Below the pieces are notes generated by a model. That model saw only the letters and a list, made by a program, of their open reading frames with translations, was not told the DNA's origin and did no database searches. Source: Alphaproteobacteria bacterium (GTDB taxonomy: Bacteria > Pseudomonadota > Alphaproteobacteria > UBA6615). From it: a DNA stretch of 56,740 nt. The DNA lies in NCBI GenBank assembly GCA_002727315.1, contig PBWR01000021.1:1-56740 (forward strand), read 5' to 3'. A program made the position numbers and the translations under genes. Of this stretch, positions 1 to 56,740 are shown in pieces; the stretch's first letter is position 1, and each line of letters opens with the position of its first letter.

Positions 1-873
1 CAGCCATATGCGGCGCGGCAGTCCCGATATCCATTTCCCGTTCACAGCCCAACTGCCCATCAACACCCAGGCCAGGACAACACACACGAGGATTGCTGCC
101 GGCCCGAGCAGTGCAGAGGTCCGGAACGCAATGGCCCACAATAGAATCAGGGACTGAACGACGATCAGCAGGCCATCGACAATGGTTATTCGTCGCCGGT
201 CGAAGATGCTCAAGCACAGGTAGAGAGTGGGAACGACAGACAACGTGCCGAGAAAACGCATCTCGTGTATGGCATCCAGAAGGATCGGTTCTGCGAACAG
301 GTTGGTCGCACTGACGGTCAACACGAGTGCGATCGGGACAAAACTGAACAGCGCCATCAAGCCTGCGTCGTGACGAAAGCGATATATACCTACGAGCACC
401 GCTATAAATGTCAGCAGAAAGTAGAGATAGAACAGCGCTTCGATCTGGTATCCGAAGATTATGGTCGAAAGAAGCAGATAGTCCTGGAACACCAGGTTCC
501 CGAACCATTGGCGGATTGGCCGAGGTTCGCCGAGCTTCCGCGGTTCAGTGATCTCAAGTGCGCGCTCGAGGCCCTCGTTGAACGTTCCGCCATCCTTGAC
601 GACTTGCTCGACCACATCGAACAGCCCCGGATAGGCAAGATACTCGCGAAGACCATGTTCACGACGAGACATGGCAACGGCGAACCCATCGAACATCTGG
701 TGTTCGTTGTTTCGCGAACCCAGGCTTTGGGAAATTCCCGAATCATCAAGGTGGCTTATGGCAAACGCAAAAAATAGCGCAGCGAGGACCCAATGGAGGA
801 AAAGGTTTGGAATCCGTTTCCTGGCTGCCCCAACCGCCTGCGTACGCGTTCCGTCAGCCGGATTGCGCATCAT
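1..873 (-). CDS. Multi-spanning membrane protein, C-terminus cut by window edge
   Basis: I do not recognise the family. Reading the minus strand from ATG-ATG at 873/870 gives 291 codons with no stop up to the left edge, so the end is missing. A purine-rich AAGGTG lies just before the starts and favours the second ATG. The N-terminus is basic, followed by a membrane segment (about residues 24-42). A soluble loop of about 100 residues comes next, then at least four strongly hydrophobic segments rich in Leu, Ile and Phe. It is the last visible gene of the radical SAM / transketolase operon, 50 bp after the radical SAM gene. The loop-then-helices layout would suit a glycan-related membrane enzyme such as a transferase or polymerase, but this is only inferred from the neighbours. 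Confidence 0.75.
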   Translation of the reverse strand, partial: MMRNPADGTRTQAVGAARKRIPNLFLHWVLAALFFAFAISHLDDSGISQSLGSRNNEHQMFDGFAVAMSRREHGLREYLAYPGLFDVVEQVVKDGGTFNEGLERALEITEPRKLGEPRPIRQWFGNLVFQDYLLLSTIIFGYQIEALFYLYFLLTFIAVLVGIYRFRHDAGLMALFSFVPIALVLTVSATNLFAEPILLDAIHEMRFLGTLSVVPTLYLCLSIFDRRRITIVDGLLIVVQSLILLWAIAFRTSALLGPAAILVCVVLAWVLMGSWAVNGKWISGLPRRIWL

Positions 874-923
874 CACCTTGCCTAGGTGATAAGAATCGAT
901 CAGCCGGCACGGCGGGGTCCAAG

Positions 924-1979
924 TTACTCGTGCTCGGCCATCGATTCCCGGGGATCCTTGTGGGTTCCGCCGAGCAGGCTCTCTTCCCAGTTATCGAGAC
1001 GGTCGATGCGGTTGTAGTAGGTGTATTCCGGCGACTTGCGGATGAGCAGCCCGTCGCGCACCTCTTCCTCGAACTCGTAAGACGCCCAGCGGTCGCAGCT
1101 CTTGCAGAACGGGACTTTGTCCCACTGCTTGGTCTCATGATAGTGCCGGACCTTCTGCATCTCCTCGCCGTTCCACACGTCGCGGACAGGCTGCTCGAAC
1201 ACGTTGCCCACCGAGGTCTCGCCGAACCCGTCGAGACAGCAGTAGGAAACATTGCCGTCGACGTGCACCGCCATGGTCGAATAAAGCGCCGGGCATGGCG
1301 TGCGCTCTTCCTCGAGGTTGATGTCGGCAAAGCCGCCGTCGGCGAACACCCAGCTGGTGCGCACGAAATCGACCTTCTTCGACCAGTAGTCGACAAACTC
1401 CTGCTCTTCGCCGGCATTCGCTTCCTGCAGGGTAATCGTCGCACCGATGCGCGGCAGCTTGGCGTCGCCGCGAACCTCGAGCATCAGCTCGACGGCCTGG
1501 TGAATCTTATCAAGCTTGTCGATGCCGCGGACCTTCTTGAGGGTTTCGGGCTTGGTTGCATCGACGCTGACGGCCACGGCGTCGAGCTCGACCTCGACGA
1601 AGAACTCGGCCATATCGCGGCGCATCACCAGCCCGTTGGTGTTCATCGCCAGGGAGCAGCCACGCTTCTTCACTTCGGTAACATATTCGCGAAACTGCTT
1701 CGATAGGGTCGGCTCGCTCCACAGGCTCGGCATGAACAGCGGCTTTGCTTCCATGACCTCGTCAAGAACCTTGCGGACCTTGTCCATGTCCGTCTCACGG
1801 CGCAGCCAGCCCTTGAGTTTCTCGTTCTCGGGGTCTCCGTGGACGATGCACATCGGGCACTTCAGGTTACAGTCCGTGCGCAGATCCATGATGATGCGCG
1901 GCGGCAGGTCGGGTGCCGTCAGGTTTTTCGTGTCGAAGACCGTCGCGATCTTCTTGTCTACCTTACTCATCTTGTTCAT
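924..1979 (-). CDS. Radical SAM protein with SPASM-type C-terminus
   Basis: This is a 351-residue radical SAM enzyme. The CxxxCxxC [4Fe-4S] motif is Cys37, Cys41, Cys44 (CNLKCPMC), which binds the cluster that cleaves S-adenosylmethionine. The C-terminal third has further cysteines (229, 247, 248, 292, 295) in a SPASM-like spacing, suggesting one or two auxiliary clusters. Such proteins modify peptides or small molecules, and several occur in surface-sugar loci; the substrate here cannot be read from sequence. A GGGGAAG ribosome site lies just before the ATG. It sits 75 bp after the transketolase pair in the same direction, so it probably acts on the same product. Confidence 0.88.
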   Translation of the reverse strand: MNKMSKVDKKIATVFDTKNLTAPDLPPRIIMDLRTDCNLKCPMCIVHGDPENEKLKGWLRRETDMDKVRKVLDEVMEAKPLFMPSLWSEPTLSKQFREYVTEVKKRGCSLAMNTNGLVMRRDMAEFFVEVELDAVAVSVDATKPETLKKVRGIDKLDKIHQAVELMLEVRGDAKLPRIGATITLQEANAGEEQEFVDYWSKKVDFVRTSWVFADGGFADINLEEERTPCPALYSTMAVHVDGNVSYCCLDGFGETSVGNVFEQPVRDVWNGEEMQKVRHYHETKQWDKVPFCKSCDRWASYEFEEEVRDGLLIRKSPEYTYYNRIDRLDNWEESLLGGTHKDPRESMAEHE

Positions 1980-2054
1980 CGTCTTCCCCGCCGCTTTCGG
2001 ATGCCAATTAAACTAACACGTAAACTGGACGCAACATCCTGTAATTCAAGCGAC

Positions 2055-2984
2055 TTATGCCAATTCCGCCGACATGATGGCGAACATGCGTTCAACCGAA
2101 AGTCCGTTCTCGTCCAGCAACTCGTCGTAGGTCCCGTAAAAGTGCCGGAACCGATCACCCAACGTAAAACTATGCAAGCCACATAGGGCCTTGGAATCCC
2201 AGGCAATTTCCTTCACCCGGGAACTCAAACCGCCATGCGGGACATGCTCCTCGAGCACGACCACCTGCTTGTGTCGATGCAATGCCTCGCGAACGCCCGT
2301 ATCGTCAAGCGGTTTGATCGTGTGCGCCGAGACCACGGACACGCTCTGGCCATGCTCGGTCTCGAGGCGTTCGGCGAGTTCGAATGCGCGCTTGGTGATC
2401 GGCCCATAGGTCAGAACGCAGACATCCTCGCCGCGCTTCAGATAGCGCAGCTTGCCAAACTCCCAGGGCTCCTCGGCATTATCGCTAAAAACCGGTTCCC
2501 CGGCCTTGCCGATGCGTAGATAGACCGGACCGTCACGCTGGGTCGCGCAATAGGCGACGGCGTCGCGCAGTTCCTCGGGATCACAGGGTGCGATGACGCG
2601 CATGTTGGGGACAGCACTCGCGACCGCCACATCTTCCAGCGTCTGGTGGGTGCCGCCGAGCCCGGAATACACGACCCCGGCTCCCATCCCGACGATGGTC
2701 ACCGGCATGTTCTGGTAGCAAAGGTCGTCGCGCACCATCTCGAACGGGCGATACAACGTGAAGGTCGCGATCGTGTAGGTGAAGGGTTGCTTGCCCTTGA
2801 GAGCCAAGCCGGCGGCCATGCCAGTCATGACCTGTTCCGCAACGCCGACATTGATGAAGCGTTCCGGATACTCTTCCTGGAACTTCATCATGCTGCCGGC
2901 CGGCGAGATGTCGGCGACGATCACATAGATATCGGGGTTCGCCGTCGCGCTCTCGTACAGGGCTTCGGAGAAGGCGTTCCTCAC
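2055..2984 (-). CDS. Transketolase-like C-terminal subunit (pyrimidine-binding and C-terminal domains)
   Basis: This 309-residue protein corresponds to the C-terminal half of a transketolase. FINVGVAEQ carries the glutamate (about Glu50) that activates thiamine diphosphate in this family, followed by the Pyr-domain glycine-rich stretch GLGGTHQTLEDVA. The transketolase C-terminal domain begins near residue 185. It overlaps the N-terminal subunit gene by 4 bp (ATGA), so the two are translationally coupled and should form a heteromeric enzyme. Split transketolases near glycan genes are thought to move a two-carbon unit to or from a sugar, but the substrate is unknown here. A 1-deoxyxylulose-phosphate synthase is less likely because that enzyme is normally one chain. 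Confidence 0.9.
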   Translation of the reverse strand: MRNAFSEALYESATANPDIYVIVADISPAGSMMKFQEEYPERFINVGVAEQVMTGMAAGLALKGKQPFTYTIATFTLYRPFEMVRDDLCYQNMPVTIVGMGAGVVYSGLGGTHQTLEDVAVASAVPNMRVIAPCDPEELRDAVAYCATQRDGPVYLRIGKAGEPVFSDNAEEPWEFGKLRYLKRGEDVCVLTYGPITKRAFELAERLETEHGQSVSVVSAHTIKPLDDTGVREALHRHKQVVVLEEHVPHGGLSSRVKEIAWDSKALCGLHSFTLGDRFRHFYGTYDELLDENGLSVERMFAIMSAELA

Positions 2985-3823
2985 TTCTCGACCTCCGCAA
3001 GTTCGCGCAGCGCTTGTGCGTATTCTTCCTCGTTCGGCGCCCGGTAATGCCAGATCGCCTGGTCCTCCATATAGCTCACGCCCTTGCCCTTGATGGTCTT
3101 GGCCACCACGGCAAAGGGCTTGTCGCCCTTTCGGTTCTGCACCGCGGCGAACATACCCGCCGAATCATGGCCATCGATCTCGACCGTTTCCCAGCCGAAG
3201 GCGCTCAGCTTCTCGCCCACCGGATAGAAAGCCGGATGGGTGATGCTGGTGCGGCCGAGGCTCTGAAAATCGTTGTTGTCGACGAAGAGCACGAGATTAG
3301 ACACATCGAGCGAGGCGGCCATCAATATGGCCTCCCAGGTGGATCCTTCCTGGAGTTCGCCGTCGCTGACGACGCAGTAAACATTGCCGTCGACGCCGCT
3401 CGACCGGTTGGCATAGGCCATGCCCAGGGACATGGACAGGCCGTGCCCCAGCGCACCGGTCGAGGCCTCGACCCCCGGCACACCGTAGTCCGGATGGATA
3501 CCCAGGATGCCCTCGCTGGTGCAGAACCGCTCGAGTTCCTCACGCGGCAGCGTCCCGCGGGCCTCTAGCACGGCATACATGATCATGCAGCCATGCCCCT
3601 TCGACATCAGGAACGTGTCGGGGGATTCGCCGGTATCGTCGTGCCGCATCAGCCCGTGGAAGCACAGATCGACGATCTCGGTACTGGAGAACGCGCCGCC
3701 GATATGCAGTGCGGGAACCGTCTGGGAAATCTCGAGGATCCGGCGCCGGAACTGGGCGCAGCGGCGGCGCGCCGCATCAAGATCGAAACCGGTCGCGTCC
3801 ACCACGACATCGGCCGTCGTCAT
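2981..3823 (-). CDS. Transketolase-like N-terminal (thiamine diphosphate-binding) subunit
   Basis: This 280-residue protein corresponds to the N-terminal half of transketolase. SKGHGC (residues 74-79), the glycine-rich GALGHGLSMSLG stretch and the thiamine diphosphate/Mg motif SDGELQEG (153-160) ending in Asn-Asn (183-184) are all visible. The first residue of that motif is Ser where most relatives have Gly. It overlaps the methyltransferase gene upstream and the C-terminal subunit gene downstream by 4 bp each, giving a tightly coupled three-gene unit. With its partner it should carry out ketol transfer. Its place in a sugar locus suggests nucleotide-sugar or keto-sugar chemistry rather than the pentose-phosphate pathway. 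Confidence 0.9.
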   Translation of the reverse strand: MTTADVVVDATGFDLDAARRRCAQFRRRILEISQTVPALHIGGAFSSTEIVDLCFHGLMRHDDTGESPDTFLMSKGHGCMIMYAVLEARGTLPREELERFCTSEGILGIHPDYGVPGVEASTGALGHGLSMSLGMAYANRSSGVDGNVYCVVSDGELQEGSTWEAILMAASLDVSNLVLFVDNNDFQSLGRTSITHPAFYPVGEKLSAFGWETVEIDGHDSAGMFAAVQNRKGDKPFAVVAKTIKGKGVSYMEDQAIWHYRAPNEEEYAQALRELAEVEK

Positions 3824-4491
3824 GTCAGCAATGTCCAGTAGTAGTCGCCGGTGTAGCCGGCTTCGTCGAACAGATCACGCCAACCGTCGGGATAGTCATG
3901 GAACTCAGCCGTCAGAACCCAACTCAGGAAGATCTCCCTGTCCTCCTCGGTGCGATAGGAATCGACCTGGATGAAGGAATTGCCGCTACAAAGGCGCTGG
4001 ATTTCCTGCAGCGCCACGATCACCTGGTCGCGCGGTAGGTTGTGGACGGTGTTGAGCGAGATGATGCAGTCGAAGCTGCCGTCAGGAAACGGCAGTTGGT
4101 TGGCGTTGCCGTGGTGGAGTCGGCCGACGACTTCGGGCTCGGAGTTCATCAGCGCATATTGGGAGATGTCGATGCCGAAGGCCTCGATGCCGGGGCATTC
4201 GAGCATGAAATCCTTGACCAGAAAGCCCTTCGCGCAGCCGACATCCAGCACCCGGTCGCCCGGCTTGAGCCCGAAATGCTCGATCATATCCCGCGCGACC
4301 GGCCGCCAGCGTCCGTCATAGCTGTAGCCGCCATACCCGTACTCGCGCGGCCCGTCAAAATACAACTCGCCGTACTCCTTCGAGGCGGCAATCACGTCGA
4401 GGTTCTTGCCGCCCTCGCGGGCCTTGATATCGCGCTTGGTGCGGGGCAAAGACTTGAGAAGATCGACCTCAGGCATCGGGCAAACGACCAT
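3820..4491 (-). CDS. Class I SAM-dependent methyltransferase
   Basis: This 223-residue protein has motif I VLDVGCAKG at residues 81-89, an acidic motif after strand 2 (AFGID) and a motif IV-like FDCIISLNTVHNLP. An N-terminal segment rich in Tyr and Gly (EYGYGGYSYDGRW, about 50-62) precedes the fold. It is the first gene of the operon, with a TTGACA promoter about 70 bp upstream, and overlaps the transketolase N-subunit gene by 4 bp. The coupling suggests it methylates an intermediate or product of that enzyme. A second in-frame ATG lies five codons in, and the choice between the two starts is open. Confidence 0.82.
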   Translation of the reverse strand: MVVCPMPEVDLLKSLPRTKRDIKAREGGKNLDVIAASKEYGELYFDGPREYGYGGYSYDGRWRPVARDMIEHFGLKPGDRVLDVGCAKGFLVKDFMLECPGIEAFGIDISQYALMNSEPEVVGRLHHGNANQLPFPDGSFDCIISLNTVHNLPRDQVIVALQEIQRLCSGNSFIQVDSYRTEEDREIFLSWVLTAEFHDYPDGWRDLFDEAGYTGDYYWTLLT

Positions 4492-4536
4492 GGCTGGTGG
4501 GCGCGGGACACCCCATCACGTCCCATTCGAAGTTCA

Positions 4537-4565
4537 CTGGTATGATGTGTTCGCAAGTCTGTCAA
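4537..4565 (-). promoter_or_regulatory. Candidate sigma-70 promoter for the methyltransferase-transketolase-radical SAM operon
   Basis: On the minus strand a perfect TTGACA (4565-4560) is followed after 17 bp by TACCAG (4542-4537), a weak -10. It lies 46 bp upstream of the methyltransferase start and downstream of the glycosyltransferase fusion gene, so the operon could have its own promoter. The -10 match is poor. Confidence 0.45.
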
Positions 4566-4618
4566 GCACGGCCCCGAAGCCTGGGCGGACGCCGGAATTC
4601 CCAGGCCTGCGAAGGTTC

Positions 4619-6430
4619 TCAGAGGTTCGGCTCGTCACCGCCCGTGGCGATCCTGATGATGCCGCATACGGCATAAAACCGGCCCGCCGAATCGGGGTCG
4701 AATTTCTCGGGAGCCGTGCGGTGAACCGTCAGGCTGCGCGGCACGAGCACCAGCAATCGGACGAAAGTCGCGAGCGCGCGGGCGATCGGCGAAAGCGACC
4801 GGCCCCGTTCCAAACCATCGCTGTAATCCCGCACGAGCCGGGCGGCTGCCGGGTCGCACCAGGCGACCCATACCATGTCGTCACCGGGCGCCAACGCAGC
4901 GCGGAGATCAGTCATGTTCACCGGGACCCCGCGGCGATCGCCCCGCCAGTCGACGTGACTGACGATCAGCGTAGCGCCCGGCCGCAGGGCCTGGCGCACG
5001 GCACCTAGAATGCGCGGCAGGCGCTGCATCTCCCGGCGGCTCAGTTCAATCACGCAGGCATCAAAGACACGGTCCGCGCCGGACTCGCGACGCTCCTCCC
5101 ATTCATGGGCCGGGATGGTTTGGATAACGCAGCCCCGCGCCGCGAGCACCCGGCCCAACATTCTTTCGCTTCCCCCGATCGCGAGCACCTTTGCGCCCGG
5201 TCCGACCGCCAGTTCAGCAAGGAGATCGAGCAGCGGCCGATATAAGCTTCGCAGCGGATGCCAAGGCCGTACCCCCGGCACACGCCCGAACAGAAAATTG
5301 TACAGCGCCCTGGCCCCCGACGCCTCGTCATGACCATCGAACGCACCGTCCCGGGCCCGCGCAAATCGAGAGACCCGCGACGTCCAGAGCGGGTGTCCCT
5401 CGACCGGCATAGGCGTGTCCGGCATGGCGGCGACGACGCGCGCGACGACATCCTTAAGCGCCGCATCCGCCGCGGCATGTGCCGGACCCAGATCGTCAGC
5501 GTGGAGCACCAGTGGCCGACGGCCCAGCCTCCGGTGCCCCGCGGTCGCGATTCCTCCAAGTACGGCCCCCGCCGCATCCGGATCGACCGGACCGGACAGC
5601 AGATCCCCGGTTGCATAGTTGGCCTCACGCAACTCCAGCATGGCGATCTCGTCGGAATCAGCGATCACCAGCCCGTCCTCGCCCGGGCACGCCATCGACA
5701 GCGCGGCATAGTCCCAGAAGCTGACCGGCTCGAGGTAGGCGACCGCCGGCCGCATCGCTAGCATAGCCATCGGAAACTGGCGGCCGACGAGAGCGTTCGC
5801 GCCGGCCTCGAAATAGAACTGGTCGGTAACGGGCAAATGGAATCGCGCATCACTCACGGTCCTGGCCGCGACGGTATCGTGGCGGTGCGCAAGGGCCAGC
5901 CGCGCCATGTCACGCGGTGCGACGGAAAGTCGGCCATCCTCGACGCGTGCCAGCAGCTCGCCAGCGACGGTCTCGGTGGTGACGCAATAGCTCGGCGCCA
6001 GCACCGCGCGGTGGCCCGCCCGTAGCCCCTCGAGCATCCGCTCCCCGGCCCCGGCCGACAACACGAAATCGGCGTTCAGGAAGAACAGCACGCTGTCACA
6101 CATCGCCGCCCCGAGATCGGCGAACCCGCGATGGAACGCATGGGTCAGTGACATACCGTACATGTTCCGGTCGACCACGAGATCGTCGATTTCGCGCAGC
6201 TCGAACGCGCAGTGCGCGGATAGGGCGGCAATGGCGGGATGAGCTTCGACCTCATCGCGATAACGGGATTCGGTCAACAGTACTAACGTCGTGGGATAGG
6301 TCTCAGCGATGGCTGGCAGGTTGCCGGAGGCCAGGATCGCGGGCAGCGTGATGGCAAGAAAATTATCCAGGAACGGCCGCCCCCAGACGGGGACGATGAA
6401 CCGCGCTGATGCAGGATTGCCGTCGTTCAT
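4619..6430 (-). CDS. Glycosyltransferase-like N-terminus fused to methyltransferase-like C-terminus
   Basis: This 603-residue protein seems to have two parts. Residues about 1-270 resemble a nucleotide-sugar transferase fold: FIVPVWGRPF at the start and LNADFV (118-123) where GT-A enzymes carry a metal/sugar-nucleotide acidic motif. Residues about 385-600 resemble a class I methyltransferase, with VLAIGGSE (415-422) in the position of motif I and a late FDACVIELSRREMQ. Motif I is weak because GG replaces the usual GxGxG pattern. It is separated by 127 bp and a promoter from the following operon. The fusion could add a sugar-like group and methylate it, or the C-terminal domain could be a non-catalytic relic. 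The family was not recognised with certainty. Confidence 0.68.
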   Translation of the reverse strand: MNDGNPASARFIVPVWGRPFLDNFLAITLPAILASGNLPAIAETYPTTLVLLTESRYRDEVEAHPAIAALSAHCAFELREIDDLVVDRNMYGMSLTHAFHRGFADLGAAMCDSVLFFLNADFVLSAGAGERMLEGLRAGHRAVLAPSYCVTTETVAGELLARVEDGRLSVAPRDMARLALAHRHDTVAARTVSDARFHLPVTDQFYFEAGANALVGRQFPMAMLAMRPAVAYLEPVSFWDYAALSMACPGEDGLVIADSDEIAMLELREANYATGDLLSGPVDPDAAGAVLGGIATAGHRRLGRRPLVLHADDLGPAHAAADAALKDVVARVVAAMPDTPMPVEGHPLWTSRVSRFARARDGAFDGHDEASGARALYNFLFGRVPGVRPWHPLRSLYRPLLDLLAELAVGPGAKVLAIGGSERMLGRVLAARGCVIQTIPAHEWEERRESGADRVFDACVIELSRREMQRLPRILGAVRQALRPGATLIVSHVDWRGDRRGVPVNMTDLRAALAPGDDMVWVAWCDPAAARLVRDYSDGLERGRSLSPIARALATFVRLLVLVPRSLTVHRTAPEKFDPDSAGRFYAVCGIIRIATGGDEPNL

Positions 6431-6564
6431 CGCGGTCCACTCACCTCATCCTCGGGCGCCGGATTTATACCGACTCCCCCGGGGTAGTCCCACCGGTACG
6501 TTGATTCGTGCCACGCGGGTGCCATTCGTTCACGCGCCCGTGAGCGAAAAATCGCATGGATTCA

Positions 6565-6590
6565 TAGGTTTATAGGTTTATAGGTTTATC
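6565..6590. repeat. Short tandem repeat, about three copies of ATAGGTTT
   Basis: Three adjacent copies of the octamer ATAGGTTT stand just upstream of the glycosyltransferase fusion gene, at the edge of a stretch less GC-rich than its surroundings. Copy number is small and no function is evident; slippage variation or decay of an older insertion are both possible. Confidence 0.6.
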
Positions 6591-7198
6591 ACCCAACCTT
6601 CAACGAATCGGCAAAGGACGGTTTCCAGTATCCGTGGCCCTGCTATTTTTTTCCAACAAAAACAGTGGTTTAATCCAACACTTAGGTTGCGAAGCACGTA
6701 TGAGGGTTGGGCATTAGCAACTCGCCGTCCTGCTCCCACATTTAAGGGAAGACGCGAGGACGAACATGGCTGTTGAGACAACGGCCAATTTTCCCGGGAA
6801 TATCCTCCGAGACGGGATTCTGTGGGGGCACGGGCGAAAGCTAGTTCGCGCAGGTGACACCCGTCGACTGTGAGTCGTTCGAATAGTTCTACAAACTCCG
6901 ATCGCGGCAATTGCGTCGATGGCACCAGCGAAGTCTTGGCCTCGACGCCAAATAAGCCGGACTTCGTTATAAACCGCCTCGCACCAGCAGGGACGAGGGG
7001 CTCACTTCCGTCCACATCGAGTTTCGGGGGTCGTCTTCTGTGATCGCGTTTTGAAAGGCCGTAGAGTGCCTCTTCTAAGGCGTCGATATAATGCACTCCT
7101 AGCCGATCACCGAGCACGCGCCAACGGGGCGCTTCCCCGCCCTCGCATAGCACATCGACCAGCACAAAGAGCTCGTGTAGGAGCCCTCCACAGATCAC
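6578..7198 (-). CDS. Unrecognised ORF, possibly a decayed gene
   Basis: A 206-codon minus-strand reading frame fills most of the gap between the glycosyltransferase fusion and the SGNH gene. The first 110 residues look protein-like (FVELFERLTVDG, LGVHYIDALEEALYGL). The rest becomes rich in Ser, Cys and Arg with no clear fold. I recognise no motif, signal or membrane helix and no good ribosome site before the ATG. The base composition is less GC-rich than the neighbouring genes, so it may be an acquired gene, a pseudogene or a chance frame. No other gene was seen between 6431 and 7317. Confidence 0.3.
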   Translation of the reverse strand: MICGGLLHELFVLVDVLCEGGEAPRWRVLGDRLGVHYIDALEEALYGLSKRDHRRRPPKLDVDGSEPLVPAGARRFITKSGLFGVEAKTSLVPSTQLPRSEFVELFERLTVDGCHLRELAFARAPTESRLGGYSRENWPLSQQPCSSSRLPLNVGAGRRVANAQPSYVLRNLSVGLNHCFCWKKIAGPRILETVLCRFVEGWVINL

Positions 7199-7353
7199 CC
7201 AGGCGGTGAATTGCGGATTCCGGTTCTCGTAGAGTTACATCGCGCTACAGCATCTCCCGGCCACACTGAACCTCCGACACCTAATCTATAGAATTGGGAA
7301 GGCAGGCCGTCGCGTACATGATATTCTGCCACCAACCGTTCGGCGAGGATCTG

Positions 7354-8625
7354 TTGCGACGCTTGATCACGAAATTCCTGAACACGGCTCTCGTCACACT
7401 CGGTCTTGCCGCGATTCTCTTCGTAGGCGCAAACATTGCGGCACATTTTGCACTCGAAGAGACATCGGACAATCGTCCCAAGGACCTTTTTGGATCGGTG
7501 ATCTGGCCCGGGTCACCCGAGGGCGACCGGTTCTTGGCTGCTGCCTTCCCCGACAAGACAAGGGCAGAAATCACAGCCCGGCGGGATCTGGGTCCCGGTT
7601 TCGTGATGCATCCGGTATTGCACTATGCCACCGCAGCGGTGGAGAATTCCGCCTATCACATCGGTTTGGAAGGGATCCGCTACGAACCCGATTGGACGGA
7701 CGAAATGGTCCAATCCTGGCTGGCACGGGGCAAAAACTTAGTTTTCGTATTCGGCGGCTCAACGGTCTTGGGCCAAGGTGTCGCCAACGACGAGACCCTT
7801 ACATTCTACCTCAACAACCTTTCCGACGAACGCCACCGGTTCCTGAACTTCGGCTCCCAAGCCTATGACCAGCACCGGGAAATCGAAAAACTAGTATACC
7901 TGTTGCGTGCTGGCCACCGACCCGCACATGTGATCTTTCTGGATGGCTGGAACGACATCATCGACATGGCGCGCAGCAACATGCGCCTCGCCGACAAAGT
8001 CATCTTCCACGGCTTCTCGGTACATCGCGGTGAGATAGCGTTCACGCCCGGCAGCTTAGTTGCCCGACCTGACTATAACAACTTGCTGGCGTCCCTGTTC
8101 CCACTCACCCGGCTCAGCGCCCATGTGCAACGCATGCCCGTTACGCTGGACAAAATCAATCCCCGGCGCGACGGCCTGGTCGACGGGTTCGATTTCCGGG
8201 AAGCCGAGTATGTGTTCTGGAATTGGGAAGCATTCGCCGATCGCCACCGCGGCTTACTCAAGGCCGACATACTTGCCTACTTCTCAAAAAACACGGCCCT
8301 GATCGCGGCCCTCGCCGAAGGGTTCAGATTTGGTGCTTCGGTATTCTATCAACCATTGGGTACGCTCGACCCGAAAAATCCGTTCGTCCCCGACGATGCG
8401 CGCAAGGGACGTGGCTACGCCCATATCGTCGAAATGGACGCAGCGATCCGCGGTGCGATATCGCGGGACGCTCTGCCGATGATCGACCTTAGCGCAGCGT
8501 TCAGAAACCTGGACGCCGCGCGCTACGTCGACATGGCGCACTACTCACCGGCCGGAAATCGAGAGATCGCGGAAGCCATTCTGGCCGAGCTCTCACAGAC
8601 CTACGCTGCCTTCGCTCAAGACTAA
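7354..8625 (+). CDS. Membrane-anchored SGNH/GDSL hydrolase-like protein
   Basis: This protein of about 423 residues has an N-terminal membrane helix (about 8-30) and then an SGNH-type fold. Block I is FGGST with Ser136, block III is GWND (198-201), and block V carries Asp393 and His396 (YVDMAHYS), giving a plausible Ser-Asp-His triad. Such proteins often add or remove acetyl groups on cell-surface polysaccharides, which suits the surrounding locus. I chose the TTG at 7354 because GAGG stands five bases before it and the helix follows at once. An ATG at 7318 and a TTG at 7294 are possible longer starts. It is transcribed alone, convergent with the aminotransferase genes. Confidence 0.82.
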   Translation: MRRLITKFLNTALVTLGLAAILFVGANIAAHFALEETSDNRPKDLFGSVIWPGSPEGDRFLAAAFPDKTRAEITARRDLGPGFVMHPVLHYATAAVENSAYHIGLEGIRYEPDWTDEMVQSWLARGKNLVFVFGGSTVLGQGVANDETLTFYLNNLSDERHRFLNFGSQAYDQHREIEKLVYLLRAGHRPAHVIFLDGWNDIIDMARSNMRLADKVIFHGFSVHRGEIAFTPGSLVARPDYNNLLASLFPLTRLSAHVQRMPVTLDKINPRRDGLVDGFDFREAEYVFWNWEAFADRHRGLLKADILAYFSKNTALIAALAEGFRFGASVFYQPLGTLDPKNPFVPDDARKGRGYAHIVEMDAAIRGAISRDALPMIDLSAAFRNLDAARYVDMAHYSPAGNREIAEAILAELSQTYAAFAQD

Positions 8626-8665
8626 ATGCGGTCACGCGGCATCTACCAGAATCGGAATCAGGCTG

Positions 8666-9787
8666 TCAGCCAGTCATATAGAACCGATTGATCTGTTCGC
8701 AAACATAGGAAACCTGACTTTCGCTCAGGTTCTGGTTGTGCGGCAGGGAAATAATCCGGTCCGCCTGGCGCTCGACTTCGGGATAGTCGCCGGCCTTGTG
8801 CCCCAAATACCGGGCCGCCGGTTGCAGATGGATCGGCACCGGATAGTGTATTCCCGTGGAGATGCCACGTTCAGCCAGATAGGCCTGCAGTTCGTCACGC
8901 CGGTCGAGCTGGGCGACGAAAAGCACGAAGGTGTTGAACTCGTGATCGAGGCAGGGCGGGATATAGACGTGATCGGTATCAATCTCGGCACGATATTGCT
9001 CGACGTTCCGGCGCCGGCGCGCGACCACGTCCGGCAAATGCCGCAACCGCAGCCGAAGAATGGCCGCCTGCAGGTTGTCCATGCGTGACACAAAGCCGAA
9101 TTCGAGCGCCGTATTTCGGTCGATCATACCATGGTTGCGAAGCCGAATCGCGCGATCGCGTATGTCCGAATCGTTGGTGGTGATCAAGCCTCCATCGCCG
9201 CACGCGTTCATGTTCTTCAGCGGATGACACGAAAAGCATCCGACATCGCCGAATGTCCCCGACTTTCGGCCCTTGTACTCGGATCCCATCGACTGGGCCG
9301 CATCCTCGATGATCTTAAGCCCGTGCTTCTCGGCGATCGCGACAATCGGGTCCATGTCGCAGATTCGTCCGGTCAGGTGGACCGGCATAATCGCCTTGGT
9401 CTTCGGCGTGATCAGGCTTTCGAGCTTCTCAGGATCCATGTTCTGGTCGTCGCACACATCGATGAAGACGGGCGTTGCCCCCACATGAACGATGGCGCCG
9501 GTGGACGCGATGAACGAATTCGGCGGCGTGATCACCTCGTCGCCCGGCTTGATATCGAGACAGGCGAGCCCGATGGTCAGCGCATCGGTACCTGAATTGA
9601 CCGTGATCGCATGGTCGGTTCCCACGAACGTCGCAACCTCTTCCTCGAGGGCCGCCACCTCGTCGCCGGCAAGCACATAGGCGCCGCTGGCCAGCACCCG
9701 CTCGACGATCTCCATGAGTTCCTCGCGCTCCTCCTCGAACTGGGCAGGAAGGTCAAAGATCGGAACTTCGGTCTGCATCTGTGTCAT
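8666..9787 (-). CDS. DegT/DnrJ/EryC1/StrS family PLP-dependent sugar aminotransferase
   Basis: This is a 373-residue, full-length sugar aminotransferase. The family pattern is clear: NSGTDAL (65-70) for phosphate binding, EDAAQS around 161-166 with the PLP-contacting Asp, and CHPLKNMNACGDGG, in which Lys191 should form the Schiff base with pyridoxal phosphate. These enzymes aminate keto-sugars bound to nucleotides, usually at C3 or C4. It starts 5 bp after a paralogous aminotransferase gene in the same operon, so two amino groups, or two separate amino sugars, may be made here. No 4,6-dehydratase or epimerase is present in the window, so the keto-sugar precursor must be made by genes elsewhere. 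Confidence 0.92.
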   Translation of the reverse strand: MTQMQTEVPIFDLPAQFEEEREELMEIVERVLASGAYVLAGDEVAALEEEVATFVGTDHAITVNSGTDALTIGLACLDIKPGDEVITPPNSFIASTGAIVHVGATPVFIDVCDDQNMDPEKLESLITPKTKAIMPVHLTGRICDMDPIVAIAEKHGLKIIEDAAQSMGSEYKGRKSGTFGDVGCFSCHPLKNMNACGDGGLITTNDSDIRDRAIRLRNHGMIDRNTALEFGFVSRMDNLQAAILRLRLRHLPDVVARRRRNVEQYRAEIDTDHVYIPPCLDHEFNTFVLFVAQLDRRDELQAYLAERGISTGIHYPVPIHLQPAARYLGHKAGDYPEVERQADRIISLPHNQNLSESQVSYVCEQINRFYMTG

Positions 9788-9792
9788 TTTTT

Positions 9793-10902
9793 CTACCCGG
9801 GGTTTGAGCCGTAGAACCTGGCCACCGTCTCGATTACGTAAGCCTGCTCCTCGTCGCTCAGATGCTGGTCGACGGGAAACGAAATCATCTCTTCGGCATG
9901 GCGGTCGGTCACCGGAAAATCGCCGGCCTTATAGCCGAAATGCGCCAGGCCCTGCTGCTGATAGAGCGGTATGGGATAGTGGATCTTCGCCTCGATACCC
10001 TGATCGAGACAGTATTCCAGCAACGCGTCGCGCCGCTCCGCAAACAGGATATAGAGGAGATAGGTGTGCTTGACGTTGTTGCGGCGGGTCGGGATCCGGA
10101 CCTCGGGAATGGCCTCGAAACCGGCATCGTAGAACCGCGCCTTCTCCGCCCGCGATTCGGCAATATCGCGCGCCTGGCGAACAATCCACTTGGCGACGAC
10201 CGCCTGCACTGTATCCAGGCGCGTGTTGTAGCCCAGGATCTCGATTTCATCACGATTTCGCAGCCCGTGATTGCGCAGCAAACGCAACCTGTCCGCCATG
10301 TCGTCATCGTTGGTGATCACCACACCCGCATCGCCCCAGACATTCAGGAGCTTCAGCGGGTGCATCGAGTATCCCGAAGCGATACCCCATGAACCGGACT
10401 GACGCCCGTCGAGTTCCGACAGCATGCTCTGGCAGGCATCCTCAATCACCGGCAGGCCGTGCCGTTCCGCGATGTCCATGATCGCCGGCATGTCCACCAT
10501 TTCACCGGTGAGATGGACCGGCATGATCGCCTTGGTCTTCGGCGTGATCGCCGCCTCGACCTGGTCGACGTCGAGACAGAATGTGTCGGTGCAATCCACG
10601 AACACCGGCGCAGCGCCCACTTCCGCGATCGCGCCAACCGTTGCGATAAACGTATTCGCACAGGTGATGATTTCGTCGCCATGGCCGATATCAAGGGCGC
10701 GCAGCGGCAACTTCAAAGAATCCGTCCCCGTACCCACACCGATCGCGTGCCGCGCGCCAACCAGGTCCGCGAACATGTCCTCGAACTCACCGACGGCAGG
10801 CCCGAGGGTATAGGCGCCTTGGGCCACGACATCGCGGATTTCCGCGATGATCTCATCCGGCGCTTCATACTGTTGTGGCAGAGGCGAGTATCGAACTTTC
10901 AC
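9793..10902 (-). CDS. DegT/DnrJ/EryC1/StrS family PLP-dependent sugar aminotransferase (second copy)
   Basis: This 369-residue paralogue of the next gene shares the motifs GTGTDSL, EDACQS and MHPLKLLNVWGD, with Lys184 as the predicted PLP lysine. I place the start at the GTG at 10902 because AAGAAGG lies seven bases before it. The frame stays open to 11007, but that extension is low-complexity and precedes the ribosome site. The two copies differ throughout, so this is an old duplication or two independent recruitments rather than a recent repeat. It is divergent from the GT2 gene at 11166 across a 263 bp gap that should hold both promoters; I could not pick out a convincing -35/-10 pair there. 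Confidence 0.92.
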   Translation of the reverse strand: MKVRYSPLPQQYEAPDEIIAEIRDVVAQGAYTLGPAVGEFEDMFADLVGARHAIGVGTGTDSLKLPLRALDIGHGDEIITCANTFIATVGAIAEVGAAPVFVDCTDTFCLDVDQVEAAITPKTKAIMPVHLTGEMVDMPAIMDIAERHGLPVIEDACQSMLSELDGRQSGSWGIASGYSMHPLKLLNVWGDAGVVITNDDDMADRLRLLRNHGLRNRDEIEILGYNTRLDTVQAVVAKWIVRQARDIAESRAEKARFYDAGFEAIPEVRIPTRRNNVKHTYLLYILFAERRDALLEYCLDQGIEAKIHYPIPLYQQQGLAHFGYKAGDFPVTDRHAEEMISFPVDQHLSDEEQAYVIETVARFYGSNPG

Positions 10903-11165
10903 AGGGCTGCCTTCTTTGATGGTCCGCCGACCTGGCCCGGAGAGAGGCCCCGGACGCGCGGGAAACGATGGGTTTCGGCTGTTATCACCCGGTTCGGGCC
11001 TTAGCAATTACATCTGCCACTGTGCGCCGGTGGGTCGGTGGGCCGAAACAGTGTCCCGGACGTACATCCAGTATAGGCCGAACCGGTTGCAACGGTATAC
11101 ATTCGGTTCGCGTTGCGCATGTAGTATACAGTCGAATATCCATTGGTTCACCAAGGAGCGGCACG

Positions 11166-12128
11166 ATGGCCGCCAACAAGACAATGGTGCTCCTGCCGGT
11201 CTTCAATGACTGGGCATCGGCGCAGAAAATGCTGGTCAATATCGATCAGGCATTTCACGACGCCGGGATCACCGTCGCGGTGACATTCGTGAACGACGGC
11301 TCGACGGATCCGGTGCCCGACGATTTCGTCGCGGCCGGCAGCCTGCGAAGCATCGAGAGCGTCCGTTTGATCGACCTCGCCTGCAATCTCGGGCACCAGC
11401 AGGCGCTCGCCGTCGGCCTGGCCGAACTGACGAAGGATGGCGAGTACGCGAACGTCGTGGTGATGGATGCGGACGGCGAGGACAATCCGGGCGACATTCC
11501 CGCCCTGCTGCAGGCGGCGGGAAACAGCGAGAAACACATCGTCCTCGCACAGCGGGCCAGCCGCCGGGAATCGCTGCTGTTCAAGCTGTCCTATCGCGTT
11601 TTCCAGAACGTGTTTCGGCTGCTGACCGGCCACACCTATTCGTTCGGCAATTTCTGCGTCATCCCGCGCGCCCATCTGGACCGCCTGACCTTCATGTCCA
11701 ACCTCTGGAACAGCCTGCCCGCAACGATCCTGTCTTCCAAGCTTCCGCTGGAGCTCGTGCCCATACACAGGCAATCGCGCTACCACGGCCGCTCGCAGAT
11801 GAATTTCACCAGCCTGGCCATTCACGGCCTGCGCGCCATCGCCGTGTTCGCGGACTCCGTCGCCGTGCGGATGTCGTTCCTGCTCATGGGCTCGGCGTGT
11901 GTCGCCATCGCGGTCATCATCGGGTTGCGCATATTCGGTACGGGGCTGGCCCCAGGTTGGGCGTCATCGATGGTCGGTTTCCTGATCCTGATCGCGTTGC
12001 AGATCATCATCCTGTTCATCAGCACCAGCCTGTCGGCGCTGCAGACCCGCGGGCTGATGCAAATGGTTCCCGCCGTTCATGCACATATCTATGTGCGGCA
12101 GAACCTTACCTTGTACGGCGATGACTGA
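11166..12128 (+). CDS. GT2 glycosyltransferase, polyprenyl-phosphate sugar transferase type, with two C-terminal membrane helices
   Basis: This 320-residue protein begins with LLPVFNDW and FVNDGSTD (41-48), followed by MDADGED near 105: a GT-A fold of family 2 like dolichyl- or undecaprenyl-phosphate sugar transferases. Two strong membrane helices near the C-terminus (about 232-262 and 270-295) match the GtrB/ArnC layout, with the active site on the cytoplasmic side. The start is fixed by AAGGAG seven bases before ATG 11166. Its stop overlaps the next methyltransferase gene by 8 bp, so the two are co-translated. It probably loads a sugar onto undecaprenyl phosphate for later transfer. Confidence 0.88.
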   Translation: MAANKTMVLLPVFNDWASAQKMLVNIDQAFHDAGITVAVTFVNDGSTDPVPDDFVAAGSLRSIESVRLIDLACNLGHQQALAVGLAELTKDGEYANVVVMDADGEDNPGDIPALLQAAGNSEKHIVLAQRASRRESLLFKLSYRVFQNVFRLLTGHTYSFGNFCVIPRAHLDRLTFMSNLWNSLPATILSSKLPLELVPIHRQSRYHGRSQMNFTSLAIHGLRAIAVFADSVAVRMSFLLMGSACVAIAVIIGLRIFGTGLAPGWASSMVGFLILIALQIIILFISTSLSALQTRGLMQMVPAVHAHIYVRQNLTLYGDD

Positions 12129-12858
12129 GGCGTCCGACGCCACCTATATCGGTACGGAGCTCGAGCTCTTCGCCAGTGCCAAAAACTGGAAATCCTATCT
12201 GGGCACCCGTATTCGACCGCATGTCGGTCGTCGCGTCCTGGAAGTCGGCGCCGGGTTGGGCGGCACCACCGGACACCTCATCTCAGATAGCGTGGAACAC
12301 TGGACCTGCCTCGAACCCGACCCCGTCCTGGCTGGCCAGATATCCGTGGAAAGCGCCGGTCCTCAAGAGGTTCGGGTCGTCACAGGAACAATCAGCGATA
12401 TCGGCGAGGCAGATCTCTACGACACCATCATCTATATCGATGTCATCGAGCATATCGAGGAAGACCGCGAGGAGCTGACCCGCGCATGGGAATGCCTTGA
12501 AATTAGCGGAAACCTGATCGTCTTGGCACCAGCACATCAATGGCTCATGTCCGAATTCGACCAAGCCGTGGGCCATTTCAGGCGCTACAACAAGGCCTCT
12601 CTCGCCGCCATTGCGCCACAGCCATCGTCGCAGGTCGCGCTCCAATATCTTGACACATTTGGACTATTGGCCTCTCTTGCGAACAAGACTATATTGCAGT
12701 CTGGGAGCCCAAATCCGGGACAAGTTTCTTTTTGGGATAGGGTGTTAGTCCCCATTTCAAGAAGGTTTGACAAAGTCCTTGGATACAATCTTGGGCGTAG
12801 CGTCCTTGGTATCTGGAGAAAATCTGATGCGCGTTTTGCTCATCAATCCACCAGCTGA
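12121..12858 (+). CDS. Class I SAM-dependent methyltransferase
   Basis: This 245-residue protein has motif I VLEVGAGLGG (39-48), an acidic residue after strand 2 (CLEPD) and the motif IV-like DTIIYIDVIEHIEED. This arrangement is seen in small-molecule and sugar O-methyltransferases of the Methyltransf_11/23 type. The ATG at 12121 overlaps the GT2 stop, and the gene overlaps the B12-binding radical SAM gene by 32 bp at its 3' end, so all three genes form one tight plus-strand operon. Its substrate is unknown; the locus suggests a sugar or a lipid-linked glycan. Confidence 0.83.
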   Translation: MTEASDATYIGTELELFASAKNWKSYLGTRIRPHVGRRVLEVGAGLGGTTGHLISDSVEHWTCLEPDPVLAGQISVESAGPQEVRVVTGTISDIGEADLYDTIIYIDVIEHIEEDREELTRAWECLEISGNLIVLAPAHQWLMSEFDQAVGHFRRYNKASLAAIAPQPSSQVALQYLDTFGLLASLANKTILQSGSPNPGQVSFWDRVLVPISRRFDKVLGYNLGRSVLGIWRKSDARFAHQSTS

Positions 12859-14305
12859 AAACACCGTAATCGAGAACCCCGACGAGCACGGGGACGAATT
12901 CCTCGAAGCGGACGCCTTTGGCGATTTCCCGCCCCTTGGTGCGCTTTACGTCCTGTCCCATCTCGAGGAAAAGACGGACCACGAGTGCTTTTTCATCGAC
13001 TGTATCGCGGAGCGGATGTCCTATCCGAGGCTGCGCCAACGCATCGAGGAGATTCAACCCGACGTCGTCGGGATCACCAGCTTCACCGTTTGCCTGATGG
13101 ACGTCGTGCTGACCGCGCGCCTAGCGCGTGAGATCATACCGAACGTACACCTGACGCTCGGCGGCCATCATCCGATTGCCTATCCCAAGGAAGCGGCAGA
13201 ACTTCCTGAGTTCGACACAATCGTCGTTGGCGAAGGCGAGGAGGTGTTTACCGAACTGGTGGAATGCCTCGCGAAGGGCGAAGATTTCCAGCATATCCGC
13301 GGCGTCTATACCAACCAGTCGATCCAGAAGTATCTGGCGAACCCAACGCGCGACAAACGGTTCCTCGCGCGGGTAACTGTTCCGGCAGCCTATGTCGAAG
13401 ACATCGAGCAATTGCCGATGGTCAACCGCAAGTACATCCGGCATCTGCGCTACCAGAACATCCTGGGGGTAACGGACGATCTCGCGACGATCCTGAGTTC
13501 ACGTGGCTGCCCTTACCTGTGCACCTTCTGCGACGTACCCATTAAAAGCTATCGCGAACGCTCGCCCAAGGCCGTGGTCGACGAGATCGAAGCCTGTCTC
13601 GAGATGGGCTATACCGAGTTCCGATTCTACGACGACCTGTTCAACATCACCGCCGACAAGGTGATCCAGCTTTGCGACGAGATGGACAGCCGTGGTGTAA
13701 AGGTCGATTGGGATTTCCGCGGGCGGGTGAACACCGTGTCACGGGAGATGCTCGTACGCGCCAAGGCATCGGGTCTTCGGATGATTTCGTTCGGCGTCGA
13801 AACCGGCACGGACGAAGGCCTGCGAGCCTTGCGCAAGGGCACCAACACCACGAAGGTCCGCAACGCCTTCGAATGGTGTCGCGAGCTGGGAATCCTGACC
13901 GTCGCCGACTACATCATCGGGCACCCGTTCGAGAAAACGCCGTTCGACATCGAGCGCAGCGTCAACTTCCTGATGGATCTGGATCCCGATTACGCTCAGA
14001 TCTCGGTCCTGAAGCTCTACCCAAACACCGAGATGTACGACAACGCCGTCGAACAGGGTGTCATCCCCCCTGGGCGCTGGCAGGAATTTGCCACCAATCC
14101 AAGCAAGGACTTCATCGTCGATCACTGGGACGAACATATGGATCTGGCGACCCTCGTCCGGCTCCAGAAGCGTGCCTATCGGCGGTTCTACTTCCGGCCG
14201 AACTACATCATGCGTAGCGCGCGTCAGACACGGTCGTGGATCGAGTTCAAGTCGAAGGTGAATGGCGCCCTGAAGTTGATCTACACCAACCGGCGTAGCG
14301 CCTGA
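12827..14305 (+). CDS. B12-binding-domain radical SAM protein
   Basis: This 492-residue protein starts with a Rossmann-like B12-binding domain: MRVLLINPP, then ITSFTVCL and LGGHHPIAYP. A radical SAM core follows, with Cys228, Cys232 and Cys235 (RGCPYLCTFC). Enzymes of this layout use cobalamin and SAM for methylation at unactivated carbon or phosphorus, or for ring rearrangements; some are anaerobic Mg-protoporphyrin cyclase-like. The start is placed at ATG 12827 because GGAG precedes it and the B12-domain motif begins at once, which makes it overlap the methyltransferase by 32 bp. In a glycan locus it may build a branched or C-methylated sugar; that is inference. It is convergent with the next gene, 27 bp away, and no clear hairpin lies between them. 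Confidence 0.87.
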   Translation: MRVLLINPPAENTVIENPDEHGDEFLEADAFGDFPPLGALYVLSHLEEKTDHECFFIDCIAERMSYPRLRQRIEEIQPDVVGITSFTVCLMDVVLTARLAREIIPNVHLTLGGHHPIAYPKEAAELPEFDTIVVGEGEEVFTELVECLAKGEDFQHIRGVYTNQSIQKYLANPTRDKRFLARVTVPAAYVEDIEQLPMVNRKYIRHLRYQNILGVTDDLATILSSRGCPYLCTFCDVPIKSYRERSPKAVVDEIEACLEMGYTEFRFYDDLFNITADKVIQLCDEMDSRGVKVDWDFRGRVNTVSREMLVRAKASGLRMISFGVETGTDEGLRALRKGTNTTKVRNAFEWCRELGILTVADYIIGHPFEKTPFDIERSVNFLMDLDPDYAQISVLKLYPNTEMYDNAVEQGVIPPGRWQEFATNPSKDFIVDHWDEHMDLATLVRLQKRAYRRFYFRPNYIMRSARQTRSWIEFKSKVNGALKLIYTNRRSA

Positions 14306-14332
14306 CGCGTGCCTTTCCCGCTACCGGCGGTG

Positions 14333-15292
14333 CTAGGCCGACCGGCGCGCGACGATATACTCGAACGGTGCAAAGTAGCGCGGGATCACCCGCCCGAAGA
14401 CCTTTTGGTCCAACCAGAAGACCAACCGCGCCATCCAAGTGCCGTCCCTGAGCAAGCGCAGAACGAAGCTCCCGAAGAAGTTCCGGTCCTTCTCATCCAC
14501 CTCGATTTCGAAACCGACCTCCTGCAGAAGCACCCGCAATTCGCTGAAGACGATCGCCTTTTCGTCCTTCTCCATCAGGGAATTACGGACGAAGTAACAC
14601 TTCAGGAAGTTGAACGGATCGAACAGGTCCGTCTCGATGATCCAGCGCAGCGGGTAGAAATAGTTCGGCTCGACGATCAGGACCTGTCCGCCGGGCTTGA
14701 GGGCACGGAAGGCCCGTTCTAACGCGGCGCGCTTATCATAGATGTGATGCAGCACATTGTTGATGTCCACATAGTCGAACTCGCCCGGCAGTTCCACCTG
14801 CTCGGCATTGGCAACCGCCACCGTCAGCCTGTCGCGCGCAACCCCCGTCTGCTCGAGCAGCTTCGACTGGTAATCGATGCTGGCCTTGCATATGTCGAAC
14901 GACAGGACGTCATTCCCGCTGCGCAAGAGATACGAGGTTATGTAGTTCACCCCACACCCGATCTCCAGGACCCGGCGGCCTCTAATCCGGCCCGTATACT
15001 TTTCCCACCAGTACTTCTCGGTGATACCGACCCACTTGTTCCCGATATCCATCTCCCAGAGTTCCTTGCGGGCGAGGATGTCCTCGAACTCCTCCGGCCC
15101 CACATGCGCGTAGTATCGGTCCAGCCGCTCCATGGCCTGGGTGTCGAAGAAGCTGTGTTCATCGAAACACCCGTCGAACACGACCAGGCCATTTTCCTCG
15201 ACCGAACCGAACTCGCCATGATCCGCGCAGGCGACCCGGTTCGACGGCAACTTGTTCAAGGGTTCACGGCATGTGGGACAAAGAAATCGCAT
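14333..15292 (-). CDS. SAM-dependent methyltransferase with N-terminal zinc-ribbon-like segment
   Basis: This 319-residue protein opens with LCPTCREPL and ACADHGEFG: Cys5, Cys8, Cys22 and His25 could bind one zinc ion, as in the Trm112-like ribbons found ahead of some methyltransferases. The class I fold follows, with VLEIGCGVNY from residue 108 and the motif IV-like FDYVDINNVLHHI. A long C-terminal region follows the fold. It is the last gene of the minus-strand operon running from the outer-membrane protein at 19653, and starts 56 bp after the permease stop. Its target is unknown; its position argues for modification of the exported glycan. Confidence 0.82.
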   Translation of the reverse strand: MRFLCPTCREPLNKLPSNRVACADHGEFGSVEENGLVVFDGCFDEHSFFDTQAMERLDRYYAHVGPEEFEDILARKELWEMDIGNKWVGITEKYWWEKYTGRIRGRRVLEIGCGVNYITSYLLRSGNDVLSFDICKASIDYQSKLLEQTGVARDRLTVAVANAEQVELPGEFDYVDINNVLHHIYDKRAALERAFRALKPGGQVLIVEPNYFYPLRWIIETDLFDPFNFLKCYFVRNSLMEKDEKAIVFSELRVLLQEVGFEIEVDEKDRNFFGSFVLRLLRDGTWMARLVFWLDQKVFGRVIPRYFAPFEYIVARRSA

Positions 15293-15348
15293 CTACAAAC
15301 AGTTTCCGAAGAGCATCTCGATTCAGCACAGCAAACCGGACTGGTCGG

Positions 15349-16554
15349 CTATGCGATTCGGGTGATTGTCGTGACATTCGAGCCCGGCTCCGCCGCCGGG
15401 CTCTGCCGAATGAAGCCGATCAACGCCCGCGAAATCTCGTCACGGCGGGAGATGATCGTAATACTGCCCGCGTCCCGCCTCAGATCGGTAACCGCATTGC
15501 AAAACCGGCGGACATTCTGCACATCACCGGAATCGAGGAGCCCGTCGAGGACGATCGGTCGGCCCCGATGGCTCAATGCCGCGACAATACACAGCCGGTC
15601 CCGTGCCATCTCAGCATAGATCTGAATGGGCGACTCCAGCAACGTCTCGGGCTCCGCGCTTGTCGAGAAGGCATCGAACAGGCCGACGCCATCGCGCAGC
15701 CGCCGGCGATACGGATTTAGCAATAGCAGGATGTTCCGGCCGTTCACCCAGGGCAGCTCGCCACGCCATGGCCGGAAAAACACCGCATCGTCGGGCACGC
15801 CGGCGCCGTCGCTTCGGTACCAGGTGCGGCCGTCCCAGGTCAGGTGACGGGTATCTGGATCATTCTGCGGGGCTTCATCCGCCGGAGCCCCCCTCAGGAC
15901 CCCGGACAGCACAACCAGAATGCTGACGGCAACGACCGCCGACATGGGAAGGATTTCCAGGCTGACGGGTACGATGTACCAGAGCGAGTTCTGGTAGGCA
16001 GCGATGAGATGGGAGGCGGGATTGAGGCTCGTGAGCAAGCTACTCGCGGCCGGCGGTATATCGCTGAACTGATACGCGACCGGTGAAAGGATCAACAACA
16101 GGACGAACGCAAACAGGATCGGCACCTCCGACACCAGCTGCCTTTGGGTCCGGGCATAGATGATCAGAAACACCAGGAGCGCGTTCCAGGTCAGCTGGAC
16201 GAGAATCGAGAACCCGCCCCATTTCGCCATGTGCAGGACCTCCGGCGGAGAACCGTGCACCACAACGACGAAACCCGACACGAGCAGGATGGATATCACG
16301 AAGACGACCGTCGAAGGCCCCATCGCCAGCAGCATCGTGGCCAGGAACGAACGCCGGTAGAACGGGCCGGAAACGTTTCGGAATTGCGCCACCCGCGAGG
16401 CCTGGATCGCACAGCCAACGGACCATCGAAGCGCGACAAGTCCTATCAGCATCGGCAGAAACCGTTCGGTTCCCGAGAACTTGAAGATCGCCACCATCAC
16501 CATCGTGATAGCCAGCGCATATAAGGCGACATCCAGGATCGACACCAATAGCAA
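15349..16554 (-). CDS. ABC-2 type polysaccharide exporter permease fused to a degenerate ABC ATPase-like domain
   Basis: From the TTG at 16554 there are 401 residues. Residues about 1-222 hold six membrane helices and the LNPASHLIAAYQ segment (177-188), which resembles the conserved NP motif of Wzm/KpsM permeases. After a short linker, residues about 300-385 look like the second half of a Wzt/KpsT ATPase: ESPIQIYAEMARDRL where YSSGMRARL is usual, IVLDGLLDSGD for Walker B plus D-loop, and TIISRRDEI for the switch histidine region. Walker A is not visible, the Walker B glutamate is Gly, and the switch His is Arg. The domain is therefore probably non-catalytic. No working ATPase partner is in the window. 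The frame also reads 39 codons further upstream without a normal start codon. Confidence 0.75.
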   Translation of the reverse strand: MLLVSILDVALYALAITMVMVAIFKFSGTERFLPMLIGLVALRWSVGCAIQASRVAQFRNVSGPFYRRSFLATMLLAMGPSTVVFVISILLVSGFVVVVHGSPPEVLHMAKWGGFSILVQLTWNALLVFLIIYARTQRQLVSEVPILFAFVLLLILSPVAYQFSDIPPAASSLLTSLNPASHLIAAYQNSLWYIVPVSLEILPMSAVVAVSILVVLSGVLRGAPADEAPQNDPDTRHLTWDGRTWYRSDGAGVPDDAVFFRPWRGELPWVNGRNILLLLNPYRRRLRDGVGLFDAFSTSAEPETLLESPIQIYAEMARDRLCIVAALSHRGRPIVLDGLLDSGDVQNVRRFCNAVTDLRRDAGSITIISRRDEISRALIGFIRQSPAAEPGSNVTTITRIA

Positions 16555-16654
16555 GACAGGCCCGCGCCAGGTGGTCGGATTGTAGCGATACCACCCGGCA
16601 TGCCAGGCAAGCCGGGTCAGCTTGCCCCACTCGGACGTGTTCGGTCGCGGGCTG

Positions 16655-17683
16655 TCAATCGCGTTGGGGATCTACGCCTCCTGCGCCATCTTCATCGGCG
16701 TCCACAAACAGACTGTACCATCCATTGCGATTTCGTGATTTTCCCCAGGTCGCCATGCGCAGGACCAGGGTCAGCCAGCGCGCATAGACGACGAACGACA
16801 CCAGCACGATAAACGCCGATGGATAATACTGCGCGAAGTTCGCCCGTACAAAGCGTATCAGCGAGGTGTGCTTGTGCATTTCCACGCGATAGGCCCGGTC
16901 GCGCCCGCTGACCCCGCCGACATGGTGCGCAATCGCGTTGGGAACGAACAGGACACACTGCCCAGCTGCACCGACGCGCATGCACCAGTCGAGATCCTCG
17001 AAATGCATGAAATAGCGTTCGTCGAGGAGCCCGACGAGGTTCACGACACGGCGGGGAATCAGCATGCAAGAACCGGATATGCTCTGGACACGTACTGTCT
17101 TGTCCGGAAGCTCCTCCCCTGTGGAATTGAAACTCCGGAACCTGGGATGCCTGGGCATCATGCGGTGCAGGCCGACCCCGACACAGAAAATCTGCCATGG
17201 CGTGGGAATTTCCCGGCGGCACCCGCGCTGCTCCGTACCGTCCATGTTCAGGATCAGCGGTCCTGCTGCTCCGGCCGCATCGTTCGCGGATAATTCCGCG
17301 AGCAATAACTCGAGCGTGTCAGGTTCCAGAAAACAATCCGGGTTCAAAAGCAGAATCTGGGTCCCGGTGCTTTCGGTAATTCCCCGATTGCAGCCGCTGG
17401 CGAAACCGAGGTTGGTTTCCATTTGCAAGACCACGACTCGGTCGTCGTCAATCTCGCCACGAAGATGATCGATGCTGCCATCCGTCGAGGCATTGTCCAC
17501 GATTATGCATTCGAGAGGCGGCAAGGTCTGCGTCAGGACTGTTCTCACGACATCGGTCAGAAGCGGACCGGTGTTGAAATTGACGATGACAACCGAGACC
17601 GACAGGGACCGAAAATCGCGGAGATATTCCCGATCCCCACCGTGGCCCTTCGTCTTCGATTGGATTCGGGCAGGTCCGGTCAT
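16655..17683 (-). CDS. GT2 glycosyltransferase, rhamnosyltransferase-like
   Basis: This 342-residue protein is a WbbL-like family 2 glycosyltransferase. It has VVIVNFNTG (31-39), VDNASTDGS (62-70), LLLNPDCF (111-118) in place of the DXD motif, and the acceptor-site FEDLDWC. A hydrophobic stretch near the C-terminus (FIVLVSFVVYARWL) suggests membrane association. The start at 17683 follows the stop of the lipoprotein hydrolase directly, so the two are probably coupled. Its stop lies inside the upstream reading frame of the permease, with an AGGAGG ribosome site for the next gene inside its last codons. Confidence 0.87.
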   Translation of the reverse strand: MTGPARIQSKTKGHGGDREYLRDFRSLSVSVVIVNFNTGPLLTDVVRTVLTQTLPPLECIIVDNASTDGSIDHLRGEIDDDRVVVLQMETNLGFASGCNRGITESTGTQILLLNPDCFLEPDTLELLLAELSANDAAGAAGPLILNMDGTEQRGCRREIPTPWQIFCVGVGLHRMMPRHPRFRSFNSTGEELPDKTVRVQSISGSCMLIPRRVVNLVGLLDERYFMHFEDLDWCMRVGAAGQCVLFVPNAIAHHVGGVSGRDRAYRVEMHKHTSLIRFVRANFAQYYPSAFIVLVSFVVYARWLTLVLRMATWGKSRNRNGWYSLFVDADEDGAGGVDPQRD

Positions 17684-17684
17684 G

Positions 17685-18560
17685 CTACTTCAGCCAGGTG
17701 GCATACAGGGTCGGCCAGCGCCGTTGCCAGCAGCAACGATGGTCGATATCCGGTATCATGACCACCTTGGCATTTCCGCCCTTTTCCCGCACACGCGCCG
17801 CGAATCGTTCCACCGCCTCGGGAGGCACGACATCATCATCCCCGGCAATGAAATGTATCTGGCGAATGGACGTTGTGCGGTCACTGACATCGATCGGATT
17901 GTCCGAACGTTCGAGCGGTGTAATCCTTTTCAAGCGAGTCCAGGTAACATGGTCGAGGGGTGAGGCAAGCGTCACGAACATCGAGACATCACTACGTCGT
18001 GACGCCACCAGAGCCGCCAGTACGCCCCCCCCGGAATAGCCTATCAGACGAACGCTCTGCGCTCCCGACGCCTTGACGATGGCATCCACGGCGGTGTTGG
18101 TCTCTTTCACGACCTCTGGCGCGAAGCGCGCCCGTGTCCAGTACGCGAAGCTGCACTTGGCCAACCGGTCGGGGCTCTGGTACTGGCAGGGACGGGCGAG
18201 GTAGGCAACGTTGGACGACGGATCCTGAACGGCAAGCCTGAGCGAGACCGGATCGCGCGGCGTAGGGTCCCTGGACACGACATCGCGGCTGAGGAATGCG
18301 AGACCGTCGCCCTCAATATAGACCGAGACTTCTGGCGCGCTCGTGCTTCCGAACCGCTTGTAACCGATCAGTTCAAACTGTCCAGTATCGACGAAAAATT
18401 TGTCGAGACGGCCGCCCGCCGCCACCCGGTTAGCGATATCGACACGCTCGCTGAGGACATCCGTAACCGCTTCGCAGCCCGTCAATGCAATGGCGAAGAT
18501 AGCTGTAACGAAAAAGGCCCGCCCTGAGGGGCGGGCCTTTCGGCGCATATATCTCGCCAT
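17685..18560 (-). CDS. Alpha/beta hydrolase lipoprotein
   Basis: From ATG 18560 (or the ATG at 18548) this is a 291-residue lipoprotein. A basic n-region and the hydrophobic FFVTAIFAIA precede LTGC, so Cys29 would be lipidated. The core carries LIGYSGGGVLAAL, the GxSxG nucleophile elbow of an alpha/beta hydrolase, a late Asp (FIAGDDDVVPP) and a C-terminal His (IDHRCCW), together a plausible Ser-Asp-His triad. The start is one base after the stop of the outer-membrane protein. Oddly, a perfect terminator hairpin lies inside the first 17 codons and encodes the signal peptide n-region. It could be an esterase acting on an exported glycan or lipid. Confidence 0.8.
   Translation of the reverse strand: MARYMRRKARPSGRAFFVTAIFAIALTGCEAVTDVLSERVDIANRVAAGGRLDKFFVDTGQFELIGYKRFGSTSAPEVSVYIEGDGLAFLSRDVVSRDPTPRDPVSLRLAVQDPSSNVAYLARPCQYQSPDRLAKCSFAYWTRARFAPEVVKETNTAVDAIVKASGAQSVRLIGYSGGGVLAALVASRRSDVSMFVTLASPLDHVTWTRLKRITPLERSDNPIDVSDRTTSIRQIHFIAGDDDVVPPEAVERFAARVREKGGNAKVVMIPDIDHRCCWQRRWPTLYATWLK
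18511..18540 (-). terminator. Strong rho-independent terminator overlapping the start of the lipoprotein gene
   Basis: A perfect 12 bp stem (AAAGGCCCGCCC / GGGCGGGCCTTT) with a 4-base loop spans 18513-18540 and ends in five Ts on the minus strand. It stands about 20 bases after the stop of the outer-membrane protein gene, in the right place to end that transcript. It also lies within the coding sequence of the next gene. Confidence 0.85.
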
Positions 18561-18561
18561 T

Positions 18562-19653
18562 CTAGAAGCTAAACCGGAGTGTACCAGACAGTGTGTAGGC
18601 CGAATAATCGTCACGACCGAGCGCGGTCGTGGCACCGATGCTGCCCGAAGTCCTATCGGAGAACTGCAACGAAGCACCAACGCCCAAAGTCGCGCCCGTA
18701 TCTTCCTGAGAAGGCCGGTTTGCACCCGTAAAGGAAGAGTAATCCTCGGATTCAAAGTCGTACTCACCTTGCAGCGATATGTATGGGACAAATTTCTCAC
18801 TAAGCACGTAGTCGACGCGACCACCCACGCTCAGACGACCCAACTGGCTGTCGGTTTCCGCGACAACTAATCCACCGCTTTCCGTGTAGCCATCTGTCGT
18901 GGTGTCCGACCAAAGTAAGCCAATCTTCGGCTGGACGATGAACCGGCCGCGCGTCAGTAGGTATGTGACGTTGGCGTTCGCCAGCCAACCACCCGAGTCA
19001 TAACTCGATGTGATGGTGTTGGTGGCACGATCCGCGTCGTTGTCGTTCATTGTGTAGCCGACCATACCATCAAGCAACACGTTTTGGTTCCTGCCGAGGA
19101 TCGCGACAAAGTAAGGCGCGACGGTATACCCGGTAGTGTCCACGTTGCCGTCGTTGAAGGTCGTTGTGACATCGGAATTGGAGTAAGCCAATGAAACGCC
19201 CGCCGTAAGCCGGTCAGAGAATTTCCAGTCTCCACCAACCGCCAACGAGAAGGTGTCGCCATCTGAATCGATCGCGGCCTGATCTTCATCGAATGTCGAG
19301 TAGCCACCATTCACCCACATCGCCAGCTTGCCATCAGCGCCGCCAGCCGATGCGCCCGAATCTGTTGTCTGGAAGCCTTCCCGATCGAACTGGAACACTG
19401 GTCGCTCATCAAGCGAACTCGTAGAGGTGTTCAAAATGGAGGAAATAATCCCTGAAATCGTTGACTGCGAGACGGAACCGGTGATGGCCGTCAGCGAATC
19501 CACAATTGCAACAACCTGATTGACTTGCGCAGCCGAAAGAGTCGTACCCGTCGCCGCCTTTTCGACTGCAGGATTTGCGTACGCCGGAGAAAGCGCAAAA
19601 ACGCTTATAAATCCAACTAACGCCCCCGCAAACAAATGTTCACGAACATTCAT
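18562..19653 (-). CDS. Outer-membrane autotransporter-like beta-barrel protein
   Basis: This 363-residue protein has a classic signal peptide (MNVREHLFAG, then a hydrophobic core, cleavage after AYA). A region of Ser, Thr and Ile-rich helices follows. The C-terminal half, about 260 residues, is made of alternating strands (KLAMWVNGGYST, LTAGVSLAYS, FVPYISLQGEYDF) and ends in LRFSF. The terminal Phe and the strand pattern match the autotransporter barrel domain recognised by the BAM complex. The passenger is short, so it is more likely a plain porin-like barrel than a large secreted adhesin. I chose ATG 19653, with GGGAG before it; an upstream extension to 19749 lacks a signal peptide. It has a 164 bp AT-rich leader region and a strong terminator directly after it. 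Confidence 0.83.
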   Translation of the reverse strand: MNVREHLFAGALVGFISVFALSPAYANPAVEKAATGTTLSAAQVNQVVAIVDSLTAITGSVSQSTISGIISSILNTSTSSLDERPVFQFDREGFQTTDSGASAGGADGKLAMWVNGGYSTFDEDQAAIDSDGDTFSLAVGGDWKFSDRLTAGVSLAYSNSDVTTTFNDGNVDTTGYTVAPYFVAILGRNQNVLLDGMVGYTMNDNDADRATNTITSSYDSGGWLANANVTYLLTRGRFIVQPKIGLLWSDTTTDGYTESGGLVVAETDSQLGRLSVGGRVDYVLSEKFVPYISLQGEYDFESEDYSSFTGANRPSQEDTGATLGVGASLQFSDRTSGSIGATTALGRDDYSAYTLSGTLRFSF

Positions 19654-19747
19654 GCTACCGACTCCCAACGTGCTTCTTAGCTGCCGTAATTTAGCAGATA
19701 TTCTGATGACACCAATTAAAATAGTAAATACCAGAAAGTTACCCGAC

Positions 19748-19799
19748 ATTGTGTTGTATTTTTATCACACGTGTTAACAATGTGTTGACAATAACACTC
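19748..19799 (-). promoter_or_regulatory. AT-rich control region upstream of the outer-membrane protein gene, with a CACGTG-centred palindrome
   Basis: The region is clearly AT-richer than its surroundings. It contains TTATCACACGTGTTAA (19763-19778), an imperfect palindrome around CACGTG, and two related GTGTT..AACAC elements to its sides. On the minus strand TTGTCA followed 18 bp later by TGATAA could be a promoter facing the outer-membrane gene. The layout suggests an operator for a dimeric regulator, but no regulator gene is nearby. Confidence 0.4.
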
Positions 19800-19817
19800 G
19801 CTGCGCCAGTTTCCGCA

Positions 19818-21809
19818 CTATTCCGCCTGCTTTTTCAGAAGCTGCTTCCGGAAATCCGACGACACAGGCAAGATTTTCTCGATTCCAAGCTCGAGAGACC
19901 TTCGCAACAGCTGGTCCGATTCGGCCTGCGAGCCCCGATCCCCCTTCACAGCCAGCGACAATCCAAGAAACCAATGACCGATAGGGTCACGCGGATCCGA
20001 CGCAACAAGAGCCCTGGCGAGAGATTCGACCGTGCGCCAGTTCCCAGATCCCATGTGATGGAGGAAGAAACCGGTCGTCATATCCTTGCGCTTGGGTGCG
20101 ACATTCAACAGCTGGGTCAACCCGACATGCCATCCTTCCAGCGAAGCCTGATATCTCTGACGCAACCAAACCGGAATGGAATCACTCGATACCTGGGACC
20201 GGAAAGATTCCAGCGCCAGATAGAGCGACGGAGATTCGCTGCTTGCCTGGCGCCGGCCCATCGAACACAGGTAGGCATCAACGAGCCTTAGATCGTCGAG
20301 CGGTATTTCAATCTCACTTTGGGAATCACGGAACACCGCCCGATAGGTCTGAACGAAGCCTTGGGTCAGGTCCAGATCACCGTATACCGGGCTGTTGGAA
20401 TGCAGGGCACAGGAGTGCGGGCTACCTGGACCAACCGTACGCACGTCCACGATCTGCCGGCGATAGGAGGTCCCCTCGTCCACCAGCCAGGAGCCCGTCG
20501 ACAAGAGAATGGCAACAATCACCGGCAACCCCAACACGACGGGGCGTCCGGTTCGCATCTGCAGGCGCGGCAATGCAGGCTGTCCACTGCAAACACCGAT
20601 CGACAACGCCACCATGCCAACGGTCATCGCGACCTGCGGCCACATCATGGTGAAACCGGCAAACAGAAACGTGGCAAAGATCGCCGGCATCAGCCGGGAC
20701 GCCTCGACGTTCACGATTGGGGCGGCAAGCATTGCCATGGTGCCAAGACCTGCCAGCAAGCCGGCCCCGAACAGGGCCTCCAGGAACCAGTTGTGTGTGT
20801 GCGGAATATCGCGTTCGTAGCCATCCCAGCTGCCGTCCCACAGAATCGCATCACTGAATGTGCGAAAACGGTCCGTGACCATGGAGATTTCTCCCCAGCC
20901 GGTGCCCCACAGAATGATTGTCGGGTCATCCTGCAGGGCCGCCAACAGAACCTGGAAATTGTATTTCCGCGAGGTAACCGACGGCAGAAAGTCTGTGATT
21001 TCCGGAATAAGCCAGACGGCACCAAACCCCACAAACGGAGACGCAAAAAGTGCCGCGACGACCATCGCGCGTACGTGATTGAGAGAAACCCCGAAGCGTT
21101 GAAGGAGCAGTCGCACCAGCAACATGACCGGCAGCGCAACGACGACAATCATCACGATCGCCGTGAGGTTCGCTGAGAAAATCAAGACCGGAAGTATGGC
21201 GTTGAGCGATGCGATCGGCCTCCACCGACGGTGCCGTTCGGGGACGAGATACCAGGCAGCGATCCAAGCCGAAACGACGGTGATGCCAAGCACATCCAGG
21301 CTGACAAATCCGGAACGTGCCCAGGTGTGGAACGCCAGCGACGCCCCGATCGAGGCCACCAGCAATGTGGCAAGCAACCAGAACAGCAGGCGACGGTCCT
21401 GGCGTAGGACCATCGCCGCAGCAAACAAAACGGCCATCGCCGCGAACCGCATTGCGCCTTCGCCGATCAGTGGATATCCGAGAATCGAAAGCCACGGATA
21501 GTCCGATGTCGGCGCGAGAGCGATGCTGAGAAGAAATACGAACAGGGCCGCCAGAACGAACGGATGAGACACGGCCTGTTCAACGCATGATTTATCCTCG
21601 CGCCAAACCAGAAGCAGCCCGATTCCGCAGATCGCGGCGGAAAAATACAGAGCCATCGCACCGGGCTCGAACCTGGGCCAGACGCCGAGATCGACCGGCA
21701 GCAATGCGGTAAAGACCGACAGCGCCGCCAGCATTGCGCCTGCCAGCAGCACCAACCCTCCAAACATCGGCACGTTGCGGACCGCCGTATCCTCGTCTAG
21801 CGATCCCAT
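19818..21809 (-). CDS. O-antigen polymerase/ligase-like membrane protein (Wzy/WaaL family)
   Basis: This 663-residue protein has about ten to twelve membrane helices in its first 450 residues. A periplasmic loop before the last helices contains HTHNWFLEALFGAGLLAGLG, which fits the conserved region of O-antigen ligases and polymerases. The C-terminal soluble region of about 200 residues includes a helix-rich part that may be TPR-like. It would join or polymerise undecaprenyl-linked oligosaccharides in the periplasm. The start at 21809 (GAAGG before it) overlaps the preceding small gene by 13 bp, a sign of translational coupling. Whether it is a ligase or a polymerase cannot be settled from the sequence. 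Confidence 0.82.
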   Translation of the reverse strand: MGSLDEDTAVRNVPMFGGLVLLAGAMLAALSVFTALLPVDLGVWPRFEPGAMALYFSAAICGIGLLLVWREDKSCVEQAVSHPFVLAALFVFLLSIALAPTSDYPWLSILGYPLIGEGAMRFAAMAVLFAAAMVLRQDRRLLFWLLATLLVASIGASLAFHTWARSGFVSLDVLGITVVSAWIAAWYLVPERHRRWRPIASLNAILPVLIFSANLTAIVMIVVVALPVMLLVRLLLQRFGVSLNHVRAMVVAALFASPFVGFGAVWLIPEITDFLPSVTSRKYNFQVLLAALQDDPTIILWGTGWGEISMVTDRFRTFSDAILWDGSWDGYERDIPHTHNWFLEALFGAGLLAGLGTMAMLAAPIVNVEASRLMPAIFATFLFAGFTMMWPQVAMTVGMVALSIGVCSGQPALPRLQMRTGRPVVLGLPVIVAILLSTGSWLVDEGTSYRRQIVDVRTVGPGSPHSCALHSNSPVYGDLDLTQGFVQTYRAVFRDSQSEIEIPLDDLRLVDAYLCSMGRRQASSESPSLYLALESFRSQVSSDSIPVWLRQRYQASLEGWHVGLTQLLNVAPKRKDMTTGFFLHHMGSGNWRTVESLARALVASDPRDPIGHWFLGLSLAVKGDRGSQAESDQLLRRSLELGIEKILPVSSDFRKQLLKKQAE

Positions 21810-22108
21810 AAACGACCTTCTGACCGACCGTGACGGTCGAAATGAACCAGCGGCCCATAGATGCCTTGCACGCCGTTTTCGCCAAAGAATGGATGCGCGG
21901 CCACATCGGGATAGCGTTTCCAATACGCCTTTGCGCGCCGTTCGGCGCGATCCAGTGGTGTGTGCCGTGCAATGTATGCTTTGCGCTCGGCAATCTCCTC
22001 GGACAACAGCGAGGATTGGAACGCCCCAACCGTATAGAGACCAAGCGCAACAAGGATGGCCGCAACACCGACAATCGCCGGTAGACGGACAGAATCGAGG
22101 GACGTCAT
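21797..22108 (-). CDS. Small single-pass membrane protein with a PDV/HGRSEGR motif
   Basis: This 103-residue protein has one N-terminal membrane helix (about 9-28) and a basic, charged region. Its C-terminus reads YWKRYPDVAAHPFFG, then HFDRHGRSEGRLW. This resembles the short YPDV...HYxxHGxxEGR element that recurs in alphaproteobacterial glycan and surface proteins. It overlaps the sulfatase-like gene by 4 bp upstream and the polymerase/ligase gene by 13 bp downstream, so it is translated with them and may be an accessory subunit. I cannot name the family. Confidence 0.72.
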   Translation of the reverse strand: MTSLDSVRLPAIVGVAAILVALGLYTVGAFQSSLLSEEIAERKAYIARHTPLDRAERRAKAYWKRYPDVAAHPFFGENGVQGIYGPLVHFDRHGRSEGRLWDR

Positions 22109-23742
22109 TTCGCGAACTCCAGCTCGAGCCACTCGCTCCATTGTCCCCCCCCGCGCGGTCGCACCCGGAAGCGGACCTGCCGATAGGGGACGATCCACGT
22201 GGACCAGTAGGATTTCCCGATCTCTCCGAAATCGTATCGGGTCCCGTCGACTTCTATCGTGCCATCGAGGGTCAGGAAACCCGATCCAGCCTCGTACTCC
22301 AGTATATGGCTGGCATCCGCATCGCCGCTCCACTGAAGATAAGCCTCACCAGCGATATCGGCGTATCGAACCTGACCAACGATCCGCGGGTGCTCCCAAC
22401 GCGGTGCCAACGCATCGGTTCCGACATTCGTCTCGTCTCGGTCACTCTCCCGTTTTGGCAGACTGGCAATCTTGTCTTCGAGCAGCGCGAGCAATTGCTG
22501 AAATGTCTCATCGGGGGCAGGCACGGGCGACACCTCACCCGGATCGTCACGCAGGTTCCATCCCGCAACGCCGACGATCTGACCATCATCTACCTCCACC
22601 TGCACCTTGGCCGACCCCTTGCTGGCAGCCGCCACGAATCGGTTCACGCGCTCTGGATCCGGTTCGGCGAAACCGGCGGCTGAGGTCAATGCGAACCAGA
22701 CATCATCGGATGGTGGGAGCCAATCCGGTTTTCCGCCGGAAGACCGAGGCGAACCGGCATCCTCCAGACCGACCAGCCGTTTAAGCATGCCAGCAATCAT
22801 CGCGTGATCGGTCTGGTGTTCAAACACGGAGCCCGGCGGAACATCGAGGAGATCCTTCGGCATCCAGATGAAGAGCGGCACCCTGACGATTTCCTCGTGA
22901 AGGTGACCGACGTGCGTGGTCGAGGCATGCCCCACATTGCCGCGTTCGAGAAGCTCCTCGCCGTGATCTGCGGTGACCACAAGGATCGTGTTCCCGTCCA
23001 ACCCGATACGCCGATAGAACCGCCAGAACTCGGCAAACCATTCGTCGAAATCTCGAACACCGCCCAGATACTCGGATTCAACCCAACGCCGGTCGGATGC
23101 CTCAAACTCCACGGATCCGGCAGGAATGACAGGCTTGGTGGCGACAGCCTCGATCCGCGATGCCAGAGCCGGATCACTTTCCACCTCGTCGGCCGGCGGA
23201 ACATAAAGACCTTCGTGGGACCCGAATTGCCGCTGATAAGGCAGGTGCGTCGGCAGGTAGTGGTACCAGAGATAGAAAGGTTGACGATCGCGCGCCCGGC
23301 TCGCGAGCCAGTGTTTGATATCGGCACCGGAATCAATCTCCAGACCGAGATTCTTGAACAGGTCGATCAGCATGAACGACTGCAGACCCGTTACTTGCCA
23401 TCCGCCACGCGCAAACTGCTCGGACACTGTGTCCAACTCCGCCGGAATCGAATAGCCCCGCGTATGGGCGTTCTGTTCGAACGGAGAGAAGCCGCTCAGA
23501 AGCGCGATCGTATTGGGTGCGGTCCAGGCGGACACGGTTCGATGATTGGTAAATTGCAGGCCGTGCGGACCGGATTCGAGCAGCAGATGCGGCATATGCT
23601 CCTCGAGCACCGAATCCGCGCGCCAGCTCTCGACCGTGAGCAAGATGACGTTGAGTGGCCGCTCGCGCACCAGGTCATAGGCCGCGGCCATCGCCAGCGC
23701 GACGAGAAGCGCAATGCTAGGCAAAGTCAAGGAGCGCAACAT
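22105..23742 (-). CDS. Sulfatase / alkaline-phosphatase-fold protein with Thr at the nucleophile position
   Basis: This 545-residue membrane-anchored protein has one N-terminal helix and then the sulfatase-type fold. VILLTVESWRADS (32-44) supplies an early metal-binding acidic pair region, TADHGEEL a late Asp-His pair, and HLHEEIVRVPLFIW is typical of the family. At the usual formylglycine position (CxPxR) the sequence is TAPNT, with Thr74 and no Cys or Ser in the consensus. That argues against a true formylglycine sulfatase and points to a Thr-using phospho- or phosphoglycerol-transferase (LtaS or EptA style). A C-terminal beta-rich domain of about 110 residues follows. The gene overlaps the VanZ-like gene by 26 bp and the next gene by 4 bp. 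Confidence 0.78.
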   Translation of the reverse strand: MLRSLTLPSIALLVALAMAAAYDLVRERPLNVILLTVESWRADSVLEEHMPHLLLESGPHGLQFTNHRTVSAWTAPNTIALLSGFSPFEQNAHTRGYSIPAELDTVSEQFARGGWQVTGLQSFMLIDLFKNLGLEIDSGADIKHWLASRARDRQPFYLWYHYLPTHLPYQRQFGSHEGLYVPPADEVESDPALASRIEAVATKPVIPAGSVEFEASDRRWVESEYLGGVRDFDEWFAEFWRFYRRIGLDGNTILVVTADHGEELLERGNVGHASTTHVGHLHEEIVRVPLFIWMPKDLLDVPPGSVFEHQTDHAMIAGMLKRLVGLEDAGSPRSSGGKPDWLPPSDDVWFALTSAAGFAEPDPERVNRFVAAASKGSAKVQVEVDDGQIVGVAGWNLRDDPGEVSPVPAPDETFQQLLALLEDKIASLPKRESDRDETNVGTDALAPRWEHPRIVGQVRYADIAGEAYLQWSGDADASHILEYEAGSGFLTLDGTIEVDGTRYDFGEIGKSYWSTWIVPYRQVRFRVRPRGGGQWSEWLELEFAK

Positions 23743-24529
23743 TGATCACCAAAGGGTAGATAGCAAACAACATGCAAATTGCGCTGATCGCACGAATGGC
23801 CGCACGATCGCCCGGTTCGTCCTGTCGCTCCGCCCAGAGCGCAACGGTAACTGCCGCGGCTAATACGGGCAGGACCGACCAGTAGGGAATAAGGTCGAAG
23901 CGGAAGGCGACACCCGCAAACGCCAGGAGGACCACACCGACAATAACTGTCGAAACAATGCCGACCAGGCCGTAATCCACTTTCCCGATGCCGGCCTCCG
24001 GCTTTTTTCGCGTGGGAACTTTCGCGATTGCGCGAACAAAGAACACGCCGGCCAGGACGCCACAAACGTCGGTGAGCATATCGCGGATACCGAACGAGCG
24101 CTGCGGGTGAATTCCCTGCAGAAACTCGTCATGAACGCCGTACAGCGCGCCTGCAAGTATCACTAGGAACAGCGTGCGCGGCGTCTGGTCGGCCGATTTG
24201 ATGGAAAACCAAACGACGAGACCCAGAAGAGCATACTGCGGTACGTGGATGCGCTTAGCCGCATATATCGGGTCGGTTGATCCGAGGCCGACCAGCACCA
24301 TTGCGACCGCTGCGACCAACCAGGGCCAGGCGATCGTCATTCCGCCGCGTCGCAATTGCAGCGCCAGGAACACCGCGATCAGCACAAACGCAACGCCGAC
24401 GACGATGAACGGCAGGGCATCGACAACCCCCCTGCCAAACTGCTGACCGATAAAACGCCAGGCAACAAACATGTTGGTATAGGTGATCACCAGCAGTACC
24501 GCGATGACGTGAACAAAGACCGTCCGCAT
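23717..24529 (-). CDS. VanZ-like membrane protein
   Basis: This 270-residue protein has about seven to eight membrane helices. In the middle, YGVHDEFLQGIHPQRSFGIRD precedes a helix containing DVCGVLAG. These match the VanZ pattern (DE-Q-x-RxF-x-D-x2-N/D). VanZ-type proteins are linked to resistance to lipoglycopeptides and to cell-envelope assembly, but their activity is unclear. I chose the ATG at 24529; a TTG start at 24565 is possible. The stop overlaps the start of the sulfatase-fold gene by 26 bp, so the two probably act together at the membrane. Confidence 0.8.
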   Translation of the reverse strand: MRTVFVHVIAVLLVITYTNMFVAWRFIGQQFGRGVVDALPFIVVGVAFVLIAVFLALQLRRGGMTIAWPWLVAAVAMVLVGLGSTDPIYAAKRIHVPQYALLGLVVWFSIKSADQTPRTLFLVILAGALYGVHDEFLQGIHPQRSFGIRDMLTDVCGVLAGVFFVRAIAKVPTRKKPEAGIGKVDYGLVGIVSTVIVGVVLLAFAGVAFRFDLIPYWSVLPVLAAAVTVALWAERQDEPGDRAAIRAISAICMLFAIYPLVINVALLDFA

Positions 24530-24603
24530 GACCCCGACACCCAGAATTAGTTGCGCCCGTTCCAACTAAAGAAGAAGCGCTCAAGTATCCACCGGGAAAA
24601 CCA

Positions 24604-25551
24604 CTACTCGCCGACCCGATAGAGTTCGTTGAAAATCCATCCAGCCCGGCCCTCTATCGACACCAGTGACCACTCATCGTGTCGTTCAAGGATCTGTCCT
24701 TCCCGGATTCCGCTATCCACTTGTGCCACAACGGGACAAGCTGTGCTCCCGCAACGCCGCATATTCGCGCGACTGGCGCGCAGCTCGATCGACCTTAACG
24801 GCGGCGGCGGGTAGTTATAGGGGTCCAGGTTTATCTGTGCCGACACGCGGCGCCGGGTGCTGTCACCGTCTGGTTCGACCTCCACGGAGTGCGAACCAAT
24901 CAGCGGCGCCAAACGAGCGGGCACACCGGGAATAACAGCCCAGGCGGAAATGCGATTGTCCGCGCAAGACGGCAAGTCACCGGCGTAGATCTGCGCCGCC
25001 CAACCGGACCTTAACAAATTGGGGTGAACCCCCTCGGCAACATCCGAACGGTCGACGGTCACCTGCGCTCGCGCGACTATTCTGTTGCACCTTGCCAACA
25101 ACACGTCGGAAATACGCAAGCCCAGTCCGGGGTCACCAGCCCATCCGTGCGCCGCCATCAAGGTATTCGCGGGCACAGGGCCACCACCGGCCGGTAGGTT
25201 GGCGATCCTTAGGACATCGAAATGGCCAACCGATGTTTGGACCATCGACCACGTGGTAAGTGGCATTTGTTCGGACGGAGAAAAGGAATCGACGAGGACA
25301 ACCGGCTCGGCGTCACCGTCCAGCTCGAGTTCGGGCCTTACCAAGCCCGTATCCGGAACCGGCTCGCTCGGCGCTGCTTCGTCGGGCGGTCCGTCCGCCT
25401 CCGGCGGAGCAGGAATTTCAGTGTCTTGCCGGGCGGTTTCAGGCGCCGGGCCGGTATGCCTCTGCTCATCGGGATCGGAGCGAAACAGCAGGAAACCAGC
25501 GACCAGAACCACGAGGCCGGTCAGCAGTAGTGTCCAACGATTGATACGCAT
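24604..25551 (-). CDS. Membrane-anchored protein with C-terminal SH3b-like domain
   Basis: This 315-residue protein begins MRINRW and has a membrane helix (about 6-22), a Pro/Glu/Asp-rich linker of about 60 residues and a beta-rich middle region with cysteines. It ends in a bacterial SH3-like fold (from about 255): ASRANMRRCG, REGQILERHDEWSLVSI and GWIFNELY follow the usual SH3b pattern. Such domains bind cell-wall or glycan ligands in the periplasm. The start ATG 25551 has GAGAGG before it, with short spacing. It lies 72 bp after the Sel1-repeat gene and 75 bp before the VanZ-like gene. No enzymatic motif was seen. Confidence 0.72.
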   Translation of the reverse strand: MRINRWTLLLTGLVVLVAGFLLFRSDPDEQRHTGPAPETARQDTEIPAPPEADGPPDEAAPSEPVPDTGLVRPELELDGDAEPVVLVDSFSPSEQMPLTTWSMVQTSVGHFDVLRIANLPAGGGPVPANTLMAAHGWAGDPGLGLRISDVLLARCNRIVARAQVTVDRSDVAEGVHPNLLRSGWAAQIYAGDLPSCADNRISAWAVIPGVPARLAPLIGSHSVEVEPDGDSTRRRVSAQINLDPYNYPPPPLRSIELRASRANMRRCGSTACPVVAQVDSGIREGQILERHDEWSLVSIEGRAGWIFNELYRVGE

Positions 25552-25622
25552 CTGCCTCTCGTGACAATCGCCTGAAAACACCGGCACGGCCTCCAAGGCG
25601 CGACCCCGACGTTACCGATTGT

Positions 25623-26204
25623 CTAGCGTTCGTTGGATACGTCAGCGAGGGGTAATTCGGCAAGCGTTCGGGCACTTCGAACAATATCTTCGGAATGGAT
25701 ATCCGTCAGCTTTTCGACCAACGCTCGCGCCGGCGCCAACCCGGTGCGTGAAGACCGGATAAGCCATGACAACCCCTCCGCAGAATCGTCATCGGATTGC
25801 GCTTTGTTAATCAGCATGACACCCAAATTGAATTGCGCCGGGGCATGGTCGCGCAACGCCGCCGCGCGGTACCAGGTCTCCGCACCCGTGATATCATGCG
25901 CGTGACCGCGGCCTGTCTGCAGCATCGTTGCGTACTTGAACTGGGCATCCGCTAATCCCTGCCGCGCCGCGCGCTCATACAGCTCGGCAGCGCGCGCCAG
26001 ATCCCGCTCCACATCCGTGCCGGTTTCGTACTTGATGCCCAGCAAGAATTGAGCACGTGCATCACCCGCAGCGGCTTGCCGGTGATACCATCTGAGAGTG
26101 TCGGAATATCCCGCGGGCGCAACGGATTGCGCGAGCGTCGGTGCCGCATAGACGGCCACCGCCAGCATGATTGCAGCACGTCCCAGAAAACTTCTGACCA
26201 CCAT
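25623..26204 (-). CDS. Secreted Sel1-like (tetratricopeptide) repeat protein
   Basis: This 193-residue protein has an N-terminal hydrophobic signal (AAIMLAVAVYA, cleavage near TLAQ). About three Sel1-like repeats of roughly 36 residues follow; each carries the AQF-LG-Y/M-GTG pattern (AQFLLGIKYETG, AQFKYATMLQTGRG, AQFNLGVMLIN). Sel1 repeats are alpha-alpha scaffolds for protein contacts, often in envelope biogenesis. The start was chosen at ATG 26204 because GGAG precedes it; the longer frame lacks a signal. It is downstream of the stop-interrupted lipoprotein and upstream of the SH3 gene, all in one direction. Confidence 0.82.
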   Translation of the reverse strand: MVVRSFLGRAAIMLAVAVYAAPTLAQSVAPAGYSDTLRWYHRQAAAGDARAQFLLGIKYETGTDVERDLARAAELYERAARQGLADAQFKYATMLQTGRGHAHDITGAETWYRAAALRDHAPAQFNLGVMLINKAQSDDDSAEGLSWLIRSSRTGLAPARALVEKLTDIHSEDIVRSARTLAELPLADVSNER

Positions 26205-26300
26205 CCGACGCTCCACATAATGCTCCGCTTCGCAACGGCTCATAGTGCCGAGCGTCCAAAGCGCCACAATTTCACTTATGTTTCAAGTCGGGTGGAGAAT

Positions 26301-26576
26301 TTAGCGGTCATCCGCGATACGCGGGGGCGGTCCCTCGAAAGCCTGCAGGCGATTGCCCTGCCCCTCCTGGGGCGTTTTATAAGAGTCGGGCGCACCGATC
26401 GTGCCGTAATAGTAAATCAGCGTGACCGGTAGCGGCGCGGGATCTTCGAGCCAGCCGGCTGACAGGAACTCGTCGAAATCCAGCGCATATTCCGACTAGG
26501 GATTCGCGCACGCGGACACCAACAGGGCAACCCCCAGCGGCATCCATCGGCAGTGGTCTTTACAGATCGAGCGCAT
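26301..26576 (-). pseudogene. Small lipoprotein interrupted by an in-frame amber codon
   Basis: Reading from ATG 26576, GAGGA lies seven bases upstream. The first 26 codons encode a basic start and hydrophobic LGVALLVSAC with a lipobox Cys23, then ANP, then TAG at 26498-26496. The same frame continues with 64 good codons, beginning SEYALDFDEFL and rich in Pro and Tyr, to a TAA at 26301. Codon choice after the TAG looks like that of a real gene. The simplest reading is a lipoprotein of 91 residues broken by one nonsense change; a sequencing error or stop readthrough are alternatives. I do not recognise the family. Confidence 0.65.
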
Positions 26577-26646
26577 ATCTCGGTCCTCGCGTGAAGAATC
26601 AAGCTAGCGCTGGAGGGTTAAGAGAGGCTTTAACCCGGCTCAACGG

Positions 26647-27645
26647 TCAGGCGTTGACATCGATCACGGCGCGCCCACGCACATCGCCGTTCAATATCGC
26701 CTTCGCAAGCGCTTCTGCCTCTCCAAGCGAAGACACGTTGGTCATCGCGTTGAGCTTGTCGAGCGGCAGGTCCTCGGCGATGCGTTGCCAGATCCGGAGC
26801 CGGTGCTCCTTGGGCTGCATGACGGAATCGATACCCAGTATGTTCACGCCGCGCAGCAGGAACGGGAGCACCGTGGTCTCCAACGTATTGCCGCCGGCCA
26901 GGCCGCAGGCCGCAACAGAGCCGCCATATTTCATTTGCGCAAGCACCGTTGCCAGAGTTTTCCCGGCAACTGCGTCAACACATCCTGCCCACCGTTCACG
27001 CTCCAGCGGCCGCACCTCGGCCTCGGACAGTTCGACGCGGTCGATCATTTCCGCCGCGCCCAGATCCTTCAGATAGGATTCTTGCTCGCGGCGCCCCGAA
27101 GAGCCGACCACCGTGTACCCGCGTTTGGCGAGAATCGCGACCGCAACACTGCCGACACCGCCGGCCGCACCGGTGACAAGAACTTCACCCTGGTCCGGTG
27201 ACAATCCATGTACCTCGAGCGCATCGACACAAAGCATCGATGTGAAACCTGCCGTGCCGACCGCCATTGCCTGTTGCGCCGAAAGACCGTCAGGGAGCGG
27301 GACGAGCCAGTCGGCCTTGACCCGCGCCTTCTGCGCAAGACCGCCCCAGTGAATTTCACCGACGCGCCATCCGGTGAGCACAACCTGATCACCCGGCTTG
27401 AAATTCTCGTTGTCCGACTGCTCGACGGTGCCGGCAAAATCGATGCCCGGGATATGGGGAAATTCGCGCACCAGGCGACCCACATTCCCGTTTATGACCA
27501 GACCGTCCTTGTAATTGATCGTCGAATAGTCGACCGCAACGGTGACATCCCCCTCGGGAAGGTCGGCAACGGGAACATCGCGCAAACCAGCCGAAAAGGC
27601 GTCGTCATCCTGATCCAGCTGAATCGCCTTAAAAGTTTCACTCAT
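26647..27645 (-). CDS. acuI: AcuI/YhdH-family zinc-independent quinone oxidoreductase (acryloyl-CoA reductase type)
   Basis: This 332-residue medium-chain reductase matches the YhdH/AcuI group. The N-terminal domain carries NYKDGLVINGN and IPGIDFAGTV; the NADP-binding fold carries VTGAAGGVGSVAVAIL, and SSGR is a typical NADPH-phosphate-binding loop. The zinc-ligand residues of classical alcohol dehydrogenases are absent, as expected in this group. AcuI reduces acryloyl-CoA to propionyl-CoA, clearing acrylate made in DMSP or propionate-related metabolism. The symbol rests on motif similarity only. It lies 79 bp after the thiolase in the same direction. The 26577-26646 gap holds a weak inverted repeat (GGGTTAA / TTAACCC, 26615-26636) without a T-run. 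Confidence 0.82.
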   Translation of the reverse strand: MSETFKAIQLDQDDDAFSAGLRDVPVADLPEGDVTVAVDYSTINYKDGLVINGNVGRLVREFPHIPGIDFAGTVEQSDNENFKPGDQVVLTGWRVGEIHWGGLAQKARVKADWLVPLPDGLSAQQAMAVGTAGFTSMLCVDALEVHGLSPDQGEVLVTGAAGGVGSVAVAILAKRGYTVVGSSGRREQESYLKDLGAAEMIDRVELSEAEVRPLERERWAGCVDAVAGKTLATVLAQMKYGGSVAACGLAGGNTLETTVLPFLLRGVNILGIDSVMQPKEHRLRIWQRIAEDLPLDKLNAMTNVSSLGEAEALAKAILNGDVRGRAVIDVNA

Positions 27646-27724
27646 CGGATACTCTCTGGAAAACGGGCAAAAGTTCGGGCCCCGCGCGCGGCATCACTGC
27701 GCCCGTGGGACATCGTCTCGGCGG

Positions 27725-28882
27725 TTACCGCAACGGTTCCAGGATCGAGACATAGCTCGACACCGCCGAGCCACCCATGTTGAACACCGCGCCGAACTTC
27801 GGATTGTCGAGCTGCAGGTCCCCGGCCGTTCCCGTGAGCTGCATGGCGGCAATGGCGTGCATCGAAAGCCCCGTGGCGCCCAGGGGGTGACCCTTGGACT
27901 TCAGGCCACCGGACCGGTTGATCGGCAACTTCCCGTCGGCGTGGGTCCAGCCTTCCTTGATCGCCACCTCGCCCTGGCCTTTTTCGGTCAGGCCGAGCGC
28001 CTCATAGGTCAGCAGTTCGGCGCTGGTGAAACAGTCATGCACTTCGGCAAAGCCGAGATCGTCCAGTGTCAGGCCCGCTTCCGAAAAGGCCTTGGCGAAT
28101 GCGGTGGCCGGGCCTTCGAAGGCGATCACGGTCCGGCGCGACATGGGCAGGTAGTCCTGCACATGTTGGGCAGCCCGGAAATAGACCGCCTTGTCCATGC
28201 GCAGCGCGGTGTCGACATCGGTCAGGACGATCGCCGCGGCACCATCCGACACCAGCGAACAGTCCGTCCGCTTGAGCGGACCGGCGACAATCGGGTTCTT
28301 GTCCGACACGTTGCGGCAGAAATCGTAGCCGAGATCCTTCTGCAGCTGGGCGTAGGGGTTGTCGCAACCGTTCTTGTGATTCTTCGCTGCGATCATCGCC
28401 AGCGCGTCGGACTTGTCGCCGTATTCCTGGAAGTAGCGATCGGTGATGTGCCCGAAAATCTCCGCGAAGCTGGAAGCCGATTCCTCTCGCAGATAAGACG
28501 CCTTGGACAGAATTCCGCCAAGCACCTCACCGCTGACATCGGTCATCTTCTCGACGCCGACCACCAGGACGATCCGGCCGCGTCGCGCCGCGATATGATT
28601 GATGCCCTGGTAGATCGCAGCGGACCCGGTCGCGCATGCATTCTCGACATGGGTTGCGGGTTTGAACCGGAGGTCTTCATGGGCCTGCAACACCAGCGAA
28701 GCCGGAAACTCCTGCTGCACGAAGCCCCCACCGAAAGTTCCCAGGTAGATGGCGTCGACATCCTTCGGCTCGACGCCGGCATCGGCCATGGCTCCGGCCG
28801 CGACGCTGACAATCATGTCTTCGACATCGTCATCGCGTTTTCCGAACTTCAGATGGTCCCAACCAACGATGCAGGCGTTCAT
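27725..28882 (-). CDS. Thiolase family protein (SCP2-type acetyl-CoA acyltransferase)
   Basis: This 385-residue thiolase has its nucleophile in HVENACATGSAA (Cys83), an AEVHDCFTSAELL motif typical of the SCP2/SCP-x branch, and the oxyanion-hole GHPLGATG. The usual second catalytic cysteine of FadA-type thiolases is not clear; its place holds GGSAV. It should condense or cleave acyl-CoA, and in this branch some members act on short-chain or hydroxyacyl-CoA. It sits ahead of the acuI-like gene in the same direction. The 255 bp to the next plus-strand gene hold no clear feature. Confidence 0.85.
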   Translation of the reverse strand: MNACIVGWDHLKFGKRDDDVEDMIVSVAAGAMADAGVEPKDVDAIYLGTFGGGFVQQEFPASLVLQAHEDLRFKPATHVENACATGSAAIYQGINHIAARRGRIVLVVGVEKMTDVSGEVLGGILSKASYLREESASSFAEIFGHITDRYFQEYGDKSDALAMIAAKNHKNGCDNPYAQLQKDLGYDFCRNVSDKNPIVAGPLKRTDCSLVSDGAAAIVLTDVDTALRMDKAVYFRAAQHVQDYLPMSRRTVIAFEGPATAFAKAFSEAGLTLDDLGFAEVHDCFTSAELLTYEALGLTEKGQGEVAIKEGWTHADGKLPINRSGGLKSKGHPLGATGLSMHAIAAMQLTGTAGDLQLDNPKFGAVFNMGGSAVSSYVSILEPLR

Positions 28883-29137
28883 GACCGACTCTCCTATTCT
28901 GATCCAACGGGCCTCGCGGGTCCGCCGTCTTGATTGCTGAATACCCGTTCGGCGTGTTTGAAAAACGGGACTGTGCAGTGCACAAAATATAATCCCGGCG
29001 GCGACAGAAGTCAGCCGCTCTCCATCCCCAGCCTTCTGTGGTTTATCAACAGATTGAATTGTCAGCGATTTCGAGCTCGCATCGCGAACGATCCTCTAAG
29101 ATCACCAACACACCGAGTCCAACCTCGTCGGGACCTC

Positions 29138-29272
29138 ATGATATTCGCCAAGCGCCGAATTCACGTTTTGTCGCTCATGTTGCTGCTTTCGGCCTGCGGC
29201 CAGGCGACCGCCGTCCACGACCTTGAGGGGCGCAGGATCGGTCTGCCCGACTGGCGGCCCATTCTCCCGTAA
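29138..29272 (+). CDS. Very short lipoprotein, possibly the 5' part of a broken gene
   Basis: ATG 29138 begins MIFAKRRIHV, followed by LSLMLLLSAC: a clear lipoprotein signal with Cys20. Only 24 residues follow before TAA at 29270. The same reading frame stays open after the TAA for another 67 codons, with codon use that looks genuine. It may therefore be a complete 44-residue lipoprotein or the first part of a longer gene broken by a stop. Its ribosome site is weak (GGGA, 5-6 bases). Confidence 0.5.
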   Translation: MIFAKRRIHVLSLMLLLSACGQATAVHDLEGRRIGLPDWRPILP

Positions 29273-29281
29273 GAGGCACGG

Positions 29282-29738
29282 ATGGAAATCGCCGACACGG
29301 ATGTACCCGTCCTGGCGCGCAAGAAGATCGACCTGCCGAGCCGATATCTGGAACGGTGGACAATCGAAGTGGGGCATTTGGTCTACGAAGCGCTGGCCCA
29401 GGGGGGATTCGGGCCGGAGAGCGAGAGCCGGTCCTATCTCCGGCGCTTGTACGGCCGGGACCCGGTCCTTTCTTGAGCGCGGAATCAAGATCGTCGATTC
29501 CAAGATCCAGTTTCGGCACGGCCTCACCTTTGCCGTCGCACACTTCGAAGCGTTGACCTGCTTCGTGTTCGTTTCAATCTTCGGGGAATCACGCTTTGCG
29601 GACAGCCCCGGCGACCGACTGTTGCGGGGTGGCATCTGCCGCTCCGCCCAGGTCGCGGATGCATCCGGCGAGCTTCCGAATTTCATTCAACTACTGGAAT
29701 CACTTCGCGCAGAAAATGCGCCGATTCTGACCAAATAG
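29282..29738 (+). pseudogene. Frameshifted remnant of an unrecognised gene
   Basis: After the TAA the same frame continues from ATG 29282, with AAGAGG five bases before it. It encodes 64 residues (MEIADTDVPVLARKK, then RYLERWTIEVGHLVYEALAQ) to a TGA at 29474. The next frame stays open from there to a TAG at 29736 and reads well (ERGIKIVDSKIQFRHGLTF ... NFIQLLESLRAEN). A single +1 shift near 29470 would join them. The arrangement suggests a gene decayed by at least one frameshift, alongside the lipoprotein segment before it. The family is not recognised. An overlapping minus-strand frame is probably a shadow. Confidence 0.45.
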
Positions 29739-29746
29739 CGTATCGC

Positions 29747-31522
29747 TCAGGCGGCTTTTCGCCCCCGTTCCAGGGAATCGCGGACACCGTCCGTTTCACC
29801 GACACCCAGAACGTGGTGGTTGTGCCACAGTGCGTAGAACAGGAGCATCCAGGCCGCAAACCCCTGCCGCTTGCCGGTCTTCGCAAACAGCGCCTCCACG
29901 GCGCGCGGCTCGCACACTTCCAGGACGCCGGGCTGGTAGGCCACGAGAGGCGCGATTTCCTGTGCCCGCGCCTCGATCCATTCCGCGACGGGTACACTGA
30001 AGCCGCGCTTGCGTTCAAATGAACGTGCTTCGGGCAATACACCGTCCAGCCACTTTCGCAGGATCCATTTTCCAAGCCCGTCACGAATCTTCAAACCGTC
30101 CGGCAACCGGAACGCCACCGCCGCGACATCGGGATCGAGGAAGGGTGTCCGCCCCTCGACGCCGTGCGCCATCAGGCAGCGATCAACCTTGATCAGCAGA
30201 TCGTTCGGCAGCCAGTCGGCACAATCAGAGGCCTGTGCCGCCTGCAGACGGCTGAGGGATTCCGTCTCCGAGGTCTGCTCGGTTGCAGCGATCCCGTCTC
30301 GCCATCCCGCCGGCTGGTCTCGCAACACACCGAGGCCATCGAACACACCGCGCGCGCGCATTCTCCGCCCGCCCTGCCACCAAGGCCGCATCGCACTGCG
30401 ATATCGGCCGTAGCCGGCGAACAGTTCGTCACCGCCTTCGCCGGTGAGGACGACCTTGAGGCCTTCGCGCTTGACCGCCTCAGCCAAAAGAAATGTGGGG
30501 ACCATCGCATAGTCGGCGGTCGGATCGTCCATGGCAGCGGCGATGCGCGGCAGCTCCCGCCAGAACGTATCGGCATCGATTGCAAGATCATGCATCTCGG
30601 CGCCGGTGACCGCCGCCAGTTCGCGTGCCCGCGCACGCTCGTCAGGCACCGATGTGCCGACAAACCCCGCTGTAAAGGCCTGGACCGGATTCTCGTTCAG
30701 CTCGGCCATCAGCGCCAGGAGTGCCGAGCTGTCGACCCCGCCCGACAGGAACATCCCATAAGGAACATCGGAACGCTGATGCACTTCGACGCTGTTGCGA
30801 AGTGCGCTGTCCAGCAGTTCAAGCGCCGTTTCCTCCGACCAGTCGGCCACACCATCGTCGGGCAGGACCTGGCGACGGCGGCGCGCGACGATCCGTCCGT
30901 CCCGCACAACCACGGACTCACCGGGCAGCACCCGGTTGATCGACTGAAAGACCGTCTCCGCGCCGGTCGTGAACTGCAGCTGCAGCAACTCGTTCAGTGC
31001 CGTCGGATTGACCGTCGGCCCGACCATGCCCGAGGTGATCAGGGCTTGCGGCTCCGAGGCGAACACGAAGCCGGCATCTGTCTGGGCATAGTAGAGCGGC
31101 TTGATGCCGAACGGATCGCGCGCCAGGACCAGCTGTCCCTCAATCGGGTCGTACAGCGCGATCGCATACATGCCGCGCAGGTGATCGACGAAGTCGAGAC
31201 CGTATTTCCGGTACAGGTGCAACGGGGGCTCGCAGTCCGATCGCGTCGTGAACGCGTCGGGATCCAGCTGATCGTGCAACTCGAGATAATTGTAGATTTC
31301 GCCGTTGGCGACGAGGACGGCGCCGCCCGGCTCGTAGAGCGGTTGCTGACCGGTCTCCAGATCAATAATCGCCAGGCGAGTCTGCCCGAGTGCCACATTA
31401 CGGGCCGTATAGGCACCCTCTCCGTCCGGGCCGCGATGGCGCAGTGAATCGACAAGCCGTTGCAGCACTGCCTCCTCGACAGTGGCACCCCCAGCGCTCA
31501 TCACACCTGCAATTCCGCACAT
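29747..31522 (-). CDS. asnB: Asparagine synthase (glutamine-hydrolysing)
   Basis: This 591-residue protein starts MCGIAGV, so Cys2 is the N-terminal glutaminase nucleophile. The glutaminase domain covers about 1-200. The synthetase domain follows with SGGVDSSALLAL, the PP-loop that binds ATP, and GEGGDELFAGYGRY. AsnB converts aspartate to asparagine using glutamine. In polysaccharide loci, related proteins often amidate sugars or amino sugars instead, and this copy is the last gene of a three-glycosyltransferase operon. That favours amidation of a uronic acid or a similar group, but general asparagine synthesis cannot be excluded. It starts 2 bp after the GT4 gene. Confidence 0.87.
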   Translation of the reverse strand: MCGIAGVMSAGGATVEEAVLQRLVDSLRHRGPDGEGAYTARNVALGQTRLAIIDLETGQQPLYEPGGAVLVANGEIYNYLELHDQLDPDAFTTRSDCEPPLHLYRKYGLDFVDHLRGMYAIALYDPIEGQLVLARDPFGIKPLYYAQTDAGFVFASEPQALITSGMVGPTVNPTALNELLQLQFTTGAETVFQSINRVLPGESVVVRDGRIVARRRRQVLPDDGVADWSEETALELLDSALRNSVEVHQRSDVPYGMFLSGGVDSSALLALMAELNENPVQAFTAGFVGTSVPDERARARELAAVTGAEMHDLAIDADTFWRELPRIAAAMDDPTADYAMVPTFLLAEAVKREGLKVVLTGEGGDELFAGYGRYRSAMRPWWQGGRRMRARGVFDGLGVLRDQPAGWRDGIAATEQTSETESLSRLQAAQASDCADWLPNDLLIKVDRCLMAHGVEGRTPFLDPDVAAVAFRLPDGLKIRDGLGKWILRKWLDGVLPEARSFERKRGFSVPVAEWIEARAQEIAPLVAYQPGVLEVCEPRAVEALFAKTGKRQGFAAWMLLFYALWHNHHVLGVGETDGVRDSLERGRKAA

Positions 31523-31524
31523 CG

Positions 31525-32556
31525 TCAGGTCACCTGCTCGAAGAATTTGAGGTAGGCGTCAACGACCGCTTGTTCGGTGTAGTTCTTTTCAAACCGACGA
31601 TGTCCTTCATCGGCAAGTCGCTCGGCCAGCGCCGCATCCTTTGACAACGTCCGAATGCCTTCGGCCAACGCCGCGGAATCATCCACCGGCACGATCACGC
31701 CCGCCTCGTTTTCGCCGATCAGTCCCGCCGGCCCGGACGCGGCAGCCGCCACCACCGGTTTCCGGGCAGCCCAGGCCTCAAGCACGATGTTGCCGAGCGG
31801 TTCCTGCCGCGACGGGCAAACGAAGATGTCACAAGCCTGCATGAGTGCGTCGGAATCGTCCCGCCAGCCGAGGAACCGAACACGTGAATCAACACCCAGT
31901 TCTGCTGCCAGCTGGGACAGTTCACCGGCTTCCGGCCCTTCGCCGGCAATCCAGAGCCAGGCGTCGGGCAAATCCGTCATCGTGCGCAAAAGGACGTCGA
32001 ATGCCTTGTTTTCATGCAGACGCCCCATCGCGAGGAGCAACGGTGCATCCAGGGGCGTATCGAAGCCGAGACGCGATATGGCCGGGCGAGACGGTGGATG
32101 CACGAAATTGGGCAGGTAGATGATCTTGTCTCGGTCAAATCCCTGCCCGGCAATATGTTCGACTATCTCCTCGGTGTTGCCGATGAGATAGTCGCAATGC
32201 CGGTAGTACTTCAGATCATAGTATCCGCCGAGACGTCCGATCAGCTTGTACGCGCCTGGCTTTTGCGCCTTTGGCGTCGCCCAGGTGGCGCGGCTCATCC
32301 AGCTCAGAACCACGTCGGGTTTGAAGCGGTCGATTTCGCGTTGCAGGGCGGGCCGTGTTCGGAAGTCCATCCGCCCGCCAAAGGGTAGCTCCACGGGATC
32401 CACCCCGCCGTTGCGAAGTGCGCGCGCACGCACGGCGTCTCGCCGGATGATAACCCGCTGATCGAGGGCCGTCGCGCCGAATGCGATCGCAAGTCGCACG
32501 AAGAACGCCTCGGCACCGCCGACCTCGGCTCCCGCCATGGCCTGGAGCAATCGCAC
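31525..32556 (-). CDS. GT4 family glycosyltransferase
   Basis: This 343-residue GT-B fold protein has a glycine-rich N-terminal motif (MAGAEVGGAEAF) and the family-4 signature EPLGNIVLE near residue 255, in which the two Glu residues contact the donor nucleotide-sugar. LLAMGRLHENK and WIAGEGPEAGEL mark the C-terminal nucleotide-binding half. GT4 enzymes with retaining chemistry commonly build the LPS core. It lies between a GT2 gene (2 bp before) and asparagine synthase (2 bp after), so all four genes form one operon. The donor sugar is unknown. Confidence 0.88.
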   Translation of the reverse strand: MRLLQAMAGAEVGGAEAFFVRLAIAFGATALDQRVIIRRDAVRARALRNGGVDPVELPFGGRMDFRTRPALQREIDRFKPDVVLSWMSRATWATPKAQKPGAYKLIGRLGGYYDLKYYRHCDYLIGNTEEIVEHIAGQGFDRDKIIYLPNFVHPPSRPAISRLGFDTPLDAPLLLAMGRLHENKAFDVLLRTMTDLPDAWLWIAGEGPEAGELSQLAAELGVDSRVRFLGWRDDSDALMQACDIFVCPSRQEPLGNIVLEAWAARKPVVAAAASGPAGLIGENEAGVIVPVDDSAALAEGIRTLSKDAALAERLADEGHRRFEKNYTEQAVVDAYLKFFEQVT

Positions 32557-32558
32557 GG

Positions 32559-33341
32559 TCAGTCGTCCTCCAGATTGGCCTTGAGATAACTGATGATGGG
32601 ATACAGGCCCGCCATCAAGGCAATCAGAAATCCATACTGGCCTTCACGATAGCCGCGTCGGGAGACGTAGCACTTCCAGAAACGTGAAAAGATGCGGCGG
32701 ACATTTGCCTTGAAGGATCCGATCTCGCCGGATGCACGCAGGTCTCGGGCCCGCGCGTCCGTATACCGATCGAGACGGCGAAGCATGTCCGAAATGTCAC
32801 GATCCACATAGTGAATCATGTGCTCAGTCAGGCTCCCGGAGTCGCCGGATAATTCGAGCGCAGGGTGGACCCGCTGCTCGCCCCAAAGTTTGGCGGAACC
32901 ACGGCTCGGGTCTTTCGCAAACAACCGCACCGTTGCGGAGACGCCCCAGCCCGGCCCCCAGCCATAGCGGATCAGTCGGTCACCGACATAATTGTGATAG
33001 GGAATCAGGTAGTGGCCGAAGGGCGCATATTCGATCGTCCGGCGAATTTCTTCCGCCAAGTCGGCCGAGACGCGTTCATCCGCATCGACCTCGAGCACCC
33101 AGTCACCGCTGCAGGTATCGATCCCCAGATTACGCCGCGCGCCTTCGATCTCCCAGGCCCCCTCCTCGACGATCACTCCATGGGCCAGGGCGATGTCTTT
33201 CGATCCATCGGTGCAGCGATCGAGAACGACAACGATTTCGTCTGCGAACGCGAGTGTCGCCAGACAATCGCCGAGATGCTGCTCCTCGTTGTGAGCAACC
33301 ACCAGCGCTGACAAGCGCGGCGCTGCTTCTTGCGCGCTCAT
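32559..33341 (-). CDS. GT2 family glycosyltransferase, LPS-core type (WaaE/KdtX-like)
   Basis: This 260-residue GT-A enzyme has LSALVVAHNEEQHLGDCL at the start, VVVLDRCTDGS and EVDADERVS for metal and donor binding. The layout is the short KdtX/WaaE type that transfers a glucose or heptose to the LPS inner core. The ATG at 33341 overlaps the GT9 stop by 4 bp (ATGA), so the two are coupled. The C-terminus includes a hydrophobic stretch (GFLIALMAGLYPIISYL), suggesting attachment to the inner membrane. Confidence 0.87.
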   Translation of the reverse strand: MSAQEAAPRLSALVVAHNEEQHLGDCLATLAFADEIVVVLDRCTDGSKDIALAHGVIVEEGAWEIEGARRNLGIDTCSGDWVLEVDADERVSADLAEEIRRTIEYAPFGHYLIPYHNYVGDRLIRYGWGPGWGVSATVRLFAKDPSRGSAKLWGEQRVHPALELSGDSGSLTEHMIHYVDRDISDMLRRLDRYTDARARDLRASGEIGSFKANVRRIFSRFWKCYVSRRGYREGQYGFLIALMAGLYPIISYLKANLEDD

Positions 33342-34321
33342 GATGCCTCTCCGCCTGTGCGCCGCCACAAGGCGACCGACGCATTCACCACCGTATCGAC
33401 CGCGAGGCTGTCCATCAGTGTCCCGGTCGTCTGGTAGTCATAGTCCGGTGCTCCAATGAGTTCGGACAGAGGCGTTTCCGTCGACACCCAGGCGGTGCAG
33501 GAGCCCCACGGGCCGTATCGCTCCGGCCGGCTCGGCCCGAACAGGCCAAGGGTCGGAATGCCCGCCGCCGCGGCCATATGCATGAGGCCGGAATCGTTGC
33601 CGATGAACAGGGCAGAGCGCGCCAGGCAAGCGCCCGCCGTCGGCAAATCGATTTTCCCGACCAGATCGATAAGCCGGTCATCGGGTATCGCATCAAGGAC
33701 CGGCGCGGCCGCATCACGTTCATCCTCTCCACCGAAAATCGCCACCTTGGCGTCCGGCAATACCGCATTGTCGGTGTTTCCGGATAACCCGGTCAGCCGT
33801 CGGATCGTTTCGACAAACCGCTCCGCGTGCCAGGTCTTGCCGATCCAGTTGGCGGTCGGACCAATCGCGAGAACGCGCGTACCTTTCGGTATCAGATCAA
33901 GGGCGGTTGAACGATGAGTATCGCCGGCCCAAAGATGCGGGATCGGGGGATTCTCCGAGAGGCCCAGTGTTCGCGAAAAACTGACGATCGCATGGTCATC
34001 ATCACCCGACAACGATGGCGCGATGGCACGACGCGCACTGAGCACCGTCCAGGGGATCAACGATCGGCGCAGATCGACCACCAAAGACCAGCGGTAACCC
34101 GAGACCTGCCGCCAGAGATCCCACCAGTGGCGGCCCCTCGGCTGCTTGCCGAATGCGATCAACCGTTCAAGACCCGGCAGCTCCTCGAACAGCGGCGCCG
34201 GAGCGACGCCGCAGGCGACCGTGAATCGCGCCTCGGGATAATTCCTGCCCAGAAAATTCAACAACCCGGACGCCAGGACGGCGTCGCCGATGCGGTTGGG
34301 GCCGACAAAAAGTATTCGCAT
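33338..34321 (-). CDS. GT9 family glycosyltransferase (heptosyltransferase-like)
   Basis: This 327-residue GT-B protein begins MRILFVGPNRIGDAVLASGL, the usual start of ADP-heptose:LPS heptosyltransferases, in which the early Asp is catalytic. FIGNDSGLMHMAAAAGIPTLGLFGP is the C-terminal nucleotide-binding signature of family 9. It is the first gene of the GT9-GT2-GT4-asnB operon and so probably acts early in LPS core assembly. The start at 34321 fits the conserved motif; the longer frame to 34384 has no family similarity. Confidence 0.89.
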   Translation of the reverse strand: MRILFVGPNRIGDAVLASGLLNFLGRNYPEARFTVACGVAPAPLFEELPGLERLIAFGKQPRGRHWWDLWRQVSGYRWSLVVDLRRSLIPWTVLSARRAIAPSLSGDDDHAIVSFSRTLGLSENPPIPHLWAGDTHRSTALDLIPKGTRVLAIGPTANWIGKTWHAERFVETIRRLTGLSGNTDNAVLPDAKVAIFGGEDERDAAAPVLDAIPDDRLIDLVGKIDLPTAGACLARSALFIGNDSGLMHMAAAAGIPTLGLFGPSRPERYGPWGSCTAWVSTETPLSELIGAPDYDYQTTGTLMDSLAVDTVVNASVALWRRTGGEAS

Positions 34322-34491
34322 GACGTTGAGGCTTATACGCGCGTCCCCGGCAGCACGCCAATCGTTGCGAGGCAAAAAGAGCACCCGTCTCGGCTTGCCA
34401 AATCCGCCACCTCAATCCATTTAATGTTCGCTGGCCGCGCACACGCGCTAATCTGTCCCTGTGTAACCGGTGTTGGGAAAAGGAAAGCTAG

Positions 34492-35358
34492 ATGTCAGCC
34501 AGTTTCGCGATTCTCCCCCGCTATGTCGTGGCCATTCGCGGCGCAGACAGCCGAGGCTTCCTACAGGGGCTGATTTCACAGGACATCGAGCGGGTATCCG
34601 ACACATCCGCCGCTTACAGCGCGCTGCTGACCCCGCAGGGTAAGTACCTGCATGACTTCCTTGTATGCGCGTCCGGAGCAGAACTGTTGCTGGATTGCGA
34701 AGCCGGGCGATCCGATGACCTGATTTCAAGACTTTTACGATTCAAGCTCCGCGCCGACGTCACGCTTGAAGCGCGCAGTGACCTTTCCGTCCTCGCGGTC
34801 TTCGGCGCACATGCGTCCGCGACACTCGGGCTATCCGAGACCCCCGGCGCCGCGTCGAATGCGGGGGACCTGATCATCTTCACCGACCCGAGATTGGCCT
34901 CCCTGGGCTGCCGTATCATTGGCCCCGAGCAACAAGCGCGCGCATATGCGGAAAATCACGAAATCCGGGAGACCGGATTCGAAGACTACGACGCGCACCG
35001 GATCGCGCTGGAAGTCCCCGACGGTTCAAGAGACATGGAAATCGAGAAATCCACCCTGCTCGAATCGAATTTCGAACCCCTGAACGGTATCGATTGGGAC
35101 AAGGGTTGTTATATGGGCCAGGAACTGACGGCGCGAACCAAATACCGGGGCCTCGTAAAACGACGGCTTTCCGCGTTTCGCGCCACGAGCCCATCGCAAA
35201 CCCCCGGCCGCCCGGTCATGCTCGGCGACAAGAAGGTTGGCGAAATTCGCTCCCGCAGCGGCGACCATTTGCTCGTTTCCATCCGCCTGGATGCTCTGAC
35301 CGAATCCCCGGACGGCATAACTGCGGAAAAGAGCGGCCTGGAAAGGCTTTCGGACTAG
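34492..35358 (+). CDS. ygfZ: YgfZ/GcvT-domain folate-binding protein for Fe-S cluster assembly
   Basis: This 288-residue protein carries the YgfZ signature KGCYMGQELTARTKYRG near residue 203, whose Cys is conserved in the family. The N-terminal domain resembles the GcvT folate-binding fold (VAIRGADSRGFLQGLISQDI). YgfZ proteins use tetrahydrofolate and help iron-sulfur enzymes such as MiaB to mature or be repaired. The window holds at least two [4Fe-4S] radical SAM enzymes that could use such help, although ygfZ itself is usually constitutive. AAAGGA stands seven bases before the start. It is divergent from the GT9 operon across 170 bp. Confidence 0.9.
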   Translation: MSASFAILPRYVVAIRGADSRGFLQGLISQDIERVSDTSAAYSALLTPQGKYLHDFLVCASGAELLLDCEAGRSDDLISRLLRFKLRADVTLEARSDLSVLAVFGAHASATLGLSETPGAASNAGDLIIFTDPRLASLGCRIIGPEQQARAYAENHEIRETGFEDYDAHRIALEVPDGSRDMEIEKSTLLESNFEPLNGIDWDKGCYMGQELTARTKYRGLVKRRLSAFRATSPSQTPGRPVMLGDKKVGEIRSRSGDHLLVSIRLDALTESPDGITAEKSGLERLSD

Positions 35359-35372
35359 ATTTCTGCGGATTC

Positions 35373-35397
35373 AATATGTTCCATTCTGGAACGTATT
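35373..35397. promoter_or_regulatory. 25 bp inverted repeat, candidate operator or hairpin downstream of ygfZ
   Basis: Two 10 bp arms, AATATGTTCC and GGAACGTATT, are separated by ATTCT. Only one position breaks the symmetry. It lies 15 bp after the ygfZ stop and 138 bp before the small gene at 35535, in a stretch much more AT-rich than its surroundings. The length fits a dimeric repressor site. It could instead be a weak hairpin ending ygfZ transcription, although no T-run follows. Confidence 0.5.
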
Positions 35398-35534
35398 ATG
35401 CTTTATATTACTGATTTTGTTATCAATATAAACTACGATATGCAATAATCGCATGTCTATTTGTTTTTTGAACCACAATTGCTACCCTATTTCGGTTGCA
35501 CCACGAAATTCAACAAGCGCAAAGGAGTAGCACG

Positions 35535-35786
35535 ATGGGTCTCGAATACGGCCACCATTCAGATCTGGAAATCCTGCGTTTGGCGGAACAAGAACGCGGC
35601 AAGGCCGCAGCAGGCTTCGTCCACTAGTTGTTCTCCAAATCAGAGGCCAAGACACCGGAACAGACCGGAGATTTCGTCGCCGCTGAACAGAGCTGGCAGC
35701 AAGGATACAAACGGAATAAGCCGCGCCCTAAGGGCGCGGCTTTTGCTTTGTCACGAACGTGGGTACCTGGCGAACGACCAGGCTAG
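35535..35786 (+). pseudogene. Small gene with an in-frame amber codon after 30 residues
   Basis: ATG 35535 has a good ribosome site (AAAGGAG, 7 bases). The first 30 codons read MGLEYGHHSDLEIL and so on to FVH, then TAG at 35625-35627. The frame then continues with LFSKSEAKTPEQ and EQSWQQGYKR before running into the terminator hairpin, and stops at TAG 35784. A single AAG to TAG change would restore a lysine in a helical, charged stretch. It may encode a 30-residue protein, or be a slightly longer gene broken by an amber codon. Downstream coding after about residue 60 is doubtful, because it runs through the hairpin. I do not recognise the family. Confidence 0.5.
35718..35744 (+). terminator. 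Rho-independent terminator after the small gene
   Basis: An 11 bp stem (AAGCCGCGCCC / GGGCGCGGCTT) with loop TAA ends in TTTT on the plus strand. It would stop transcription of the small gene at 35535 before the convergent ppdK, which ends at 35783. On the minus strand the T-run is weak, so it works mainly in the plus direction. Confidence 0.8.
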
Positions 35787-38461
35787 TCCGCTTCCTCGAC
35801 GGCCGTCTGTGCCGCGGCGAGGCGGGCAATCGGCACCCGGTAGGGTGAGCAGGAGACATAATCCAGCCCCACGCGATCGCAGAACTTGACCGACGCGGGA
35901 TCGCCGCCGTGCTCCCCACAGATACCCAGCTTCAGGCCGGAACGCGTCGTACGACCTCGCTCGGACGCGATAGACACCAGCTCGCCAACGCCATCGACAT
36001 CGATGGAGACGAACGGATCGCCGTCAATAATGCCCTGATGCTCATAGTCGGTGAGGAAATTGGCCGCGTCGTCCCGGCTGATACCGAACGTGGTCTGCGT
36101 CAGATCATTGGTGCCGAAACTGAAGAACTCTGCCGTTTCCGCAAGCTCGCCCGCGCGCAGGGCCGCCCGGGGCAGTTCGATCATCGTGCCGACCTGATAC
36201 TCTATCTGCCTACCCTTCTCGTCGAACACCTCTGCCGCGACGGCGTCGATCCGTTCCTTCAGGATATCGAGCTCGCGCTTCGTGGCGGCCAACGGGATCA
36301 TGATTTCCGGCAGGACCACCGCGTCGGCATCCTTGGCAACAATCAACGCCGCCTCGAAAATTGCGCGCGCCTGCATTTCATAGATCTCGGGATAGCTGAT
36401 CCCCAGCCGGCAGCCCCTGTGCCCCAGCATCGGGTTGGATTCATGCAACTGCATGGCGCGATCGTGCATCGCCTGCGGGTCACGGCCCGCCGAACGTGCA
36501 ACCTCGGCAATCTCCTCATCCGACTTGGGCAGGAACTCATGCAGCGGCGGATCCAGCAGGCGAATCGTTACCGGCAATCCGCCCATGATCTGAAACAGTT
36601 CGACGAAATCCTGCCGCTGGAACGGCAGCAATTCCTCGAGGGCTGCACGGCGTCCGGCAACGTCGTCAGCCAGGATCATGCGCCGCACGGCAACGATCCG
36701 TGCCGGGTCGAAGAACATGTGCTCGGTTCGGCAAAGGCCAATGCCTTCGGCCCCGAAATCACGCGCCGCGCGCGCATCGACAGGTGTTTCGGCGTTGGTC
36801 CGAACCTTCAGGCGCCGGATCGAATCGGCCCATTCCATCAGCTCTGCGAAATCTCCGGAAAGTTCAGGATCGATCGTCGGGACAATGCCATCGATGATCT
36901 CCCCTGCCGCGCCATCGATCGTGATCTGGTCACCGGCCTTGAGGACCCGATCGCCAATGCGAATATGCTCTTTTTCATAGTCGATCGACACTTCTCCGGC
37001 GCCGGAAACACAAGGCCGGCCCATGCCGCGCGCCACGACAGCGGCATGGCTGGTCATGCCCCCACGGCTCGTCAGAATGCCCCGCGCGGCGTGCATGCCG
37101 TGAATGTCTTCCGGGCTCGTCTCGATCCGGACCAAAATGACATCCTCGCCTTTCTGCGCCATGTCTTCGGCCAGGTCGGCGCTCAGCACAATTCGGCCCG
37201 AGGCAGCACCGGGTGATGCCGGCAGGCCTTTGCTCAAAAGGGTGCGACTGGCATCGGGGTCGAGGCGCGGGTGCAGGAGTTGATCGAGCTGGCCGGCCTC
37301 CACGCGCAATATGGCTTCCGACTGGCTGATCAACTCTTCTTTCACCATCTCCACCGCGATCCGGACGGCTGCGCCTGCGGTTCGTTTTCCGGAACGGGTC
37401 TGCAGCATGTACAGCGTATTGTTCTGAACGGTGAACTCGATGTCCTGCATGTCCTTGTAGTGCGCCTCCAGTGTCTGACGCACTTCGGCCAGCTGACCGA
37501 AAACCTCGGGCATAACCTCTTCCATGGCCGGAAGGTCCGAATCGTTCCGTTCCTTGCCGGCGATGGTCAGGTGCTGCGGCGTGCGAATTCCTGCCACAAC
37601 ATCCTCGCCTTGGGCATTCACCAGATACTCACCGTAGAAGATGTTCTCCCCGGTCGACGGATCTCGCGTGAACGCAACGCCCGTGGCGCAGTCATCACCC
37701 ATATTGCCGAAGACCATGGCCTGCACGTTGACGGCCGTGCCCCACGCGGCCGGAATTCCATGCAAACGCCGATAGGTGATCGCGCGCTGGTTCATCCACG
37801 ATCCGAAGACGGCACCGATAGCGCCCCACAACTGCTCGCGTGGATCCTGGGGGAACGGCGCTTTAAGCTCGCGCTCGACAATTTCCTTGTACTGCACGAC
37901 GAGGCCCTGCCAGTCCTCTGCCGACAGATCGGTATCCATGAGCAGGCCGTTGTCGAGCTTGTGCTGCTCAAGTGCTTCTTCGAACAGGTAGTGATCCACG
38001 CCCAGAACGACATCGCTATACATCTGGATGAAACGCCGGTGACTGTCGAAGGCGAAACGCGCATCGCCCGAACGTTCGGCCAGCCCGGCCACGGTCGCGT
38101 CGTTGAGGCCCAGGTTGAGGACGGTATCCATCATCCCCGGCATCGACGCCCGCGCGCCCGAGCGCACGGACACAAGCAGCGGGTTCTCGACGTCGCCGAA
38201 CTTCGCCCCGACATTCTCCTCGACGGCGGCGAGCGCCTGCTCGACCTGGTCCGACAACTCGTCCGGATAGGTCTCGTCGTGATCGTAATAGTAGGTGCAA
38301 AGCTCGGTCGTGATGGTGAATCCAGGTGGCACCGGAAGCCCGAGATTGCTCATCTCGGCAAGATTGGCACCCTTGCCGCCGAGCAGGTTGCGCATGTCCG
38401 CGCGCCCGTCCGACAAGCCCGCCGAGAAACCGTATACCCACTTGTTGTCAGCGTTGGTCAT
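35783..38461 (-). CDS. ppdK: Pyruvate, phosphate dikinase
   Basis: This 892-residue enzyme interconverts pyruvate, ATP and Pi with phosphoenolpyruvate, AMP and PPi. The N-terminal ATP-grasp domain contains LLGGKGANLAEM and GARASMPGMMDTVLNLGLND. The central swivelling domain holds the phospho-histidine in GGMTSHAAVVARGMG. The C-terminal TIM barrel ends with SCSPYRVPIARLAAAQ, preceded by the catalytic Cys in CGEHGGDP. Length and order match bacterial PpdK. The start at 38461 is chosen because the family N-terminus (NKWVYGFSAG) begins there; a longer frame from 38503 overlaps glyS. It follows glyS by 10 bp, a pairing common in alphaproteobacteria. Confidence 0.95.
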   Translation of the reverse strand: MTNADNKWVYGFSAGLSDGRADMRNLLGGKGANLAEMSNLGLPVPPGFTITTELCTYYYDHDETYPDELSDQVEQALAAVEENVGAKFGDVENPLLVSVRSGARASMPGMMDTVLNLGLNDATVAGLAERSGDARFAFDSHRRFIQMYSDVVLGVDHYLFEEALEQHKLDNGLLMDTDLSAEDWQGLVVQYKEIVERELKAPFPQDPREQLWGAIGAVFGSWMNQRAITYRRLHGIPAAWGTAVNVQAMVFGNMGDDCATGVAFTRDPSTGENIFYGEYLVNAQGEDVVAGIRTPQHLTIAGKERNDSDLPAMEEVMPEVFGQLAEVRQTLEAHYKDMQDIEFTVQNNTLYMLQTRSGKRTAGAAVRIAVEMVKEELISQSEAILRVEAGQLDQLLHPRLDPDASRTLLSKGLPASPGAASGRIVLSADLAEDMAQKGEDVILVRIETSPEDIHGMHAARGILTSRGGMTSHAAVVARGMGRPCVSGAGEVSIDYEKEHIRIGDRVLKAGDQITIDGAAGEIIDGIVPTIDPELSGDFAELMEWADSIRRLKVRTNAETPVDARAARDFGAEGIGLCRTEHMFFDPARIVAVRRMILADDVAGRRAALEELLPFQRQDFVELFQIMGGLPVTIRLLDPPLHEFLPKSDEEIAEVARSAGRDPQAMHDRAMQLHESNPMLGHRGCRLGISYPEIYEMQARAIFEAALIVAKDADAVVLPEIMIPLAATKRELDILKERIDAVAAEVFDEKGRQIEYQVGTMIELPRAALRAGELAETAEFFSFGTNDLTQTTFGISRDDAANFLTDYEHQGIIDGDPFVSIDVDGVGELVSIASERGRTTRSGLKLGICGEHGGDPASVKFCDRVGLDYVSCSPYRVPIARLAAAQTAVEEAD

Positions 38462-38471
38462 GGTCGTTTTC

Positions 38472-40544
38472 TCAGCCTTCGACTTTTGAGAAGTCAGCGA
38501 CATAATTCATTACCTCTTGGATGCGCGCGAGCAGGCGCAATCGATTCCCTCTGACGGAAGAGTCGTCAACATTTACGGTGACCCGGTCGAAAAAACTGTC
38601 GACCGGCTGGCGCAGGCCAGAAAGTGTTGTCATCGCGGTTTCAAACGATTCTGTCTTCAAATCGTTCTCAAGCGCGGTCTCGGCCAATTGCAGAGCGTCC
38701 CAAAGAGCCTTCTCGTCGGGTTCTGTCTCCGCCAACACCGCATCGTAATCGGCGCCGTCATACTCGGCTGAATCCTTCTTCTCTTCGGCGCGCACGATGT
38801 TCGCCGCACGCCGGTAGGCGACCAGCAGATTGTTGCCATCCTCGGACGACAGAAACGCACCGAGCGCTCGCACCCGATCGACGATCCCGAACAGGTCTCC
38901 GTCAGTCTGCTGCTCAAACACCGCCTCGATATGATCATGCGGCACCCCGTCGTCGCGCAGGTGGACCTTTAGGCGATCGGCGAAGAAGCGCAGCAAATCG
39001 TCATCGAGGTCTCGGTCCTCGGATCCCAGATGGGCCCGCGCCTCGGCGAAGGCCTCTCTGAGGCTCAACCGAATCCGGTTCTCCAGCACAATCCGGATCA
39101 CCCCCAGTGCGGCGCGGCGCAGCGCGAAGGGGTCCTTGGACCCGGTCGGTTTCTCATCGATCGACCAAAAACCGGCAAGCGTATCGAGCTTGTCCGCCAA
39201 CGCGACGGAGACACTCACCGGCGCCGTCGGGCAGGCATCCCCCGGCCCTTGCGGCGAGTAATGCTGGGCAACCGCATCGGCAATATCTTCGGGTTCCCCC
39301 TGCGCAAGCGCGTAGTACCGCCCCATCGTGCCCTGAAGCTCGGGGAACTCGCCGACCATGCCGCTTACGAGATCCGCCTTCGACAGGCGGACAGCACGCG
39401 CAATCGTCCGCGGGTTGGCATCGTCAATTGATGCCGCCAACCACATCGCCAGCGCCTCGACCCGGTCAATCTTGTCGCCGACACTGCCGAGCTTGGCATG
39501 AAAAACGATTCCGCCAAGCGACTGACCCATCGTCTCCAGCGGGGTCCCCAGATCCAGGTCCCAGAAATACTTGGCGTCGGAAAGGCGCGCACGCAGGACA
39601 CGTTCGTTGCCCGCCACCACCGCTTCGGGCCGTTTCGCCTCAATATTCGAAACGAAGGCGAACTTTCCCACCATCGCGCCACCGGAATCGTTCAGGGCGA
39701 AATACTTCTGATGCTCGCGCATGGAGGAGACCAAGACCTCCGGCGGCAACTCCATGAAGGTTGGATCGATATCGCCCAAGAGCACCATCGGCCATTCGAC
39801 AAGGCCGGTCACCTCGGCAAACAGGCCATCGTCTTCAGGTTCTGCGAGACCTTCTGCCCCGCAGGCCTTCTGCATCTGCGCGCGAATCAATTCCTCGCGT
39901 TCACGCGGATCGACGATCACCTTCGCGTCGCGCAGCTTGGCGCGATAATCCTCGAAGCCCGCCACCGCGATGTCGGCGGGCGCCATGAACCGGTGGCCCG
40001 CGGTCGTGTTCGAAAACGCAAGGACACCATCACCCTTGTCCAGTTCACCGGCCAGCGGCTCGCCATCAAGAATCGCGAGGATGCTGTGAAGCGGGCGCAC
40101 CCAACGGAAGCTCGATTCAGCCCAGCGCATGGATTTCGGCCATGGCATGTCAGACGCGATTGCGGCGATGATACCGGGCAGCACGTCGCGCGTCGGTCGG
40201 CCGGTCTCTTCCCATACCGCCATATAGAAAGAACCCTTCTTGTCCTCGCGGACCTCACACGCATCCAGGGCAATCGCGATCGAGCCGACGAAACCCTCGA
40301 TGGCCTTCTCCGGCGCATCGGTGCGCGGTCCCTTGCGCTCGATCGTGCGCGACGGCTGTTCGATCGGCAGCCCGTCGACCCGGACCGTCAGCCGCCGTGG
40401 CGTGGTGAACGTCTCCACCGCGTCGTGATCGAGATTTTCTGCCGCGAGCGCATCGGTCAGAAGCCGCTCGAGATCGTCTGCCGCCCGCCGCTGCATGCGC
40501 GCCGGGATTTCTTCGGACAGAAATTCTATGAGCAGTTCGGCCAT
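38472..40544 (-). CDS. glyS: Glycyl-tRNA synthetase beta subunit
   Basis: This 690-residue protein is the beta chain of the alpha2-beta2 type glycyl-tRNA synthetase. The start MAELLIEFLSEEIPARMQ is characteristic, and the interior has the FVSNIEAKRPEAVVAGNERVLRARLSDAKYFW region used for tRNA recognition. The C-terminus carries the DALR-like anticodon-binding part, ending LRLLARIQEVMNYVADFSKVEG. The start was placed at ATG 40544, 5 bp after the glyQ stop. With glyQ it charges tRNA-Gly. Confidence 0.96.
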   Translation of the reverse strand: MAELLIEFLSEEIPARMQRRAADDLERLLTDALAAENLDHDAVETFTTPRRLTVRVDGLPIEQPSRTIERKGPRTDAPEKAIEGFVGSIAIALDACEVREDKKGSFYMAVWEETGRPTRDVLPGIIAAIASDMPWPKSMRWAESSFRWVRPLHSILAILDGEPLAGELDKGDGVLAFSNTTAGHRFMAPADIAVAGFEDYRAKLRDAKVIVDPREREELIRAQMQKACGAEGLAEPEDDGLFAEVTGLVEWPMVLLGDIDPTFMELPPEVLVSSMREHQKYFALNDSGGAMVGKFAFVSNIEAKRPEAVVAGNERVLRARLSDAKYFWDLDLGTPLETMGQSLGGIVFHAKLGSVGDKIDRVEALAMWLAASIDDANPRTIARAVRLSKADLVSGMVGEFPELQGTMGRYYALAQGEPEDIADAVAQHYSPQGPGDACPTAPVSVSVALADKLDTLAGFWSIDEKPTGSKDPFALRRAALGVIRIVLENRIRLSLREAFAEARAHLGSEDRDLDDDLLRFFADRLKVHLRDDGVPHDHIEAVFEQQTDGDLFGIVDRVRALGAFLSSEDGNNLLVAYRRAANIVRAEEKKDSAEYDGADYDAVLAETEPDEKALWDALQLAETALENDLKTESFETAMTTLSGLRQPVDSFFDRVTVNVDDSSVRGNRLRLLARIQEVMNYVADFSKVEG

Positions 40545-40549
40545 CGTCT

Positions 40550-41446
40550 TTATCCGGCCGTCCGGGATCGGAGCCACATGTCACAGCAGCTTTTCGCAAG
40601 CTCGCGCACGCGCAGGATATAGGCCTGGCGCTCGGTCACAGAGATCACGCCACGCGCATCCAGAAGATTGAATGTGTGGCTCGCCTTGATGCACTGGTCA
40701 TAGGCCGGCAAGGCCAGTTCCTGCGCGATCAGCGCCTGGCATTCCGCCTCTGCATCCGAGAAGTGCCGGAACAGCGCTTCCGTGTTCGCATGCTCGAAGT
40801 TGAAGGCGCTGAATTCCTTTTCGGCTTGCAAGAACACATCGCCGTAGCGGGTGCCGGCGCCGTTGAAATCTAGATCGTAGACATTCTCGACGCCCTGCAC
40901 ATACATCGCCAGACGTTCGAGGCCGTAGGTCAGCTCGACAGAAACCGGATCGCAGTCGAAGCCGCCGACCTGCTGGAAATAGGTGAACTGGCTCACCTCC
41001 ATGCCGTCGCACCAGACTTCCCAGCCCAGACCCCACGCGCCAAGCGTCGGGCTTTCCCAGTCATCCTCGACAAACCGGATATCGTGAGAGCCCGAATCGA
41101 TGCCCAGGGCCGCGAGGCTTTGCAGGTAGAGCTCCTGGCTGTCCTGCGGAGACGGCTTCAGGATGACCTGGAACTGGTAGTAGTGCTGCAACCGGTTCGG
41201 GTTCTCGCCATGGCGCCCGTCGGTCGGGCGTCGGGACGGCTGCACGAAGGCGGCGCGCCAGGGCTCGGGGCCAAGCGCGCGCAGCGTGGTCGCGGGATGA
41301 AACGTGCCCGCCCCCACTTCCATATCGTAGGGCTGGAGGATGACACAGCCCTGGTCCGCCCAGAACCTCTGCAGTGTGAGGATCAGGTCCTGAAAGCTGT
41401 GCGGCGACGCCGCTGAGCGAGCCGCATCGGGTTCCAAATTCGCCAT
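40550..41446 (-). CDS. glyQ: Glycyl-tRNA synthetase alpha subunit
   Basis: This 298-residue protein is the catalytic alpha chain. Motifs such as [61 protein letters not shown] and [18 protein letters not shown] are almost family-identical. They form the class II aminoacyl-tRNA synthetase core that binds glycine and ATP. It precedes glyS and ppdK in one operon. Its upstream gap to 41589 is 142 bp and should hold the promoter, but I could not pick a clear -35/-10. Confidence 0.97.
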
Positions 41447-41588
41447 TGTCCGGAGTAAAGCCCCAAAGCCTGTCGGCGCGTGGGAAAATAGAAGCGAGCC
41501 CCCCCATGGTCAAGGCGCAGATATGCACCCGTGCGCGAATTATCGGGAGTTCCGTCTGACGAAATTCTGTCGTCACCGGAACGGCGGA

Positions 41589-41783
41589 CTATCCGTCCTT
41601 AGACTTGTCCTCGCGAACGACATAGCTGTCTGATTCCACGTCATACTCGGTGTCATAAGTCTCGGAACGCCGACCGTCGCCCGATGCACCGTTGGCGGAT
41701 CGATTGAACAGGCGGAATCCGATAACGACCGCACCGACAATTACGGCGAGGACCAGCAGCTTGGTCAGCGAAAACCCGAACAT
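41589..41783 (-). CDS. Small single-pass membrane protein
   Basis: This 64-residue protein has one N-terminal membrane helix (LLVLAVIVGAVVIGFRLF, about 9-26) and an acidic, Ser/Tyr-rich tail (YDTEYDVESDSYVV). It is a separate gene between the methyltransferase and glyQ, in the same direction. Small proteins of this layout occur next to glyQ in other alphaproteobacteria as I recall, but no family name or function is known to me. The tail may sit in the cytoplasm and be a contact surface. Confidence 0.7.
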   Translation of the reverse strand: MFGFSLTKLLVLAVIVGAVVIGFRLFNRSANGASGDGRRSETYDTEYDVESDSYVVREDKSKDG

Positions 41784-41863
41784 TCCCGGCGTCCGTTAAT
41801 CGTTACAACTCTGGACCGGCGTGAATCACGGCCCGGCGACACCCGATAGCACGTTCTCGATTG

Positions 41864-42610
41864 TCATGGGAGCGCGAGCGGAGCCCCGTCTTCCAATATC
41901 GCCCTGGCCGCGGGGGAAAAGCTGCCATCGTTTTCGTGCAAGACCAGGCCCGGGTCCAGCACCGTCGGCGTCGCCACCTCCTTCCGGGCCGTCACGATGA
42001 CCCGGCTGGCGGGCTGCCCGGCGCGTGGCCAAACAGGTATGACCCGGATCGCACCGGCATGCTTGGAGAGTTCGCCCAGCACCTCCTCCAGCCGGTCCGC
42101 GCGATGGATCAGCGTCAGCCCACCGCACGGCCCGACGCTGTCGGCCATGAATGTGAGCCACGCCGAAAGCGGCACCGTTTCGATGTTTGCCGCGTTCGCG
42201 GCCTTTGCACGGGGCCTTGTATCGGCGCGCGCAGCCGGCAGATAGGGCGGATTCGAAAACACATGGTCAAACGCCTGGCGAAGGTGGCTGGGAGTTCCAT
42301 TTGCCACATCGGCATCCTCAATGGCGATCTGGTCTTCGAAGCCGTTCGCCGCCGCGTTGCGCCGAAGGCGCTCCAAACATTGCGGGTCCTGATCGACGCC
42401 ACGGAGGATCGCACCGGGCACGCGCGAGGCGAGACATAGCGTCGCACCGCCGACACCGCAGCCAACGTCGAGCGCCCGCTGGCCGGCCTCGATTCTGACG
42501 GCAGCAGCCAGCAAGACCGCATCGACCGACACCCGGTAACCCTGATCGGCCTGGGCCAACCGGACCCGGCCTGCGAGAAGGGTATCGGCTGTCTCTCCCA
42601 TGCCGATCAC
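41864..42610 (-). CDS. TrmN6-like methyltransferase (tRNA1(Val) adenine-N6 methyltransferase family)
   Basis: This 248-residue protein begins AGRVRLAQADQGYRVSVDAVLLAAAV, the typical start of the TrmN6/YfiC family. It has ALDVGCGVGGATLCLA as motif I and SNPPY as motif IV, the hallmark of amino-group methyltransferases on adenine. The enterobacterial relative methylates A37 of tRNA1(Val). The start overlaps the DUF2007 gene by 4 bp (ATGA). TrmN6 near DUF2007 and a polyprenyl diphosphate synthase gene is a recurring alphaproteobacterial arrangement, I believe. Confidence 0.85.
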   Translation of the reverse strand: MIGMGETADTLLAGRVRLAQADQGYRVSVDAVLLAAAVRIEAGQRALDVGCGVGGATLCLASRVPGAILRGVDQDPQCLERLRRNAAANGFEDQIAIEDADVANGTPSHLRQAFDHVFSNPPYLPAARADTRPRAKAANAANIETVPLSAWLTFMADSVGPCGGLTLIHRADRLEEVLGELSKHAGAIRVIPVWPRAGQPASRVIVTARKEVATPTVLDPGLVLHENDGSFSPAARAILEDGAPLALP

Positions 42611-42846
42611 CCGCGCCGATCCGCGGAATCATCCCCGGATTCAAGGATTTCCGCCCCGGTCAACAACGCGCGCGCACCCTCGTAATCCTCGTCCAGAACG
42701 ATCACGCGCTTCTGGATCGCGGTAATACTGCCCTCAATGATCGCGGCATGGCTGTCAAACACCACATGTTCGATCCCGGCATCCTTCAGCAATGCCGCCG
42801 TCAGTGAGAGCGTTACCTGATCGTTGGTTCTCAGCAACTCGCGCAA
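42607..42846 (-). CDS. DUF2007 family small protein
   Basis: This 79-residue protein begins at the TTG at 42846, with GGAG seven bases before it. The sequence MRELLRTNDQVTLSLTAALL then HVVFDSHAAIIEGS and RVIVLDEDYEGARALL matches the DUF2007 domain, a small ferredoxin-like fold also called a putative signal transducing protein. Its function is unknown; it is usually near a tRNA methyltransferase, as here. A longer frame to 43092 overlaps the divergent polyprenyl synthase and is not supported. The 145 bp to the divergent gene should hold both promoters. Confidence 0.82.
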   Translation of the reverse strand: MRELLRTNDQVTLSLTAALLKDAGIEHVVFDSHAAIIEGSITAIQKRVIVLDEDYEGARALLTGAEILESGDDSADRRG

Positions 42847-42991
42847 GGGTTCACTCCGCCGATGAACGACAAAACGCCTGGGCGTTACTTGACGCTCAAA
42901 GGAAACATCATATGCTCGCCCCCTGCCGTTTGCGCACACATTCCGGTGCGCATCAACCCATTCCGGCATCGTGATTCTTGGAGTTTGCAAC

Positions 42992-44014
42992 TTGGCTGTT
43001 GTTGCCCGTCTGGAAGGAACCAAATCGTCGGACGCACCCAATGCGCTCGAGACGCTGCGCGACCTTTGCGCCGCCGACATGGCGCGGGTCAATCAGTTGA
43101 TCGTCGATCACATGCAGTCTGACGTTCCGCTGATACCGGAACTTGCCGGGCACCTGGTGGCCGCCGGCGGCAAGCGGCTGCGGCCCCTGCTCACACTCGC
43201 AAGCGCGCGTATGTGCGGTTACGAAGGCGACAAGCATATCGGCCTCGCCGCGTCCGTGGAGTTAATACACACCGCCACGTTGCTGCATGACGATGTGGTC
43301 GATGAATCCGACTTGCGGCGCGGCCGCGACACGGCCAATGCCGTTTGGGGCAATCAGGCAAGCGTGCTGGTCGGCGACTTTCTCTTCAGTCGCTCGTTTC
43401 GACTGATGGTGGAAAGTGGCTCACTCGAGGTCCTCGACATCCTGGCAAATGCGAGTGCCGTGATCGCGGAGGGTGAGGTTGCACAGCTCACCACGGCCAA
43501 CGATACGGCCACGACCGAGGAAGACTATCTCTACGTCATCCGGTCGAAGACCGCGGCGCTGTTCGCCGCCGCCTGTCAGGTCGGCGCGCATATCGCACAG
43601 AGCAGCGAAGCCGACGAAACCGCCCTGGAACAGTACGGCGCCAACCTCGGCATCGCGTTCCAGCTGGTCGACGACTATCTCGACTATTCCTCGACCGATC
43701 GGGCCTTCGGCAAGGGTGTCGGCGACGACTTCCGGGAAGGCAAAATCACGTTACCGGTGGTGCTGGCGCTTCGCCGCGGATCCGACGAGGAGCGGGATTT
43801 CTGGCGCCGGAGCCTGGAGGAGCTGGACCAGAAGGACGGTGATCTGGAACACGCCATCGAAATTCTGAACGGCCATGACGCGCTTTCGGATACGCTTATC
43901 CGCGCACGCGGTTACGCGGAGACGGCGCGCTCGGCACTGGCCGGACTTCCGGACAGCCAGTATCGCGCCGCGCTCGAAAACGTCGTCGATTTCTGCGTCG
44001 AACGCGCCCACTGA
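42992..44014 (+). CDS. ispB: Polyprenyl diphosphate synthase (octaprenyl-type)
   Basis: This protein of about 340 residues is a trans-prenyltransferase. The first aspartate-rich motif is HDDVVDESDLRRG and the second is LVDDYLDYSS. ELAGHLVAAGGKRLRPLLTL is the substrate-binding start. The enzyme extends farnesyl diphosphate to the side chain of ubiquinone; the octaprenyl or decaprenyl length cannot be told from the sequence. The start is uncertain: I chose the TTG at 42992 because GGAG stands eight bases before it, and a GTG at 42971 is also in frame. Stops at 44014, 6 bp from the convergent hydrolase stop. Confidence 0.9.
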   Translation: MAVVARLEGTKSSDAPNALETLRDLCAADMARVNQLIVDHMQSDVPLIPELAGHLVAAGGKRLRPLLTLASARMCGYEGDKHIGLAASVELIHTATLLHDDVVDESDLRRGRDTANAVWGNQASVLVGDFLFSRSFRLMVESGSLEVLDILANASAVIAEGEVAQLTTANDTATTEEDYLYVIRSKTAALFAAACQVGAHIAQSSEADETALEQYGANLGIAFQLVDDYLDYSSTDRAFGKGVGDDFREGKITLPVVLALRRGSDEERDFWRRSLEELDQKDGDLEHAIEILNGHDALSDTLIRARGYAETARSALAGLPDSQYRAALENVVDFCVERAH

Positions 44015-44020
44015 TCACCC

Positions 44021-44938
44021 CTAAGCGTCTGTGACGGCGGCCTGTCGCTCCGGCAGGGTCAGGAACGCTTGCAGCACGTGAAAAAACCGCGCGCGATTGA
44101 CGCCCAACACCCCGACATGCGCCTGGTCAGGCAACACGACCATCTGTTTGTCGTCCGAGGTCAGGTTCTGAAAGAATCCCGCAAGGTCGGCTTCCGTCGC
44201 AATCCCGTCATGCTCGCCGCGCAGCATCAAGACAGGGCACGCAATTCGCGTCGGATCGACGAGCGGCAGATTCTCGCACATGTCCAGGTAGGTGCCCGTT
44301 GGCATCGTCGTGCCGTATTGAAGCTCCGCGTCCGCGAAGGCATCCGCGACACCCGGTTCGACCAGACCCGGCCGGTCTCGGTTGAAGATTGAGTGAAAGA
44401 ACGCCCGGTCCACGTCGCGGGTCGGATGGGTGCGGAAATGTTCCAAATTCTCCCGGCGCTTGGCGAGCGTCGGTGAACCCTCACCTGTCCAAACGAACGC
44501 GTCCAGTGTCAGGGAACGAACGGTCTCCGGATGTTCCATCGCGTACAGACCGGCCCGTAATGCGCCCGACGAACTGCCGAAAAAGTGGAAAACATCCTGC
44601 CCGCTTTCGCGCGCAACAAACGGGACGGCCGCGGCGATATCTTTTGCACCGCTGCGGATGTCGGAGTTCGAACCGGTGCGGTCCGAGCGGCCGTAATTCT
44701 CGTGGTCCATGGTCCAGACATCGAAACCGCGCGCGGCAAACCAGTCCATCATCGAATAACCGCTTCTGCCGGGCACCTCGAGATCGAACCCGGTCCTGGC
44801 GCACAGTGAAGATCCGTGAACGAGAAACAGAACCGGGCGCTCGCCATCCAGCTCTGCGGGCCGCTTGCGAAAGACAAACAGACGCACGCCGTCCTTCTCC
44901 GCCCAATACTCCTGGCTGACGATCTCGATTCCGCTCAT
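44021..44938 (-). CDS. Alpha/beta hydrolase
   Basis: This 305-residue protein carries LFLVHGSSL for the oxyanion region, GSSSGALRAG for the nucleophile elbow (Ser in GxSxG-like FGSSSG) and a late acidic loop, LRGEHDGIA, before a C-terminal His (PDQAHVGVLG). That is a complete Ser-Asp-His arrangement. It has no signal peptide, so it should be cytoplasmic. Members of this family cleave esters, lactones or thioesters; the substrate is unknown. The second of two adjacent ATGs is used. It is convergent with the polyprenyl synthase gene and 27 bp after the cardiolipin synthase-like gene in the same direction. Confidence 0.82.
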   Translation of the reverse strand: MSGIEIVSQEYWAEKDGVRLFVFRKRPAELDGERPVLFLVHGSSLCARTGFDLEVPGRSGYSMMDWFAARGFDVWTMDHENYGRSDRTGSNSDIRSGAKDIAAAVPFVARESGQDVFHFFGSSSGALRAGLYAMEHPETVRSLTLDAFVWTGEGSPTLAKRRENLEHFRTHPTRDVDRAFFHSIFNRDRPGLVEPGVADAFADAELQYGTTMPTGTYLDMCENLPLVDPTRIACPVLMLRGEHDGIATEADLAGFFQNLTSDDKQMVVLPDQAHVGVLGVNRARFFHVLQAFLTLPERQAAVTDA

Positions 44939-44965
44939 CACGACCCCCCCCTGTAATCCCGATAC

Positions 44966-46396
44966 CTATAGATAGGGCGCGAACAAGCGTGCAATGCCGT
45001 CGCGCAACCGCACCAGAATCGGACGGCTTCGGATTTCGTCCATGGTCAGCCGGTGTGACGCATCGCGTTCCGCATCGAACACAGCGGACAAACCGTCGAC
45101 CAAGGCCTCGGAACGACATTCCACGTTGAGTTCGAAGTTTAACCGCAGGCTTCTCGGGTCCCAGTTGGAAGACCCGATCAGGGCCCAGTCGCCATCCACC
45201 AGCGTGAGCTTGGCATGGTTGAAGGGAACAGGGCCAAGCCAGATTCGGCATCCATCGTCGAGCAATTCATCCAGTCGCGCGCGGACTGCCCAGTCCACGA
45301 AGAACAAGTTGCTGCGCGCCGGAATGACAATATCGATCTCGACACCCTTGATGGCTGCGAGACGGAGGGCGGACACCAGAATATCGTCGGGCAGGAAATA
45401 CGGGGTCAGGATCCGGATATGTTCACGCGCCTCGAGAATCGCCGCTTGCAATACCCATCGGGTTCGGTCGATCGGCTCGTGCGGCCCGGCCAGTATCGCG
45501 CGCGCATCCACATCGCCTCGGCCATCCAGCCTTGGGAACCAGGCATCGCCGGTAAGCGTTTCCCGCGTCGTGAATTCCCAATCGTCTGCGAACGCGTCGG
45601 CCAGCTGCGTCACGACCCGTCCTTCAATCCGGAAATGAAGGTCACGAACAGGCCGGCGCGGATCGGCCTGCAGTCGGTTGTTGTCGGAGATGTTGATTCC
45701 GCCCGTGAACGCGACGGTGCCGTCAACAACCATGATCTTCCGGTGGTTGCGCAGGTTGAGATAGGGCATCTGCCACGGCCACACGGAGTGCAGGTACCGA
45801 GCCACCGGAATCTCCCCTTTCCGCAGCACAGAGACGATGGTCGGAAGCGAATACATTCGCCCCACGCCGTCGACCAGAACCCGCACCTCGACACCGCGCG
45901 AGCGAGCGCGCTGCAGGGCCTCGGCAAACGCGAGTCCCGCCGTGTCCGACTTGAAGATATATGCTGAAAGCGCCACGGAACGCTGTGCACCGTCCACCGC
46001 CGATATCATCTCGGGGTAGGCCTCGTCGCCATTTCGAAGCAGCCCGACGGTGTTCCCCACGACACAGGGATTGCTGCTCAACTGATCGATCAACCGGTCG
46101 AGCGCTGACTGGGATTGTCTGCCCGGCGGGATACCCTGACCGGCAAGTCCTCCTGCCCGTGCAAGGGTCGCGGAGGCCGGGCGGGTTCGAACCGCCCGCC
46201 GGCGTATGCGGTTGATCCCGAACAGCAAATACGCGATGGAGCCCATGACGGGCGACAACAGGATGAGGCCGACCCAGGCGATCGCCGCTCCCTCGTTGCG
46301 CTTGTAAAGAATGACTGTCCCCGCCAGGAAGACGGAAACCACGACAACCACGATGGTCGTCGCATGAGGCCAATAGAACGCAACAAGTTCGAGCAT
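44966..46396 (-). CDS. cls: Cardiolipin synthase-like phospholipase D protein
   Basis: This 476-residue protein has two N-terminal membrane helices (about 5-23 and 38-60) and two phospholipase D HKD motifs. These are HRKIMVVDG in the first half and HAKLTLVDGDWALIGSSNWD in the second; each has the HxKxxxxD pattern followed by the GSxN-type segment. This is the layout of ClsA-type cardiolipin synthases, which join two phosphatidylglycerols at the inner membrane. It is the first gene of a two-gene unit with the alpha/beta hydrolase. The symbol is given on the two HKD motifs and length; the exact branch is not proven. Confidence 0.88.
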   Translation of the reverse strand: MLELVAFYWPHATTIVVVVVSVFLAGTVILYKRNEGAAIAWVGLILLSPVMGSIAYLLFGINRIRRRAVRTRPASATLARAGGLAGQGIPPGRQSQSALDRLIDQLSSNPCVVGNTVGLLRNGDEAYPEMISAVDGAQRSVALSAYIFKSDTAGLAFAEALQRARSRGVEVRVLVDGVGRMYSLPTIVSVLRKGEIPVARYLHSVWPWQMPYLNLRNHRKIMVVDGTVAFTGGINISDNNRLQADPRRPVRDLHFRIEGRVVTQLADAFADDWEFTTRETLTGDAWFPRLDGRGDVDARAILAGPHEPIDRTRWVLQAAILEAREHIRILTPYFLPDDILVSALRLAAIKGVEIDIVIPARSNLFFVDWAVRARLDELLDDGCRIWLGPVPFNHAKLTLVDGDWALIGSSNWDPRSLRLNFELNVECRSEALVDGLSAVFDAERDASHRLTMDEIRSRPILVRLRDGIARLFAPYL

Positions 46397-46702
46397 GTCT
46401 CGCCGGGCCCAGGAGCCTTGATTTCCGCCTGTCAGGCGGGCGGCACAGGGTGACGGCGAAATCGGTGCAATTCAAGCCCGAGGCCGGAAGGCGGGATGCT
46501 CCGCATCGATCGCTGGCTCACGCCTCAACGGCGCAGGGCCCTGACTAAGCCGGCGATCGATCCACCCGCGGCCTCGATTGTGGCACCGGTCACGTTCAGT
46601 GGCTTCCCGTATTGCATCTCACACTACCGGGCTTTGTCCCGCTCCCTGACTGGAACGTGCCCGACCGCAGGCCCGTCCCGACCCGCAGGCTCGACCCGTT
46701 CG

Positions 46703-46789
46703 CTAACACCGTCTCACGCGCGCGCGCTGGCCGCCGGGACGGCGCAACAGCACGGCGAGGGGCACGATTTCGATATTGCTGATCTTCAT
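46703..46789 (-). pseudogene. Possible remnant of an enolase-superfamily gene N-terminus
   Basis: A short minus-strand frame from ATG 46789 begins MKISNIEIVPLAV, which looks like the usual start of mandelate racemase/muconate-lactonising enzymes (MKITxIEIxPL). It then falls apart into Arg-rich sequence and stops at 46703. The rest of the 46397-46871 gap, 475 bp, contains no recognisable continuation. This is a plausible decayed gene, but the match is only about 13 residues. Confidence 0.3.
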
Positions 46790-46871
46790 TTTCTTTTCCC
46801 GGCTTCGGGTCGCTGCTCGGTTTGGCGCACATCTCCGCTAGAATAGCCGAAGACAGGAGAGGTTGAGCGAC

Positions 46872-47804
46872 ATGAAAATTCTCATTCTGGGCGCCGGCGC
46901 CATCGGCGGCTATCTCGGCGGGCGGCTTACGGATGCCGGCCGCGACGTCACGTTCCTGGTCCGCGACGCCCGCCGCGCGCAACTCGATGCCGACGGGCTC
47001 AGCGTCTCGAGCGTCTACGGCGATCTGCACTGCCCGGTGAAGACCGTATCGGCGGACGGTCTCACCCCGGACTATGATTTCATCCTGCTCACCTGCAAGG
47101 CCTACGACCTCGACAGCGCGATCGCCGCCGTCGTCCCGGCCATCGGGCCCGACACGATGGTTCTGCCGATCCTCAACGGCCTCGGCCACATCCAGGTCCT
47201 CAACGACCGCCTGGGTGCAAAGCATGTCCTCGGCGGCACGGTGAAAATTTCCGTCTCCCGCCTGCCCGATGGGGCGATCAAGCATATGAACGACTGGCGC
47301 TGGTTGAATTTCGGCGAACAATCCGGCGGCCTCAGCGATCGCATCACCGCCCTGCACGGTGCCCTCGACGGCGCGACCGGGCTGGAGCCCGTGGCCTATG
47401 AGGACATCATGCAGGAGATGTGGGAGAAGTTCGTCCACCTCGCCACCGCCGCCGGCATGACCGCGTTGATGCGTGCCAATGTCGGGCAGATCGTGCGCAC
47501 GGCCGAGGGGGCCGCGCTGTTCCAGCAGTTCCTGGAATCCACGGCCGAGGTCGCGGTCCGGTCCGGCCACCCGCCCAGCGACGATTTCATGGACAACTAC
47601 CGGGCCCTGTTCTCCGATCCGGAATCGAAATACGTCACGTCCATGCTGCGCGATATCGAGAACGGAAACCGGATCGAGGGCGAGCATATTCTGGGTCTGC
47701 TGCTCTCGACGGCGCGCGAAGTTGGCGTCGACGAACCGCTGTTCGCCACGGCCTATGCCAGCGTCAAGGCCTACGAGGCACGTCAGGCCGACGGGGGCCT
47801 CTAG
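46872..47804 (+). CDS. Ketopantoate reductase-like NADP-dependent dehydrogenase (ApbA/PanE family)
   Basis: This 310-residue protein has a classic N-terminal NADP-binding motif, ILGAGAIGGYLGGRL, and the family middle region (LPILNGLGHI, VLGGTVKIS), then an all-helical C-terminal domain that ends in the usual ENGNRIEGEHILG. PanE reduces ketopantoate to pantoate; many relatives in catabolic loci reduce other 2-keto acids, so pantothenate biosynthesis is not certain. ATG 46872 is chosen because AGGAGAGG lies just upstream, and the Gly-rich motif starts at once. It ends 4 bp before the stop of the convergent 202-residue gene. Confidence 0.85.
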   Translation: MKILILGAGAIGGYLGGRLTDAGRDVTFLVRDARRAQLDADGLSVSSVYGDLHCPVKTVSADGLTPDYDFILLTCKAYDLDSAIAAVVPAIGPDTMVLPILNGLGHIQVLNDRLGAKHVLGGTVKISVSRLPDGAIKHMNDWRWLNFGEQSGGLSDRITALHGALDGATGLEPVAYEDIMQEMWEKFVHLATAAGMTALMRANVGQIVRTAEGAALFQQFLESTAEVAVRSGHPPSDDFMDNYRALFSDPESKYVTSMLRDIENGNRIEGEHILGLLLSTAREVGVDEPLFATAYASVKAYEARQADGGL

Positions 47805-47808
47805 AAAT

Positions 47809-48417
47809 CTAGGGAAGTCGTGTCGCACGGGCCGCCTTAGGCGTCGCCGTGATGGTCCGTTCTCTGCGGCCATAGGCTTCGGCCAGCGCGTCGAGACCTC
47901 GCATCATGGCCGCCTTTTCGATCGCATCGGCCTTGCCGAGCGGCCGGCTTTTCTCCCGCCAGAACCAGGCCGGGAGCCGGTGTTCGATCGCGACCTGGCG
48001 GGTCTCCGACCACGCCAACCGGCCGGCGTTGCGCAGCAGATTGTCACCGCGCGCGAAGATGTCCCGGGCGCGTTCGTCGGCTTCGGGATAAAGGCTTACG
48101 CCATCGGCACGCATCCCGGTCAAGCCGCTGGCATGGCGTTCATAACTATGGGTGTAGGGCGTCGGCTTGCCGAAGGCGCGCCAGCGCATCACGGCGTAGA
48201 TCCACCCAGCATCCATCTGGGCCTGGGAAATATGACCGCATAGGCGCAAAGCACCCAGCGGATCGCCGGCCCGGAGATCGCGCGCGCCGGCGGCGCCGAC
48301 GATCATCCGGCGCTTCGCAAACAGCTCGGGTGTGCCTGTGTCCAGCGGCCGCCGTTCCGCGCGGGTTCGCTTCCGGCGAACAGCGTTGGGGCTGCGTTTA
48401 CGTCCTGCGCGCGCCAT
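47809..48417 (-). CDS. Unrecognised basic protein of 202 residues
   Basis: This protein begins MARAGRKRSPNAVRRKR, with a strongly basic N-terminus that could bind nucleic acid. The rest is mixed alpha-helical with no recognised motif (ALRLCGHISQAQMDAGWIYAVMRWRAFGKP). It starts 4 bp after the HTH gene, so the two form one operon. The frame is open upstream to 48561, but that part overlaps the HTH gene. It may be a small regulatory or phage-derived protein; nothing in it proves either. Confidence 0.55.
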   Translation of the reverse strand: MARAGRKRSPNAVRRKRTRAERRPLDTGTPELFAKRRMIVGAAGARDLRAGDPLGALRLCGHISQAQMDAGWIYAVMRWRAFGKPTPYTHSYERHASGLTGMRADGVSLYPEADERARDIFARGDNLLRNAGRLAWSETRQVAIEHRLPAWFWREKSRPLGKADAIEKAAMMRGLDALAEAYGRRERTITATPKAARATRLP

Positions 48418-48421
48418 GGCG

Positions 48422-48787
48422 TTACTCGGCGGCGATAAGGAGGTTTGTGGTCGTCCGGCGAATGGCACGCCGTTCGGGATGTGCCCGACGGCGGCGATCG
48501 GTCTCGGGACGAGCCCAGTCCTCATACTGGCGTCCGCCATAAAGGCGGATGATGGCGGCACGGGTCATCCGGTTCCCCGGGCGCTTCTCGCGCACCCGCG
48601 CGCGTTTCTTGCGCGGCAGGGCGCCAATTCCGTACTTCATCCGCTGGCCATAGACACTGGCTCGGCTCATCCCGAGCAGGCGGGCGATTTCAAGATCGGT
48701 TCCAACACAACGCTGCCAGGCGATCATTTCCTCGCCCGACCGCGGTGGCCAGTTCAGATCCGGTCGGTTGCGGCGGTATCTCGACAC
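48422..48787 (-). CDS. Small helix-turn-helix DNA-binding protein
   Basis: From the GTG at 48787 (GGGGAG six bases before it) this is a 121-residue basic protein. The stretch TDLEIARLLGMSRASVYGQR looks like a helix-turn-helix: two helices joined by a turn at LGMS. The start MSRYRRNRPDLNWPPRSGEEM and the C-terminus are Arg-rich. It may regulate the divergent TPP enzyme gene or its own operon. HTH call is by eye, and the rest of the protein has no known family. Confidence 0.6.
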   Translation of the reverse strand: MSRYRRNRPDLNWPPRSGEEMIAWQRCVGTDLEIARLLGMSRASVYGQRMKYGIGALPRKKRARVREKRPGNRMTRAAIIRLYGGRQYEDWARPETDRRRRAHPERRAIRRTTTNLLIAAE

Positions 48788-49136
48788 GACTGTCTCCCCA
48801 ATATTTAAAAGTAGAACATACCATGAACATTTTACCCATCCGCGTTCTCGATGCATGCGATTTTTCGTCCACAACGGCGAACATCCCGACGCCCTGTCCA
48901 GGCCAACCGAAAGCGCGCCCGCCATGTTCCGGCAGCAGCCGGCGTCCGAACCCGGGGCCTTCGGAATCGCCGCCACGCGCGACCTTCCCGTCATGGAATG
49001 AGAGGATCTGGCCACTTACGGTCGGCCCTGATCCCGTCACGGCAGCCGGTTGCGTCCCCCGCGCCGTTGCACCACGATGTGGCGATGCGTCCATCGTCGG
49101 CGCCCGGTCCCTCCGGCGGCAACTGGGGATTTTGTA
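48788..49136. other. Divergent intergenic region between the HTH operon and the TPP enzyme
   Basis: This 349 bp gap separates the HTH gene from the TPP enzyme gene. It contains an AT-rich patch just before the HTH start (TTTTAAATATT) that could be a -10 region. The plus strand holds a short, GC3-rich frame (48855-49001, 48 residues, MRFFVHNGEHPDALSRP) with no ribosome site, which I do not call as a gene. No hairpin terminator or inverted operator was clear. Confidence 0.45.
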
Positions 49137-50834
49137 ATGAAGAACGCACCCGATGGCGGCGACGCCGTCCTGCAGGCATTCCGCAGTCTCGACATCGACT
49201 ATGTGATGTCGTCTCCCGGTTCCGAGTGGGGGCCTGTGTGGGAAGCCATGGCGCACCAGAAGCTCTCGAACGAGCCGGGCCCGACCTACCTGACATGCGC
49301 ACACGAGACCCTCGCCGTCGACCTGGCCATCGGCTACACCCTCGTGTCCCGCCGTATGCAGGCGGTGATGCTGCACACCGGTGTCGGCCTGCTCCAGGGC
49401 GCACTCGGAATCGAGGGCGCGCTGCGCGGCGCCATCCCCATGGTCATCCTGTCCGGTGAATCCGTCAGCTTCGGCGACGATCCCGACATCAACCCGGGCT
49501 TCCAGTGGCAGGCCCTGCTGAACCAGGTCGGCAGCCCGACCCGGCTGGTCGAGCCGCTGGTCAAATGGGCGAACCAGACGGGCAGCATCTCCACCATCTA
49601 CCAGCAGATCGTCAGTGCGGGTGAACTCGCCCAGCGCACCCCGCGCGCGCCGGTCTACCTGTCGGTTCCGATCGAGGTGATGATGCAACTCTGGTCGCCG
49701 CCCGCCGAGCTGCGCGACCCGCCGACGGCCCCAACGGTGAACGCCACGCGCGACGACATCACGGCGGTCGCGGACATGCTGCTGGCCGCCGAGCGCCCGG
49801 CAATCATCGCCGAGGAAGCCGGGCGTGATCCCGCCGGCCATGCCGCCCTGCTCGAATTGGCCGAACTGCTGGCCATTCCGGTCGTCGAGGGCCTGTTCGC
49901 GCACTACGCCAATTTCCCAACCGACAACCCCCTCTATCAGGGCCCGGGGCGTCCGGATTTGATCGACGAGGCAGATTTGATCCTCACCATCGGCTGCCGT
50001 CAGCCATGGTACCCGCTCGCCAACAAACCGAAGCGCGCGCGCATCGTCGCCATCGACGACACGCCGTTCCGCGATCACATGGTCTATCAGCCAAGCGAGG
50101 CGGAGCGATTCCTCGAAGGCGACATTGTCGCCAACCTCGGACACCTGATCCGGCTGGTGCGCAACGCCGAGCGCGACGAAGATGCCATCGCCCGCCGACG
50201 CGGCGAACTGGCCAAGGCGAGCGAAGCGCGGCGAACCGCCGCCCGGACCATCGAAGCCGAGGCCGATGCGGCGAATGTTATTTCACCGGCTTTGCTCGCC
50301 GCCTCGCTGCGTGATGCCGCACCCGACGGCATGATCCATGTCGACGAGCTCATCACCCATCGACCCGCGGTCCTGCACCATATGCGCACGGGCGCACCGG
50401 GCGGATACTTTCGGGTCCACGGAGGCCTGGGCCAGGCCATGGGCGTGGCGCTCGGCGCCAAGCTCGCCGCCCCTGAACGTACGGTGGTCGCGACCATGGG
50501 TGACGGAACGTTCCTCTACAATCCGGCTATCCAGGCCATGGCCTTCGCGCGTGAGCAGGGCCTCGCGACCCTGACCGTGGTTTTCAACAACCATGGCTAC
50601 AACGCCATGCGGAAGGACCATGAGAGCTACTACCCCGACGGTGTCGCCGCCCGGAACGATGTCTGGATGGGTCATCCGATCACCGAGTTCGACTATGCCG
50701 AACTGGCGAAGCCGTTCGATGCTTTCGGCGCGCGGGTCGAGTCCCCCGCCGAACTGCCGGGCGTGATCGAGGAGGCGTTTGGGGCCGTGGCCGACGGACG
50801 TCCGGCGCTCCTGAACGTCCTGCTCGACGCCTAG
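49137..50834 (+). CDS. Thiamine diphosphate-dependent enzyme (acetolactate synthase / decarboxylase-like)
   Basis: This 565-residue protein shows the three-domain layout of the acetolactate synthase family. The N-terminal domain ends with the activating Glu in CAHETLAVDLAIGY. The middle domain has NAD-like segments (ADMLLAAERPAIIAEEAG), and the C-terminal PP-binding motif is MGDGTFLYNPAIQ to VVFNNHGYNAM (GDG to NN). Family members carboligate or decarboxylate 2-keto acids. The context of an isopropylmalate-dehydrogenase-like enzyme and a dioxygenase suggests a specific catabolic keto-acid rather than leucine or valine synthesis. It stops 4 bp inside the convergent next gene. The start is chosen where the family sequence begins. 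Confidence 0.84.
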   Translation: MKNAPDGGDAVLQAFRSLDIDYVMSSPGSEWGPVWEAMAHQKLSNEPGPTYLTCAHETLAVDLAIGYTLVSRRMQAVMLHTGVGLLQGALGIEGALRGAIPMVILSGESVSFGDDPDINPGFQWQALLNQVGSPTRLVEPLVKWANQTGSISTIYQQIVSAGELAQRTPRAPVYLSVPIEVMMQLWSPPAELRDPPTAPTVNATRDDITAVADMLLAAERPAIIAEEAGRDPAGHAALLELAELLAIPVVEGLFAHYANFPTDNPLYQGPGRPDLIDEADLILTIGCRQPWYPLANKPKRARIVAIDDTPFRDHMVYQPSEAERFLEGDIVANLGHLIRLVRNAERDEDAIARRRGELAKASEARRTAARTIEAEADAANVISPALLAASLRDAAPDGMIHVDELITHRPAVLHHMRTGAPGGYFRVHGGLGQAMGVALGAKLAAPERTVVATMGDGTFLYNPAIQAMAFAREQGLATLTVVFNNHGYNAMRKDHESYYPDGVAARNDVWMGHPITEFDYAELAKPFDAFGARVESPAELPGVIEEAFGAVADGRPALLNVLLDA

Positions 50835-51940
50835 CGCCCGGCCAGTCGCGCCGCGAGACAAGTCCGCACCTGCTCGGTGATGGCCGAGGTGCCGTCTTCG
50901 CCGCCAAGTTCCGTCGGGAACAGGGCCTCGTCGGCAAACGCGTCGGTCACCGCCACGCGAAACAGCGCCGCCCCGTCACGGCAGGCCGGCACGTCATGGG
51001 GCTCGCCAAGCCATTCCAGCATCATCGCACCCGACAGGAACATCGCCGTCGGGTTCGCCTTATCCTGTCCGGCGATATCCGGTGCCGTGCCGTGGCAGGG
51101 CTGAAACACCGCGTTCGCCGCCCCGATATCGGCGGACGGGGCCATACCCAGTCCCCCCATCAGGCCGGCACCGAGGTCCGACAGTATATCGCCCAGCAGG
51201 TTCTCCATGACCATGACGTCGAAGACCCAGGGCTGTTTAACCAGCGCCAGGGCGGCGGCATCCACATAGATATGGCGTGTCTCGATATCCGGGTAGCGCT
51301 CGGCGCGCTCGTCGAACAGGCGGCGGAAGTAGCCGAACGACCGCAGCACGTTCGCCTTGTCGACGCAGGTCACAATCCCGGGCCCGCCTGCAGCCTTGCG
51401 TTGCCGTGCCAGCTCGAAGGAAAAATCGAACAGGCGCTCGCACGCGCCTCGTGTGATGGTTAGCCTGTCGGTCGCCCGCTCCGCCGTCTCCTCCCCCTCT
51501 CCACGATGAGCGAACAGGCCCTCGGTGGATTCCCGGATGATCACCAGGTCCAGCGCCTGGGCCCGGGGGTCTGCCAGCGGCACCCGCATGCCGGGCGCGG
51601 TGAAGACCGGCCGAACCCCAGCATAGAGTTCGAAGTAATCCCGCAGATCGATCTGGGGCACGATCTCGGTCCCGTCGGGATAACGGACATCCGGGTTGCC
51701 CATCGCACCCAGAAGGATAGCATCGGCATCCGCGGCAATGTTGAGAGAAGATTGCGGCAGTGCCTCGCCGGTGCGCTGATAGAGCCCGGCACCAGCCTCC
51801 ACGTCGGTAAATTCCAGCACCGGGCCACCCAGTTCACCCATCAGTTCGCGAAGCAACGCGACACAGGGTGCGGTCACCTCGGGCCCGATCCCGTCGCCGG
51901 CGAAGACCGCGACGGTGAGTTTCGAATTGCCTCCGGACAT
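50831..51940 (-). CDS. Isopropylmalate/isocitrate/tartrate dehydrogenase-like enzyme
   Basis: This 369-residue protein is a member of the beta-decarboxylating dehydrogenase family: TVAVFAGDGIGPEV at the N-terminus, RESTEGLFAHRGEG in the substrate loop, TCVDKANVLRSFGYFRRL for catalytic Lys and NILGDILSDLGAGLMGGLGMAPSA in the metal/NAD part. The substrate loop differs from the LeuB consensus, so tartrate or another 2-hydroxy acid is a fair alternative to isopropylmalate. It forms a unit with the VOC dioxygenase gene, which lies 17 bp upstream. The longer frame to 52066 overlaps that gene. Confidence 0.86.
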   Translation of the reverse strand: MSGGNSKLTVAVFAGDGIGPEVTAPCVALLRELMGELGGPVLEFTDVEAGAGLYQRTGEALPQSSLNIAADADAILLGAMGNPDVRYPDGTEIVPQIDLRDYFELYAGVRPVFTAPGMRVPLADPRAQALDLVIIRESTEGLFAHRGEGEETAERATDRLTITRGACERLFDFSFELARQRKAAGGPGIVTCVDKANVLRSFGYFRRLFDERAERYPDIETRHIYVDAAALALVKQPWVFDVMVMENLLGDILSDLGAGLMGGLGMAPSADIGAANAVFQPCHGTAPDIAGQDKANPTAMFLSGAMMLEWLGEPHDVPACRDGAALFRVAVTDAFADEALFPTELGGEDGTSAITEQVRTCLAARLAGR

Positions 51941-51957
51941 GATCTTGGTGCGACGCC

Positions 51958-52959
51958 TCAGCGCGGAGAAAAGGGCGGGACGTCGTCTTCGTCCCCGCCC
52001 GACGACGCATCGGCGATGTCGGGCGTCGCATAGTCGAGGAAGCTCTGCGGCAGCGCCCCGCCCCAATAGACACCCTTCCCGCGGGATTTCTCGTCCCAGA
52101 CGATCGGATCGAAATCGGGCGCCAGGACGAAGAACCCGCTTGTGTAGACCTCCACCCGATTGCCGCCGGGCTCATAGGAATAGAGATAGAAGGCTTGCGA
52201 ATTGTTGTGCATCGCCGGCCCGGCCTCGATGAAGATCCCGTTCTCCGACAGAATATCGGCGGCGCGCAGCACCTCCGAACGCTCGTTCACCCAGAACGAG
52301 AGATGGTGCAAACGGCCATGGCCACCCTTCACGTCGACCACATAGGCCAACTCGTGGTGCACGTTGCACGCGCTCATCCATGATCCGATCTCGCGCGTGC
52401 CCTCTTCATAGACAACCTGCTCGCGCAGCCTCAGGCCCAGTGTATTCTCCGCGAACTCGCGATTGCGGCCGACATCCTCGCACAGCACCGCCACGTGATC
52501 GGTCTTGCGCACACCGACCCCGTGGGTCGGGTACTTCATGGGCATGTTCTTCAGGGTCGAGCGCAGCTCATCGGGGGGATCGTACTTTTCCTCCTGGAAA
52601 TAGATCTCCAGGTCATGGCCGTCATGATCCCGGAACCGGTAACTGCGGCCGTGCCCGAAATCACCGTTCGTCCACCCAACACCCAGGCCGGCCTCCTCGA
52701 TCGCCGCAACCCGGCGCTCCAGGGCCTGATTGCTCGTCGCGCGCCAGGAAATATGCCCCACGCCCGGCGCGTTGGATTCCGTCAGCTTCAGGGATGTGGC
52801 CGCATAGTCGCCATAGCCGCGCAAGTAGACCGACTGGCCTTCCGCGTGAACCTTCTGCATGCCGAGCAGGTCGGTAAAGTACCACAGGCTCTCCTCCGGC
52901 TTCGGCGTCAGCAGCTCCACATGGCCCAGATGGGCAATATCCTGGATCAGTTCATCCAT
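51958..52959 (-). CDS. Two-domain VOC extradiol dioxygenase (catechol 2,3-dioxygenase-like)
   Basis: This 333-residue protein has two vicinal-oxygen-chelate modules. The second holds the metal site of extradiol ring-cleaving dioxygenases: TDHVAV (His155), LHHLSF (His218 or 219) and NRVEVY (Glu270). The first module (HLGHVELLTP and GVGHISWRA) is structural in this class. It probably opens a catechol-like ring with Fe(II). With the dehydrogenase downstream and the TPP enzyme, AKR and GMC genes nearby, it suggests catabolism of an aromatic or dihydroxylated compound. The ATG at 52959 is the second of two adjacent ATGs. Confidence 0.86.
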   Translation of the reverse strand: MDELIQDIAHLGHVELLTPKPEESLWYFTDLLGMQKVHAEGQSVYLRGYGDYAATSLKLTESNAPGVGHISWRATSNQALERRVAAIEEAGLGVGWTNGDFGHGRSYRFRDHDGHDLEIYFQEEKYDPPDELRSTLKNMPMKYPTHGVGVRKTDHVAVLCEDVGRNREFAENTLGLRLREQVVYEEGTREIGSWMSACNVHHELAYVVDVKGGHGRLHHLSFWVNERSEVLRAADILSENGIFIEAGPAMHNNSQAFYLYSYEPGGNRVEVYTSGFFVLAPDFDPIVWDEKSRGKGVYWGGALPQSFLDYATPDIADASSGGDEDDVPPFSPR

Positions 52960-53057
52960 CACGGTCGCTCTCGCTTATTCGACGCCAACGCTACCACGAA
53001 GACAGCGCCTATCGTAGGCTGGAGACCGTTCACGCGCATGCACAAAGGAGTGCACAC

Positions 53058-54035
53058 ATGCTGAAGAATGTCCCCCTTGGCCGATCGGGCCTGACCATCT
53101 CCCAGCTCGGTCTCGGCGCCAACCGCCTGCTCGATCCCAACGAGAAGGAGTTCGTGAAGACGGTGAACGCGGCGCTCGACCGGGGACTTAACTTCGTCGA
53201 CAGCGCGGCGATCTACGGCATGGGGCGCAGTGAATCCTTCTTCGGCGCTGTGCTGGGCGAGCGGCGCAGCGAAGTGGTCCTTGCCAGCAAGTGCGGCATC
53301 TACGTCAACGACGAGGGCAACGTCGCCATCGACGCCACCCCCGACACCATCCGCCGCGAATGTGACGAGAGCCTGCAGCGTCTCAACACGGACGTGATCG
53401 ATCTCTACTACCTGCACCAGGTCCCCAGGGACATCCCGCTCGAGGACAGTATCGGCACCATGGCCGAGCTTGTGACGGCCGGAAAGGTACGGAGCCTCGG
53501 CATCTGTAACTGCACGGCGGATGAATTGCGCCGAGCCCATGCCGTCCATCCGATGGCGGCGCTGCAGACCGAGTACTCCCTGTTCACCCGCGAACCGGAG
53601 GTCGACCTGATCCCCGTGTGCCGTGAGCTCGACATCGCATTCATTGCCTACGGTCCTCTGGCCTATGCCTTCTTCGGGGGCACGGTGCGCAGCCGCGCCG
53701 ATGTGCCCGAAGGCGATGCCTGGCGGCTCAGCAACGAGCGGTTCCAGGAGGACGCCTTCGACCACAATCTTGCACTGCTCGATGAACTCGAGATGATGGC
53801 GGCCGATCTCGGGGCAACGACCGGCCAACTGTCTTTGGCGTGGCTGCTGGCCAAGGGCGACGACGTGATACCGATCCCCGGCTCCCGCCAGCTTGTGCAC
53901 CTTCAGGAAAACCTCGCCGCAGCGGATATCGCGCTCTCGCCCGAACAGGTCGCGCAAATCGATGCTGCCTTCCCGCCCGGTGTCGCCAAGGGCGGTGCCC
54001 GCGGCGGGCACTCGCCGAGTGTTGCGAACTTCTAG
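53058..54035 (+). CDS. Aldo/keto reductase
   Basis: This 325-residue TIM-barrel protein has the aldo/keto reductase catalytic tetrad: Asp48, Tyr53, Lys78 and His120 (FVDSAAIYG, LASKCG, DLYYLH). PIPGSR in the C-terminal half binds NADPH. It reduces aldehydes or ketones or oxidises alcohols. ATG 53058 follows a GGAG ribosome site. The gene is divergent from the dioxygenase across 98 bp and 27 bp before the GMC oxidoreductase, so the two plus-strand genes form one unit. Confidence 0.9.
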   Translation: MLKNVPLGRSGLTISQLGLGANRLLDPNEKEFVKTVNAALDRGLNFVDSAAIYGMGRSESFFGAVLGERRSEVVLASKCGIYVNDEGNVAIDATPDTIRRECDESLQRLNTDVIDLYYLHQVPRDIPLEDSIGTMAELVTAGKVRSLGICNCTADELRRAHAVHPMAALQTEYSLFTREPEVDLIPVCRELDIAFIAYGPLAYAFFGGTVRSRADVPEGDAWRLSNERFQEDAFDHNLALLDELEMMAADLGATTGQLSLAWLLAKGDDVIPIPGSRQLVHLQENLAAADIALSPEQVAQIDAAFPPGVAKGGARGGHSPSVANF

Positions 54036-54062
54036 CCGCTGCGGCACCGGGGGCATCGCACC

Positions 54063-55685
54063 ATGGCCGACACATTCGACTACATCATCATCGGCGCCGG
54101 CTCGGCGGGATCGGTGCTCGCCAACCGTCTCTCGGCGGGCGACGCCACCGTTTGCCTGCTCGAGGCCGGCCCACCCGACCGGCACCCGTGGATCCACATC
54201 CCGGCCGGCTTCATGAAGACCCTGACCCACCCAAGACTGAGTTGGGGCTATGAATCCGAACCGAGCGCCGGCACGGCCGGGCGCAGCGTCTACGCCCCCC
54301 GCGGCAGGACCCTCGGCGGATCAAGCTCCATCAACGGCCACATCTACAATCGCGGCCAGCGGATGGATTTCGACACCTGGGCCCAACAGGGTAACCGGGG
54401 TTGGGGCTACACCGACATTCTGCCCTACTTCAAACGCTCCGAGCGCCGCATCGGAGGCCCGGGGGAGGGCTTTCACGGCCGTGACGGCGAATGGACCATC
54501 ACCGACATCGATACGCCCGATCCCATTTGTGACGCCTATATCGCGGGCGCGGTCGGCATGGGGATTCCGCGAAACGCCGACTACAACGGCGCCACCCAGG
54601 CCGGGGTCGGTTACTTCCAGCGAGCGATCCACAAGGGGCGGCGCGTCAGCGCGGCCCGCGCCTTCCTGCACCCGGTCAAGCAGCGCGGGAACCTCGACAT
54701 CCGCACCGAAGCCCACACCCAACGCATCCGTTTCGAAGGCAAGCGCGCCGTCGGCGTCGTCTATCGCCGCGGCGGCCGTGATATCGAAATTCGGGCCAAC
54801 CGCGAAATCATCCTGTCGAGTGGTGCCGTCGGCTCACCGCAACTGTTGCAGATCTCGGGCATCGGCCCCGCCGCACTGCTGCAAGACATCGGAGTGCCCG
54901 TGCGGCTCAACCTACCCGGTGTCGGTGAAAACCTGGCCGACCATTACGGCGTCCGCGCCTCCGCACGCGTGCGGAACGGTGCCACACTGAACGAGCGTTC
55001 CCACGGCCTGGCCTTGATGCGCGAAGTAGCCCGGTACGCGATCAAACGCACCGGCCTGCTGGCCATGTCGCCGAGCCAAGTCTTCGTCTTCTGGAAATCG
55101 AACCCGACGCTGGACCTGCCCGACCTGCAACTCATCTTCACACCGGCGAGCTACAAGGACGGCAAGATCGCCGAACTCGACGATTATCCCGGCATGACGT
55201 CCGGTGCCTTCGCCTTGCGCCCCCAGAGCAAGGGCTATGTGCGCGCCCGTTCACCGGACGCGGCCGACAAGCCCGTGATCCAGCCCAATTACCTGGCGCA
55301 CGAATATGACCAGCAAGTCACGGTTGCGGGCATACGCCTCGAGCGCCAGCTCCTGCAAACACCGGAACTCGCGCAGTATTTCGATCATGAGATGTTCCCC
55401 GGCAACGGCATTCAGAGCGACGATGAGATACTCGATTTTGCGCGCAGCTACGGCACCACGGTCTTCCACCTGGTCAGCACCTGCCGCATGGGTCCGGCCG
55501 ACGGCACGGACAATGTGGTCGACGACGAACTGCGGGTGCATGGCCTGGACGCCCTGCGCGTCGTCGATGCCTCGGTCATGCCCACCATGCCGTCGGCCAA
55601 CACAAATGCCGCCACGATCATGATTGCGGAAAAGGGCGCAGACATGATCCTGGGCAACACACCGCCGCCCCCAGCGGCTGTCTGA
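54063..55685 (+). CDS. GMC-family FAD oxidoreductase (choline dehydrogenase-like)
   Basis: This 540-residue flavoprotein begins with the FAD-binding motif YIIIGAGSAGSVLANRLS, and GGSSSINGHIYNRG is the GMC signature 1; GAVGSPQLLQISGIGP is signature 2. Near the C-terminus HLVSTCRMG provides the active-site His, and the second catalytic residue in NTNAA is Asn, as in choline/alcohol dehydrogenases of this family. It oxidises an alcohol to the aldehyde. Its place after the AKR suggests that the two act on the same pathway. A terminator-like hairpin follows about 60 bp after the stop. Confidence 0.92.
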   Translation: MADTFDYIIIGAGSAGSVLANRLSAGDATVCLLEAGPPDRHPWIHIPAGFMKTLTHPRLSWGYESEPSAGTAGRSVYAPRGRTLGGSSSINGHIYNRGQRMDFDTWAQQGNRGWGYTDILPYFKRSERRIGGPGEGFHGRDGEWTITDIDTPDPICDAYIAGAVGMGIPRNADYNGATQAGVGYFQRAIHKGRRVSAARAFLHPVKQRGNLDIRTEAHTQRIRFEGKRAVGVVYRRGGRDIEIRANREIILSSGAVGSPQLLQISGIGPAALLQDIGVPVRLNLPGVGENLADHYGVRASARVRNGATLNERSHGLALMREVARYAIKRTGLLAMSPSQVFVFWKSNPTLDLPDLQLIFTPASYKDGKIAELDDYPGMTSGAFALRPQSKGYVRARSPDAADKPVIQPNYLAHEYDQQVTVAGIRLERQLLQTPELAQYFDHEMFPGNGIQSDDEILDFARSYGTTVFHLVSTCRMGPADGTDNVVDDELRVHGLDALRVVDASVMPTMPSANTNAATIMIAEKGADMILGNTPPPPAAV

Positions 55686-55717
55686 GGCTGGCCGAAAACC
55701 GGACTAAATGGAGAAAA

Positions 55718-55745
55718 TGGTCGGGAAGAGAGGATTCGAACCTCC
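55718..55745 (-). tRNA. 3' end of a tRNA-Pro-like gene (28 nt fragment); candidate att site
   Basis: Read on the minus strand, 28 nt match a tRNA 3' end: a T-stem GGAGG, loop TTCGAAT, closing CCTCT, an acceptor strand CTTCCCG, discriminator A and CCA. The matching 5' acceptor (CGGGAAG) and the D and anticodon arms are missing; instead a hairpin follows. The C1-G72 pairing implied by CCCG is typical of tRNA-Pro. A bare 3' fragment next to foreign-looking DNA is the usual trace of a tyrosine-integrase attachment site; the intact tRNA should lie beyond the right edge. Confidence 0.75.
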
Positions 55746-55765
55746 GGCCCCTACGGGGGCCTTTT
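55746..55765 (+). terminator. Hairpin with T-run at the border of the integrated element
   Basis: GGCCCC, loop TACG and GGGGCC form a 6 bp stem followed by TTTT on the plus strand. It may end the AKR-GMC transcript. It overlaps the start of the foreign region next to the tRNA fragment. A hairpin with the same GGGGGCCTTTT tail recurs at 56171-56194. Confidence 0.65.
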
Positions 55766-55858
55766 ATCAGTGGCCGCACTTTGCAGGATACGGGGGGTCC
55801 CATTTACATCAAAAAAGCTCTACAACGGATATGGAACCAACTAAATTAGAAGGTAGCA

Positions 55859-56113
55859 ATGTCAAATTTGACCAAGGGCGAAATTCGCAAACTAAACGCT
55901 TTGAAGAAATCAATAGGCGATGAATTAGGGCAAAAAGCATTCGATGAATGGCGGAAGTCCAATTCCAAGGTGGATAAAGTTGCAGAGAAAATTGTAACGA
56001 TACTGTCTTCCGCTAAAGGCATTGAATCACTCAATTTAGGCTCAAAAGGCTATACGATTTATAAGTCTCGTGGTCGGGGGAAAAAGGGGATTAAGGCCGT
56101 CAAGAACACTTGA
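55859..56113 (+). CDS. Unrecognised small AT-rich protein of the integrated element
   Basis: This 84-residue protein has AGAAGG five bases before its ATG, and so is probably translated. It is basic and helical (EIRKLNALKKSIGDELGQ, VAEKIVTILSSAKG) with a Lys/Gly-rich end. The gene is much more AT-rich than all chromosomal genes in the window, which points to horizontal acquisition. No family was recognised. It is the first gene inside the element and is followed by a hairpin terminator. Confidence 0.65.
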   Translation: MSNLTKGEIRKLNALKKSIGDELGQKAFDEWRKSNSKVDKVAEKIVTILSSAKGIESLNLGSKGYTIYKSRGRGKKGIKAVKNT

Positions 56114-56151
56114 TTATGGCGGCTTTCTCCTTTAGCCGCGTGATACGAGAG

Positions 56152-56582
56152 TTAATTCAGGCTCCCGCGAGGCATCCCCTCCGGGGGCCTTTTGTTTTGG
56201 CCAGTTCCAATCACATCAAGGTAGTGGGCGATTTGCCGGTCTATCTCATTTGGGTCGAGGTTGCGAACCCCCACCCGTCTGGCAGGTTCGAGATTTTGCA
56301 GTCGGCCCAGAGTTGCCAGTGCATTGTGAGCAACCGAAAGGCTGCCTGACGCGATTGGACGGCGATATAGGTCTTCCACCTCCTCGACCACATCAAAGTC
56401 TTCAGTGCTCCTCAGAACGGCGTCACGGTGGCTCTGGACGATGTCCTGTACGTCGGGGCGCTTTAGGCTCTCTTAGCGGCGCTGGAGTGGCTATATCCAG
56501 CCTGAACGGCTGCTGCGCGGCCGTTGCCGCCACAGGCGATATACGCGTGGGCAAAGCGTGTTTGTTTCTCGTTGAGTGGCAT
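56152..56582 (-). pseudogene. Phage terminase small subunit gene broken by a frameshift
   Basis: From ATG 56582 (AGGAAG six bases before it) the frame reads MPLNEKQTRFAHAYI and AAAVQAGYSHSSAAKRA, the start of a Terminase_2-type small subunit, then stops at 56463. The next frame carries on with SLKRPDVQDIVQSHRDAVL and a long helical tail to 56152, which is what the family shows after RAGYS...A. A two-base gain or one-base loss in the AGAGAG run near 56470 explains this. Such subunits recognise phage DNA for packaging. A sequence error in that run should be considered. Confidence 0.7.
56171..56194 (+). terminator. Hairpin terminator after the small element gene
   Basis: CCCC, loop TCCG and GGGG with outer GG/CC pairs (three-base bulge) are followed by TTTTGTTTT on the plus strand. 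It fits the end of the 55859 gene. It lies inside the tail of the broken terminase frame, which may explain why that tail is Pro/Gly-rich at its end. Confidence 0.6.
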
Positions 56583-56740
56583 GACAATCTTCCTGATGGG
56601 TACAGGGCGATTGTCGACCATGGTTGGCAGTTTTCCCAGCGGTTGTTAAGCGCTTGAATGGTTAGGGCATTTAATTTCTCAGCACCGGGATCGCACCAGC
56701 CCATAGCTTCTAGTTCCTCAATGCTCGGCGCATCATGAAA
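56423..56740 (-). CDS. Possible partial ORF at the right edge
   Basis: A minus-strand frame enters from the right edge and is open to a stop at 56423. Its first 40 codons look like protein (APSIEELEAMGWCDPGAEKL, then ALNNRWENC). From about 56580 it runs antiphase through the terminase gene, where it is Arg/Pro/Thr-rich and unlikely to be real. The true gene may end near 56590 in another frame. I cannot name it. Confidence 0.25.
   Translation of the reverse strand, partial: FHDAPSIEELEAMGWCDPGAEKLNALTIQALNNRWENCQPWSTIALYPSGRLSCHSTRNKHALPTRISPVAATAAQQPFRLDIATPAPLREPKAPRRTGHRPEPP

Follow-up and report, generated by a model that had tools for sequence, protein, structure and literature searches.

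The closest described system is the Wzm–Wzt O-antigen ABC transporter of Aquifex aeolicus, represented by PDB entries 6m96, 6amx/6oih, 7k2t and 8dku, the last two of which we take to be Wzm–Wzt structures. The entries 6m96 and 6oih are named Wzm–WztN in PMC8386196, which characterises type V permeases by an amphipathic helix at the N-terminus and by re-entrant helices that lie between TM5 and TM6. In TarGH, a type V teichoic acid transporter, a coupling helix docks in a groove of the NBD, according to PMC7078476. PMC11466899 treats ABC transporters with one degenerate site as familiar and names RbsA and NupO as fused NBD proteins whose second site is degenerate. In our searches of the open-licence PMC literature, no title or abstract retrieved described a permease carrying a half-NBD without Walker A. 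Such an arrangement is encoded in the 56,740-nucleotide stretch of alphaproteobacterial DNA analysed here (contig PBWR01000021.1, hereafter the window), where a weakly Wzm-like membrane part continues into a tail that shares homology with a Wzt-type NBD over the latter's second half.

The fused gene, its family and its locus

The fused gene lies on the minus strand at 15349..16671, with its first TTG at 16554. The open frame of 15349–16554 given in the first-pass annotation, which named no strand, is borne out exactly. The frame, however, is stop-free upstream as far as 16671, corresponding to 440 residues as against 401 from TTG 16554, and in the homologues the first membrane segment is preceded by about 30 extra residues at the N-terminus; for these reasons the TTG is probably internal, and a start there would truncate the protein, the true start lying further upstream. 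The frame contains no ATG, GTG or TTG codon between TTG 16554 and its limit at 16671. An ATC at 16671 stands 5 bases downstream of a GGAGG, so that a rare start codon is possible. Within 16554–16681, a homologue-like start would need this ATC, an ATT or a CTG, the alternative being an assembly error. Residue numbers below refer to the 440-residue frame. At the other end of the gene, the final codons contain a perfect 9-bp inverted repeat (15380–15403; GAGCCCGGC, a 6-base loop, GCCGGGCTC) that is not followed by a T-run.

Homologues with the same fusion, whose existence the first-pass annotation had left as a question, do exist. The gene is real and belongs to what looks like a genuine, if small and unlabelled, protein family with members in six alphaproteobacterial genomes (the window genome, G006, G022, G333, G402 and G409); the tail is complete in five of them, the G333 copy being cut off by a contig end. 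Among 191 relatives, the window protein retrieved two clear homologues besides itself, one in G006, of the same genus (41%), and one in G022, of the same family (39%). The G333 member was found via GT2 neighbourhoods, and the other two came from profile searches: five of 385 class genomes were matched, four of them with true members including that of G402, and a search of the G409 family, with matches in two of nine genomes, added the G409 member; in the order of G402, one of five genomes was matched. The fifth match among the class genomes, in G066, was attributed to chance from a reading of its ORFs. Two further weak matches were rejected, the genes reading as CvpA-like (L004) and of pilus-assembly type (L072), and a stretch of L025 similar to FRPWRGELPW was dismissed because no additional permease sequence surrounds it. 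Plasmid sequences gave no match, 21 pattern matches in viral contigs included no relative, and a scan of genome contigs returned one relative, on a 6979-base contig equal in size to that of G022. Pfam assigned no family to five of the six members and one irrelevant match (E 0.3) to that of G333, with no ABC or ABC2_membrane match in any of the six; for the three members scanned against NCBIfam, nothing fell under E 0.03 and no ABC match appeared.

The family is linked to a GT2 glycosyltransferase gene (PF00535; 16655..17683, minus strand), whose orthologue adjoins the fused gene in five of the six genomes. In the window, G006 and G022 it lies immediately upstream of the fused gene; in G333 and G409 the two genes are neighbours in divergent orientation, and only 107 residues of the GT2 are visible in G409. 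The G402 locus has its orthologous GT2 at a distance of about 8 kb from the permease, which is followed by a different GT2 gene (28.5% identical). A search of 24 family genomes found GT2 (E 1e-60) and permease in the same three. A 723-residue frame around the GT2 of G333 runs antisense over the permease and was rejected as a fusion.

The GT2 gene belongs to an envelope locus at 16655–25596 that also comprises alpha/beta hydrolase, autotransporter, ligase-like, sulfatase-family, VanZ and SH3 genes. The corresponding loci of G006, G402 and G238 contain counterparts of all of these, and that of G333, where the order is rearranged, of all except SH3. Since neither G238 nor G136 gave a permease match, the permease is an optional companion of this conserved locus. 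A 701-residue ORF at 19818–21923, without a Pfam match, reads as O-antigen-ligase-like with a repeat tail, and has counterparts in G006, G402, G238 and G333.

Homology and motif loss in the tail

The tail (15352..15777, minus strand; residues 299–440) is about 140 residues long, and the ABC ATPase nearest to it is Wzt. It had been described as spanning some 85 residues (300–385), an extent that did not hold: the alignable part begins with FRPWRGELPW, at residue 260 of the 401-residue protein (299 of 440), about 40 residues before the proposed boundary, and the tail is therefore longer. The proposed likeness to the second half of Wzt/KpsT itself exceeds chance, several searches converging on one register. 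A profile of all six members, compared with all PDB sequences, placed Wzt chains in the top four rows (E 4.6e-5 to 1.5e-4), with profile positions 325–418 on chain residues 114–209; the best 60 of its 80 PDB matches (E up to 10) comprised 59 ABC ATPases and one mitoribosomal protein. A profile of the three closest members picked up the genuine Wzt that G006 encodes (E 0.0046), together with two further matches (E 0.007 and 0.008). With hhalign, the tail scored 74% (P 2.8e-5) against a two-Wzt profile; against 176 ORFs, duplicates included, the Wzt of G006 reached 86%, a DppF-like ATPase 39.5% and the Wzt of the window genome 4%, the next ORF standing at 2.1%. In the reverse direction, the DppF-like sequence used as a query on six-frame segments of the window matched the fused gene only (E 3.2e-4), and two Wzt queries on the window segments did not report it at E up to 1.

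Single sequences gave fainter signals. Against the PDB, the G409 protein alone matched the ABC ATPase 1vpl (E 0.0091), that of G402 had a non-ABC protein as its best row (E 0.24) and Wzt second (E 1.3), and the window protein alone had no match at E up to 10. From the 51 weak non-family matches of the window protein, the 27 with a locus were inspected: ABC-type ATPases accounted for eight of the 18 that started at residue 230 or later and for none of the nine that started earlier. Seven of these eight were identified by an ABC profile (E below 1e-20) and one, of SMC type, by reading (E 0.01); L005, on its match strand, is a true ABC ATPase. The sequence-level outcome that would have overturned the first-pass reading did not arise: it is ABC ATPases with which the tail aligns, and the searches turned up no other domain in it.

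The catalytic motifs have been lost from this tail, as the first-pass annotation had claimed: IYAEMARDRL, IVLDGLLDSGD and TIISRRDEI do occur in that order at the signature, Walker B and switch positions, and Walker A, the Walker B glutamate and the switch histidine are all absent from the window protein. The comparison of homologues extends this picture to the family. A search for Walker A succeeded in none of the six members, and no more than 33 residues (266–298) separate the sixth membrane segment from the point where alignment with an NBD begins, which indicates that the Walker A-bearing part of the NBD is missing, not mutated. The stretch previously read as signature-like (YAEMARDRLC, 15589..15618, minus strand) occupies the expected position, but its residues are not conserved, the relatives reading YAEM, FPDR, MSHS, YPDW and CPDR; by pattern and by eye, an ABC signature was seen in none of the five complete tails, with the reservation that the pattern also misses the YSAGM of the window genome's own Wzt, one of four controls. 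At the Walker B and D-loop position (IVLDGLLDSGD, 15523..15555, minus strand), the Asp is retained in four of the five complete tails and replaced by Asn in G402, and the catalytic Glu, Gly in the window protein, is found in none. The switch strand position (SITIISRRDE, 15436..15465, minus strand) lacks His, as do the aligned positions of all five complete tails; ASH, VTH or VSH strings in four members were discarded as switch candidates, all being located within the membrane part. The G022 homologue (L035:2397-3704) has a 17-residue insertion directly ahead of the Walker B-like strand. With the Walker A half missing and the remaining catalytic residues lost, the tail, judged by its sequence, cannot form an ATP site by itself, and the earlier view that it could hardly hydrolyse ATP is supported on the same grounds.

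What the tail has kept lies elsewhere. F299, W302, G304 and L317 are invariant in all six members, the first three forming an FxxWxG motif at 15760..15777 (minus strand). The FxxW portion is missing from four aligned Wzt sequences, in which the G is present. The Q-loop region of ABC transporters touches the permease, and the aligned FxxWxG position is near this region; this proximity leads us to suggest a docking function for the tail.

The membrane part and the possible roles of the fusion

The membrane part (15877..16671, minus strand; residues 1–265) of the window protein resolves by hydropathy into six segments after merging, in line with the six helices claimed for it. The core of the first-pass reading, that a polysaccharide-permease-like protein carries a degenerate second half of Wzt/KpsT type, stands, but the membrane part is less securely a Wzm than that reading implied, given the lack of a Pfam match and an hhalign score of 5.7% (P 0.0067) against three Wzm, collinear over 208 columns. 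Wzm was nevertheless the best of seven groups compared, the score of the ABC-2 group being unused (one member out of frame). Among single ORFs, several ABC-2 permeases were near the top (1.6–4.3%), with one unrelated ORF above them (4.7%). In view of the low profile similarity and this higher-scoring unrelated ORF, we call the membrane part weakly Wzm-like rather than a proven Wzm. AlphaFold2 models built from two sequences each were unusable for both the full protein (pLDDT 44.7) and the tail (pLDDT 46.3); the former places short helices where they would fit the type V features. Foldseek with the tail model returned no ABC protein among its best 50 matches, the top rows being a mitoribosomal protein, eRF1-type chains and reverse transcriptases, a result that we judged meaningless at such confidence.

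The explanation we favour, to which we give about an even chance of being correct, is that a half-NBD devoid of catalytic function is fused to a divergent Wzm-like permease and has been retained in a docking or structural capacity. We propose that (i) the protein would combine a divergent Wzm-like (type V) glycan permease with the C-terminal second half of a Wzt-like ATPase; (ii) the tail would have been retained since it still packs on the permease, forming an integral module for docking, capping or dimer contact; (iii) the protein may act as an accessory membrane subunit of the envelope-glycan locus, alongside the adjacent GT2; and (iv) ATP, if used at all, would be supplied via a separate Wzt. 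A composite site formed with such a Wzt would miss the tail-side signature, which counts against a shared active site. Packing or docking as the cause of retention, a role in glycan export and, with weak support, a Wzm ancestry of the membrane part are the inferred elements, and several points speak against this explanation: the unusable models, the weak likeness to Wzm, the less conserved tail and the faint single-sequence matches, with the genome's own Wzt at 4%. A bolder and tentative version, on balance improbable, would see a lineage of type V glycan permeases without an ATP motor of its own, in which the permease-facing half of the NBD has been kept as a fused, evolving part with FxxWxG as a new contact motif; the protein could then be an ATP-independent glycan channel, a scaffold for the GT2, or a dead half-motor with a regulatory effect on a separate Wzt.

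How the tail has evolved bears directly on a more doubtful explanation, according to which it is the decaying relic of an old permease–ATPase fusion that lost its motor, under relaxed constraint and with the membrane part alone being of importance. Tail identity is below membrane-part identity in 15 of 15 pairs, at 26–29% versus 42–44% for the closest three members, and the tails of these three stop before the Wzt C-terminus that is still present in those of G402 and G409. Both observations are compatible with decay. However, the tails of the five complete copies have remained open, stop-free frames at 18–29% tail identity, codon position 3 is richer in GC than position 2 over the tail in all five, which is coding-type composition at such GC content, and the F, W and G of FxxWxG have not varied in six members.

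The distribution of complete ATPases speaks to another explanation, which we consider unlikely: that the fused protein is one half of a heteromeric transporter with a canonical Wzm and Wzt, its tail replacing or regulating one Wzt. The window itself does not supply such a partner. Three ABC ATPase queries found nothing in it besides the fused gene, and a complementary Walker A fragment, sought as GxxGxGK[ST] or [LI]SGG[QEM] strings in window segments of at least 50 aa, did not appear. The same genome (87% complete) encodes a canonical Wzm–Wzt pair on contig C12; its Wzt has Walker A, Walker B and switch His intact and is, by these motifs, a candidate for the separate working ATPase that the first-pass annotation had considered. 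Pairs also exist in G006, G402 and G409 (the Wzm of the latter two named by reading), and in G022 a Wzm gene precedes the start of a Wzt-like gene that is cut by the contig end, so that the pair or its start is present in five of the six genomes bearing the fused gene. The Wzt is about 25 kb from the fused gene on the same contig in G006 and G402 (the G402 pair at L096:8908-10448), and there is precedent for ABC transporters in which one site is degenerate (PMC11466899). Against a heteromeric partnership, no examined locus has the canonical pair beside the fused gene, G333 (86% complete) yielded no pair, its best match resembling another ABC ATPase, and Wzt also occurs in G238, a genome without the fused gene. 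Moreover, with neither Walker A nor a recognisable signature in the tail, neither composite ATP site would be canonical. That the tail is an unrelated cytoplasmic domain resembling ABC proteins by accident is very improbable: the missing Pfam ABC matches in six members and NCBIfam ABC matches in the three scanned, the low-confidence tail model without ABC proteins among its best 50 Foldseek matches and the non-ABC best PDB row of G402 would fit it, but the convergence of several searches on the same register does not.

Comparison with known systems

The half-NBD, if functional, would show, in a natural protein, docking by an NBD uncoupled from its ATPase activity and would permit a direct test of what an NBD does beyond hydrolysis, in a family defined here that has no Pfam label. 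RbsA and NupO resemble the fused protein in retaining a domain although one ATP site is devoid of key residues; they differ in having two full-length NBDs per chain, and neither a permease fusion nor a half domain. TarGH is similar in two respects, since the weaker matches of the six-member profile include TarH and TagH chains and its docking contact is like the one proposed here, but its NBD is a separate and complete subunit. The Wzm–Wzt transporter provides the closest parallel for both parts of the protein: the tail aligns with the latter half of the Wzt NBD, and the six-segment membrane part aligns, weakly and collinearly, to the Wzm of these genomes. In contrast to Wzm–Wzt, where permease and NBD are encoded by separate genes and the NBD is complete, the NBD described here is fused to the membrane part and has neither its first half nor its catalytic residues.
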